Source: Eucommia ulmoides
Taxonomy: Eukaryota > Streptophyta > Magnoliopsida > Garryales > Eucommiaceae
DNA length: 64,000 nt
Assembly: GCA_016647705.1 (NCBI GenBank)
Contig: CM028328.1
Coordinates: forward strand, 4,675,311 to 4,739,310
Direction: 5' to 3'
A program made the translations under genes and the position numbers. Positions 1-64,000 of the stretch are shown here, piece by piece; the stretch's first letter is position 1, and every line of letters starts with the position of its first letter. The notes beneath the pieces are model-generated. The model did no database searches and had not been told where the DNA came from. It saw nothing but the letters and a program-made list of their open reading frames with translations.

Positions 1-235
1 CTACTGTAGCCCTTACCCAGATGAGCTCATTATTCTCGGCCTAGAAAACGTGTTAGGTCTATTCATTTTGGATAGGATTACTGATCCGATTCGACCCGTT
101 AAGGCTCCACGTCTATGTCAGTTATAAGCGAAAGTTTTGCTATATCATTTATAAAATGATATTTTCAAAAAAAAAAAAAAAAAGAAGATAAAAAACTCTT
201 AATATACAAAAGCATTATTTAATCATTTTTGTATA

Positions 236-690
236 TTACAAATTTGCAATAGATATTACCATTGTAACGACAAAAAAAACTAGTATAGAATTTTGTGGTT
301 GTCCATCATGAATTCCAAAGTCTTGATAGCCTTTCAACAATTAGATCCCAATTAGAAAATTAGAAGATTTTTTTTAATCCTCGAGGCAAGTCTTTGTGAA
401 AACCCCCAGGCAGGGTGCTTATAAATAAACAAGTCTTTTTTTCCTTTGTTAGGAAAAATAGGGCGGGTTCTATTAGTAGAATTAGAGATTTGAAGTCCTT
501 TATTGATCAGTGTTGATTAGGCGACACTCAGATTTGAATTGGTAAAAAAGGATTTGCAATTTTGCGCCTTACCACTCAGCCATGCTGTCAAAACAAAACG
601 ATACAAAATAGAGTATATTACAAAATCACAACCAATATTACCGTTGTATAGACCAAAAAAATTAGTATAGAGGTCTTGTGGTTGTCCATC
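236..690 (+). repeat. Direct repeat pair of about 80 bp flanking the plastid tRNA relic
   Basis: A stretch near 236-310 recurs at about 612-690. Both contain an ATTACCRTTGTA core, then an A-rich block, then TTGTGGTTGTCCATCATGA. The copies are diverged but collinear. Between them lies the decayed plastid-type tRNA-Cys. The pair may mark one inserted segment that was duplicated, or an unrelated old repeat. The rest of 1-1360 is AT-rich sequence in which I recognise nothing else. Confidence 0.5.
519..589 (-). pseudogene. trnC-GCA: Plastid-type tRNA-Cys(GCA) relic (nuclear plastid DNA insertion)
   Basis: On the minus strand a 71-base stretch aligns end to end with my recollection of angiosperm chloroplast trnC-GCA. 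It has the D-arm string GAGTGGTAAGGC, an anticodon loop reading TTGCAAA (anticodon GCA), a T-arm ATTCAAATC and a 3' arm ending TGTCGCC. Most differences from the plastid form are G to A or C to T changes, which spoil pairing in the acceptor, anticodon and T stems, so it should not fold into a working tRNA. This pattern fits a nuclear copy of plastid DNA decaying by deamination of methylated cytosine. Flanking bases such as TAATCAACACTGATC also look plastid-like, but I cannot fix the insertion limits. Confidence 0.72.
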
Positions 691-1368
691 ATGATCAAAC
701 CCAATGAGATTTAATATCATAGAAAAGGGAAATGGGCCAATTGCCTTAATGTGATAGAAAACTTGGTCCACTTCATATAATAATAGTCAATGTCATAAGA
801 GGCTAAATGTGACCTTTGCTTTACTTCCTGCCTGCCAATAATAACAAAATTAATTAATTAAAATGAACGAATTTTGATTCTTCTAGAACCCATGGGCCAC
901 AATAAATTTGTACTCAAAAATCACAATTTTCATATTTTTTATGCTTTCATATTACTATTTTTTTATTTTTTTTTATTTTGAGTTGGTGAAAAGTCAACGA
1001 AATTAAATTTTTATATAATTTACGCGCTAAAGTAATTTTTCAAAAGTCTAAAGTTATTATTATAATTGTCCATTTGAAAAATTGCAGTAATTTTTATAGT
1101 TTACATTGATTTTTAGACTCTTGTCAGTAGCTTTGATATTCTGGGAAAATTATTTTAACATGTGAACTAAAATTTTCATTTTGTGAACTTTCATCACAAA
1201 ATTCTTTTTCTTTTTTCTTTTTATATATTTTTTTCTTACAAATTTAATGGGGCTCAATCAACTAAGATGTCTTAACCCATCCCACTAACTGAGAGTTACA
1301 CACAATTGTCTTTCAATTCACAAATTTTATTATATCTTAGCAAATTTTATGAATTGTTATATGCTTTA

Positions 1369-1870
1369 GGAAAAATTATATTTTAGTATAGGTAGGTGTT
1401 TATGTGGATTTTGAGATTTTCGAAGTTGTACATTTGGTCTCTCAAGTTTCATATTTGTTTCAATCGCGCAAAATTAATAAGGTCGTTAATGAATTTGGAT
1501 GGAAAATGAATTGTGTTCAGTATCTGGCTTTCTATTAAAAATATTTTGTCATTTCATTAGTCCATTAAATCTAAGATGTTTATCCTAACCTCGATTTTCG
1601 TATAAAGAATGCGAGAGAAAAATTTAAATTGTTGTAAGGGAAAAAAAACGTTTTAAATTTAGTATAGTGATGAAATGATAAAAATATACTCATTAGAAGA
1701 CCATGTGCTGAGCATAACTCATTTTTCATTCAAAATAATTAATATCGTTTTTAATTTTATGGGATAGAAACAAATGTCAAACTTAAGAGATCAAATATGC
1801 AATTTTGCAAATTTTAGAATTCACATACAAACTCACTCCAAACTTTGAAGACCATAAATGTAAATTTTCT
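1369..1870. mobile_element. Fold-back Mutator-type MITE, about 500 bp
   Basis: The left part (GGAAAAATTATATTT, then CATTTGGTCTCTCAAGTTT) reappears in reverse complement at the right end (AGAAAATTTACATTT, then TATTTGATCTCTTAAGTTT). This gives terminal inverted repeats of well over 100 bp. The flanks tatgcttta and tatacttag match at 6 of 9 positions, consistent with an eroded 9-bp Mutator-type target duplication. No coding sequence. A partial relative lies near 12.03-12.19 kb. Confidence 0.7.
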
Positions 1871-2112
1871 TATACTTAGCTAATTAATCATTTCTTCTAG
1901 CTTATATAACATAACTTAAAAATTTAACTAAATTAAAATAATTGTATGTTTTTAAACAAATGGTATCTAAATTTTTTGAATCATATACAAAATAAAAAAA
2001 ATATACAAATGAATTCACGAAAAAAAAAATTAAATAATAATTTTGGTTGAATTATTACTTAAAAAATATTTAATTTTATTTTTTTATACTAATTATTTTT
2101 ACATTAATTAAA

Positions 2113-2427
2113 GAGATTTTTGCACTTTGTCCCCTAAAGTTTCAGAAAAATTCCATTTTAACCCTTGTCGTTTCAATTTGAACACATCAAACCTTAAAAT
2201 ATTCAAATCGTGTCAAGTGAATTCAAATTATTAACATCGTCATTGTTTCTGACAGAAATCATCCACGCGTCAAGCTTGAAAATCACTCAAGTGGATGATT
2301 ATAAAAAAATGACGAGATTAATGATTTGTACTCAATTGACATAATTTGGATATTTTAGTTTTAAAAGTGTTCAAATTGAAAGTATAGGGACTGAAGTGAG
2401 ATTTCTCTAAAACTTTAGGAAAGCCTC
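2113..2427. mobile_element. Mutator-type MITE, family M1, copy 1
   Basis: It starts GAGATTTTTGCACTTTG and ends AAAGCCTC. Inner halves carry the inverted phrases TTCAATTTGAACACAT and GTGTTCAAATTGAAAG. Flanking 9-mers ttaattaaa and taaactaaa match 7 of 9. It is the most diverged of three copies; the others are at 4639 and 32460. Confidence 0.7.
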
Positions 2428-2894
2428 TAAACTAAATAACTTTTTTCCCAAAAAAAAAAATCTAATATTTTCCTCTTCCAACAACCATTATATTATCTTC
2501 CAAATTTAATTTTAAAAATTTCAAATCATTTTAGTCCTCCATGAGCTTTCTCCACTAGCCCAAGAAAAGTATAAGTGCATTATCTCTTCCCCAATTAAGG
2601 GGCAATTGATATTGAAATGTATTAAAGACGTTTTGTACTCTTGCCCTAAGAAAGAAATGCAATTAGAGATTTAGAGCTGGTCTTTAAGATAATGGTGATT
2701 CCCATGGAAAGTGAGATGGCCATGGCCCTATAAGTCAAGAAACTAATAAAAGGCATTTGTGAGGTTAACTCTTTGTCAACATGTGAGGACCTCCTATGTC
2801 ATGGAATATACCTTTCCCTTCCTGCTTTGTCCTTATCAACCCACGAAGGAAAATGACACCACCAAACCAAATCACAAATAAAATATCTTTATTA

Positions 2895-2945
2895 TATATC
2901 TATATATATAGGTATACATATATATATAGGTATACATATATTGAT
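2895..2945. repeat. Short AT-rich tandem repeat
   Basis: Two adjacent copies of a TATATATAGGTATACA-type unit. Low complexity and of no evident function. Confidence 0.6.
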
Positions 2946-3084
2946 TCGACCAAAAATGTTTGATGTTTATCTCAACAACAAATTAACTAGACATGTAACA
3001 ACTGTAAGTTTTAAGAATACGAGTGTAGTATTAGTCAAAGAATATCAAGCGTGAGAGTAAGTTAATATATTCTGAGACATAGAC

Positions 3085-3847
3085 TGTTCATTTTGAAATC
3101 TGGTTAATGCCTGCAGTTGGTCTGATCAGGGTCCTAGTAGATTTTCTTTGCTCAGGCGATGTTCTTGTGTATAGTGGGTGCCGTCAAGTGAACGGTCCGC
3201 AATCAATGGCTAAAGTCCTTAAGGTTTAAGTTTGTAGCTACACAAAAACTTGTTGGGTGTGCCAACAAGGTCTCTCCTACATAAGAGTAAGAGCTCGAGA
3301 AAAAAAAAAAATACGGTATTGAATTAAGTAGGAATTCTCGTCATACCTAGAGCATTTCCCACTTTACTATTTATAGGAGAGAAGTTAAATTGGTCTCACC
3401 AAATTAAAGTCTTGAGCATCAATTAGTGTAATTCAGTGCGTCGCTAATGAGAAGGTGTATGGCATGACTTAGGCTAATGGGTCTTGCGTTTCGGCCCACC
3501 AAGAGAAGCCCATGAACTGACTTGAAGGATCAGGAGGCGAGGCTTAGCCCATTGACACAAAGGAGCTTACTTGGTGACCTGATGATTCTGCCCGGTGGCC
3601 ATTAGGTGGAGGTCAGACTGGAGTATACAGTGGTGAATGCCCTAACTCCAGTCACTGTTTGGTGGACGTGAACGGGTAGGTGCTCAGCGGGTCATTGGAT
3701 AGTGGTCGGTCTAGGAAAAAACCCTGGACAGTCCAGTCAACGTGGTCGGTGAACGCTGACATGTCAAGTGGTCTCCTCGGGATCTCCACCTTGCCAAGTG
3801 TAGGACTATGAATGCTCATCGGTGGCCCATGAAAATACCCCTCATCA
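3085..3847 (+). mobile_element. Solo LTR, family S1, copy 1
   Basis: A 763-bp block starting TGTT and ending CCTCATCA, flanked by tagac and tagag (4 of 5 match). It resembles the blocks at 8560-9552 and 10744-11606: near the start all have a GGTTRA string followed by CAGTTRGTCTG-like sequence, and in the middle a TATTTATAGG TATA-like box. No internal coding region remains, so this is a solo LTR fossil. LTR retrotransposon superfamily not assigned. Confidence 0.65.
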
Positions 3848-3882
3848 TAGAGAAATGAGAATCATCCTCATATTGTTACGAA

Positions 3883-3892
<10 letters not shown>

Positions 3893-3925
<33 letters not shown>

Positions 3926-3926
3926 T
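3893..3926. repeat. (AC)n/(TA)n microsatellite
   Basis: About 22 bases of AC repeats pass into TA repeats immediately right of solo LTR copy 1. The rest of 3927-4638 is AT-rich with nothing recognised. Confidence 0.9.
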
Positions 3927-4638
3927 CATACTTAACTCCCCTTGATTTTTGGGCAGAACTGTCATATAACATTTACTGAACCAACTCAGTTATTCTCTTG
4001 AATTGACTTAGCCCAAAGTGGACTGAACTTTACACCGGTCATAATAGGCTTCAGTTCAACCTGAATCATTACGAGCCGACCAAAAACTTATCTTCAATTT
4101 TACCTTCCACCCAATCAAGCCCGTTTTCTTATTTTGAGTCACTTTTCACATTCATTATGTTTAAGCTCTTATGGGCGAAAATTTCTACCCATCACATATT
4201 TTACTATTTAATTATATACTAGTTATAAACACGAACAAATAAAAACTACATATATATTGAATTATACATCATGGTTACATGAAAGTTTACACATAAGTAT
4301 GAAACTTCACCTACACTTTGCTAAACAACCCCACAAACTAAAAGTCATGTACAAGAAATTACACCCAATTCAACACTTAATTCTATCAAGCCATCTATAA
4401 AAATTTATCCAGGTATGACGACCAAATCGAGTCTTTATCAGATGAAATTCACTAGAGACTCGAAATTACAGTGAAAATCACCTGGAAAAAAAATTTCGAA
4501 ACAACCGTCACATCGAATAATTTCTTCTAATAATCTGATATTTAAGAAGTAAGATTTCAATAGAGATTTTTACGTACTGCATATACTGATCCAATTAATT
4601 ATTAAAAACATTGAATGTTAAAAAAAATATAAAAACTA

Positions 4639-4945
4639 GAGGTTTTTGCACCTTGCACCCCTGAAGTTTCAAAGAAATTTTATTTTAGTCTATATTCTTT
4701 CAATTTGAATATTAAATCCTAAAGTATCCAAATCGTGTCAAATCAATACTTCCGTCATTTTTTATGGTGGAACTCACCCATGTGGGTGAGTTTGTGTTTG
4801 ACACGTGGTTGATTCCGTTACAAAAATGACGAAAGACTGATTTGACACGATCTGTATACTTCAGAGTTTAATGTGTTCAAATTGAAAGACCGATACTAAA
4901 ATGGGATTTTTCGGAAACTTCAGGCGCGCGAAGTGCAAAAACCTC
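4639..4945. mobile_element. Mutator-type MITE, family M1, copy 2, beside the NAC stop codon
   Basis: Terminal inverted repeats of about 50 bp: the left end GAGGTTTTTGCACCTTG mirrors the right end CGAAGTGCAAAAACCTC. The flanking 9-mers taaaaacta and taaaaatta match 8 of 9, the size expected for Mutator-like elements. The centre holds the hairpin ACTCACCCATGTGGGTGAGT. The element lies 53 bp downstream of the NAC gene's stop codon (the gene reads leftward), so it probably falls in the 3' UTR or polyadenylation region. Confidence 0.85.
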
Positions 4946-4998
4946 TAAAAATTAATTGGATCGAGTGTAATTTCTTCAAAAAAATAAATCCCTAAGCA

Positions 4999-7787
4999 TT
5001 ACCAATTCAATCCATGCAGTTGATATGGCTGCCTCATCAACCCATCTCCTATAGACCCCAACAAAGACTGTTGGTTCAAAGTAGGAGGCGTCTGCGGAAA
5101 TTGGCTCAGCAGAGAGGCGATGGAGCCACACTCGTTTATACTACCACTACTCCCGCCGTCTCCGTTACCGTCTTCCAGGAATCTCCTCGCCGGCGATGCC
5201 TCTACGTCGTCGTTCCAGAATTGGGCGATTGAATTAGCTCCTGCCGCCGCCAGCAGCCGTCGCTCTGAGGCGGCGGAACAACCCAGATGAGAGGAGATTG
5301 AGGTGTTTATCAGCGACATTCTGTCGAACAGGTGGTGTGCGTTTAGAGCGGGAAGCTTTTGATCGTGTTGTTGCAAGGATCCGATTATGTGATCGCTCGT
5401 GGTGTAATCGTGATTCTTCTTGTAGATTCGACACAATACCCAATCATCAAGCTAAAAAAAATTGTCATTGTTAGATGGAGAAGTTCAATAATACTGTTAA
5501 AAGTGTAAAATCACTCTACGCTAAAAAATTACTGTAATTTTTCACAAATAAATTTACAACGATTTTCATGTAGTACAATAATTTTGGACTTATGAAAAAA
5601 CTACTGTATCGCGTGAAATATATGAACAATTTTTAAATTTATGGATTATTCACCAAAAAATCTTTTTTTTGTTAATTAGTAAAAATAACTCAAAAAAAAA
5701 TAAAATTATATTTCTATTTTTTTAAAAAAAATAAAAGAATAAAATTAAAAACAAAAACACTAAACAAACACGGGTCTAGTGTTCCCCAATCAATTCCTAT
5801 ATTTACTGGAGGCATTCTTTCTTGGACAACAAATAACTACAAATGTAACTATTGATGAAATTTGACCCCTAATAAACACTATCTAATCAATCTTGTATAA
5901 ATTTTTTTATCAATTATTTATCTCTTAAGGCAGCGTTTGGTAGTGCAGAATTGAAACCTTAAAACCGAAATTAAAAGCAAACACATGCAAATAATTTAGG
6001 AAAAATTATTACGCGGATCCATTTTAAGACTCAAAATACCATTTAATACCCACGATATACAATTATACCAAATAATCCCATTGACTTGATTTTTTAACAG
6101 ATAACTATAGATGCAACTACTAACGAAATTTGACCCCAAATAAACACTATCTCATTAATTCAGTTTGGTAGTAAAGAATTAGAACCTTAAAACCTAAATT
6201 AAAAACAAACACATACAAGGAAAAATTACCATGCGGATCCATTTTAAAGTACAAAATACCATTTAATACCCATGATATATACTTATACTAAACAATTCTG
6301 TTGACTTGATTTTTTGAACAGATAACTACAGATGCAACTACTGACGAAATTTCACCCCCAACAAACACTATCTAATCAATTATGTTTGTAGTGTAGAATC
6401 GAAACCTTAAAACCGAAATTAAAAACAAACACATGCCAAAAATTAAGAAACAATTACCACGCGGACCCATTTTAAAGCACATAATACCATTTAATACCCA
6501 CGATACATAATTATAACAAATAATTCCGGTGACTTTGACTTTTTGAACAGATAACTACACACTGAACTAAATTTGACCCTTAATAAAGCATGTAAAAATA
6601 AAATACCTTTAAAGATGATTTTTTGTTGGTGATATCACAAGCTAGAGACTTTGCCTTGTTGTCAGTAAGCCTATACTCATGCATGATCCAATTGGTCTTG
6701 ATCCCTTTTGGTGGCTTTCCTCCATAGAAGACAAGTGCCTTCTTGACACCCACTCTTTTGGTGCCTCCGCCTGTCATAATAGCCTTATCGGTCCCCGTAG
6801 CCTTCCAATACCCAGATGTTGCCGCCCTGTTTGGCCTTGCCCCATTTGGGTACTTCCTCTCCCTTGGACTAAAGAAATACCATTCTTGCTCCCCAAACAC
6901 GGCCTTAGCTAAAAAAAAAAAAAAAAAAAAAACCAATATTTATGATTAAAAAAAAAAATTAAATGGATTATTTCGTCTATTTCATAAAATAAAAAAAGAA
7001 ATTGAATGAAAAAATTAATTTCATTTATTTTTAAGCATATTCCATTAATTTAAACGAAAAAAAAAACGTTTTACTTTATTCAAAAGTACATGTAGCTAAA
7101 GATTAACTTTTTGAAGTAGATGAAAGTAAAGTAATAATTAAGTAAAGTAAAAATAGTAAAATACGTTTTACTCTTTTAAATTTGAATATATAACACTTTA
7201 AAATTTTTTAATCATCTCACTACAATCTAGGTCACCTAACTATTTTTAAAAGGTTTTATAGGCAATTCTGGTTTCCAGTTTTCCATCCAAATACTCAGAA
7301 ATATATATATATAGAAGTAATTTTTGGGGGTTAAGGGAAAAAAAGTTAAAAATATCCAGAAAGTCTCCTTAAAAATAGCTAAGTGCATTGTAGTCGACTG
7401 TTTATCGTCCAAATTATAATGGAGATATGAATATGGACTGAAGTGGAATGATTATAAAACTTTAAGGTGTCAAAGTGAAAAATGGTCAAACTTCCAAGCG
7501 TGCAAAGCCTCAAAACCTTTATATATAAACACAAAGTAGAGATTTCAAGTTTTAAATAATAAGATAAATAGGTCTCATTTTTTACCTGGGAGTTCCCATG
7601 GATCAAATTTGTAGAGATCGATTTCTGTTATGATAGAGACCGGAAGAGGAGCGGAAACAGTTTTTTTCTTGAGGTAGTGAACAACCAGTTCTTCGTCTGT
7701 GGGGTGGAATCGAAACCCTGGTGGAAGTAGAGACTGGTGATGGTACTGGTGACATAACGACCCTACAGATGAATTAGCGCTCTCCAT
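4999..7787 (-). CDS. NAC-domain transcription factor, NAP/NOR-NARS1 branch (three exons)
   Basis: A nuclear DNA-binding regulator. Exons on the minus strand: 7787-7586, 6908-6607 and 5451-4999, with GT-AG introns of 677 and 1155 bp and phases 1 and 0. The product is 318 aa. The start is the ATG at 7787, which opens MESANSS as in NARS1/NOR proteins. NAC subdomains appear in order: [20 protein letters not shown] (from about residue 21); [16 protein letters not shown], made across intron 1; [56 protein letters not shown], at the start of exon 3. The C-terminal half (residues about 185-318) is the variable activation region. Its end, with [11 protein letters not shown] and YQLHGLNW, matches the C-terminal motifs I know from tomato NOR and Arabidopsis NARS1/NAC056. 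Members of this clade act in fruit ripening, seed and senescence programmes; that role here is inferred from family. At 318 aa it is somewhat shorter than NOR (about 355). I see no defect. Confidence 0.95.
5825..6585 (-). repeat. Tandem repeat of about 220-228 bp inside NAC intron 2
   Basis: Landmarks recur in order: CCATTTAATACC at 6039, 6259 and 6487 (spacings 220 and 228), and ATAACTAC/ATAACTATAG strings near 5832, 6101, 6321 and 6551. That makes three nearly full units plus a partial fourth at the left edge. Units are diverged by point changes and small indels, so the array is not recent. It occupies most of the 1155-bp intron. Confidence 0.85.
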
Positions 7788-7845
7788 TGATTTATCGAGA
7801 TCGACAAATTCAATACTATTGAATTTGAATTTAAATTTGAATTCA

Positions 7846-7881
<36 letters not shown>

Positions 7882-8350
7882 GAGAATGAATGTAGCCAAA
7901 AGTAAGCAAGCCCATCTTTTATATGGACAAAGGGGGTGGGGGCATGCCATAAACATGGTCACACCCAGTACTATTTGAGTGCATTTGTTAACATGGGGTG
8001 GATGTTTAGACGACGAATGGGTGGATGCCACGTCATGCAAAGAAGGGTAATTTGGGGTATAAAAATTATCTACGGGATTAAAGTTGACGTGACACGATTA
8101 GGGAATGGGATTAGTGCAAAGCAGGTGATTAGCGGCTCTTAACTGAATAATTGGACCAATAATCGGTGGCCACGCAAGGTTTGGAGGGATTGACGTAAGC
8201 TGACACGTGGCGGTGATATTTTGTTGTGGGGACCACACGAAACCCACCATCTTGATAGAGAAAGAAGTGGGCCCCACTCTTTTTTTTTTCAATAAACCAT
8301 TGGCTGGTCGATATGGGCCCGGAACCGCTGGTCACGGTGTAGCCGCCGGT
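7788..8350 (-). promoter_or_regulatory. NAC gene promoter and 5' UTR
   Basis: Reading leftward toward the gene: a TATA box CATATAAAAG at 7916-7925, a predicted start some 30 bp downstream, and a CT-rich 5' UTR (GA microsatellite on the plus strand, 7848-7880). Upstream lie four ACGT-core motifs: GCCACGTCA (8027-8035), TGACGTGAC (8085-8093), TGACGTAAG (8191-8199) and a G-box CACGTG (8204-8209, in ACACGTGG). A GCC-box AGCCGCC is at 8341-8347. ACGT cores are bound by bZIP factors (ABF, HY5, TGA) and GCC boxes by ERFs. ABA or ethylene responsiveness is therefore plausible but inferred. Confidence 0.6.
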
Positions 8351-8439
8351 TGAGCCGCTTCGCCAATTTGCTTTTGACCGAACGTTGCTTTGCTTGTCCC
8401 CCCCCCCCTTCCAATGACACAAACATTTTAGTGAAATTT

Positions 8440-10067
8440 AGCGTTAGGCAAGTCAATGATTCGATTTCGGTTTGATTTCGTATAAAATCAAAATCAAAAC
8501 TATTAGATATATAACAAATCAAAATATTGGTTTTTTAAAAACGATTTTAATATCGAACCTGTTGATATCAAATTTTGGTTGACTCTAACAGTATGATCCA
8601 ATTAGTCTTGGATAAGTTGAAAAGGTCTGAAATGAAGATTTTCAATCCGTAGAGCTTCAATCGGTGGAGAAGTCTATGGCCAAGAAGGGAGAGGCCCTTA
8701 TTGAGAGGAGTCCAAAGCCTTCTGGGCCGAGAATGGGAGGTTCAAAACGTCTTGTGATCCTTGGAAAAATGAATCAGAGTTTGGAATTGAGCTATTCCGA
8801 GATGGGGAGCGCCTGAAAACCTGCATAAAAGACTTTTCGGGATGGTCCTGGCGTGAGAATCAGCGTACCGGGGGAGGGGGGAAGTTTATAGAGAAATTGC
8901 CAAGAAGAGGGGGCAAAAATTGTCTAACTTTGGGCAATTGTATGCCCTCCTACTTACAGGCAATGAGCGGATTAGATTAGGGACCCAAGCATGGATTAGT
9001 GTCTCCTCAAAATCATATCAAAATTTCAACTTGGCATGTAATCAATGGATGAATGCCAAGGGGCTCTTATCTTCATCACATTGGAGGATACTTGGTGATA
9101 TTTTTAAGTGAGGAAGTGAACCATAGAAATATTTAGAGATATTTAGAGGATATTTGGGAGATATTTAGAAGATTTTTGTGGATGGGAAATTGAACCAACT
9201 CATAAATCGAGAGAGACACCAATCTGCTGTAGCCAAGATGAGAAGTCCAATTCTTGCTCTTCCTAGGTAACTGGAGACGGGATTGAGGGATTTGCACGGA
9301 GCCTCCTGCCCTTCTCTTCTCGAATAGTCAGAGACGAGAAATGGGGCATTACTCGAGGAGCTGATTTGCGGGACGAGTGATGCTGCAGCGGAATATGCTG
9401 AGATGGGAAAGGGTTCCCCATCCCGATAATGGCTTCTCGACCCTTCCTGGAAAGTGTTGAAGTCTTTGGATGATCTTAATTTTTATGGGGAATTGTGGAC
9501 ATGTGACAGTTTTCAATTGGTTGCGTTAGAGTGACCATTTTTACACTCATCAGAATCATTTGAATTTATACAAAACTAAAACCAAAACTGGGAAACCATT
9601 TAAGATTTTTTATTTAAAAAAAAAAAAACCAAAACCAAAACCAAAACTAAGAAAACGCAAACGTTGTTTTTTATATATAAACAAAAACGTAATTAAAATA
9701 TAAAACATAAATTCCCAAAAAATAAATCCAAACCACACAATAAATGTTTCAAACCATAACTAAAATATAACGATAATTAAAATAAATGATTGTAACCATA
9801 ATTGTTATAATAAATAAAAACATATATTAGAAGTTAAACTATAAATATATAAAAAAAAATGAGGCTATATATATCAGAAAAATATATCTAAAATATCAGT
9901 TTTATGGCTTGATTTTGCGGTTACAATCTCAAAACCAAAACCAAAACCGTTTCGATTGCTAATTTTAAAACCAAAACCGCAACCAAACTATTTAGTTGGT
10001 TCAAAATCTGGTCATTCGGTTCGGTTTCTCTTGGTTACCCGTCGGTTCGATTTTTTTTGTTATCCCT
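8440..10067. mobile_element. hAT-type non-autonomous element, old copy split by a solo LTR
   Basis: Two halves, about 8440-8559 and 9553-10067, align collinearly with the intact element at 10088-10697. Both carry TTTCGGTTTGATTTC-like starts, the same A-rich centre and an end TTATCCCTA. They are separated exactly by the solo LTR at 8560-9552. The left end is eroded and I could not find a convincing 8-bp duplication. Confidence 0.6.
8560..9552 (+). mobile_element. Solo LTR, family S1, copy 2
   Basis: 993 bp, starting TGTTGATATC and ending ACACTCATCA, flanked by gaacc and gaatc (4 of 5). Removing it rejoins the two halves of the older hAT-type element, which fixes its limits. Its first 50 bp match solo LTR copy 3. 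The short open frame at 8920-9111 lies inside it and is not treated as a gene. Confidence 0.75.
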
Positions 10068-10087
10068 ATTTACGGTTTGGTTAGGTG

Positions 10088-10697
10088 TAGGGATAGAGAT
10101 ATCAATGGTTCGGTTTCGATCCAATTTCACATAAAATCAAAATTAAAACCGTTAGAGATAATATCAAATCAAAATCGCAACCAAAATTGCCGGTGTATTT
10201 TAAACGGTGTTAAAATCGAATCATTTAAATTTATACAAAATCAAAATCGTGAAATCATTTAAAAAAAATCAATTTTATAAAAAAAAAAAAACTAAAATTA
10301 CGAAACTGTAGACCATTGTTTTTTTATATATAAATAAAAACATAAAAAATATGAATTCCAAAAACATAACCAACCCACAAAACTATTAATTGTTACAATA
10401 ATTAAAAATAAACGATTGTAACCATATTAGAAATTAAACTGTAAATATATAAAAAAAATAAAATAAAAAAATATGAGAGTATATATGTCATAAAATATAT
10501 CTAAAATATCGATTTTACTATTCAATTTCGTGGTTTGGTCTCGCAGTTATTATCCCAAAATTAAAACCAAAACCCTTTTGGTTGCTAATTTCAAAACTAA
10601 AATCGCAACAAAACCATTTAGTCGGTTTCAAAATCGGACTATTCAGTTTGATTTTTCTCGATTACCTGTTTATTTGGGTGTTTTTTTGCCATCCCTA
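10088..10697. mobile_element. hAT-type MITE, 610 bp, with exact 8-bp target duplication
   Basis: Starts TAGGGATAG and ends TTGCCATCCCTA, so the terminal inverted repeat is TAGGGATRG. It is flanked on both sides by gttaggtg, an exact 8-bp duplication, diagnostic of hAT elements. The interior is A-rich with no transposase. The right duplication overlaps the first bases of the GGTGGTGTTTG MITE at 10701, so this element landed in the tip of that older element. Confidence 0.88.
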
Positions 10698-10700
10698 GTT

Positions 10701-11997
10701 AGGTGGTGTTTGCTTAGTATTTCCACTTTTCTGTTTCTACTTTTGTTGGTGTCTAAATTTGGTTAACACTCGCAGTTAGTCTGGTCAGCATGCACGTGGA
10801 GTTTTTTTAAAGAAGGGAAGGTCTCGAGTATGGAGAGTCACTGTTCTCAGAGCAGTCCATGCTCAATGATCGAATCTTTAAGTTTGAGCTCGTACTTGCA
10901 CAAAGATCCGCTGGGGTGTACCCAGCGAAATCCCTACAGCGTGAAAGTAAGAGCTTAAGGAAAAAAGACAATTATGTGCTTCAAGTGAGTAGTTAAGCAT
11001 TACTTAGGGCATTGAAAGTCAAGGTATTTATAGGCGAGAAACACAATTAGCATCGTGGAATTAGGGCTCTGAGCACGATTAATTATGATAACTCGGCGTG
11101 TAGCCAATGAAGAGGCTCGTGAGGTGATTAGACCATTGAGACTTATCCTTCGGTCCAACAGGAAGAGCCCATGGGTTGGCCTAGATGATTAGGTGAGAGA
11201 GTCCAGTCCATAGGGACAATGTAACCTCTATTGGTGGCATATGAGGTCGCTAGTCGTAAACCAGCTCAGAATCCATGTGGGGGGAATACTTTAGTACTGG
11301 TTACTGGGTGGTGTTTGTTAGGTTAAGCTTGGCTAGGTCATGGCGGGCCACATTAGGTTGCTGCCTTTAGGTTAGAGCTCGACATGATGAGAGTCAAAAA
11401 AGGGTGAGGGGTCTTTGCCCACTAATCGGAAATTTTAGGGACACCTCACCTAAGCTATCCAAGTCACAGGTCAGAGAGCGAAAAATGCCACGCAAATTAA
11501 CACCATGGGACCATTCTGCCAGTGAGGATGAAGTTAATGCAAGGTTGTGTTGCCACGTGGTGGTTACTGATTTAAGCTCGATGGTTGGTGGGTGTTCCCC
11601 ATATCAACTTCCAATAAATTGGTATGAGAATTTTAATTCCGTTTTAGAGTATTCCAAGAATGAAAACATATTTGACAACAACCATTATCCTGAAATTTTT
11701 TCTTAAAATTTATGAGAACAGAAACAAGAAATACGTTTAGGTTCAAGTTTGCAACATTTGTTTTTTTTTTCTTTATACGTATGGTGGCTGAGGGGGTGGT
11801 GGTGAGAATAGTTTTGTGGGAGTGAATAAGAATCAATATTTTTTAGTTTCTCAGATTCTTAAAGAATTCAGGAAATACTCTCAAATTACCCTCAAAATTT
11901 GGGAACAAAAACGTGCTTACCATATGCGTTTTCGTACATTAATTCCAGAATTTTAAGAGTGAGAACAAAAATTAGAAAATGGAAACAATAACCAGCT
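10701..11997. mobile_element. Fold-back MITE, family M2 (GGTGGTGTTTGG ends), split by a solo LTR
   Basis: The left arm (AGGTGGTGTTTGCTTAG, 10701-10743) and the right portion (11607 to about 11997) align with the uninterrupted copy at 13405-13869. They share TTTCTACTT-CCAATAAA at the break and phrases such as AATAGTTTTGTGGGAGTGAAT. Solo LTR copy 3 sits in the gap. The right end is eroded. Confidence 0.75.
10744..11606 (+). mobile_element. Solo LTR, family S1, copy 3
   Basis: 863 bp, starting TGTTGGTGTC and ending CCATATCA, with flanks acttt and acttc (4 of 5). The uninterrupted M2 MITE at 13.4 kb shows the empty site. A TATTTATAGG box lies near the middle, as in copy 1. Confidence 0.78.
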
Positions 11998-12030
11998 TTG
12001 TCCACAAAAAATGAGTTTCTTTTTTGTCTA

Positions 12031-12190
12031 TAGGAAAAATTATTGTTTACGGGGATTTTCCCCTTTAATTTCTAAAGGGAGATTTATAATTTTGGTCTCA
12101 AATGTGTGAGGATGGGAGTGCGCGTGAATTCTGAGTTTTGCCAAATTGCACATTTGATCTCTCAAGGTTTAAATTTGTCTATTCAATATT
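12031..12190. mobile_element. Fragment of the 1369-1870 type Mutator MITE
   Basis: TAGGAAAAATTATTGTTTAC and, further on, GCACATTTGATCTCTCAAGG match one arm of the MITE at 1369-1870. Only one arm is recognisable. Confidence 0.5.
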
Positions 12191-12418
12191 AATGTTATCT
12201 ACTCCAATCTACTCAGTATATGTTTGCTTAGTTAAAATTAAAATTAAATTATTAATAGGTAATTTATTTGGCTAGTTTGGTTGGAGTAAAAATCCTATTT
12301 TCTATCAGTCAAAACACTACTCATGAATCAAAATGGTATTTTAGTTAATGAAAATACATATTTAGATTGGAATTGCTCTAATATTTGTTAAAATTATATA
12401 GGTGCAAATAGGGATGGT

Positions 12419-12884
12419 CATGGGTCGGGTTCTACTTAGGGTATAACGAAAATTTATCAAACACGAGTTTAGGCCCGGCCCTATTACTCTGTCCAAACCC
12501 GCCCACTGTAAAATATCTCAAACCCAAGCCTAACCCTATAATTTTTTTTATATAGTTTAAAAAATAATCACTAAAATAACAAATAAAAATTATAAAATAT
12601 GATCCATACTAATTAGTACTTACCAGTATTAATTTTTATCAACAAAAAAATAAAAAAACATTCATCCAGATTACGGTAAATTTCTTATATGTGTGTGTTT
12701 TATTAAATCGTCAGGCCTGACCAAGCCAACCCTAAAATAAATAGTCATTGCCCAAGTCCGACCCTAGAAGTAAACATGCCTAAATCTTAAAGTTCTAGTT
12801 TTGTCCATAGACTTAAACATCAAATCCAAACCCTAAAAGATAGCTAATAAGTTTGGCGGGTTAGGCGGACCTCTGAGCCGCCCA
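12419..12884. mobile_element. hAT-type MITE, family H1, copy 1
   Basis: Starts TAGGGATGGTCATGGGTCGGG-like and contains GGCCCGGCC and, near its end, GGCGGGTTAGGCGGAC, as does the H1 copy at 63281-63832. The 8-mers ggtgcaaa before and ggtgaaaa after match 7 of 8. The right terminus is eroded, so the end is approximate. Confidence 0.65.
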
Positions 12885-13404
12885 GGTGAAAAAATGGGGC
12901 CCAATGTTAGTTGTGCATGGACCAAGAGGGCCCACTCATCTCTAATCTTGTAGTCCATCTTCTATACAACACCCCCACGTTATCTCGACCCCATCCCTCT
13001 CAACTTGGTCTAAACCCTAATTGATTAATGGTAACAACCACCCTCCCGAAATTTACATTTTGGACCCTTTTCTTTTTAATCTCTTCTATTTTTCCATATA
13101 TCTTTTAATATTTGCCTCAATACCAAAATTTGGGGACTAATTTTAATTCTTAATTCTGTTGTTTTTCACATTTTGAATCATTTCTAGCTCCAAAAACATT
13201 AATTTTTTGTTCCAATAGTTTTATTTCTATTCCTTAGAAAATTGAACAAAAATAGAAATTTGGCAACAAAAGAAATATTTTTGTTTGTTCCGCTCTTAGT
13301 ATTTTAGAACAATTTTTTGTGACTAGAAGGAAATCACTCCCATTTTTTTATATTCCGAGTTTTTTTCCGGAACAAAAACAGAAATGTAGGAACATAAACA
13401 CTAT

Positions 13405-13869
13405 GGTGGTGTTTGGTTAGTGTTTTTTCTTTTTCCTTTTCTGTTTCTACTTCCAATAAACTAATATGAGTATTCTGTTTTTGTCGTGAAGTATTCTGAG
13501 AATAGAAACATATTTGATAACGACCATTGTTCTAAAATTGTTTCTTTTAATTTATGAGAACAGAAACAAAGAAACACGTTTGGTTACAATATTTGTTCTT
13601 CTTTTTTTTTCTTTAAATGTATGAAAATAAATATACATATTTCTTAATCAGTATAGTGGCAATAGCCGGTGGGGGGGAGAATAGTTTTGTGGGAGTGAAT
13701 GGGAATCAACACTTCTTTATTTCTCAGATTCTTAAGATATTCAGAGAATACATATTCTCAAAATTTTGAGAACAGAAACATGTTTACCAAACGCATTTCG
13801 GTACGTTAATCTCGAAATTTGGGGAGTGGGGACAAAATCAGGGAATGAAAACACTAACCAAACACCACC
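13405..13869. mobile_element. Fold-back MITE, family M2, intact copy
   Basis: Starts GGTGGTGTTTGGTTAGTG and ends CACTAACCAAACACCACC, perfect inverted ends of at least 18 bp, with inverted similarity continuing inward. It serves as the empty-site reference for the two split copies at 10.7-12.0 kb and 57.6-60.7 kb. I could not settle its target duplication. No coding capacity. Confidence 0.82.
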
Positions 13870-14151
13870 TCTAAATTTCTATTTATGCTCCAACATTTTT
13901 TTTTGGAACAGAAACATTACACAAAGGCCACCTTGCCCAATTGTTTTCCATTATGCCTCTTTTCATTTCTTAGATGACAAACAAACTTTTAATTACCAGA
14001 AGAATCCCCCATGTATTTCGCCATGAAAAAGGCTCATCATCCAAGTGATAGTTGCATGATTTTTCTTTTCACAGGTGGCTGTGATCTCAGCAATATATTG
14101 TGATGAACAGTTTATGTTTCATTACCCATACGTAACATGACACCAAGGATT

Positions 14152-14152
<1 letters not shown>

Positions 14153-14198
<46 letters not shown>
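14153..14198. repeat. (TA)n microsatellite
   Basis: About 23 TA units. No gene is recognised from 13870 to 14460. Confidence 0.95.
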
Positions 14199-14202
<4 letters not shown>

Positions 14203-14461
14203 ATGATGCCAAAACTGGATCGTCAGGTAAGGTTCTTGAGATTTGAAATATTGATCTTCCTTCAACTAGGGTTCTTGCATAACAATACATCGCGAGTAGG
14301 CTTACCGACATTGCACCTCCCATATGAGAATGAGACGAGAGTTCTCAAGAGATTTTGGCAGAGTAACAGCTAGTGGGAAAGTGTAGGTGTGTGTGCCTAC
14401 CTAGCTCGCTAAACCCACTCCATAGTATTTGCAGATTTATTTATTTATTTATTTTTTTTTT

Positions 14462-14480
14462 GGGGGGGGGGGGGGGGGGG
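14462..14480. repeat. G homopolymer of 19 bases after a T-rich run
   Basis: A run of 19 G directly follows TTTATTTATTTTTTTTT. Homopolymers this long are prone to sequencing error, so length is uncertain. Confidence 0.85.
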
Positions 14481-16774
14481 TTGTTGGTTGGACAAGTCTT
14501 CCCTAATTCATCGTCAACTTCCCAGAGAATTTGGGTTTAATGGACCGTTACCCTTGTATGCAGGCGTACAATGGCATATATATCCTTTTGTGAAGCTAAT
14601 GGCGTATATACTAGGGACCTTTGTTTTTTTTAATCGTACTTTGTGTGTGGATTTTATAGGTAGATGACGATATACTTATTGTATGACCATGAAGGTGTAT
14701 GGGCAGTGTTTTGTAGGAAGTATGTTTTTTTGTAAAGGTGTATGGATAGTGTGTTGTAGGGAGTGTGACATTTTGTAAGGGATCTTGCAAGGTGCATGGC
14801 AAAATCATAGCTATGTAGAAAGGGCTACCCTCCCCCTCTTTTTTGTCTATGAATGAATTTATTGCTTACCAAAAAAAGGTAACTGTTGCACATTCTTTTT
14901 ATGTAGCGAGTGGTTGAAACGTTCCCCCGAAATTATGATACGGACTAAGCTTGAAGATAGCAGGCAATGGTAGCCTCGAGAATAGGCTTGCATTGATTAG
15001 GAATAATCGTGCGCTCGGTAAGACCGCATATTTGTCGGTCTCTTTGACACCAGGTAAAACCCTTTATTGCCAGGAGATTTGGTTCGGGATCACGTGTTAG
15101 ACACGTGTATCCTATATTCGATATTTGGGTCCGCGTGTCGAGCATTATGGCTAGTCGGGACACCCTCCTCATCATAGAGTTATTTGATACAAGAAAGTGG
15201 AATAGTAATTGTGAACCGAACCGATCAGATGTCGATTCACATAGGGATGAAACACAATCCCAAACTAGGATAAGAGCCTACTATAAATTGAGGTGGACAT
15301 ATTTATAATTCTAGGAATTTCATGTAATTTTTAGTATAATTTTTAAAATTATTAGAATTAAAAATAAAATTTCCATTTTTTATTTGATTTTGTTAGATAA
15401 AAAATGAAAATTTGTAATAAAATCACATCAAAAGTCAAATATAAAAAATTAAAGTTACTCCCACTTGAGGAGTCCATGTGTAAAGTTGTTCTTTTTCAAT
15501 TCATGGTGATGAAAAAAAATAGGGATAGTACTAGCTAGGAATAATGCTTTATTAGCCATTTTTAATTTAATTATTTTAAATCTTAATAAATAATATTATA
15601 AAAAATTTACATCCAAGATAGTCTGTCATTACGACAAATATCAAGAACACTTATTATTATTTTCATAATACATAACTTAAAACATCCCGATCTTTTCAGT
15701 TCACTTACCTAAGACATCTCCTATTAAATTTTATTAATAAAAGTACACTCGTCACGTGATTTTTTTTGTTATATATTTTATTTTTTTCTCTATTTTTTTT
15801 TTAAGGGTAAAAAAGTCATGACGATAAGTATTCTGTATTTTAAGGGTAGTGTACTCAATTTTGAATAAGGGATGTATTTTGTAATTTTCAAATGTGAAGG
15901 GGTGTGAATGATCTTTGAATTTTCTACCCTTGAGCTTATTTACATTTATTAACCTATAGATTTTTAAACTACTGACATCACCCCGGACACAATATCCACA
16001 GCATGTATAATTTAAAAATTTTAATTTTTAATTCTTCAGGACACTTCAGTACGTGTATTCACCGCGTGTCTGTGTCCGATACGTGTTTGGCACACGTACA
16101 ACCACACTCCCACAAGTGACTATGCTTTGTAAACTAACGTAAATAGATTAGAGAATAATTTTCAACAAATTTATAAATTTTAACTTAACAAAATTAATGT
16201 AACGAGAAATTTCGTAATATAAAAAAAATTAACACAATATTATACAAAATTAACCTTAATTTAATACATAATCATTCAAATCTAACCCTAACCTTAGAAA
16301 CTTAATAACCTTAATTAAGCAAATTAAACACAAATTAATTCACATCAAACCTTAATTTTAATATTTAACAAAATTAAATTATTATACAAATATAACCCTA
16401 ATTTCATAAATTTATAATTATAACCCTATCATACAAAAAAATCAAACAAATATTTCAAAATTATTTAAGTATAATTACACAACTCAAGCAATAATCAAGG
16501 CTAATACTAACAATACATACATAATATCAATATATATATATATACATTCACAAAATTTGATTGATTAAACTATCTTAGCTAAAACATAAATCGGGTCGAA
16601 AATGGAAACCACCGGGCTAAAAATCGGCTTTCAAAAAACCAAATTCTTCCAACTAGAAAGCGATTTTCAGCTTTAAAAAACAAGCTGAAAATCGAAGAAA
16701 CGAAAATTGATTTAAAAAAAATGACAGTCAGTTATGGTTGAACCAATTTTCAGTAATCAGTTGTAGGGTACAAT
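14481..16774. other. Intergenic stretch without a recognised gene
   Basis: AT-rich. It holds a two-copy imperfect repeat at about 14690-14770 (GAAGGTGTATGGGCAG and AAGGTGTATGGATAG). A tail near 14840-14878 ending TTACCAAAAAAA could be a LINE 3' end (weak). Two nearby CACGTG palindromes occur near 15088-15110. A very A/T-rich tract runs from 16140 to 16560. No frame here resembles a protein I know. Confidence 0.6.
16661..16694. repeat. Perfect 13-bp inverted repeat (hairpin)
   Basis: CGATTTTCAGCTT and AAGCTGAAAATCG form a perfect 13-bp stem around an 8-base loop. It sits about 80 bp left of a SINE and downstream of MED15. Function unknown; too short for a typical plant miRNA precursor. Confidence 0.8.
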
Positions 16775-16913
16775 AGTCTGGTTGCTCTATCGTGACCTGG
16801 AGGGCACAGGTTCAAATTTGGTAAAGCTGCGACATCTTACCCTCCCCAGACCTTACAATGGAAAGAGTCTTCGTGCATTGAGCTACCCTTTTAGTTGTAG
16901 GGGAAGCATTTTC
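16775..16913 (+). mobile_element. Au-type SINE, near full length
   Basis: It has a tRNA-like head with box-B-like GGTTCAAATTT, then the Au family signature in decayed form (GGTAAAGCTGCGACATCTTA, CCCTCCCCAGACCTTACAATG, GTGCATTGAGCTACCCTTTT). Au SINEs are Pol III-derived and copied by LINE machinery. It lies about 190 bp beyond the MED15 stop codon, in the likely 3' flank. Confidence 0.75.
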
Positions 16914-17104
16914 AACGAAAACGAAATCAAGGAATTAATTCTCCCCCACGTTATCGTACCACGAACCGTTAACAAAAGGAGAAGAATGCAGAACACAAGA
17001 AACATAATGACTGCACAGCCAATAATGCATTAACCCAAATTATATAGTATGTTGACTGAGGTTAATTAAGAAGAATCCATGGAAATAATTGCTTTTATGT
17101 ATGT

Positions 17105-20100
17105 TCAGGCAGCTTTTAGACGAGTCTCCAAGATCCCATACGTAGAGCTGAAGCTTCCCCCACCCCTTTCCTGGGCGTACTCGGAAATAACACTACGAAC
17201 ACAAACATCCCAAGTTCTCGCTACGTCCCAAAGGGACATCGGTTGGGCGAGGCTGCGTAGGGAGAGACTCAATCTGCCCCTCGCCTTTATCGAAAGGTCT
17301 TCATACTCCTTGCTGCACAAAACAAAAATGTGCAAAAGAACTCTAAATCATTTGATTTGCATGCAAAATATACACACTTTGTTTACAGCATACATACATA
17401 TTACATACATAGGTTAATTATATGCGATGTGGCGAAAAAGATTGATTCAACAAGATATGCCTTGCCTGCAGTAAGATTTAAAACTTGTCGTCTACTTAAT
17501 TCTGAGTTCATGCCACGATGATCTATATGGAAGTGCAGTTTTGTTGATGCATTCGTATTGAGAATGCAGAAGACGAGAGATCTTCTTTTGAACAGGAAAA
17601 TTTGGTCACGTAGATCTTCTATTTCGCTCCAAATGCAAAAATGGCGGTGACGTAATAGAAGAAAAGAGGATTAGCCTCTTAGTGAGAAATAAAGCTAATT
17701 CAGATTCAATGTAATAGTAATCTCTTTGTATTACACATTGTTATTTACTCTAGAAGAGGTACATGTAGATAAAAGTACCTAAAATGTAACAATAACCTCT
17801 TTTAGCACTACACTACACTCATTATTTACACTAGAGAGCCTAGGGATTATGGTAAACAAAATAAGGCCTTGAATAAAAGAATTTGGTGGGTTAAGGGGCT
17901 AGAATACAAACTTATAAAGATTTTAACTAGATAGAACGAGTTGACTACAACATCAACCCGACCAGGGGAGATTGGCTCTTCGGCCTCAACTCCTCACCCC
18001 GACCAGGGTTACGACCCCAGGACAAGGTGCCACCGCTATCCCTACCCGGGAGCAGTTGTAACGTCCCCACTTATTCAGGAAAGAGCCATTGAACTCCCTA
18101 AGTAATAGTTCCTTAACTCCCAACCCCGTGATTATCGCCACATTAATGATAATAGGCCAAGATTCGGAAAAGACTTGCCAAACAAGTCCTCCTTCACCTA
18201 TAAATACTGACACGGGGGATCTGACCAAGTACGCTCTTTTTTTCTAGCTGATACTTTGCAAAACTTTCTTGAGAACTCTCAAAGTGACGTGTCTGGTGAA
18301 CCATTTTCAGGCTTCATCAATGTGTATAACTAATTTTTTTTTTTTAATCAAAGTGGGGCTTGCGTCCCCCATGGAACAACATGCATCTGCCACGGGCAGT
18401 TATGCTCGTAAAACATAATTTACACAAATAATTTCTGCCAATCTTGCAATTTATCATTTTTTTGTGAATCTTAATAAAAGAAAACATGCAAGTTGTGCTA
18501 AATTTGTCAAATAGATAAAATATCACAAAACTGATGAAAATATAAAAGGAGCCTGTCGTCTCACCTTATTTCCACTGGAAACTTGTCCAACAATATCGGG
18601 GAGCAACTTGGATAATTTGTGGGAACAAGCAGCAGTAAGAGCTGAATCGGTGTCTGCATTACCGATATAAGCTATGTAAGTTCACCTTAGAAACGGAACA
18701 CCCGTGATTGAAATTTACTGAAAGGCATTGAAAACTCACCAGTTGTGCTGAAGCATACTGTGATTTCAAATTCGGACTGACAGCCACAGGAATGAAGGAA
18801 CACTTGACAATAGTTCCTTCACCACCACTAGCAGCAGCTGCTTCTGTAGTTGTATCGCTATCGTCATCACAGATATCTAGCAAAGTTTCTATAAGTCGCC
18901 TATTAATTCCCCGTATTTCCTCCTTTAGGCCATGGTTTGCCTGCAATAGATGACACATTACTTCTGTATAGTTGAGAAACTATATAGCAATTTTCCCAGG
19001 ACGTTGTGGTGGAAAAATTACATGCTACAATCAAGCACAACTATGTGAAGAAAAAAAACATAGTTATATTAAATAATGAGGTAAATGAGGAAGGACTGAA
19101 TCTCCAAGAACCACATCATAAGCTACTACATCAATAAGAAACACATGAACATATTGGAGTTCTAAAGTCTTGGAAATAACTATTAGAATCCATTTTTCTG
19201 TATTCTATTGATTAAGCCTCCTTTTTTCGCTCGTTGAATAGAATTGTTTCTTTATTGGCCCCGAAGTAGTACAACAGAGAGTTGTATGTTGCGTTCAGGA
19301 AGGATGAATCGCTCCATCTATACAAAATAAGTGAAAGATTACGGAATTTGAAACAGCGGCACAAACGTAGCAAAGAAAAACATAAAGATGACTTTCATAA
19401 ATCATACTACCAAACTAACTTGCAAAGAGTATTTTCTGAGACATTTTAAACTTGTAGTAAGAGAATAGGAGCGTAGAACAGTACCTCAATCCTGGGCCTC
19501 TTATGCGATGTTGCAGTTGACTCTAAATCAGATGATTCAGATCCAGTACACCATGTGAAACTATCATTTATGCTGCCAGCTGATGATGGAATATTTAAAG
19601 GCACTGCACTCATATAGCGCTTCATTTTCTTTGTTCCAGTGTGTCCGTCTTGTGTGATAAAATTTCTTGCCCGTAGAAAACATTTTGGCATGACAACCAA
19701 ATCCTCACCAACAGCAGCTCTTGAGCCATTATCAGGTGCTGATCCAGCAATCTTATCAAGCATGCTGACAACCGACCCAATTCCACTAACTGAGGCACTC
19801 AATACCTCAGGTGACATTGACTTTACCTGATGATTGAATCATATAGAATAAAGAGCCATTTGATCAACCAATCTCAAAAGGACAGGAAAAGAAGAAAAAA
19901 TAAGGCTGGAAGTTGGATTCAACTAACCACTTTAATTAACCGTTCAAAAGGCTGTTCTGTTACATTTGACTTGTCTGGTATAACTGATGCATGGCCATGA
20001 CTATCAGGACCAGTGAACTCTGCAAGCAAAGGCGATGCAGATATGCCAGGAGTGCCAATGGCAAGCGATTGTGCCAGTGCGACTGCACCAGTTGTTTGCT

Positions 20101-23100
20101 GATGTCCAACGTTTGCAACATTCGACAGTGATGAAACGCCAGAGTTGACTTTATCAGACTCCCCTGGCATCGGAGAAGGAGCCAAGGGCGTTGAAGGAGA
20201 TGGAACAATGAAGGGTGAGTTTGCAGGCTGCAAAGCGGTTACATCTTTGGTAAGAGACGTCGGTAAGTTTTGTTGGTCTATTTGTGGAGAAGGATGCTGT
20301 GGAATTTGAGGGGATGCAGCTTGAAGTAGTTGAGGTGAAGAACTAGGCAATGGAGATCCTCCCTTCAATTGTTGGTGATGAAATGCCGACTGCTGTGCTC
20401 CTGGATGATTCTGGAGAACTCCAGATCTCAAACCCATTTGCTGTCTCATTTTCAAGTCAATATCAGAAACTGAATGAAGCTGTGCCATCTGGTTTGCCTG
20501 CAATTGTGTAGACTGCTGCTGTTTTGTTTGCTGTTGCTGCTGCTGTAGCTGCTGTTTATGCATCAACTGTTGCTGCATCTGGCGCTGTTGGAATTGTTTC
20601 AATTGTTGGTTTCGTAGAATCTGCTGTTCCTGCTGTTTCAGACGCTGATGCTGAAGAATGTTGGCAGTTGGCTGTATTGCATTCATCCCACTTTGTGACG
20701 ATAAGCTGCTCATGTTTACCTGTAGTGGTCCATTTGCAGAATTTTCTTGAAGTGATCCAACACCAACCTGCCGCAATGAATTCAGAGAATTGGATTGTCC
20801 GTGAGCCAATTGGGAAGCAGTCTGCAGCGAATTTATCATCTTCTGTTTAGCATTTGAAACCCCAGATAAAGAAAATGTCGTGTCATTCTGCTGCATTGAT
20901 CCTACAGAACTCTGTAAGTTCATTGACTGCATCTGTGGGTTCATCTGATTCTCATGGGTAATTTGAACCTGTGGCTGCTGTGATTGCTGCATGGCGTGCA
21001 TATGAGGAAGTTGTTGATCTTGCTGCGAAGGTTTTCGGAGCCTATTTGAATTGAGAAAACCGACAATCTGCTTCTCATAGTTGGCGAATTTCTCCTTATG
21101 AGCAGTTGTTATATTGCTCTTTGGAACTTGCATGAATACAATTAAGCGCTCCAGCATATGTTTAAATCCCTTCAGCTTCTCATGCTGTTCATTCTTTGGT
21201 TGCTGAGGAAGAGAATCAATCTGGAAACCAGTAAAAAATAACAGTGTGATGAGACAAGCCCAACCCCAGGCTAGGAAGAAAATATCCTACCACCGCTACA
21301 GAATAAGCCATATGGGATATAATGGAATACTTATAAATTGAGTTTTTTGTCGCTTACCAGCTGCAATTTACCAGCAATTCTATGGTACATTTCATTTACT
21401 TCTGGTAAATACATCTCCTTCAATGTCTTTATCTGCAGGCAATAGCAACAAAGTTTCAGGTCTGATTCCAACAAAAGGATATATGTTATGGCAACCTTTT
21501 TTAACCGATAAACTTTAAAGGGCAGAAAAAAACAAAACAGTTCATGAATACAATGAAGAAACAAACATTTCACTTCAATTTAATGTGTGATTGGAGATGT
21601 AGGGGTAGTTCATGTCACCTTACTTGACCGTCTTAACTCTTCAGAGTAGAAGCAGAAGATAATTTATGGGATAATGGATGGAGAGACCCAATCAAATGAT
21701 GTAACTAAGAAATTATCCAATTTTTTTAAACGCTGAGAAATAGTCCTTTGATAGTGATTACAGTTTCCGTTTATTTCGACTATACTATTAAATGACACCA
21801 TTGCCCTCACTTTACAAATCATTAAATAAACTAATTTAAGCATAAGTTTCAACCACAATTTATAAAGAAACTAATTTAAGCAAAAGTTTCAATCGCCGGC
21901 CTGGACCAACACCCACCTCCAGCACCTTCGCAGTCAACCACGTTGGACCACCTCCAGCCAACGACAGACTACTGCAGTGACCACCGTCGCCAAACCACAA
22001 CCACATTGAAGCAGCGAAATGTAACAAAAAGGGTATTTTAGGCAATAAAATTATAATTGTAACTAATTTATTTAATTCGGCGGTAAGTGGAGGAATGTAA
22101 CAAAGGGTATTTTAGATATTTTAAAAATTATAATTGTAACTGAATTTATATAAGTTGGTATGAAATAGTGAATGTAACAATGGGTATTTTCGGTATGTTA
22201 ACATTTATTATAGAATTAGTTCATGCACTGGAATGTAACAAAAGGGTAAAATTGTCAACAAAATTAGGAATAAACTCAAGCTGTAAAAAAATTGGAAAAA
22301 TTAAGGGATTAAAAGGTTATATATTTGCCACACATATTAAGTGCTCCAACCCTTCCAACCTTCAGAAACTCAACGACACACACACACAAATCCCGTGTCT
22401 TGGTTCTAAGGTTTGCCCAACCACTAGTCAATCATTCAATCCTACAGTACAGGTACTTTTTGAAAGCAATGAAGACCAACATTTTGATCAACCTACTCTT
22501 GCCTATAAAGCAAGAAAATTTGTTAGGAAACAAACATTATAAAGTACCTTTTGATAAACCTCCTCTTGCCAATCTCCAGCATTTGCATTTCCTGTCTGAC
22601 TGGAGGAATCTAACGAGGCTAATCACAAAGAGAAGTAGATAGTTATATTAGCAGAGAATAAATAGATGATTAAGTAAATGTCGAAGTTGTGTAATAATAA
22701 CAGAAGTATTTCATGAACCCCACCCACCCCCAAAACAACCTGCCGCCACCAAAAAAATAGGATTAAAAAAAAAAAAGGAATGAAACAAAGAAAGAAACAG
22801 AAAGACAAACAAATGCACACAACTTCTACTCTTCTTTTATTACTTGAGAAATTGTATAACACAAGCATTTCATGAAACAGATCCCCCCCCCCTTTCAAGG
22901 AGGAACACGTACACAACATTCATGTTCTTCTTCGTTAAGAAACTGCCAGAAATTACTCCCTCTACAACAACAACAACAAAGCCTTTGTCCCACTTATATA
23001 GGGTCGGCTACATGAATCCGTTTAAGCCATAGTGATCGATCAAGGGTCATCCCCTCAAACAGGTTTAATATCATCAAATTAATTATAATAGTCCCGTTCA

Positions 23101-26100
23101 ACGTCTTCTTAAGTTTACCTTTCCCTCTAGTAACCCCTTGCACTTGAACTAAATCACATTTTCTCAATGGTGCATCTATTGGTCTTTTATGCACATGCCC
23201 AAATATTGAAAGAAATGAGTTGACTGCAGCAAATATTTTCTATCGTCTTATCTAGAAATTATTACATTACTTGTACTCATGGGGTATACAATGTTCACAC
23301 CAGACATAAATTTACCTGAGACTTCACCTAAGACTTATGAGTTTGCGTAATTCAGTCAATTATATTAATCTCCAAAAACATCAGGACAAATAAAACAAGT
23401 AAATAAGACTGACAGTTACCAACAAAGCGGTAAGAAGCAATGTGTAACCAATAATTGGCTGAATGACGTGAAGAGCCAAACTGTACATAAGAATCATGCA
23501 TTTAACCAAATTTGCAAATTGCAATGAATGAAATTGGCGGAAAAAATATAATACCACGGAAAAACCTCCAAGAACGCAATATTCACCCATAAACATCTAA
23601 GAGAATCTTTGACAAATAATATACTATGGAAATTAATCAATCAAATTAAACCTAATGGCAATAAATTTGAAGGATGATACTTTAGGATCCTACACGAAAG
23701 AGGAAAAGGTAAAAAAAAACTGAGAGCGAATATTAAGTGGATATGAAACTATAGTGTCAGAGCACACGAACAGGTGGAGCAGCATGGAACAAAATTTAAA
23801 AAGTTCCTAGTGAAGTTATATACTTGATGATGCCTCTGGTATTGCCCTCTGTTTTCGAAATAACTGCTTCTGCTGTTCCATTACATTCTGCTGCAGAAAT
23901 AAGGAGTTTGATGTTTGAAGCCTCTGCTGAATATCTCAATGTATAGGATTTGGAAGGTGTTGTAAACTAACCTGCTGTTGCAACTGGCTGGACTGTGATT
24001 GCATTTGTGACATCGTTTGCTGCCGTGGCTGTGATTGTGATTGTTGACCTTGGGTTGGCAACAAAGTGGCAGAGGCCTGTGGTGTTTGCTGCTGCACCGG
24101 AAGCTTAGATTGATGTTGTAGCATGTGGACAGAATGCTTGTTAGATGACATGGCAGAGTTACCAGGAGGAGTTCCAAGAAGCTGTGGTTGCTGTTGTTGC
24201 CCATTATTTTGAGGGCCCAATTGCTGCGGATGCATATTTGAAAGGTTGCTTTGCTGACCCATCATTTGCTGCAGCTGAAGATTGGATAGATTGTTTTGCT
24301 GACCTAGTAACCTCTGTTGCTGCTGTTGCTGCAACTGCATGTCAGGAATGCTGTTCTGTTGCCCCAGTAGCTGGTTCTGTTGCATGCTCGCAACATTTGG
24401 CTGTTGTCCTATCATCTGCGGTGACTGCTGCTGCTGGTGGTTAGGCAACATAGACTGCTGCTGCATCGGAGTTCGGTGTTGCCTGAGGACTGATTGGGAG
24501 GGTTGCTGAAGCATGGATTGTATCGGTTGTTGAACAGAAGACTGCTGACTCTGTTGATGACCACCAAGTGAAGCTGATTGAACCATGCTAGGCTGCATAA
24601 GGGGTTGCTGTGAAGTCGGCAACTGTGTTGGTTGTAGTAGGTTCTGCTTCTGTTGTTGTTGCAGCTGCTGTTGATGGATGTGAGATTGCATTAGGGAATG
24701 GGACATGCTTCCTGGCTGTAACTTTTGCTTCATCAGTTGCTGTTGATACTGCTGCTGGTAGAGATAATTCTGAGGATTCTGCGACTGCTGCTGTTGGGAA
24801 ACACCCTGCTGCTGCCTTCCCTGGATCTGCCCATGGGTATTGGTGAAAATGTTGGAAGACCCCTGCCCCGTTGGATTTCCTATGTTTTGAGATAACCCGG
24901 AGATGTTTTGCATGTTCTGCAAACCAGAATTCTGGCCAACCACATTTGGCATGGTACCGTGGGACAAGCTGCTAACAGGAGACAGTGCAGATGTCAAACC
25001 AGAAGAACCTTGGACTCCGGTCGATCCAACGGTATTCTGAATGTCATGGGATAATAATTGTTGGCGCTCTTGAGACTGATTTATCAGCACTGGCTGCCCT
25101 TGGTTGTTGACTTGGGATCGCATGCTCTCTGATGCTGAGAGAGAGAGACTCCATTTTCAGCCCAAAGACACTCACCAGGGAAAAATATAAAAGAAAAACA
25201 CTCCATTTTTGCCCCTCATTTCATAGCTAAACCCCACCTAACCCTAATAGACAATTACTTTTGATAAACTCAAAGCATATACGAAAGAGGAACACAATAA
25301 TCATGATTGTTCAAACATAGCAGATTGTACTAAGCAATGATGCTTCTTCTATTTCATGCATAGCACGATACTCAGAAGGAGTCGAAAGTGCAGACTTGTG
25401 GTTTTGAACATTTCTCCAATTCTAAAATGCAGATGAACCAAACTCTAAACAAGAATAAAATATATTGAATGGTAAATACTAAATGAATATTGTTGCATTA
25501 CAGAAACTCTCTCCATCCCTAGAAGATTGTCTCCTTTGACTTCAATCAAAGTTTTAGGTAGTGTTTGAATATCTTTTACTTAACCACGTTGCCCTAATTT
25601 TTATTTTTTATTTTTTTAGTTTTATAGTAAGGTGTGTCCGGGCTAGCTTACCTCACCTTGACTAATCACCTCACCAAGCGATCTTAAGGGTGCACTCCCC
25701 CACATTGGCCTGGTAGATTTAGGATTAAATTCAAGATTTAATTCTCGGAGTATTCTCCAAGACAGGCACCTCTCCTTTGCCAACAGGACTAACACCTCTC
25801 TTGGGTACCACGTTCCCAATTGGATAGTGGTCGAGAAGAGGGTTAGTTTGGTTATAAACTATGTTTGTTTAAAAAGTTGGGAAATTATTGACATCAAAAA
25901 ATGAAAGTAGGACAATTATATTGAGACGGAGGAAGTATCGTGTATAGATAAACAAAACAAAGAAATTGATGAACTTGAATTCTCACTCATATTTACCAGC
26001 ACTACAAATGATTCAAAATCAAAATTCTTCATCATCCAACTAATGGACAAACATAAATCATCTACCAAAAAATAAATTTAAAGCATATATTACTACTTTC

Positions 26101-29100
26101 ATTACATTATCATATAATCGTGTAACAAATGCTAGAAATCAAGAGGAAAGGGGGAAAAGGCCGTATGTTAAATGAAGGAAGAAGTAGTGAATTATTACAT
26201 CAAATCTTGGAAACAATCTCTCTGTATATAGGGGTAAGGCTGCGTACATCTGACCCTCCCCAAACCTTACAATGATGGGAGTCTTCATGCACCGGGTTGC
26301 CCTTTTTTATATCTCTAACAAGAACTATCTTTTTTTTTAAAAATTATTTATGTCCTAGTTTTTTGGCAAATTGGGCATAACTTTATTTCTTGGCGAATAA
26401 GAGGTGAGGCCAACCCAAATCAAAAGAGAGGATTCCTTTAAAAATTTGAGCTTCCTAGGTTTTCATAAACTACTTATTGTCATTGCTATGTGAAAATAGT
26501 AAAAACTGTTAGGCAGTATTAGTGAAGCAAGAAAACGTATTGCATGTTAGGTTGAGATAATCATAGAGGAATGCATACTACAAATGCAATGATACGACCA
26601 AACCGTAAGAGCATGCGAAACTTTTTGTACCTAGATCTGGTGGATTTTTGGCAATACTTGCAGATGGATTTAGAGAATGATTCTCCATCGAAAACATCTT
26701 AAGAGAGATTTTTTTTAAATAATCATCCTGCAATCAGAAATCACAAAATGATTATAAATCAAGTTATTCATGACATACAAGAAACTAACCATGATTCAGA
26801 ACAGAAGTTAGTCGGTTAACAAAAAAAAAAGAATAGGAGTTTTTGTAAAGCATTTATAGTAATCATTTCACTGAAGAGTACGACCAACATACATATAATC
26901 AAGAAAACCTGCATGAGGTTCATACCTGGTCCGTTGCATCACAATAAATCTTTTCCTCAAACCTTAAAGCAAGTTTCTTTAGTTCTTGCAACCAATCCTG
27001 TCCAGAGAAGGGAACATGCCTCTTCAGGGTATCCATTCTACATGAGAAAGGTAAAACTTTAATTAGCAAATATTCACATTAAACAGATATTAATCTTTGA
27101 GGAGAAATTTAAGCATAAGCCAAACTAATCTAGTTAAAGAGCTTAAAAAAAAAAAAATCCAAGGACAAGGAAATATATCATGAGAACTTGTTTCAGTTGG
27201 GCCTAAATCTAGGCAGGAAAGAAAGGTGAGTCTACAAAAATTTCAATTAAGTAGAATCAATGTTGCAAAGGGCGCTTTCTGGACTAGCCCAGAGGCAGGG
27301 CATAGTAGAAATATCCCTGGCTATGGGTGAGGCGAATGAAATGTTCCTTTAACGTAAGCCCTGGCCATAAAAATTGGACAAGGCCCAAGGCTTGGGGCGT
27401 AAGCCCTATGGTCTTTTTCATTTTTTTATTTTTATTTCAATAAATCAAATGTTATTTAAAATTAAGTTATTTTAGTTTTTAATTAAGGGTAACATTTAAA
27501 ATAACTCAACTTACTATTAGAAAATAACCCTATAATATAGTCAAGCGTCTTCATCTTCCAATCGGTGATTATATAGATTTCTCTAGCAAGGATTGAACTT
27601 GTATTTTTGCTTATTTACATTCCATTATCCTACAGAAGTTATCATTGTTTTATTTTATTAGTAACTTGATATTAAGTTTTTATATATGTTGTCCAGTTTT
27701 TCTTTTTTGCCATCTTATATTTTGTTTTCCTATTATTCGTTTTAATATGTGTATGTATTTTTTATTATTATATATTTTAAAATATTAAAATTCATATTTC
27801 ATGGGGCGGACTTACCCCCCGCCCGAGATAGGTTAAAACGCATGGCCTCGCCCCCACGCCTTTTACAACACTGAGTAGAATACAAAAAAGTAGAAGTGGT
27901 TATGCAAAATAAAATCCAAAACTTTTATATTTGTCCAACTGTCATCCGCCAAAATACAGAATGAAGTTTGACTACAATCTACAAATCACCAGACTATTGA
28001 TCAATCGACTCAATCTAGAACACATTCAGTCTTTCGCAATGATGACTATTGACTTCATCCAAGATTTACCAAGCCCTTCCAATCTATTAAGAAAATTTAG
28101 CTCATGAGCGAAAATGTCAAAAGTCTGTGGTAAATCTATAGTGTTTTAGGAAGGATTGTGATATGAACCAAGCCCATACTTGGTACAAACCAATGGTTAC
28201 AAACCCATTAGGTAGAACTCACCCTTGAAAACCGGCTTACAAGGGGAGGGTGCCTAGAGGCTTATAACCCACCAACCAATCCCATACTTAGTCGATGTGG
28301 GATCCTAACATTTCCCCACGCTTCCACAGCCGACATCCACGTCGGCCTCTTTGCCCCTCTGGCCTCTTCACCCCAGCGCAATGGTCAGCCTGCCACGTGG
28401 CATGTTGGCGTGGGGCCCGGGACCATGCTCTGATACCAATTGATACGAACTAAGCCCATACTTGGTACGAACCAATGGTTACAAACCCACTAGGTAGAAC
28501 TCACTCTTGAAAACCGGCTTACAAGGGGAGGGTGCCTAGAGGCTTATAACCCACCAACCAATCCCATACTTAGTCGATGTAGGATCCTAACAGATTGTTG
28601 GTTCTTTGGTAGGGAAGAAGCCCCGAAAGAATTCAGGCTTCACTTGAAATGGCAATCTTAAGGAACTTTAGTTTTACCCTAACCAATACGTGCACATTGA
28701 AGAGAAAGTTGTACCAGTCCATTATGCCAACCTTACAGAAGAATCAATTTAATGTATCTTAAGCCTCGGAAGAGAGTAATGTTCAATATATCTACCTAAA
28801 ACCAAGACAATTTTTACAACTAAAACCTGCCCCCAAAATAAGACTAGAATAAGTTCAGTTAACTATACTACTCATTCATTGAACAACATCAGATAAGCCG
28901 GAAGACAAGAGATCAGCCATACTGTTGAGGTGTAATGAAAAACTGCCAAAGGTTGGGTCGAGTGGGCTTTGCAAATGGGTCGAGAAGGCACAGGGTACAA
29001 AGATTGCACAAATTATATTGATGCCTTGGGAGATTTATGAGGCAATGGATAGGGCTAAACATGCCATAGCTAAATCCTTTAATTAGGAGCAGAAAATATT

Positions 29101-32074
29101 GGCCACCATTTTGAAATAATTGACACAAGATGGGAAGTTCAATTACATCATTTGTTGCATGCAGCTCATCTCAGTTCTATCTAAATCTTAAGCTCTTTTA
29201 TACTAATGAAAACAATGTGCAAGTTAATGAAATGATGACAGGTATGTATCAATGCATAGAAAAATTGGTCCCAAGCATTGAACTACAAGATAAGATTACT
29301 CAAGAATTGGCTATTTATTCAAAACGTGAAGGGTTATTTGGTATACAAATGACAATTAGGCAAAGATCGTCAAAGGCTCCAGGAAATGAACACTAAGCCC
29401 CACAAACTTAGCAGGTGAACTAGAAATTTAATAATTTAAGTTCATACTAATTGATTATCCTTTAAAAGAAGTTTGCTAATTATTTCTACTTGAATGGTGG
29501 ACTTCGTATAGTTTTTCAACTCCAAATTTGTATATGTTAGCCATTAAAGTTCTTTGCTTAACTTGTAGTGCATGAAGATGTGAGTGAAACTAAAGTGTAT
29601 TTGAGCATGTAAGAAAAAAATTCAAATCCAGAAAGTATAACTTGTCGTCTTGTCTAACAAACTAGGTCGTTGCCTGTTGGAGTGTGTTGGTATTGAAGTT
29701 TCAAAGTTTTTATTGACTTATTTACAAGTTCATAACAAGAGAAATAGACTAGAACATAGCAGCATAAATAATTTGATGTTTGGAAAGAACAATAGATCAC
29801 TTCAACACCATCATGATTTGCGCAACATCATCAATCCAATATCTTTGGATAACGTTGACAAAAAAAATGAGTTGCTAACTGGGACGGTAGATGGAGATTA
29901 TGACGAAGATGATGAGCTTTTTTTTTACGGGTTGATGACACTTGGACATGAGGTGACGTTGCTATAGCAACTGTAGAAGAAAATAGTGTAAAAACCACAA
30001 CATCAAGTTCAAGGGTGACTACCAGTTGACTTTAACTTATCGACAAGGAAGAATTAGGTTCAGATGATACCGAAGAAGAAAATGTGGTAGGATACAAATC
30101 TAATGATTCTTACGATGATGATCAATGCTTAGGATTGATGATGGTGACATTTTGATTTTTAGAGTTTATTTTGTTTGATTGAATGTCGTTTTTTCTTTTC
30201 CAGATATTCCCGTTAACTTTAAACAGTAGAGCTTATGTTTGTAAAATTTTAAAATTATCAGCATTTTGTTGGATGTTTATGTCTATTAGCAGATATAACT
30301 TAGATTATGTTGAATACAAATATTCAGAAGGTAAAGAGCACATATTTTAAGCATTTTGTTGTCTTAGTACATCTTGCTTCAATAAATCATGCACCTCGCC
30401 TTGTGTCTTGGCCCCACGGGACCTTTTGCACCTCGGTGCACCTTGCACCTTATGCCAACCAACCATTATAATGTGAAGTAATGAAAAACTTCAATTGGCA
30501 AGTATAAAAACCAAAAAATATGGAATGCACAACCTTGTTCTTCCTTTACCTAAATAAAAGAACAGCAAAATTGGTCTACATAGTTCACTTGCCAATCATG
30601 GGTAGTGATTGAATCTAAAAATAGCATTAACACACTGTTTATTTTAAGTACGCCACCCTTCGAGTTCAATCTCAACTTGAGATAACAGTAGTTAATAGAC
30701 CGAAAAAAAAAATGAGAATTTTTATAATCCTCTAAGCTAAATGAGGATAAACCACACCACCAATGACCAAAAGTTACTTCCGCCAAGATTATACGCAGGA
30801 AATACACACCTCCCACTAGGGCTGGCAAAATGGGTTATTACACGAAACCATCACAAAAATTATTGGGCACGAGTTTAGTTTATCTGGTAACGGGACGTTA
30901 TCGCGTCGGACACGATAAACAAGATAAGAAACAAGTTGAATTTCGGGCTTACCTGATAATCCGATATGTGGCACGAATGACACAATAATAACAATTCGGG
31001 TGTTTAGGTTACGCAATAGGAAAGACATAATAGGTCACACGATAATTTTATGAATTATTTTTGAAATAAAGTATACTAATAAATATTTCTAAACATTCCA
31101 TAAATTTATTTAATATTACAGTTTAGTCCATATTATATATATTAGTGTTACTAATCTTTTCTCAAACCTAATTTACAATATGAATTATGAAATTGTTGGC
31201 AATTATTTTAAGACTTTGCATATTTGGTAGTTGTTCATGTGAATGTTGTTTGAGAAGTTCCATTACATTGGTGTTTTTTTTTTTTTTTGTTCCATTCTAT
31301 TCATGGGTTTTATTTTTCCCTTTTTTTTTTTTATATTTGTTTGGTTTATTTTTCTTGAAGTTGTATAATGTTTTGTTCTTTTATAAATTGTTATAACTGG
31401 TCTTTAATGTGTAATGAGTTAAACATGTCTTTATTGTACCATGATATCTAATTGTGTCGTGTCAACAGTCCATGTTATCATGTAACACCATAAATTATCA
31501 TGTTATGTCAATCCAATAAATTTCGTGTTATTGTGTAACATGATAAATTATCGTGTTGAGAATTGAGATTGTGTCATGATATCTTATTGTGTCATTGTTA
31601 ATATTCCATGATATCATGTAACACCATAAATTATCGTGTAGTGTCTACCCAATAAGTTTTATATTATTGTGTAACATGATAAATTATCATGTCATATCGT
31701 GTCAACCCGATAAATTTAGGTATCGTATTCGTGTTCATTTATGTTTGACACGATAATTTATCGTGTCGTGTCCACCAATCCTACCTCCCACCAATGCCAA
31801 GCTTAAAAACCAAAGTCAATAGTGTTGAAATTTGCGTACAACAATTCCATTCAATCCTTCTCACACTTTCGTCAGAAGAATCAAATAATTATTCATTCCT
31901 AAACACACACACACACAAAAAAAAAAAATCAAAGAAAGGATGTATGGATCGTGTATGGATGTTGATTATATGATATGACACCAGGATTAAATTGGATTAG
32001 AAAATTTACATCTTATTCACAATCCTCTGTCGTGAATCATGTTGCAGCTGGATCCTCCAGTCACCATTGTCCAT
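17105..32074 (-). CDS. MED15A: Mediator subunit MED15a-like coactivator (KIX domain, Q-rich), frame interrupted
   Basis: MED15 is a tail subunit of the Mediator complex linking activators to RNA polymerase II. Exons (minus): 32074-32010, 27037-26926, 26727-26631, 25134-23824, 22618-22548, 21432-21358, 21220-19928, 19826-19485, 18940-18740, 18653-18565, 17312-17105. All ten introns are GT-AG and every junction keeps frame over 1,287 codons. KIX domain: codons 1 to about 80 ([39 protein letters not shown]). Codons about 95-530 and 600-900 are Gln-rich. [39 protein letters not shown] and the C-terminal [18 protein letters not shown] match plant MED15a in order. Two anomalies: the ancestral start is out of frame by one base (see 32082-32126), and codon 491 (23938-23936) is TGA where relatives have Arg or Gln. 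It could be a damaged paralogue, a gene rescued by splicing, or an assembly error. Confidence 0.92.
17930..18320 (-). mobile_element. LTR-like remnant in MED15 intron 10
   Basis: A GC-richer block with CACCTATAAATACTGACACG (a TATA-like box) then GATCTGACCAAGTACGCTC resembles the U3/R part of plant LTRs. No paired end or target duplication was found, so limits and family are uncertain. The box reads on the plus strand. Confidence 0.35.
22018..22250. repeat. Tandem repeat in MED15 intron 5
   Basis: AATGTAACAAARGGGTATTTT-like units begin at 22018, 22094, 22171 and 22232 (spacings 76, 77, 61) and carry TTATAATTGTAACT between them. Imperfect; old. Confidence 0.75.
22960..23200 (-). mobile_element. 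RTE-type LINE 3' end in MED15 intron 4
   Basis: On the minus strand, residues such as [20 protein letters not shown], then [18 protein letters not shown] and a stop, match the C terminus of plant RTE LINE polyproteins. The stop is followed by GTAGCCGACCC, then GGGACAAAGGC, then (TTG)n (CAA repeats at 22965-22982 on the plus strand), the usual RTE tail. It is a 5'-truncated copy of about 240 bp, as expected from incomplete reverse transcription, in the same orientation as MED15. Confidence 0.85.
25630..25850 (-). mobile_element. SINE-like repeat, family P, in MED15 intron 3
   Basis: On the minus strand it ends GTGATTAGTCAAGGTGAGGT, then AAGCTAGCCCGGACACACC and an A-rich tail. Short relatives of this end occur near 60850 (GCGCACCTCGACTAATCAC on the plus strand) and 63920 (GCACACCTCGACAAATCAT). 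The phrase is a widespread plant short repeat, probably a SINE. The 5' limit is approximate. Confidence 0.5.
26225..26312 (+). mobile_element. Au-type SINE 3' part in MED15 intron 3
   Basis: GGTAAGGCTGCGTACATCTG, then ACCCTCCCCAAACCTTACAA and GCACCGGGTTGCCCTTTTTT are the conserved 3' region of Au SINEs. The tRNA-like head is missing. Antisense to MED15. Confidence 0.82.
27258..27873. mobile_element. hAT-type MITE, 616 bp, exact 8-bp duplication, in MED15 intron 1
   Basis: Starts CAATGTTGCAAAGGGCG and ends CGCCTTTTACAACACTG, inverted ends with 14 of 17 matching. It is flanked on both sides by agtagaat (27250-27257 and 27874-27881). The subterminal regions are rich in GCGTAAGCCC- and GGCGGACTT-like words, and the centre is AT-rich. 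No transposase. Its ends resemble those of Ac-like hAT elements. Confidence 0.92.
28159..28592 (-). mobile_element. TRIM (miniature LTR retrotransposon), structurally complete
   Basis: Two 152-bp direct terminal repeats (28159-28310 and 28441-28592) differ at six sites, all transitions (about 4%). Read on the minus strand they begin TGTTAGGATCC and end in CA. A 130-bp interior has a primer-binding site TGGTATCAGAGC (initiator tRNA-Met complement, 28427-28438), three bases inside the 5' repeat, and a purine tract GTGGGGAAA next to the 3' repeat. The 5-bp target duplication gattg flanks both sides. No coding capacity, as usual for TRIMs, which move with enzymes from other elements. It looks whole and fairly young. 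Confidence 0.93.
28905..30460 (+). mobile_element. Decayed hAT (Ac-like) transposase region in MED15 intron 1
   Basis: Several plus-strand frames carry pieces of the hAT transposase C-terminal half in the right order: [14 protein letters not shown] (near 29040), [20 protein letters not shown] with [20 protein letters not shown] (29235-29385), then a gap, then [20 protein letters not shown] with [12 protein letters not shown] (29725-29860) and acidic Asp/Glu-rich tail pieces to about 30120. Stops and frame changes separate them, and the WSxF-type segment between the second and third pieces is missing. The right side (GCACCTCGGTGCACCTTGCA, near 30430) resembles the subterminal repeats of Ac-like elements. 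A pseudogene, antisense to MED15. Confidence 0.82.
30817..31783. mobile_element. hAT-type non-autonomous element, 967 bp, exact 8-bp duplication, in MED15 intron 1
   Basis: Starts TAGGGCTGGCAAAATGGG and ends GTCCACCAATCCTA. It is flanked on both sides by cctcccac (30809-30816 and 31784-31791), a perfect 8-bp hAT-size duplication. The interior has many CACGATAA/TTATCGTG words and a roughly 140-bp unit repeated twice on the right. No transposase found. Confidence 0.9.
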
Positions 32075-32081
32075 CGTCGGC

Positions 32082-32126
32082 TCACCAGTCGCCACCCTGA
32101 TCAGACCTCCAATTACTCGTATACAT
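32082..32126 (-). CDS. Ancestral MED15 N terminus, now a 14-codon upstream ORF
   Basis: ATG at 32126 opens MYTSNWRSDQGGDW and stops at TGA 32084-32082. The first twelve residues align with the usual plant MED15a start (M-D-T-N-N-W-R-P-x-Q-G-G). One extra base then throws the reading out of frame, and only seven bases after the stop the next ATG (32074) resumes the conserved [11 protein letters not shown]. As it stands, translation would need leaky scanning or reinitiation to make the KIX-containing protein. Confidence 0.8.
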   Translation of the reverse strand: MYTSNWRSDQGGDW

Positions 32127-32459
32127 CAATTACTGGCGATCGCACAAAGCCGAATTTTCGCTGTAATTAACGAAAAATATCTTTAAAAAGAACTCAAGGA
32201 AAGACTGAAATAGAGGTGACGGGGTTTGCGGAGGCGACGATGGTGGTTTAGGGCTTAGGCCTGTAACGGTTATGGCTGCTATGGCGAAGATGATCGCTTT
32301 AAATTTAGGTCGGTGGCGACGGCGATTTAAGACGTTGGCTGCAGCGACCGCCAAGTAGTATTAATGGGGCGGGCAGGTCGGATTTGAGGGGATTTCATGG
32401 CCGAATCGAACTAGGTTTGCGGGGCCCATAGGCCTAAACAAATTTTTAAATAATTAATA
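32127..32459 (-). promoter_or_regulatory. MED15 5' UTR and proximal promoter
   Basis: GC-rich compared with its surroundings. On the minus strand: AGGCCTATGGGCCCC (32421-32435) contains TGGGCC site II and GGCCTA elements, and CCCTAAACC (32245-32253) is a telobox. Site II plus telobox is typical of broadly expressed plant genes. No clear TATA box. A MITE starts at 32460, so upstream control is confined or interrupted. Confidence 0.5.
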
Positions 32460-32726
32460 GAGGTTTTTGGAATTTGCACCGACTAAAGTTTTATGATGAT
32501 GTCACTTTTAATTTAATCGTGTTAAATTCTGAAAAATTTTTATTGTATTAAGTGAGTTTAAACTAATAATTTTATTTGAAAATAAGTTATTTGTCAAACA
32601 CAAAATCATACACATATGTGAATTCCATCGTACAAATGACGGAATGACTGACTTGACACGATTTGAATACTTTAAGAATTAATGTATTCAAATTGAAAAG
32701 GGAGGGATACAAAGTGCAAAACACTC
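32460..32726. mobile_element. Mutator-type MITE, family M1, copy 3, in the MED15 upstream region
   Basis: Starts GAGGTTTTTGGAATTTGCAC and ends AAGTGCAAAACACTC. It is flanked by taattaata on both sides (32451-32459 and 32727-32735), a perfect 9-bp duplication. Shares internal phrases with the copies at 2113 and 4639 (GACTTGACACGATTTG, ATTCAAATTGAAAAG). Confidence 0.92.
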
Positions 32727-33045
32727 TAATTAATACATCTTATACTTAGTCGTGTTATTAAATTACTAGAATTATAATCCAGAATAGAAAGAAAAATAGT
32801 TGATGTATAATAACTAAATAAATGAAAACAGAATACTTATTGTGTAATAACAAGAAACAGATGTACCAGAAGAGAAGATCGAAGCAATCGGTTGATGATT
32901 TATCCTTAAAATAGATTTCTCTCCCGCGAGGTGCTTACGATTGAATGAGCACCTGCTTCTCAAGATACAACGATTAGACTTCTACTGGTACCAGCACTAG
33001 AAGCTAGAAGCCGGACGAACAAGAGAAGTGTAGAATTCTCTAAAA

Positions 33046-33565
33046 AACAAGAACAACATAGATCATAGAACACGCTGACACATTAATAAACAATCCTCTA
33101 AAGTTTGAACCCTTGGCTTTCTCATCTCTTCGCCTTCTATCTCGGTTTTCAATCTCGAAACCTTAACTATCTGCGGCAATGGCTTCCTTCTTCAGTTACG
33201 CCCAACAGCCACCACATAACTCCCTCAGCTATGACCTTAACTCCGTCCCAACTCTGTCATCCTTCGTTGGCTAATATTAGACAGAAAAATAAGGGAAAAG
33301 TTGGAAGAAATCTGAGATGGGTTTGAGAGAGGAACTAAGGAACACAAACGAGCCAGCATTTTTTTGCAAGAGGTTAGGGTTTTTTGGGGGAAATATTCAT
33401 ACCAGTGGGGGGAATAGTGAAAAATCAGACAGTTCGAAGAGAACTGGAATGATTCGATGGTTCGACAGTTAAACTGGTTTTAGGGGTAAAATGATTCTTT
33501 GTGGTTTTCCGGATAGAAATTTGAGCCGGTTGAACCGGCCGGTCTGGTTTGGTTTTTAAAACATT
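33046..33565. mobile_element. Inserted fragment with a hAT-like end within the first LTR
   Basis: About 515 bp here are absent from the two other LTR copies, which read AAGAACAATAGAAGAAG straight through. The right end on the minus strand reads CAATGTTTTAAAAACC, then AGACCGGCCGGTTCAACCGG, a common end of plant hAT-like MITEs. The left end is not defined. Confidence 0.5.
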
Positions 33566-34756
33566 GAAAGGGAGAATAAAGTTTTTGTTGAAAACAAGAA
33601 TGATATGCAACTTATGAATGCCTAATGTTCAGAATGAATACCCTTTTATAGGGGGTAAAAACCAACCCGAAGAAGTCTGAAACGTTAAGTCATTCAATGG
33701 ACAATACCGTAACTTTTAGGTAGTTAAACACTTAAAAAGTCTTCAGGTTTTTGTAACTCTCAGCAGCTACACATCTAAACAGACAACCTTCAGATTTATA
33801 ACTTCTCTCAAGTTATAAAACCTGAAATATGTACTTTAAACTGTGTTTCGCTTGGAATTTTTTCAGATTTAATACAAAATATACGAAATCCAAGCCTAGC
33901 ATTCCCCGAGAGGCCCAAGACAGAGAAATCTTTCAAAAACGAAACAAAAAAAAAAAAAAAAAAAAAAACTCTCTTAAAATTTTTCAAAAATTTTCTCCAC
34001 CTTTTCCCAAATTTTCTTACTCCCTCCTCTCTTGTCTCTTTCTCTCTCTCGTCTCCTCCTTCTCTCTATGAATTGCCTCCCAATGCTATTTATAGAGATA
34101 GAAGAGCATCTCTCTTTTCCTTTGTGCACAATGACTTGTATTCTTCTTTTTTAGCTTTCCACTCAAATCTCACCGTTACAAACTATTATATCATTCTATT
34201 TTTTATTTATCCACAAGCATGGTGAGCATTACATTTATTTTTATTGCAGTTACAGCCCCATTCATTTTTTTTAAGCATTACATTTTGACTTGAAATTTTC
34301 TTTGATTTTTTTGAACCTTAATTGGAGTCCCGATTCACGTTGTTTCAAAATTAACCAAGTTTAAAGATTCAATGAAAAATTTGAATCAAAATTGATCCCT
34401 TTTGAGCGCAAATTCAAGTTTTTTCAAAATTCTAATTAAGCCACCTAAACTTTTCAATTTGACAAATTGTCTCAATTGGCTTACTTGGGGCCCGATTAGG
34501 ATCATGAAACTTTCATTTAACTCGTTTGAAAATTGAACTTCCAAAAGATTAATTTTGAGTTTTGGGTCTTAACCCCAATCTTTTGAATATTTAGTTTAGT
34601 TCCCAAAACTTTCAAAAGGCATAACTTTTGTTCCAAATCCTTAGTTGGAGAATCATTTGGCTTCATTAGACTTTTGAAATATTAATTTAAACATTAGATA
34701 TTTAATTTATTATTTCAAATTTCTAATTTAGCCCATGAGATTTCTAATTGCAAAAT

Positions 34757-36244
34757 TGGTAGGGCGTGGAATACACCGCTACTTACTCTCGCAAGTATAC
34801 GAGGTCTAAGATTTAATATAGTGGATCTTGAAGATCGGATATCGTTCCCACAGAGAAAAGTGTGAATAATTGAATACCGCAATTTATGTAGTCTCATGTT
34901 ATCCTGACGATGGAAGACATAATTTAAAATTAAACTAAGTTAAACTACAATTAGTGGATTAATCTTAACTAAGTTGAATAATTAGGGATTGATTTCGTTC
35001 ACTTAATACATGTTTGATTTTATTTAGTTAACAATAATGGAGTTTAGGTATCCGACAATCTCGATTCGTAAACTCCTCTGCCACCTCTTCCGAGTGTAAG
35101 ACAGGAGAATACGCGACTTCGTGTCGACAAAGAGGTCCTCCTCAATGTCTTAACGACTCTAGACCACGTGAGTCTTGACCCAACGTCATCGATTGCATAC
35201 TAACTAACGCCCTCCCGGGTCGTTAGGTCGTAACGATGTGTTTATCCTAGTCCGAATCCAGGGTTACCTCTCTCGAGTGTCAAACCCTAGATTCTCAAAT
35301 CCAACCTTAATACCATAACAAGCATGCTAAGATCGTCATCAAATGATAAACACAATCGGACTTAAAATCAACAACCGTTAAAGAAACATATATTAAACTA
35401 AACGAGTATTTACACAACTACATCTATCTCTAACTAATCTTTAATTAAACTAACATGTTCTTAGCCAATACAACATTAAATCAAGAGGAGATCATCAATA
35501 TTAACAATAAACATTAAGTACAAAGATGGAAATAAGAGAAGAAAAGCCAAATCTCAAAGTGGAGTAGTCCACTTTCGCCAAAGAACAATCCACCCGAGCT
35601 TCCTCTTCTCCATTGATGAACTTCTTCTTCTAACTCTTCAAGGATTGGCCAAGAACACTCTCTAAACTAATCTAATCTACTTCCTAAATTATCTAAACCT
35701 AACTAAGGTCGAAGGAGCTCTCAAAATATCAATCGGTACTCTCCTCTCACGTTTAAGGGTTCTAGGGGATTGGGGGAGAAAAGGGTTTAATAGGCAAGGT
35801 TTGAAAAATATTGGAAAACAGATATTTCTACGCAAAGTGTCACTGTCTAAGCGGTGGTTCACCGCTTAGGCGGTGGCTTAAGTCAGTTAAATTTCTATTG
35901 GATCTTCGCCTAGGCGGTGGTTTCTCCGCTTAGGCAGTGGCTGCTGGCATAACAATCTGTCGTTTTCTCGCCTAGGCGGTGGTTCAGCCCTTTAGCACTA
36001 CAACATTCCACCTCTTTTCCGCCTAAGCGGTGAAACTTTTGCCTAGGCAGTGGTCTTCATTAACCAAAACCCTGTTTTTTACATTTTGTTCACCGTTTCT
36101 CCACCGTTTTCACTCGTTTATCGCCCTTTAGCGTCCCTTCACATGTTTTACACTAAAACAAACTAAAACACAATTAAATATAACTAATACGCTTGAAAAC
36201 TAACAAATTCGATTTCGAAATAGATAGATTTTTCACACCTATCA
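34757..36244. mobile_element. Solo LTR, family S2, 1488 bp, exact 5-bp duplication
   Basis: Starts TGGTAGGGCG, ends CACCTATCA, and is flanked by aaaat on both sides. The parallel sequence at 53430-53440 shows the empty site. Contains GATATCGTTCCCACAGAG (about 34838) and, at 35840-36050, at least five reiterations of a palindromic CACCGCTTAGGCGGTG-type motif. Related in start and layout to the LTR pair at 47968-52381. Superfamily uncertain. Confidence 0.85.
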
Positions 36245-36351
36245 AAAATTCAAGCTTAAATCAATTCTTGAAACCCTCAAATCAGGGCTCTTCATGAACA
36301 AATTGACTTAGCAAAATTATTAGTTTCTTTTTTTTTTTTTTTTTTTTCAAC

Positions 36352-36354
<3 letters not shown>

Positions 36355-36413
<59 letters not shown>

Positions 36414-36415
36414 TT
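36355..36415. repeat. (TTA)n microsatellite
   Basis: About 20 TTA units after a T-rich run. The matching place in the second array copy (53525-53560) is much shorter, so this tract expanded after the copies separated or contracted there. Confidence 0.95.
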
Positions 36416-37604
36416 TAGAAAGAAATGTTGTGTCTAAGCGGGACAAAATGCGATGTCTACATCACACATAAAAAAGTTCAATCATATAAGCAGAAGAAGT
36501 ATTGGTTTTATTATTATTGTTATTATTTGGAATTACAGTCATAACATTGAGCTTGAAAAGGCATTCATCCATATAGTCTTTTCCCACATACATACTGTAA
36601 CGGCCCGGTTTCCCAGGGCTACCACTCAGTTTCTCCCATTGGAAAATTAATACCAAAACTGATTGACCAAATTTTCATTCTATAAAATTTTGTAAATTTA
36701 TAATGCAATAGTGTCCAGTAATTAATAATTCGTCTTATGCAAATATTTTAATTTACAATGCGACGACGAAACTTATAATTATTGAATTCACCGATTTTAC
36801 AAGCAACGACAATAATTTTAATTGTCGATTTTACAATGGTAACTAATAAATATAATAATTACAATTTAAATATAACCGAATAACCAATAATTTATTCTAA
36901 AATTAATCCGAGAAATTTTACAACATATGGCGACAATCATAAATATCGAATTGATTGATTCAATTTTTACACTGGTAAATAATAAATTCAATTATTACAA
37001 ATTAATTAGAAATTCAGCTGAAATGCTTGTCACCGCATTATTTTTAAATACCCAAATAAATTCCTCGAGCCGGTCAATTTAATATTAACGTTTAAATTTG
37101 TAATTTAATATACAATTATAGCGACATTTATAATTATCGGTTTAAATTTTACAATACGAAAACAATAATTATATTCAATTTATCGCGTCAGTTTTTACAA
37201 TAGTAAATATTAACTACAATTATTACAAATTCCCGTCGCCGTCTCATTCTTACCGGTCCTACAATCAAAATTGTGAGGTTGCGAGTCAACGCTCAGTAGA
37301 ACTCCAACCCCTCTAATACATGCATTTAATTATCACAACAAATAAAACACATTGGCATGATTTTCACATAATTTTCATATAATCATAATTATTTCATGCG
37401 AACTAATAACGATAAATTCATCGACAATGATAACGTAAATCACCCAATAGACAGATTAAATACAAATATTATAAGAGTTAGAAATTTTACCTGAAATCTG
37501 AAACTGAAATCTAAATCGGAACATCTGAATATATAATAACGTAACTTATTATCCTGGTGATATTCTTAATATATATTTCTCCATTTCTCCCTGCTCTGTT
37601 CTTA

Positions 37605-37608
<4 letters not shown>

Positions 37609-37636
<28 letters not shown>
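37609..37636. repeat. (GT)n microsatellite
   Basis: About 14 GT units followed by TATATT. Confidence 0.95.
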
Positions 37637-37640
<4 letters not shown>

Positions 37641-39570
37641 TATATAAAACATGACGACTTTTTGGCTGATTAGGACAAACGAAAATATAATTAAGATAAA
37701 TAAATGCTGACAAGGCTAAATAAATTTGCTGACTATGAAACTGAATTGGTCAAAAATGAAATTTTAGTTATATTAAAAAGAAATTAAATTAATATAGTAT
37801 TGATATAACATTGATTCACTTAATTTTCGCTAATTAAAAATTAATCAACCATTCCTTAATTAACATTTCTCTCACTCTCACATTAAGCAATTTCCTTTTT
37901 CAATAAATTATTTTTAATTTTACAATTTTATTTCCTGATTTATTCCCAAGCTGACCCAATTCTGCCCTAATTTACTCCATTCCTCTTAATAATCGTCGAA
38001 CCCTAAACCCCTAATCACACACAATATAGACTCAGTTTCTCATCGTTCCTCCATCTGCTCCCTCACTATCTGCTCTCAGATTCGGCCTCTGACCATCACC
38101 GTCGTTGTGTCTCAGCTTCTTGATCGGGTTCGATCTTTCAGCCTATCCCTCTCGCGTCTCTCTCTCTCCCACTCTCAGCTTCTATTCTCTAAATTGATAA
38201 TATGAATTTGTAAGGTTGTTTTTGGTTAGATTGTTATTTTTATTTTTATTTTTACAAAAACTTGGAACATAAACTGAAATCAAAACCTTAAGGATCTATT
38301 TATGTTCTAATCTTTCAAAACTTGGAATATAGACACAGAGAATTAGAAACACTAAGGTGGTGTTTGCTCAGTGTTTCTCTTCCCATATTTCCATTGGAAT
38401 AGGTATCTAGAAATCTGGGATCTGGATGGCCTTGATTTTTCACCTCCACTACCCGAGGTGAGGTTTGGTTTGTTCTAGAAATTATTAATGTGTTATTTAT
38501 TATATAGTGTTCTTAATTTCCCTATGTATATGAATCTGGGGTTTTTTATTATTTAATGTTTTTTCTCCCAAATTTTTGTTTCTCATCTCAGAAAATTCGG
38601 TGCAGAAATTTTAGATATGTTCAACCTAATTTCCATATGTTCATGTGTTTCCATTTGCAGGTTTTGAACCAAATTGTATGTGAATTCCCATGAGGTAATT
38701 TTCTTTTTCATTTGTCAATTCGTGTGCTGATTATTCTATTGTCTATTTATGTACTGATTATTTTTTGATTTTTTTTTTGTTTATTTTTTGTGTCTTGCAA
38801 ATTGTTCATATTTAAGAAGCAACTATCTTGGTTTAATATTTGCAGGTTTTCTTTGTGACATTGGTGAGAATCATCAAGGTTAATTAGGGATTGTTTCATT
38901 TTATTAAATAACAACCTACTCTCAGTCTCAATTTAAATAGGATTTGTTTAATTTTATATTTAGATTTTGGTTGGATTCCTTAAAAGTGATTGCAGGCATG
39001 GCTATCGCATGGCATTATGTCACACCTCACCCCGGGCACTCGTCACTCGAGGCCAGGCGTGTCGTCAACCTGACGTTACCGGACTAACCCACAAATATTT
39101 AAACAAACACATATACAAATACACTCGCCTACTTGTAAATTTTTCCTTATAAAATATATATATACTTGAACCTTCCACGGTTCATGTCCGACCGACTCAC
39201 CTCCAACACGACACTGCCACCGAACTCTCCCTAGTGCCAATAGTGGACCACACCTAGCTGCAGTACCTGCACCCCAAAACTTTAATCGGTGTACTGTCTT
39301 CGTAATAAATAAAAAAATATTTCATGGATCAAGTATAAATAATAAATACCATACTTTGAAATATAAAATAATATAATCACATACCTAATTCCACTGCCAC
39401 TAATGAAAAGAAATAATATAACGATAATACCACATATCGCACACCACATTCGGAACCCATTCCCATCTATCCACAATGTAAAGAAATAATGTATTTAAAA
39501 CACCCAATATAAATATAATAAAATCACACACCTTACGAAAATCTAGTTTCCCTGTCCCCAATAAAATAAA

Positions 39571-39573
<3 letters not shown>

Positions 39574-39653
<80 letters not shown>
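39574..39653. repeat. (TA)n microsatellite, about 40 units
   Basis: Uninterrupted TA for about 80 bases within the LTR-ended insertion. Confidence 0.97.
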
Positions 39654-39655
<2 letters not shown>

Positions 39656-40019
39656 AAAATATCCAATCCAAACATTATAAATCAATCCACCCGATTATTT
39701 TAAATCAATTAATCCAGATATTTTAAAACAGCCAGTTCAAAATATTTTAAATCGACCAGTCCAAGTATTTTAGACACACTAATCCAACATCTCGTCACAT
39801 GATAAAATATCCCACCAGTCAACCAAAATAATATATATTTATACACCAATCACTTTTAAAGTAATATACATCCAACCCAAATCAATCCAGTCAGTTCATC
39901 ATATACTACAATACACCACACCACTCTCCTATTAACCACAGGATCGTTTTAACCTTACGATCGAGAGTTGCAACGGTGTCGTACCACTCATAGGATTTGT
40001 CTTCCTAACGGGTTACAAC

Positions 40020-40257
40020 AACGCTCTGCCGGACTTTGCCTAGAAGATAAACAACGCTCTACCGAACTTTTCCTAACAGATAAACAATGCTCTATCGAAC
40101 TTTGCTTAGCAGATAATCAACAACACTCTGTCAAACTTTGCCTAACAGATAAACAATACTCTGTCGGACTTTACCTAACAGATAATCAATAACGCTCTGC
40201 AGGACTTTATCTAGCAGATAATCAACGCTCTGCAGGATTTTGCCTAACAGATAATCA
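40020..40257 (+). repeat. Minisatellite with 33- or 36-bp units
   Basis: AACGCTCTG-type unit starts fall at 40020, 40053, 40086, 40122, 40155, 40191 and 40224. Spacings are 33, 33, 36, 33, 36 and 33, all multiples of three. Units share CTCTGYCGGACTTTGCC and AACAGATAA. Confidence 0.88.
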
Positions 40258-41910
40258 ACATCCCTTCCGGAAAGAAAATACTATGGCATAGTCGGACCTA
40301 ACATCAATTTTCACCTAAAAAACAAACGACTCGGTACACAATTCTTTTCCCACCTTTAAAACCAACCCATCAATCCAAAAAAAATAATTTTTCACCCTTT
40401 TAGAAACCAACTAAATCCACAAAACATTTTTCATCTTTTAAAACCAATTTGATTCACAAATCATAAAATCATCCATTTCAAATAACCATATTTTTCCACA
40501 ATTTATACGAAAATAAGATTTATAAATTTACATAGAAGAGAATACACTCACCTCGATATCCTTTCTGCAAAATTACAACTGACAACACTCTATCGGGACG
40601 CCGGTGCCTGCGAACCTAATAGTGATAGGGCCTAAATTAATCATATATTTAAAATAACCTAATCATACAATGCCGGCCCTAAATTTCACAATTTTCCCAT
40701 CCCCACATTTTTTACTATGAAAAATTAACATTTGGTTAGTTTCGCTTCGTTAAAATTTACTGTATAAAATTTAGTAATACGAACGGTCCCAAAATTTATT
40801 ATTACATTTACGAAATTTTGATGCTAGAAGTTAAATTTAACGAAAATAAAATTTGACGAAGTCGTTACCTGTTCAAAAACGTTTTGTCAATTTTTTCTTT
40901 TTTCCTTCTAAAATTTGATTTTCTACTCCTGCACTCACCGCCGAGGCGAACGCACTGCTTCTTTCTTTACTCTACTCACTAACTCATCACTGCCTAGGCC
41001 ATCGCCTTACCACCTAGGCGAACATACTCCATATCTCTCTGTTCGGCTTTGTGATTCTTCACCACCTAGGCGAAACTGTCACCGCCGAGGCGAACAACAG
41101 TCTCCGCTTCTCCGGTCCCTGGTTTAGTTTTTTTTTTCTTCCCTCCTGTTTTGGTTTTGGGTTCCACTGATCAACCTTCTCACCACACTCACCACCGATG
41201 ATCACCACCACCTACGTCGGCCATCAAACTCACGTCGCTGCCACCATCGACTGAACGAGCCGAACTCACACCATCCCACGACGAAGCACATGCACGATCC
41301 ATACACACCACATCCGAACCACCGTCATGAATAGATGATACACATTCTGCGTTTCGGTTCTCTATTTTGAATTCTCATCGCCGGCGAGTTCTCTCTCTCT
41401 AACCCACCGCCGGCAACGACTCCGGCAATCAACGACGAGCACACCCACGCCCATACATACATGCTAAACGACGGGGACACACCTACCCATACTCAACGTC
41501 CACATCAATGCTCACCATCCAATCAACATACATACCCGTTCGACACACATACGCTCTTGCCACACCGACGACGAACAACCAAACACCCACAACGATCCCT
41601 CCCACCGGATAAGCGGAGCACTGTCGGTGACTGCAACGATCACAAAGCACGCACACCGCCTCACCAACTGCACACCGTCAACCAATCACACCCACAACCG
41701 AAACCCAGCTTCTCTCTCTTTCTTCTCGTTTTTTTTTTTCCTGATTTTCTCGATTCTTTTTTTTGAGATTTTTTTCTGATCACCACTTTGATGGATGCAT
41801 TTATATACATGATTTTCAATACTTATCTTCAATCCCTCCAGTTTCCACGTCGCTCCTTCCCCCTCTCTATTCTCGATTTTTCCATGTCCCATGTTTCTGA
41901 TTTGTGTGGC

Positions 41911-41912
41911 TA

Positions 41913-41968
<56 letters not shown>
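41911..41968. repeat. (AC)n/(AT)n compound microsatellite
   Basis: About 20 AC units followed by AT units at the right side of the LTR-ended insertion. Confidence 0.95.
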
Positions 41969-41969
<1 letters not shown>

Positions 41970-42639
41970 GCATATTTGGTTAAATTACATTCATCCCCTC
42001 TTAAGTTTCTTTAAGTTTTTAATTAAAACCAAAACAAAAACTTAAGTTTTGTAAAAATTCCAGATTAACCCCCTAAAATTTTCAATTGAATTTTATTTAC
42101 GAAATCGACCCCGTTATTTTCTACATGCTTCTACAATGCAGCTAAAATTATGTTTATATAAAAATTCAGGTCTTACACATTATCTGTGAGTTACTAACAG
42201 ATCGGCACAAACTATCCATTTATGTGTGGGCTTCCTCATTGTTTTCGGTTGCTGAATCAGAGTGAATTAAAAATCCATGTTTTTAATGTTCCTCATATAT
42301 ATGTGTGTGTGTGTGTATTGGTATTATCGTGATCAGAGTTAGGTGAAAACCATCATTTTTTTTTTGTTTGTTTCTTCTAGCACACTGAAATTGATTCCAA
42401 GTTTCCAACACATATATGATGTTTGTGTTTCATATTCTAAACAATTTTATTAGTTTTTTACATTAATTTTAATAATGACACAGTATCATTAATGTTTATA
42501 CATGACTCTGATATATGTACACACTTTTTCTAAACATGTTTTAGAAATGCATTTGACTTTGATATATATATACGCACCGGAAGCTTTACTTTTTTCATTG
42601 CATAAGCTTACTTTTTGTAGCTTTAGATTATCATATTTT

Positions 42640-42756
42640 GCATAATTATCAAATGGGCCCTCATTGTTTTGCCTCTTTGCATAATTATCAAGAAGAAATA
42701 TATGTTTTGTATTAGCGCAATTATCAAATGGGCCCTTATTGTTTTGCCTCTTTGCT
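42640..42756 (+). repeat. Imperfect tandem duplication
   Basis: ATTATCAAATGGGCCCTCATTG and its continuation TTTTGCCTCTTTGC occur twice, about 76 bp apart, with few changes. Confidence 0.8.
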
Positions 42757-43349
42757 AAGTTCTTTGTTTATTTGCAAATTTCAACTTTTTTTATTATAAA
42801 AATAAGTTAATTTGTTTGGTTTGCAGTTTGAAAATAGTTCTCAATTCAATTAACGGTAAATTATTGACCTTTTAACTAAGTTATGTAGCTTAACGATATT
42901 TTTCATCATTTCATTAATTTTGAATTTTTCAATATAACTGTTAAAATATTTTTAGAAGTTATTGAATGTCATTGAAATTTGTTTGTCTGCAGGCACGGGT
43001 TCAAGATGATATTTTTGTATTGATAAAAGATATTTGGCTTATTGTTTTTTTGTTAATTTTTACTATTTTTTTGTTGTTCTTTTGTTTATAAATTTTTTAT
43101 CATTAGTAATTCATTGACTTCATTGATTATTGTAGGAATGCGTTGAAAAATTTCTACAATGGTGGAGATATTTTGAGGTACAATAATTTTTGTTCCTAAA
43201 ATTTATTGTCATTGAAAACACAAATGAAAAATTAAATTTCATTATTGGTTTTGGTATTTATGGTTGTGTGTATTGGCGGTATATTCTGTAATGATATTTT
43301 TTATGCTGAGTTTTGATCTTTTTTACTTAATAACCTAAATATTAAGATT

Positions 43350-43392
43350 ATACCTTAATGTCTATGCCTTCAGGCACGGGTTATACGCTAGT
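43350..43392 (+). mobile_element. Helitron-like 3' terminus
   Basis: A short hairpin TGCC-TTCA-GGCA is followed by CGGGTTATACG and then CTAG|T at 43388-43392. Plant Helitrons end in a hairpin a few bases before CTRR and insert ahead of a T. I found no matching 5' TC end, so the extent leftward is unknown. Confidence 0.45.
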
Positions 43393-43730
43393 ATCTATCT
43401 ATCTATCTATCTATCTATATATATATAACTTCATTCATTTTCTTAGCTGAAAAGAAATCCTATTATTATTTTTATTATTATTATTATTTTAATATAATTA
43501 ACACATGCACGTGTATGCATGTAAAATTTTAAAGTTATGTGTTGTCTTCTTAATAGGAAGACAACACATAATTTTTATATTATTTACGCTTTTTCTCCTT
43601 AAGAATAACGAAAATATTAATTATATCCCAAAATTTTTAAAAGTATATTTTTAATAATACATTGATCCCAAAATTTTTAAAATCAATTTAAAATAAACAT
43701 TTAACTCCAAAAAATTATCAAATATTATTT

Positions 43731-43863
43731 ATACCATAAATTTACAAAATCACTCCCCAAAAATATTAAACTTATATAAAAAAAATCGAGTATTATTATA
43801 CCATAAATTTACAAAATCACTCCCCAAAAATATTAAACTTATATAAAAAAAATCGAGTATTAC
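43731..43863 (+). repeat. Exact 67-bp tandem duplication
   Basis: ATACCATAAATTTACAAAAT starts at 43731 and 43798, and the two copies are identical by eye across the unit. In AT-rich DNA this suggests either a recent duplication or an assembly artefact. Confidence 0.85.
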
Positions 43864-44532
43864 AACTTATGCACTGTCTTTGCTCCTCTCGCGTGTGATT
43901 TCAATTCAAGCCACAAAACGAAAGACTTCTCTCTTCTTTAACTCTCTTTCTATCTATATATATATATTTATATATATAATATAATATTAAAATATATAAT
44001 AATCATTAATAATTAAAATATCTTAACTTTACATCTTCTCAATCTCCCATATTCCTCATTCTTGTCACTTCATTGTCTCCTCCTCTTTTCTTCTCATACA
44101 ACACACCCACACATTACATGATTACACACACCCAAAACTTCCTCTACGTCTACCAATTTTACTATTTGAGATTTTTATAAAAAATTACACTAACATCCCA
44201 AAATTTATATAATATTACTACTAAACCTAATAGTTATAGAATATTCATTCACACCTTAAAATTTTCAAGATATATCAAATAACTTCAAGAATATTTAGCT
44301 TTAAAATATTATTTTTTGAAATATAAATTTTCGGTGTATTACACATACCATTCGTAATTAGTACAAACTTATCAGACTCAATACTAGCCTGAATCCCTTC
44401 TTACTCAGCAACGATCTAAAAATCATATTCTTATGGATATCTGGTATATACAGTACATCGTCAGAGTAAGTTTCTTACTAGAGGTCATCTTCAGCACAAT
44501 CTTTCTCTATCCTTCAACCTTAGAAGTTGAAG

Positions 44533-46308
44533 TGTAAGATCCAATTTCTGCATGTATAAAATTTTATTTACATTTTAAAATAGTTGAAAACTAATAGGGA
44601 TCAATTATGTCATTTAAATTTTACTTTAAAAATTTCAGGGGTTAATATGGGGGTTATATGTAATTTTCATTTGATATATATTATGGATTAGGATTAAAAA
44701 TAAATAAATAAATTTATATATATATATATATATATATACGGGTAGTATTCATTTCCTTCCTAAGGAAGGAAAAGAATTCTAACCTTGTATATGGTTAGAA
44801 TTATGTGAAGTTGACACGTGTGTGTGGGGGTGTATATATAATATGTTTCTTGATCTCACTTGATGCTCTCTCTTTCTCTCTCTCTCCGTAGTCTCTTTCT
44901 TTCCTAGGGTGATTTAAGGTAACTTTCTCATTTCCTTTTTATTTTTGGTCTTTAGAAGATGCATGTGTGTCTACATAATGAATACAAGTGTGTACATAAT
45001 ATACTCACGATAATATATGTATATATTTATTGAATTTATATTGATAAATATAAATAGTAAAATTGTGAAGATTTTTAATTTAAAGTAAAAATTATAAATT
45101 TTATTAGAATGGTATTTTTAATATATGTCGTTGACTAATAATATTGTTAATAATTAGTTAATATTGGCTTAAGAAATTGGACGTTTAATAATTTCGTATA
45201 ATAAAAATTTTGGGGAATGAGAACGTTTGCATTTTTGGGTCACGTATTGCATATTAGATTTATTGTAAAAAAATTCTTAGTTTAGGCCCTGTTATTGTTA
45301 GATTCACAGGCGACGCTGACCACATCTGCGTTAAGATGATAGCGTATTTAGTAGCGTAAAAATCGAGATGAGTGTACTGTCTTCTATGTAAATTGTCAAA
45401 TTATATTTTCATACTAAAATGTGAAAAAAAAAAAAAAAAAAAAAAAAAAAGGTTTGTTAAAATGGATTAATTTATAATGTTATGCGGATCAAGTAAATCT
45501 TAAATGTGAAAAGTGATTTTTATTATCTGACTATGTCATAGTTGTTTTCTCGTCAGAAGGGCTTATCCTACAAGATGTGGATATATGTTGTTACCTATCA
45601 GGTAAGTCCTACATGATAGATATATATTATTACCTATCAGGTAAGTCTTGCAGAGTGGTTGCTCTTACCGTTGGATATATTAAATGGCCCTAGCACTGAT
45701 AGCCACCTTAGATAGCACAGTTGTACAGGTTACGATACCGTCGTAACTCCTGATTGTGAGGTGAAATGATCTTATGGTTAATAGAAAAATATGTGTGTGG
45801 TATTTTATTTTATATCAGAATGATTTGATTGATTGATTTAAATGCATTATCGTATTGCAATGATAGTTGTGAAATTTTATTCCGCCCTGGTGAGCGTTTA
45901 TATTATAATATATTTTGAAAAGTGGTATTTGATAATTATACTTGATCCATAAAATATTTTTATATTATGAAGATAGTACACAGATAAAATATTTTGTCTC
46001 AGGTACCACAGCTAGAGACGGGTCCAATACTGGCGCTAGGTAGAGTCGGAAGATATAGTGGATTTTATTTTGATGGCTATCAGGATAACTATTGGAAGGG
46101 AGTAGTTAAAACATTTTTATAATCTTGTTACAAAATAGACGGTTTTGTATAAAAGCTAAAATTGAAAATTGAAAATATATATTATTATTATTTTATCAGA
46201 GTGGCGCAGTAGAAGCGTGGTGGTGGAGTTAATGAGTTTTTTCAATATTTCTCTGTAACAATGAAAGGGAGAAACCGAATGGTAACCCTGAGAAATCGAG
46301 TCATTACA
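44533..46308. mobile_element. Solo LTR, family S3, 1776 bp, exact 5-bp duplication
   Basis: Starts TGTAAGATCC and ends GAGTCATTACA. It is flanked by tgaag on both sides (44528-44532 and 46309-46313), and the empty site is near 53920. Its right end in reverse complement resembles the left start of the 36596 insertion (TGTAAYGRCYCGRTTTC with AGGGYTACCA). It has a TATATATAA box (44836) followed by CT-rich sequence, and two adjacent hairpins at about 44753-44805. Confidence 0.88.
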
Positions 46309-46313
46309 TGAAG

Positions 46314-47400
46314 AGTTCCCCATATAAAGCTTATCCTTAGATTCCAACGACTGATAAACGGTGAACATCTTCTTATTTAAGCATATGTGACAGGTAGCAC
46401 TAGTATCCACATACCATTCTCCGGGATTATCAACGAGATTAACTTCAGAGACAACCGCTGACAAATTCATCTCGGAAACCTCATCAGTAAGGTGTTTTAC
46501 TTCAATCACATGAGCCTGATTTTTAGGCTTATTTCCCTTTAGTACAACTCTCTTGCGACAATCTTGAGCACGATGTCCCATATCGCCACAAGTATAACAG
46601 TTGCCCTTGAATTTTTTGTTTGCAACTCCTTTGTTCGAGCTTGATTCAATTTGCTTCCTTTTCTTATGAGTTTCTATAACATAGGCTTTTGACATCATAG
46701 AATTACAACCCTCCCATTTAGAAGAGATCTGATGTTCTTCTTCGATTCTCAATTTAAGAACCAGGTCTTCAAGAGTCATCTCCTTTCGTTTATGTTTGAG
46801 ATAATTCTCGAAGTCACCCCATGATAATGACAACTTCTCAATCATAGTTGCCACTTGAAAAGACTCACTAAGAGTCATTTCGTTAGCATGAATGTCATGC
46901 AAAAAGACTTGAAGCTCTTCAGTCTGATTGATGACTATATTGGAGCTCATCAGTTTTGTACTTCTTATCCAGGGCCTACTACAGTTCTTTTACCGTCGTG
47001 ACTGAGCAATATACATTGTAGACTGTATTACTCAGTCCATTCAGGATATAGTTTTTGCATAGGAAATCAGAATGATTACATACATCAATCGCAACAATTG
47101 CTAAGTGTCAGATGTTCAACCATGGCATAAGCATACTCGTGGAGGAATCTTGTCCATGTGGAGTCGACACATGATACGCAATAGGCGCAGGCATAGCAGG
47201 TAGTGCAACACCTTGATTTGTAGTTGTAGCAGTGGTAATAATAACATCATTTGAAGGCATATTCCTTGTAAGAAAAACATAAACAAAGAATATAAGAAAT
47301 TTTGTTACTGGAATATTTTTAAACAAAAAAACCAGAATTGGATAAAATAATTCAAGAAATCTGTTTTAAGATTGTTGATAAAATATGGTCAAAAATTAAT
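46314..47400 (-). mobile_element. Copia-type gag region, array copy 1 (fossil)
   Basis: Minus-strand translation shows a gag (UBN2-type) segment around TEELQVFLHDIHANEMTLSE and FENYLKHKRKEMTLEDLVLK, a zinc knuckle CYTCGDMGHRAQDC, and the first residues of a protease-like region (WYVDTSATCHIC). These are Ty1/copia parts. An N-terminal piece lies at 47108-47326. Polymerase domains are absent. The left edge abuts the solo LTR at 44533-46308. Treated as a broken, non-autonomous element. Confidence 0.88.
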
Positions 47401-47967
47401 TAAATAATTAAACAAATAATGATTTAATTAATTATTAATTGGAGAATAAAAATAAAGAAGAAACAACTCTGATTTATTTGTTATAGAAATATTCCAGATG
47501 ACATTATAAGAAAGGATATTATAATCCAGAATGGAAAAAACAGAAAGAAAAATAATTGATGTATAATAACTAAATAAACAAAAATAGAATACTTACTGTG
47601 TAATAACAAGAAATAAAAGTACCAAAAGAGAATATCGAAGCAATCGTTTGATGATTTGTCCTTAAAGCAGATTTTGCCCCTGCTAGATGCTTACGGTAAA
47701 ATGAGCATCTGCTTCCCAAGATACAGCGATTAGATTTCTATTGGTACCAGCACTAGAAATCAGAAGCCGAATGAATAAGAGAACTGCATAACTCTCTCCA
47801 GAACTCTCTAAACAACAAGAATAATAGAAGAAGAAAGTTTTTGTCGAAAAAAAAAGAATAATATGCAACTTATGGATGCCTAATGCTCAGAATAAATGCC
47901 ATTTCATTGGGAGCAAAAACCAACCCGAAGAAGTCTGAAACTTTATGGCATTCAATGGACAGTCCAA

Positions 47968-50900
47968 TGGTAGTAAATTAATTGTCGCTACAATACTGTA
48001 AGTGTACGAGTTAAATTTTAATAATATAAGAAGAGTAGGGTTGTCGTATCCACAGGGATTGGTTTAGATCGTCGCTAAGTACCGCGATTATCGTAACTTA
48101 ACTTTATTTGGACGATCAAATTTTGGGTTTATAAAACTAAAATAACTAAAACAAATATAAATACAAAAGTAAAATAAAATATGGACTTCCTATGCACAAT
48201 TGTTCTAGAGGGTTTTGATCATACTTTGCTAAACGATGCTAATCTACTTCAAATTTGTCAATTGAATTCATGTCCAATCATTAACCTTGGGTGTCTAAAT
48301 TAACCTCACTTCCACCTCTCAAATGCCAAGTGAGATAATATGTATAATTAGTTGAGTTATTATCTCTATTTAATTCAACTAATTTTTCAAACTTTAAGCC
48401 TCACCCATTAAAGGGTTACCTAAATTATATTAGCCTATCGCACTCAATATAATAGGGGTTGTATTTTTTCAGTCTTAATATGTAAGATTATCACCTCTCG
48501 AATGCCTAATCTTACACATCTATGATATTTAATTTACCTCTTGCATATATTAGCAATTACCCATAAAGAAATACAAATGATCAAAACGTGAAATCCAATT
48601 AACAACTTAAAATCTCAAAGCATAATTCATACAAAATTATTCAAAACCCTCTAGATAGAAACTTTAACACAATATAGCGGAATCCATAACTAATATTATT
48701 AAAAATTTCATAAATGTAAGCATGTGTTCAATATAATATCCCAAATACAAAATTCAAGTAATATTATGGAGAAGAGAAGAAATCCAAATCTATATTGTGA
48801 AAAAATTTCTAATTCAATCTTCAATCTCGCGTCTTCTCCGTGTTCCCGTTCTTGCTCTCTCTTGATCTCTCTTCCTCTTCCTTGTCCAAATGAGCTGAAA
48901 TGCCCTTAAGGGGTGGTAAAACCCGTAGGTTGGCGCTGCAGCGCCATTTTCGTTAGGGTTTTTAAAAAATGGAATAAAACGCCTGCACTGCAGCGCCACT
49001 TTGTTGGCGCTACAACGTGAATTCGAGCTACAGTGCGGGTCTTTCCTGCTGCAGCGTGAGGGTTTTGAAAAATGGTTGTAACGTTCTCGTCTAAATTTTA
49101 ATTTAGGTGATTCAAAAGACTATAGAAATATAAGATATAAATCTACAATTTTCATGTATTAAGTTTTTGCAAAATAGGATTAAATCATTGTCAAAATCGA
49201 TCTTAAAGTTACAGCATCTGCATATATTTTTTACATTTTCTCCCGTTTATTTGTAAACCTACAAAATAACATAAAAACACATTAAACTAACAAAAATGCT
49301 TGAAAACACATAAATATTTGAATCTAAAAGTACTTAATTTGTTGGTAAATAACTCACTCATCAAATACCCCTAAACTCAAGCGTTTGCTTGTCCTCAATT
49401 AAAAAGAAAAGAAAATAGAAGAAAACACAAATCAAGAACAAAAACGCTAACGATAAAATTGTGATTCATGTATCAAATCAACAACCGTGTAAAAATCTCC
49501 GACGGCACAAAATGATCTAAGCTCAAAGAAAATGCACACATTAAGATTATCTAGATTTTCAACTTTAAGTATCAATTTCAATCTACTCATGACTCTAGAT
49601 GTGTCAGTACGGGCACAATCACTCTCACCCAACTAAACGAGCCTCGAATATATTTATGTACTAAGAAGACAATGAACACTCTTTAGATAGTGAATACAAG
49701 AACAACCATAAGCCTATTTTCGTGTCACTCTTCACTAATTGTGTAGATATATATGACATTGGAGATCAAAATGACTTTGCGAGTAGTAATGTATGGGTAG
49801 AGTAAAAGGTAGATAAGAATGTCATTTTTAGGCTCGAATCACACTAGGCATGTAAAACAACTCATGGATCTTACACAATTTCCAAAAAAAAATTCATCGA
49901 CTCCCCTTTTTGTCACATGTATTCTTTTCATCGATTCCACAACGTATTATTCACAAAACAAACAAAAACACACGTTTTTTTTTTTTCAAAACAGGTGAGA
50001 ACCACACCCCAAACTCAAAATCAATATTGTCCTCAATGTTGCAGGAAAATACAAGGTATGAATACTCACCACTACACTACAACAAATAATTTTTTATTTT
50101 TTTTACAACATAAACAACTCAAATGCAAAAAGAAACACACCCCCAATCAACAAATAACTTTCCAAACATAGTCCATGCTAGTCCTTATGCTTAATGATCC
50201 ATGCAATAATACCAATTAGTGATGGGTTTAGGAAGTGGGGTGGATACACAAATGTAGGTAATGAAAGAATTAAACAATAAGGCTCAACGGGGGTAACGAG
50301 GGGTAAATAATTTTTCAAGGTTAGTTTTAAAGGTCCAAACATTCCAAAGAATGCCTAAATCATCTCTCCAATAACACATAACCTAGTATTTCGCCTCAAG
50401 TTTCACTCAAATAGGTTCTAGTATTCACGAGATGTCAAAGCCTACCTAGAACACATAAATGTTTTCCAAGTACTCAAAAGGCCAATTGATCGTGATTCAT
50501 GATGCTCAAGTGTAATGAGTCAAGAGTGAATTTCAATCAATACGAGTCAAGCACACATAAATCTCAATGACATGCATTTCAAAGCACCTAAAAGAACGTC
50601 AAGTGTCTATACTCATAATCGATTTTAAGTCATTTCATCCCAATAAAACTCACAATTTATTCAAACAAACTAACAAAAAGGAAAAACAGACTAAAAACAC
50701 GACAAAAAAACCCACAAGATATAGAACAAAAATCACACTCATAATCATTTCCTAACCCAATACACATACGCCAACATGTGTCTCACCTCCAAACTCAAAG
50801 TCAAACATATATTCAAATTAAACACAAATGAATAAGACACGTACTTGGGAGGCGAGACAATCTCGCCTCCGAGTGTGGTCGGCGGTAATGCTCTGGGCAA

Positions 50901-52381
50901 GATGACCGGTGTGGGGCCTTCTTCTATAGCGTGTATCCTTAGGCTCCATTATTTAAAAACTTAGGTTTCCTCCCAAGAAGCGTTTGGTTTAATATCTTTT
51001 GCTTAACAACAGAGAATGGCTTGTCAAAGAACAACTTTCGACCATAATATGTGTCATATAACACAACATATGGGATTATAAAAATAAAACTAAAACAACT
51101 AAAATAAATATAAATACAAAAACAAACTAAAATATGGATATTCTATGCACAAATGTTCTAGGGGGGTTTGACATCAATTTGCTAAACTATACTTTTCCTC
51201 TAGCTTGTTAATTGACTTCATGCTCAATCATTAACCGTGGGTGTCTAAATTAACCTCACTTCCACCTCTCGAATGTCAAGTGAGATAATTTGTATAATTA
51301 TTCGAATTAATATCTCCATTCAACTCAAACAATTATTTAATCTTTAAGCCTTACCCATTAAATGGCTACCTAAATTATATTAGCCTCTCGCACTCAATAT
51401 AATAAATGTTGTATTTTTCGGATCTCAATATGCAGGATTATTACCTCTCGAATGTCTAATCTTATACATCTATGATATCTAATTTACCTCTCACATAAAA
51501 TAGAAAATACGCATAAAGAAATACAATTGATCGAGATATGAAATCTAATTAACAATAACTTAAAGTCTCAAGGCATAATTCATACAAAGCTATTCAAAAC
51601 CCCATAGATATAAACGATTAACTCAATATAGACAAATCCATAACCAATGTTTGCAATAACTTCATAAATGTAAACATATTTGATACAATATTACAAATAC
51701 AAAATTTAAAACAAAAAATTAAGTAGAAAAAATAAATCAAATCTGTTTTGTAGAGAAGTTTTGCTTCGGATCTTCAATCTTGTTCCTTCTACTTGTCTCG
51801 TGCTCGCTCCCCTTTAATTCCTCTCCTCTTCCTCCCTTCCAAATGAGCCAAAATGGCCTTAATAAGTGTTCAGATCCGTAGGTTGGCGTTGTAGCCCCGT
51901 CGAATTGGCGTTGCAGCGCCGTTTCATTGCCAAGGCTTCATTTTAGGGCAGAACGCTCATGTTGCAGCGCAAAACGATTCGCGAAAGGCACTGTAGAATT
52001 TGGGCAGTGAAACTGCGCTGCAGCGCCAATTTGCGCTGACTCGCATTGCAGCACGGGTCTTTCCCGCTGCAACGCGAGATTTTTGAAAATTGGCCAAAAT
52101 TTATTCGTCTCAACTCCGATTGAGATGATTTAAAAGACTATGGAAAGCTAAGACCGAGATATATAATTTTCATGTTTTGAGATTTATCAAAATCAGATTG
52201 AATTATAGTCAAAATTGATTTTAAAGTTATATCACTTGTACATATTTTTCACATTTTCTCCCATTTATTTATATACCTACAAAACAACACTAAAATATAT
52301 TAAACTAATAAAAATGCTTGAAAACATACAAATATTTGAAATCAAAAGTATTTAATTTGTTGGTAAATAAATCACTCATCA
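47968..52381. mobile_element. LTR element with both LTRs, family S2-related, about 4.4 kb, inserted in the array's middle LTR
   Basis: Direct repeats at about 47968-49363 and 51060-52381 share many phrases (ATTAACCTTGGGTGTCTAAA-like, CCTCACTTCCACCTCTC, AATTTGTTGGTAAATAA) and both end CTCATCA. Between them, 49364-51060 has no recognisable coding domains. The other array copies (33695 and 55620) show the empty site. The two LTRs are clearly diverged, so the insertion is old. No convincing target duplication was found. Each LTR has a GC-rich block of CTGCAGCGCC-type palindromes. Non-autonomous or gutted. Confidence 0.75.
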
Positions 52382-53699
52382 TACAGTAATTTTCAGGTAA
52401 TTAAACACTTGAAAAGTCTTCAAGTTTTTGTAATTTTCAACAGTTACACACCTGAACAAACAACATTTAGGTTTATAACTTCTCTCAAGTTATAAAACCT
52501 ACAATCTGTATTTTAGACTGTGTTTCGCTTGAAATTTTTTCGAATTTAATACAAAACATACGAAGTCCACGCCTAGCAAGAGGCCCAAAACCCAAGACCC
52601 AGAAATCTTTCAAAAATGAAACCAAAATAAAAATTAAAAAACTTTCTTAAATTATTTCAAAAATTTTCTCCACTTCCTTGCTCTCTTCTCTCTTTCTCTT
52701 TCTCATCTCCTCCATCTCTCTATGAATTGCCTCCTAATGCTATTTATAGGGATAGAAGAGCATCTCTCGTTTCCTTTGTGCACAATGGCTTGTATTCTTC
52801 TTTTTTAGTTTTCGACTCAAATCCCACCATTACAAATCATTATCTCATTCCATTTTCTATTTATCCACAAGTATGGTGAGCATTACATTTATTTTTATTG
52901 CGGCTGTTGCCCCATTCATTTTTTTTTAATTTATTTCTTTTTTGTTTTTTTAACATTACATTTTGACCCGAGATTTTCTTTGATTTTTTTGAACCTTAAT
53001 TGGAGCTCCGATTCGAGTTTTTGCAAAATTAACCAAGATTAAAGATTCAATGAAAATTTGAATCAAAATTGATCCCTTTTGAGCGCAGATTCAATTTTTT
53101 TTCAAAATTCTAAGTAAGCCCCTTAAACTTTTCAATTTGACAAATTGTCTCAATTGGTTTACTTGGAGGCCGATTAGGATCGTGAAACTTTTATTTAACT
53201 CGTTTGAAAATTAAATTTCCAAAAGATTGATTTTCAGTTTTGGGTTTCAACACCAATTTTTTGAATTTTTAGTTTAGTTCCCAAAACTTTCAAAAGGCAT
53301 AACTTTTGTTCCAAATCCTTAATTAGAGAATCTTTTGGCTTGATTAGATTTTTGAAATATTAATTTAAACATGAGAGATTTAATTTATTATTTCAAATTT
53401 CTAATTTAGCCCATGATATTTCTAATTGCAAAATTCAAGCTTAAATCAATTCTTGAAACCTTCGAATCAGGACTCTCCATGAACAAATTGACTTGGCAAA
53501 ATTATTAGTTTTTAGTTTGTTTTTTTTAACTTTTTTTATTATTATTTTATTATTTTAAGAAAGAAATGTCGTGCATTAGCGGGACAAAATGCGGTGTCTA
53601 CATCACACATCCAAAAACTTAATCATATACGCAGAAGAAGTACTGACTTTATTATTATTGTTATTATTTAAGATTACAGTCATAACATTGAGCTTGAAA

Positions 53700-55003
53700 A
53701 GACATTCATCCATATAGTCTTTTCCCACATACATACCATTCTTAATAAGTACAAACTTATCAGACTCAACACTAGCCTGAATCCCTTCTTACTCAGTAAC
53801 AATTCAGAAACCAGATTCTTATGGATATTTGGTATATACAGCACATTATCTGAGTAAGTTTCTTACTAGAGATCATCTTCCGCACGACCTTTCTCTATCC
53901 TTTAACCTTGGAAGTTGAAGAGTTACTCATATAGAGCTTATCTCTAGATTCTAACAGCTGATAAACAGTAAACATTTTCTTATTTAAGCATATGTAGTAT
54001 CCACATACCATTCTCTTGGATTGTCAACGAGATTAACTTTAGATATAATCGCTAATAAATTCATCTCGAAAACCTCATTAGTAAGATGTTCCACTTCAGT
54101 CACATGAGCCTAATTTTTAGGCTTATTTTCATTCGGTACAACTCTCTTGCGACAATCTTAAGCACGATATCCCATATCGCCACAAAATATAACAATTGCC
54201 CCTGAACTTTTTGTTTACAACTCCTTTGTTCGAGCTTGATTCAGTTTGCTTCCTCTTTTTATGAGTTTATATGACATGGGCTTTTGACATCATAGAATTA
54301 CGACCCTCACGTTTAGAAGAGATCCGATGTTCTTCTTTGATTCTCAATTTAGGAATCAGGTCTTCAAGAGTCATCTCCTTTCGTTTATGTTTGAGATAAT
54401 TCTCGAAGCCACCCCATGATAATGGTAACTTCTCAATCACAGCTGCCACTTGAAATAACTCACTAAGAATCATTTCTTCAGCATGAATGTCATGCAAAAG
54501 GACTTGGAGCTCTTCAGTCTGATTGATGACTGCCCTGGAGCTCTTCAATTTTGTACTTATTATCTAGAGACTGCCACAGTTCTTTTAACGTCGTGACCGA
54601 GCAATATATATTGTAGACTGTATTACTCAGTCCATTCAGGATATAGTTTTTGCATAGAAAATCAGAATGATTACATGCATCAACCGCAACAATTGCTGAG
54701 TGTCAGATGTTCAACCATGGCATAAGCATCCTCGCGGAGGAATCTTGTTAAGTTCAATGTTGTGAGGTAGAACAACATCGTCTGTTGTCATCTCTTGAAG
54801 AAGATGCCATCAAACTTCTCCATCTTTTCTCCATGTGAAGTCGGCACATGATGTGTAATAGGCACAAACATAGCAGGTGGTGCAATACCTTGATTTGTAG
54901 TTGTAGCAGCAGTAACAACAATATCATTTGAAAGCATATTTCTTGTAAGAAAAACACAAACAAAGAATATAAGAAATTTTGTTATTGGAATATTTTTAAA
55001 CAA
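53700..55003 (-). mobile_element. Copia-type gag region, array copy 2 (fossil)
   Basis: Parallel to array copy 1 over its whole length: TEELQVLLHDIHAEEMILSE, FENYLKHKRKEMTLEDLIPK, and the N-terminal piece at 54754-55003. It is more degraded than copy 1 in the zinc-knuckle part. Broken; not a host gene. Confidence 0.85.
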
Positions 55004-55169
55004 AAAACCAGAATTGTATAAAATAATTCAAGAAATCTGCTTTAAGATTATTGATAAAATATGGTCGGAAATTAATTAAATAATTAAACAAATAATGATT
55101 TAATAAATTATTAATTAGAGAATAAAAATAAAGAAGAAACAACTCTGATTTATTTGTTACAGAAACACT

Positions 55170-56240
55170 CCAGGTGACATTACAAGAAATGATATTATAA
55201 TCCAGAATGGAAAAAACAAAAAGAATAATAGTTGATGTATAATAACTAAATAAACAAAAACATAATACTTATTATGTAATAACAAGAAACAAAAGTACCA
55301 GAAGAGAAGATCGAAGCAGTCGTTTGATGATTTGTCCTAAAAGCATATTTCGCCTCTACTAGATGCTTACGATTGAATAAGCATCGCCTTCCCAAGATAC
55401 AACGATTAGATTTCTATTGGTACCAGCACTAGAAACCAAAAGCTGGACGAACATAAAAGTGTAGAACTCTCTCAAGAACTCTCTAAAAAACAAGAACAAT
55501 AGAAGAAGAAAATTTCAGCTCTAAACAAGAATGATATGTAACTTATGAATGTCTAATGTTGAGATTGCATGCCCTTTTATAGGGAGCAAAAACCAACAAA
55601 TTTGAAACTTTAAGTCATTTAATGGACATCACAGTAACTTTCAGGCTGTAACACACCTGAAGAGTCTGCAGGTTTTTGTAACTCTGAGCAGTCATACACC
55701 TGAATAGACAATCTTAAGGTTTTATACTGTGTTAGACTTGGAATTTTTTCGAATTTAGTAAAAAATATACCAAGTCCAAGCCCCGAATTCCACAAGATAA
55801 ACAAGGCTCAGGGCCTTAGGCCCAGGACCTGGAGTCGAGCCCGAGCCCGAGCCCGAGCCCGGCTAAGCCGAGCGGTTAGCGGCTGCGCTCACACGTGTGG
55901 CTTAATTTATTTTATAATATTTAGCCTAATTTATGTCCGTATCTTTCAATGCCCTAGGGGATTGCCTACAAGAGGTATTTTGAGTCTTAATAAATGACTT
56001 TTCATCTTCTTAAGTTATCGATGTGGGATAACCTACACAACACGTCAAATCAATGTCTTCCAGGAAATACTTTAAAGAACAATTTTAATTCACTTCTTAA
56101 ATAATTTTACACAAATAAATATATCATATTCATCATCTCACTAAGAAGAACACATTAGTATATTTATATGTCCCAAATTATTATTGGGTCTCACAAATAA
56201 TTGGGTCACAAAATACTTAAAACATTTATTTAATACAACA
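55170..56240 (-). mobile_element. Right-hand LTR of the copia-type array
   Basis: It matches the leading LTRs over 55190-55760, then has a GC-rich part with four (GAGCCC) units (55838-55862), then TTTATGTCCGTATCTTTCAA and ATTATTATTGGGTCTCACAA to the terminal TACAACA. The last 420 bp recur at 61453-61855. Confidence 0.72.
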
Positions 56241-56749
56241 ATTTTTTGTGTGAGATATTTTGGTATATGTTGTTAGTTTGTTAAAGATATTATTTGATAT
56301 TAGATTATAAGGATTTAAAATATTATTTGATCTCAACCATTAAATTTAAAGTTTGATACAATGGTTCAAAATGTTCAAAATATATCCCGATTTATAAAAT
56401 AAACTAGCATATAACTCGTATCTAATGACTTATATTTTAATTTATTACATTAATTTTGAATGTTATATATTTAGTTCAAATAGATTGATTATGAAAAAAA
56501 ATAAAAAATTTGAGCATTTGTTATTTAAGTTCTCAACAAATTATAAATTAATGATTTAAATTTTCTCTAACCATCATGGTAAAAAATATAACAAATATAA
56601 AATATGTACTTGTATAATTTGTTGGAAGTTTCATGATCTAAATCAACAGTTGTTTATTTGTTGAGATAGTTTGTTAGAATTCAATGATTACTCTTGGATC
56701 TATATAAATTGCTGACAATGTCTCCTGAAACCTTTTAATTTTATCCCTT
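56241..56749. other. AT-rich gap
   Basis: Between the nest and the next MITE. I see no gene, element ends or structure worth naming. Confidence 0.6.
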
Positions 56750-56758
56750 AAATATCTA

Positions 56759-57047
56759 GGGCAAAATACTTTTTAAACCTTCTAACTATTGACACGTTTC
56801 TATGTAGGCTTCTTAAATTTATTTGTTTCAGTTTAAACCGTCTAAGTATGAAGATGGTTTTAAAAGGTAATTTTGTTAGATTTTTCATCAAAACTAGCAG
56901 AATTATGGGGCAAACTAACAGAAAATATAACATAATAACCTTTTAAAATCACATTCATACTTAGAGGGTTTAAACTGAAATAAATAAATTTAAGAAGACT
57001 GCATAAAAATATGTCAATAGTTAGAGGATTTAAAAGGTATTTTTCCC
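56759..57047. mobile_element. Fold-back Mutator-type MITE, 289 bp, exact 9-bp duplication
   Basis: Starts GGGCAAAATACTTTTTAAAC and ends AAAAGGTATTTTTCCC. The inverted repeat runs about 110 bp per arm (AACTATTGACA; TTCTTAAATTTATTT; GTTTAAACC), leaving a small loop. Flanked by aaatatcta on both sides (56750-56758 and 57048-57056), a perfect 9-bp duplication. Confidence 0.95.
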
Positions 57048-57855
57048 AAATATCTAATCCAATGGTAAAAAATGTCTTAAATATAAAATATATCCTGATT
57101 TATAGAATAGATAATTTTATTAATTAATATTTATGGATGATGGAATTAAGTAAGTTGTGCTTCATAATTCAAGTAGTAGAGTAATGATCTTAGACCAAAG
57201 AACATTTTGTTGTGATAATTTTTAATAGGCACCCATAATTATATATTTCCATGCATCCAAACACTATCCTAAACAAAAAGTATACTCTAGGCAAAAAAAA
57301 AAACAAAATTGAACGCATAAACCAAACTCATAGTTAAAACGGTAAAATAATACTGATAAAGCCCAAAAGTGGTTTACCAGACACATCATTCTGTGATCCA
57401 AAATATTGAACATCTCCTAACTTGACTCTTACTCCCTCAGCTTAGGTTCTTACAAAACAATGGTCCGTGGGTGAGCCTGTTGGCGTTGCACCTCTAGTGT
57501 AAGAATCAGTCTAAGATTTCTCAGTAGAATTTAGTAGAGTACTGGCTAGGAAAAAGTCTGCGTACATGGTTAGACTACCATTCTCACTCTCAAAATATTG
57601 GGATTAATGCAAAGAAATACGTTTGGTAAACATGCTTGTTTCTAAAATTTTGGGAGTAATTTGAGAGTAGTTCCTAGATTTCTTAAGAATCTAAAAAACA
57701 AAAAACAAATGTTGATTCCTATTCACTCCCACAAAACTATTCCCACCATCTCCCCGTCGACCACCATACATTTAAAAGGGAAAAAAAAACAAGGTTTACA
57801 ACCAAACGTGATTTTTGTTTCTATTCTCATAAATTAAAAGAAATAATTTTAGGAC

Positions 57856-59432
57856 TGTAGGCCCAGTGAACTACCCAAAAGAAGGGTGGATTGGGTAGTA
57901 ATAAAAATTTAAACAAATTTAAATATTTAAACACTTAATTAATCAAATAATCGATTTTATCCGAAATCAATTATTATCTTGTTACGCAGCGGATAAGTGT
58001 TTAAACTACATGCACAACCAAACAAAATGTAAATAATGCAGAACACAAAGATATATCTGGTTCACCAAGCTACTCTTGGCCAATCCAGTCTCCCAAACTC
58101 CACAAAGATTCGCACTCACTAAAACCCGGATTCCTTTAAAGGTAGGAACCAAACCCTCATAATGATTATTTTCACAAGCTCAGAATCAACTTTTACAATT
58201 CCCTTTTCACGGGCTAAGGAAGAACCCTATTTTTTTCAGGCTTAAGACTAACCTAATTATATTATAGGAAGAATCACAACCTAATTCTTTTACCAGTCTA
58301 AAAATTAAACCTCACAATCACTCCAAGTATCATTTTCACTGGTAAGGATAGAACCATTATAATTTACTCACAAGTAATTCTAATCAAGAAGAATCAAACC
58401 TAATTCTTTTCAAGGGAAAAGAATAACTAAACATTTTTATCCACTAGGTAAATATCAAACCTCAATATTTTTTGAGGAAAATATTGAAATCCAACTACCC
58501 TGACTAGATATCCCCAATAGTATTTAATTCGCACAAACTTACCAATTACAAGAAATTAATGAGTTTCTTCCCACTCGGAGCTTCTACCACCTCAAATCAA
58601 TTAAACTCAATTAATATCCCGAAATTACTAGTGATTGAAATTAAGTGACCAATCATAGGTCATCAGTCGATCGATCGATTCAGGTTACACGCCAAACTAT
58701 TTCTCAAACAACGATCGGTTGACTGATCCTTCAAGGGTCAGTTGACCATTCAATTCAGGATGCGTTTCTAGGTCATTTTTAAGCCCTGGTCGGTCGATCG
58801 ATCTCCTACTTTCGTTTGATTAATCGATATAGAGAGTTTCACTTCAGTCCATCGATTAACCGATCTCTCCCGATCAGTTGACCAATCGATTCAGTGACTC
58901 CTCATTTTTCTAGCCTTCTCCAATTGGTTGACCGATCCTTTGATATTCGATTAATCGATCCATGTTGGAACACCCACTTCTCAAATTAAATCAACTCGAA
59001 ACTTCGATGTTTTAATCATGTTAACCGATTTCGTTTCTCGATTAACTCAATTGACACTAATATTCATTTTTAAACACTAATCTTTCTTAGGTCAATTTTT
59101 ATTTTTAATATCACATTGGAGGAAATAATTGAACACTAATTAGGACCTTAATTACATCAAATTAAACACACATAAATATAACTCATTAATTTGTGTCGTG
59201 TGTGTGATCCTAATCGGGATACATTAAGAATAAAAGAGGTTTGAGTTGTTTTCACCTAATTTCTTTAGAATCTTCAACACTCTTCATCTCTTTAATGTCC
59301 AACTCTATATCTTCAATAATTACTTCATGATTTGATCTTGAATGTAACTCTTAAACTGAAACATTCAATAAATATATTAGTTCCGCCAAAAATATTAACG
59401 CTTAATTGTTCATCAAAACATCGGGATCAACA
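57856..59432. mobile_element. Solo LTR, family S4, 1577 bp, exact 5-bp duplication
   Basis: Starts TGTAGGCCCAGTG and ends CGGGATCAACA, flanked by aggac on both sides. Between 58660 and 58970 it carries repeated GATCGGTTGACTGATC- and GATTAATCGATC-type words. Reiterated GACTG-like words of this kind are known to me from SIRE/Maximus copia LTRs, so a copia origin is possible. No coding sequence. Confidence 0.85.
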
Positions 59433-59442
59433 AGGACAATGG

Positions 59443-60636
59443 TTATAACACCTTACAAATTTAATTACATGTTACAATTACATATATATGTGTAATAGTT
59501 TGTGACGTAACTGAAAAAATATTAATATTTTTAGTTACATTTATAAAACATGTAACTAAAAAGTTACATATTATTAGAATATGTCACTGAAAAATTAAAC
59601 TTTTTAGTTACATATCAAAGACATATAACTAAAAAGTTATATATTATTGGAACATGTAACTGAAAAATATCAAAAAATTTATTTACATATCAGATACATG
59701 TAACTAAAAAATTACATATAATTAATAACTTGTAACTAATTATATGTATTTTTGTGACATCTAATAAATTTTTTACACACACACAAAAAAAAAAAAAAAA
59801 GTGGTTACCTGTAACTAATATAGTAATATTACACACAAAATAATTACATGTAACTAGCGCGTGATTATCACGTGTGCAAGACTTCCTCATTTTTAAAACA
59901 TAGGACTAAATCAAAAGTTTTTACCTCCTCTAGGACTTTTGACCAATTAGAGCTTAAATATAGGACTTCCCACCCATTGTCCCTAAATAAAAAAGATAAG
60001 GTGAAAAGTGAGTCCCATTTCTCCTTATATATAGATGGGTGTGTATATGTTTTGTGCTGGTTTTTGGGAAATTTCAAAAACAAAACATAGAAGAATATGC
60101 AAAGAATAAAAAAAATAAGAGATATTATGCAACGTCGATTTCAATTTGGATTTCAGTTCGATTTCATGTAAAATTCTTGATCCCTTTAATATTTGCATTC
60201 AACCTCTCTATTTATTGTGTGGTTCATGCTATAGTTGTTGTTTAATTATAAGTGTTGATTTTCATGAAATATTTATGATTATTATGTGATAATTAAATGA
60301 GATTCATGCCTACATGTTACTTGTTGGATTGGTTAAATACACGTATTAAATGGGTTAAAATTCTACTGAGCGTTGACTCATATCCCTACAAATTTATTGT
60401 TGTATTTACGAAAATAGAATTTTACCAAAAATTATATTTGAATTTATATTTAATTTTGTAATAATTGTATTTATTGTTTATCATTGTAAAATTTATTCAA
60501 TTAATTTATAACTATCTTGCTTGGCATAGTTTGTTAAATTTATCAAATTTATAAGCGTGGAGATATTTATTGTAGATATTTAGTTTAATTATCTTTAGGA
60601 GAAACCAAATGGTGGCCCTGCGAGACCGGGTCGTTA
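59443..60636. mobile_element. LTR-like insertion, possibly family S3
   Basis: It occupies the second gap of the split M2 MITE. The right end, AGAAACCAAATGGTGGCCCT then GAGACCGGGTCGTTAC, matches the right end of solo LTR S3 at 46308. CTACTGAGCGTTGACTC (about 60362) also occurs, reversed, near 37280 in the 36596 insertion. Ends are approximate and I could not establish the duplication. Its left part contains the TTACAT repeat block listed next. Confidence 0.55.
59448..59995. repeat. AGTTACATRTNN palindromic repeat block, copy A
   Basis: Multiple units of about 75 bp, each with TTTTTAGTTACATAT and its inverse ATGTAACTAAAAA. The right part (TTGACCAATTAGAGCTTAAA, then CCCATTGTCCCT) is the reverse complement of the start of the element at 62447. 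It is a partial copy of that element lying in the opposite orientation. Confidence 0.75.
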
Positions 60637-60814
60637 CCAAACATGTTTTTATTTCCGGAATACTCCAAAACGAAAACAAAATTCCTATCTCGGTTTATTG
60701 AAACTAGAAACAGAAAAATAAAAACACTAACCAAACACCAACTAAGCTATCAGAACAATGTTTATAAGGTTGTTAAAAGCTAAACACAAAATTTCAAACA
60801 ATTTTTTTTCTTCT

Positions 60815-61080
60815 TTTGGTAAGATGATAAAGCGTATTCGGATCAACTTTACGCGCACCTCGACTAATCACTTTCCCAGGCATTCATTTTGGTCCTGAAC
60901 ACCTTGATACTTTATGATTGTTTCTCGAGAATTTAGTCTTTTCATTCTCTCAGAACCGACCTAGTTCTCACTCATATAGTTGATTTTCTATAAAGATTAT
61001 TCTGTTATACCCGCCTTGAAATTTTCAAGATATAAAAATCATTAAAAGTTATACTTATCCTTAATCATATTACAAATATC
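60815..61080 (-). mobile_element. SINE-like repeat, family P, fragment
   Basis: GCGCACCTCGACTAATCAC after a T-rich tract matches the 3' end of the element at 25630, in the same orientation. The 5' limit is not clear. Confidence 0.4.
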
Positions 61081-61221
61081 ACTGTTATACCATAGGAATA
61101 AACCGTAGATTTTATCTACTCAGTGATACACCCACAATCACCTTCATAAGTCGGTTGTCCCTTTGAACCTAGATCTTGGGATCTTCAGTCAACTAGGTTG
61201 AGTTGCCATTATTATGATTAT

Positions 61222-61855
61222 TTCGTAATAGGCTTTAAACGCATTCCCCTCGATAAGAAATTTACTCTATCTTGTGTAAGACCTTTGGTCAATGAATTCA
61301 CAATGTTATCTTTTGACTTAATATAATCAATTGAGATAACTCCATTAGAAAGTAATTGTTTTACGGTATTATGTCTTTGACGTATATGTTAAGTTGTACC
61401 GTTATTCATACTACTTTGTGCTCTTCTAATAACTGATTGACTATCACAACGTATCTAGGACCCGGGCCCGGGCTGGGGTGGGCGGGCGACGGCGACTAGC
61501 TCATGTGTGTGGCTTTTTATTTGTTTTATAGCCTTTAACCTACTTTATGTCTATATCATTTCAACGCCCTAGAGAGTTTTACCTACAAAAGGTAACCCGA
61601 GCCTTAATAAATGAATTTTCATATTCTTCAGTTACCGATATGGGATAACCCACGAAACATGCCAATCAATACCTTTAAATCGGTACATTAATGAATAATT
61701 TTAATTCATATCTTAAATAATTTTACACAAATAAATATATTACATTCATCTACTCATCAAAAAGAACACATTAGTATATTCATATGTCCCAAATTATTAT
61801 TGGGTCTCACAAATAAATAGGTCACAAAATATCCAAAAAATCATTTAATACAACA
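61222..61855 (-). mobile_element. Copia RNase H tail joined to an LTR piece (fossil)
   Basis: On the minus strand 61855-61453 is the start of an LTR (TGTTGTATTAAATGATT, TTGTGAGACCCAATAATAA), the same family as the right-hand LTR of the big array. Directly after it, 61452-61222 encodes the C-terminal end of Ty1/copia RNase H (CDSQSVIRRAQSSMNNGT; NTVKQLLSNGVISIDYIKSK; DNIVNSLTKGL). Everything between LTR and RNase H has been lost. Broken remnant. Confidence 0.8.
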
Positions 61856-62446
61856 GTAATTTGGACCCTTGACCAATTATCCAAATCTCAAATTTGAGAA
61901 TTGAGATCTACTAGTTTGTCCATGTAGATTTTTTATTTGTTTAATTTTTTTTAATTTAATAATGATATAATTATGACATCACGATTTACTTGGCGGTTGA
62001 ACAGGTGACCTGTGATTCAATGACTTTACTAGTTCGATGTTTGGTCCAGTTTTAAAAATATTACTAAACATAACCACTAAACAAAGGACACATTAGCTAC
62101 TTTTCTACTACTTGAATTCCAAATTTGATATCGGTCAACAAATCAGGATGGAATACATTTTTACGTCCAGATTTATGTCTAAAAGATGAATAGTTAATAT
62201 TAACCTTGTGCAATCTCTCAACCTACTTAATTCAAATTTTTTTACACTGCTCAATTCACTCAACTCACTCAATTACTTAGATGAAGAGATAATATTTGGG
62301 AGAAAAATTCTCAAATGATTGATAATAGCATCAATTTATCAATCTTCATAAATCAAGTAAATTTAATTTACTATGCACCCATTCTTTTTAGATAAAAATA
62401 AATTTTTGGACCAGGAAAGTTTTTCAAGTCATTTAATAATAATATT
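61856..62446. other. AT-rich gap
   Basis: No gene or element ends recognised. Confidence 0.55.
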
Positions 62447-63148
62447 TAGGGACAATGGGTAGGAGATCCTATATTTAAGCTCTAATTGGTTAAAAATCCT
62501 ACATGTGGTAAAAAAAAATTGATTTAGTCCCATCTCTTTTAAAAATGTAGAAACCTTACTCATGTGATAATCATACGTAACTATTTTCTGTGTAATATCA
62601 CTTTATTAGTTACAGGTAATTAATTTTTTATTTTTTTTTATTTTTTCAGTTACATATTCCAATAATATGTAATTTTTTAGTTACATGACTCTGATATGTA
62701 ATTAAAAAATTTGATATTTTTCAGTTACATGTTTCAATAATATGTAATTTTTTACTTATATGTCTCTAATATGTAATTAAAAAGTTTGATATTTTTTTAG
62801 TAACGTCACAAAATATTATATATATATAATATTGTAACATGTAACTAATATTATATAAACACACGTAATTAAAAATATTCAAATATATATGAAAAGTAAC
62901 AATTATGAAATTATAACTAACATTAGTTACATGTAATAGAATTCACTATAAAAATCGAATGTACTCTCATTAAAAAACTCCCTACAATCACTGTAATATT
63001 CCTACAATTCCTGCAATGCGGGACTAAAATACAAGTGAAATCTAATTTAAAGGATTAAATCAAAATCTAATAACACAAAAGGATTTTTCCATCAATTAGA
63101 CTTAAAAAATAAAAATAAAAATTCACCAATTTTCCCTAATATTTATTA
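62447..63148. mobile_element. MITE-like element with AGTTACATRT repeats, copy B
   Basis: Starts near AGGGACAATGGGTAGGAG. Its right end in reverse complement reads AGGGAAAATTGGTGAATTTT and shares inward phrases (CTAATTGRTKRAAAAATCCT, ATTTAGTCC/TTTAATCC), so the ends are inverted. Flanks share aatattt on both sides. The interior has repeated TTACATATTCCAATAATATG-like palindromic units. Class uncertain (hAT or Mutator). Confidence 0.65.
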
Positions 63149-63280
63149 GCAGTTTGGACGGTTCAACCTTTATTTCATTATTTGACTTATTAATTAATTA
63201 TACAAAAACACTTACACTTTTTTAAAAAACAATAATAACATTAGTGGGGCCAAGGCCTCCACTAGGCCCTTCCTAGTCTG

Positions 63281-63832
63281 TAGGGTGGCCATGAGCTGGG
63301 TTGGGACCCGGCTTGAGTTAAGGTCTTACAAAAAAATAGTAGGCCCTAATCCGATCCGATCCTATGATCGAATCCTATTTTCACGTTCAAATTCGGTCCT
63401 ACCGAAAAAAATAAGCCCAAACCCGACCTTATATATATATTTTTTAATTTAAAAAATAAATATTAAAACATAAATATAAACACTAAAACATAAAATCAAA
63501 CCAAACCAATATTGACATTTACGTTAACATGAAATCAAGTCAAATCAACATTGTCAAACCAATTAGGGTTCGATTTGTTTGATGTGTGTGTGTGTGAATA
63601 TATATATATATATATTTATTTATTTATTTATTTTTAAATTAATAGTACTTGGGCTGCGCCAAGCCAGCCCTAAAAAATAATTTGTGTTACCCAAACCTGA
63701 TCCTAAATTTAATTGGATCTGAAAATCAAAACCTAAGTGCTGCCCACAGGCTTAAAACTAAGGCCCAAACCCTAAAAAAACATGATCGGGCTTGGTGGGT
63801 TAGGCGGGCCCCCGGACCCATGACCATCCCTA
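63281..63832. mobile_element. hAT-type MITE, family H1, copy 2, 552 bp
   Basis: Starts TAGGGTGGCCATGAGCTGGG and ends CCCATGACCATCCCTA, flanked by ctagtctg and ctagtccg (7 of 8). Shares GGTTAGGCGGGCC near the right end with the copy at 12419. The short frame at 63649-63870 runs over its end and is not a gene. Confidence 0.88.
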
Positions 63833-63889
63833 CTAGTCCGCCTATATTTTCAAATTTTTTATTTTTATAATGTTTATATAAATATTTTC

Positions 63890-64000
63890 TTATAAAATAA
63901 GATCAGGTCAGTTTATGCACACCTCGACAAATCATTTATTCAAGCAATCTCAATAATATATTCTTTTTATATCTGTCTGGTGTATTGAGGAATTTATACC
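63890..64000 (-). mobile_element. SINE-like repeat, family P, fragment cut by the window edge
   Basis: AAGATCAGGTCAGTTTATGC then ACACCTCGACAAATCATTTA resembles the family P ends at 25.6 and 60.8 kb. Confidence 0.4.

Follow-up and report, generated by a model that had tools for sequence, protein, structure and literature searches.

A premature stop in a duplicated MED15a-like gene of Eucommia ulmoides lies within a candidate 81-nt cryptic intron

The window, i.e., the whole 64,000-nt stretch of Eucommia ulmoides DNA analysed here, carries a MED15a-like gene whose long Q-rich fourth exon is interrupted by an in-frame TGA, and an intact paralogue is found elsewhere on the same contig. We lean, with modest confidence, towards reading the window copy as a redundant MED15a duplicate that was disabled very recently and is not rescued by splicing. 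In view of its redundancy and its slipping protein sequence, recent death of the duplicate is the simplest account, ahead of a bypass of the stop through the splicing of 81 nt. On this account, a DNA duplication of MED15a alone would have produced the window copy, whose frame would have been maintained, with constraint relaxed, through most of its history until exon 4 was struck very recently by a nonsense change that was probably a CpG transition from C to T, with the intact paralogue carrying the function. Because, with the normal exons, the TGA is followed by another 112 nt of exon 4 and by seven introns, the mRNA would be expected to be a target of nonsense-mediated decay or to yield at most a 490-residue fragment of KIX and Q-rich sequence.

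Our model of the gene, made by comparison with the paralogue, comprises eleven exons from 32126 to 17105 (Table 1), and the gene is MED15a-like. Its KIX_2 domain scores 108.5 bits (paralogue, 123.9; Pfam gathering cut-off, 25.6), and its C-terminal end gives a Med15_C match of 17.6 bits that stays below the cut-off of 23.9, which the paralogue passes with 26.9 bits. A previous sequence-only reading of this DNA had placed a TGA in exon 4 of a minus-strand MED15a-like gene with MED15 sequence on either side, and we concur: the codon at 23938-23936 reads TGA, KIX_2 lies before it, the weak sub-cut-off Med15_C match lies after it, and its number, codon 491, holds when translation begins at the second ATG at 32074. 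That reading had overlooked a 7-nt insertion in exon 1, which shifts the frame of the first ATG, as well as an acceptor 81 nt from the donor that it had noticed. At positions -3 and +4, the first ATG has T and T in the window copy as opposed to G and G in the paralogue, and the second ATG, with A and G at these positions, opens the KIX frame. Ribosomes are expected to scan past a first ATG in weak context, so the exon 1 lesion need not be lethal, and we infer that the second ATG would be usable. Positions 32072-32126 of the window thereby display an apparent start-codon shift from the first to the second ATG. A PDB search with the C-terminal part, up to E=1, gave as its sole match a phage-type head protein (E=0.75) that we took as chance, and Rfam yielded nothing at gathering scores in window positions 10000-40000. 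Among the titles and abstract starts listed for the topic by queries that never directly paired MED15 with exitron, none dealt with an exitron or intron gain in plant MED15.

Table 1. Features of the MED15a-like gene in window coordinates.
Feature	Positions	Strand	Remark
Exon 1 (from first ATG)	32010..32126	-	by comparison with the paralogue
Exon 1 frame from first ATG, weak context	32082..32126	-	14 codons, then TGA
7-nt insertion relative to the paralogue	32088..32094	-	position uncertain by a few bases; puts the first-ATG frame out of register
Second ATG, good context	32072..32074	-	in frame with KIX and the remaining gene
Exon 2 (KIX)	26926..27037	-	
Exon 3 (KIX end)	26631..26727	-	
Exon 4 (Q-rich, contains the TGA)	23824..25134	-	
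81-nt in-frame segment	23891..23971	-	donor CAG/GTTAGT, acceptor CCTTATTTCTGCAG/C; highest-scoring exon 4 GT-AG pair in the 60-200 nt range
45-nt in-frame GT-AG segment	23927..23971	-	named in the sequence-only reading; open coding sequence in the paralogue
In-frame TGA	23936..23938	-	in exon 4; codon 491 counted from the second ATG; the paralogue has an arginine codon here
Exon 5	22548..22618	-	
Exon 6	21358..21432	-	
Exon 7 (Q-rich)	19928..21220	-	
Exon 8	19485..19826	-	
Exon 9	18740..18940	-	
Exon 10	18565..18653	-	
Exon 11, normal stop, Med15_C-like end	17105..17312	-	start set at the shared CAG/C acceptor, 4 bases outward

The existence of a second, intact MED15a, a possibility raised by the sequence-only reading, was borne out by searches of the 946.7-Mb genome. 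A DNA search with positions 23850-24050 gave two places, the window itself and C4:32163327-32163527, which are 90% identical, and a KIX_2 search scored nine candidates of which two passed, i.e., the window locus and the paralogue locus. Located 27 Mb from the window gene, the paralogue (C4:32137198-32170323) has the same 11 exons and an open frame of 1331 codons. Its arginine codon differs from the TGA of the window copy by a single base, C/T at a CpG. The change was probably C to T in the window copy, a direction that we infer because a nucleotide outgroup was not found (viral contigs scanned with the 56-residue stretch around the stop contained no relative). Stop-codon readthrough, which follows a context rule of a CUAG-type sequence after the stop, was set aside since GAT follows the TGA. 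Comparing 74 kb around each copy, we observed collinearity between window positions 16971-32341 and C4:32137069-32170550, parts of the introns included, with only scattered matches outside this stretch, and we therefore read the event as a probable DNA duplication of the gene alone. The two copies differ greatly in intron 5, which spans 18.7 kb in the paralogue (C4:32144276-32162975) versus 1.1 kb in the window and contains, in the paralogue, inverted repeats of ca. 537 nt that are 77% alike. In addition, intron 1 of the window copy contains, at 28159-28592, two 152-nt direct repeats that are 96% alike and 282 nt apart from start to start. Between them lies a TGGTATCAGAGC stretch that we take to be a tRNA-Met-like primer site, suggestive of a TRIM-like element within positions 28029-28714, which are unmatched in the paralogue intron.

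The history of the window copy was gauged against its introns as neutral yardstick, with the divergence divided equally between the copies; in the alignable introns, 934 of 6418 sites differ and 144 of 166 indels are not multiples of three. Starting at the second ATG, the coding sequence has accumulated one stop and no frameshift, compared to neutral expectations since the duplication of about 15 and about 43, respectively (13.5 to 15.8 stops in simulations over three transition biases with 300 runs each). Downstream of the stop we counted no event at all versus 34.7 expected, which limits the unconstrained share of the lineage in that part of the gene to about 9% at most. The nucleotide alignment has 25 exon gaps, ten of them with a length not divisible by three; among these ten, the 7-nt gap is presumably the exon 1 insertion, and we read the others as gap placement because both frames remain open. 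An excess of CpG loss is not seen in the window copy either (19 paralogue-only CpG differences versus 32 window-only), which therefore does not look long silenced. Based on these lesion counts and the absent CpG excess, we rejected a long-dead pseudogene; the kept frame and the lack of excess CpG loss would rather suggest that the gene was maintained until very recently or that its stop is bypassed.

The reading frame has thus been kept, but conserved residues are relaxed in both KIX and Med15_C. With the MED15a chain of PDB 9zjn_C as outgroup, a relative-rate test over 80 KIX residues assigns 8 changes to the window copy and 0 to the paralogue (p=0.008), and the disabled-duplicate reading is further supported by Pfam scores that are lower than those of the paralogue on both sides of the stop. 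By NG86, dN/dS amounts to 0.46 over the entire gene, with 0.42 upstream and 0.49 downstream of the stop, and by YN00 (Biopython) the corresponding estimates are 0.91, 1.61, and 0.66; the two methods disagree, and we place little weight on either. In having a disabling lesion together with an intact relative, the window copy is a candidate pseudogene. The suggestion of the sequence-only reading that this gene is decaying is supported by the intact paralogue and the lost conserved residues, although the frame is otherwise kept. Three observations sit less comfortably with a disabled duplicate, i.e., the intact downstream frame, which would be equally expected if the stop were bypassed, the position of the TGA within the best-scoring GT-AG pair of exon 4, and the absence of a CpG-loss excess.

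How a bypass might work had previously been proposed in the form of a 45-nt exitron. The sequence agrees with the description of this segment as GTTAGT...ATTCAG with CAG at either side and the TGA in frame within its 45 nt, and the remark that such a length is below normal plant introns finds support in the available part of PMC6161759, in which 30 predicted Arabidopsis introns of 31-59 bp were tested and two were verified, both of 59 bp and thus the smallest verified ones. Like the 81-nt segment, the 45-nt segment is internal to a coding exon, has GT-AG ends, and is a multiple of three in length, as is typical for exitrons. We nevertheless rejected it as an exitron: it is shorter than those 59-bp introns, its acceptor is poor (4.8 bits, with 1 of 20 real acceptors of the two genes lower; the donor beats 17 of 20 real donors), and the TGA at 23938-23936 violates the definition of exitrons as free of stop codons given in the available parts of PMC4484396 and PMC10985678. 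A 48-nt variant using the same donor and the next AG is likewise too short. In-frame segments of 30-60 nt that are at least as good cover 3 of the 130 nonsense-able codons of exon 4, and such a segment arose across the stop site in 1 of 1000 synonymous shuffles, for which the donor is mainly responsible. The paralogue reads the same stretch as open coding sequence; on the favoured reading, the GT-AG look of the 45-nt segment is coding sequence that both copies share and not an exitron. What survives of the proposal is the idea that splicing removes the stop, now as 81 nt from the same donor.

The TGA lies inside this 81-nt pair, which outscores every other exon 4 pair, in whatever frame, that spans 60-200 nt and has 4 bits or more per site. 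Scored with a splice weight matrix built from 20 introns (10 homologous pairs) and tested on the same genes, the donor at 23971 reaches 9.1 bits, above 17 of the 20 real donors of both genes, and the acceptor ending at 23891 reaches 11.6 bits, above 17 of 20 real acceptors. Their sum of 20.7 bits exceeds 18 of the 20 real introns of the two genes, so both sites compare well with real ones; in both copies, intron 7 likewise has GTTAGT as its donor. The length of 81 nt equals the shortest intron of the paralogue (86 nt in the window copy) and falls within the range of 80-87 bp confirmed for Arabidopsis introns in the available part of PMC6161759, and an A+T content of 63% is equalled by only 1.5% of 81-nt windows in exon 4. 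Among nonsense-able codons of the whole gene (CAA, CAG, CGA, TGG, and the present TGA; n=235), six lie within the segment. Of 1000 synonymous shuffles, 10 produced a sum of at least 20.7 bits somewhere in the exon, and both sites were as good in 2 of 1000 synonymous shuffles and 0 of 1000 codon permutations. In all 10 of the shuffles that match the sum, the pair includes the stop site, and in 63 of 1000 a pair across this site attains 18 bits, which suggests that the local protein sequence itself favours a splice pair at this place. The best in-frame pair of the paralogue's exon 4 is found at the same place, open and likewise 81 nt long, with 16.2 bits and alternatives of 78 and 84 nt; a splice-capable site thus seems to be common to both copies and is probably older than the stop. 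In exon 7 of the paralogue (C4:32142574-32143914), we further noticed a full-consensus donor CAG/GTAAGT within coding sequence and an in-frame acceptor 147 nt on, an exitron-like arrangement whose donor has been lost in the window copy.

Splicing from 23971 to 23891 would remove 27 codons including the TGA and leave a slightly shortened MED15, which would amount to premature-stop-driven intronization from an exitron-capable site older than the split of the copies. We consider this possible rather than probable, yet a serious rival because it would explain why the frame is intact, why the splice signals are strong, and why the stop lies where it does. Besides site scores that are rare in shuffles, an intron-like length, and A+T richness, it can draw on the open counterpart in the paralogue, on the intact downstream frame, and on the second ATG as a way around the exon 1 frameshift. 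Moreover, the window copy has the higher splice score and the lower GC content, the same direction that is described for exitrons among paralogues (scores rise, GC falls) in the available part of PMC4484396. Much of this is, however, tempered by the preference of the protein sequence for such a site, by good pairs elsewhere in open coding sequence of the paralogue (18.3 bits in exon 7 and a further, out-of-frame pair of 92 nt with 16.7 bits in exon 4), and by a weight matrix that was derived from so few homologous introns and applied to the same genes. The segment also came to notice through its stop inside GT-AG ends, a selection effect, and U1 pairing of its donor is weaker in the window copy than in the paralogue (-7.9 versus -9.0 kcal/mol). 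Intron-like evolution, expected only if the intron is not very young, is not seen within the segment in comparison with the paralogue: there is no indel, residues are alike at 21 of 27 positions versus 1024 of 1243 outside, and replacement and silent codon changes stand at 5:1 inside versus 219:110 outside (p=0.67). Since the segment changes in the same manner as the coding sequence beside it, splicing, if it occurs, would have begun recently, and a protein that is losing conserved residues fits poorly with a rescued gene. An even bolder version, an intron caught at birth in which 81 nt of ancestral exitron-capable sequence gained stronger signals in the window copy and made the stop harmless while the paralogue reads the segment as protein, strikes us as somewhat unlikely.

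The stop might alternatively matter for what it leaves behind, a 490-residue protein of KIX and Q-rich sequence that lacks the C-terminal part and acts as a transcription factor decoy. Though KIX_2 is indeed encoded between the second ATG and the TGA, we find this improbable given the seven introns after the stop that would invite nonsense-mediated decay, the loss from KIX of 8 residues common to paralogue and outgroup, and the intact downstream frame, which implies that truncation cannot be old. Least probable of all, in our view, is that the TGA reflects a base error or is private to the sequenced plant. One assembly and a single-base difference would permit it, but differences of the CpG type are commonly real, the window copy also carries the exon 1 insertion and many further differences from the paralogue, and the DNA search matched two places only, with a second haplotype of the locus not found. 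If the assembly is Eucommia ulmoides v2.0, its source would furthermore be haploid and Illumina-corrected according to the available part of PMC7603500.

Should the ordinary explanation of a freshly disabled duplicate hold, the window copy would represent a clean case of a duplicate killed by a single nonsense change, and it would caution against reading much into GT-AG ends that flank a stop where the exon is rich in CAG. If splicing instead removes the stop, a single genome would hold both an intact control and a stop-bearing copy of one cryptic intron, making the premature-stop origin of introns directly testable with ordinary RNA reads. Were the intron truly caught at birth, the pair of copies would amount to a natural experiment in a plant, showing a gene before and after intron gain driven by a premature stop, a process whose model reportedly goes back to Catania and Lynch in 2008.

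Among known systems, a recently disabled duplicate pseudogene with a single lesion shares with the window copy the disabling stop, an intact parent copy, relaxed protein constraint, and retained introns, but the window frame is otherwise intact over ca. 1290 codons and its stop sits in a strong in-frame cryptic intron. Compared to MED15a itself (PDB 9zjn chain C), the window copy has KIX_2 in common, and the paralogue passes Med15_C too; the window copy differs by its sub-cut-off Med15_C match and its premature stop. Exitrons as portrayed in the available part of PMC4484396 resemble our segment in being internal to a long coding exon, a multiple of three in length, and bounded by GT-AG, with an open version in the paralogue, yet they differ from it in that the window version contains a stop, that its 45-nt form is shorter than plant introns that have been verified, and that the sites of its 81-nt form are strong and not weak. 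The model of intronization driven by premature stops, as given in the available part of PMC2586383, likewise features a stop in part of an exon whose length is 3n and which is bounded by splice signals, as we found in exon 4; unlike in that model, the window segment is a putative intron that does not yet evolve like one.
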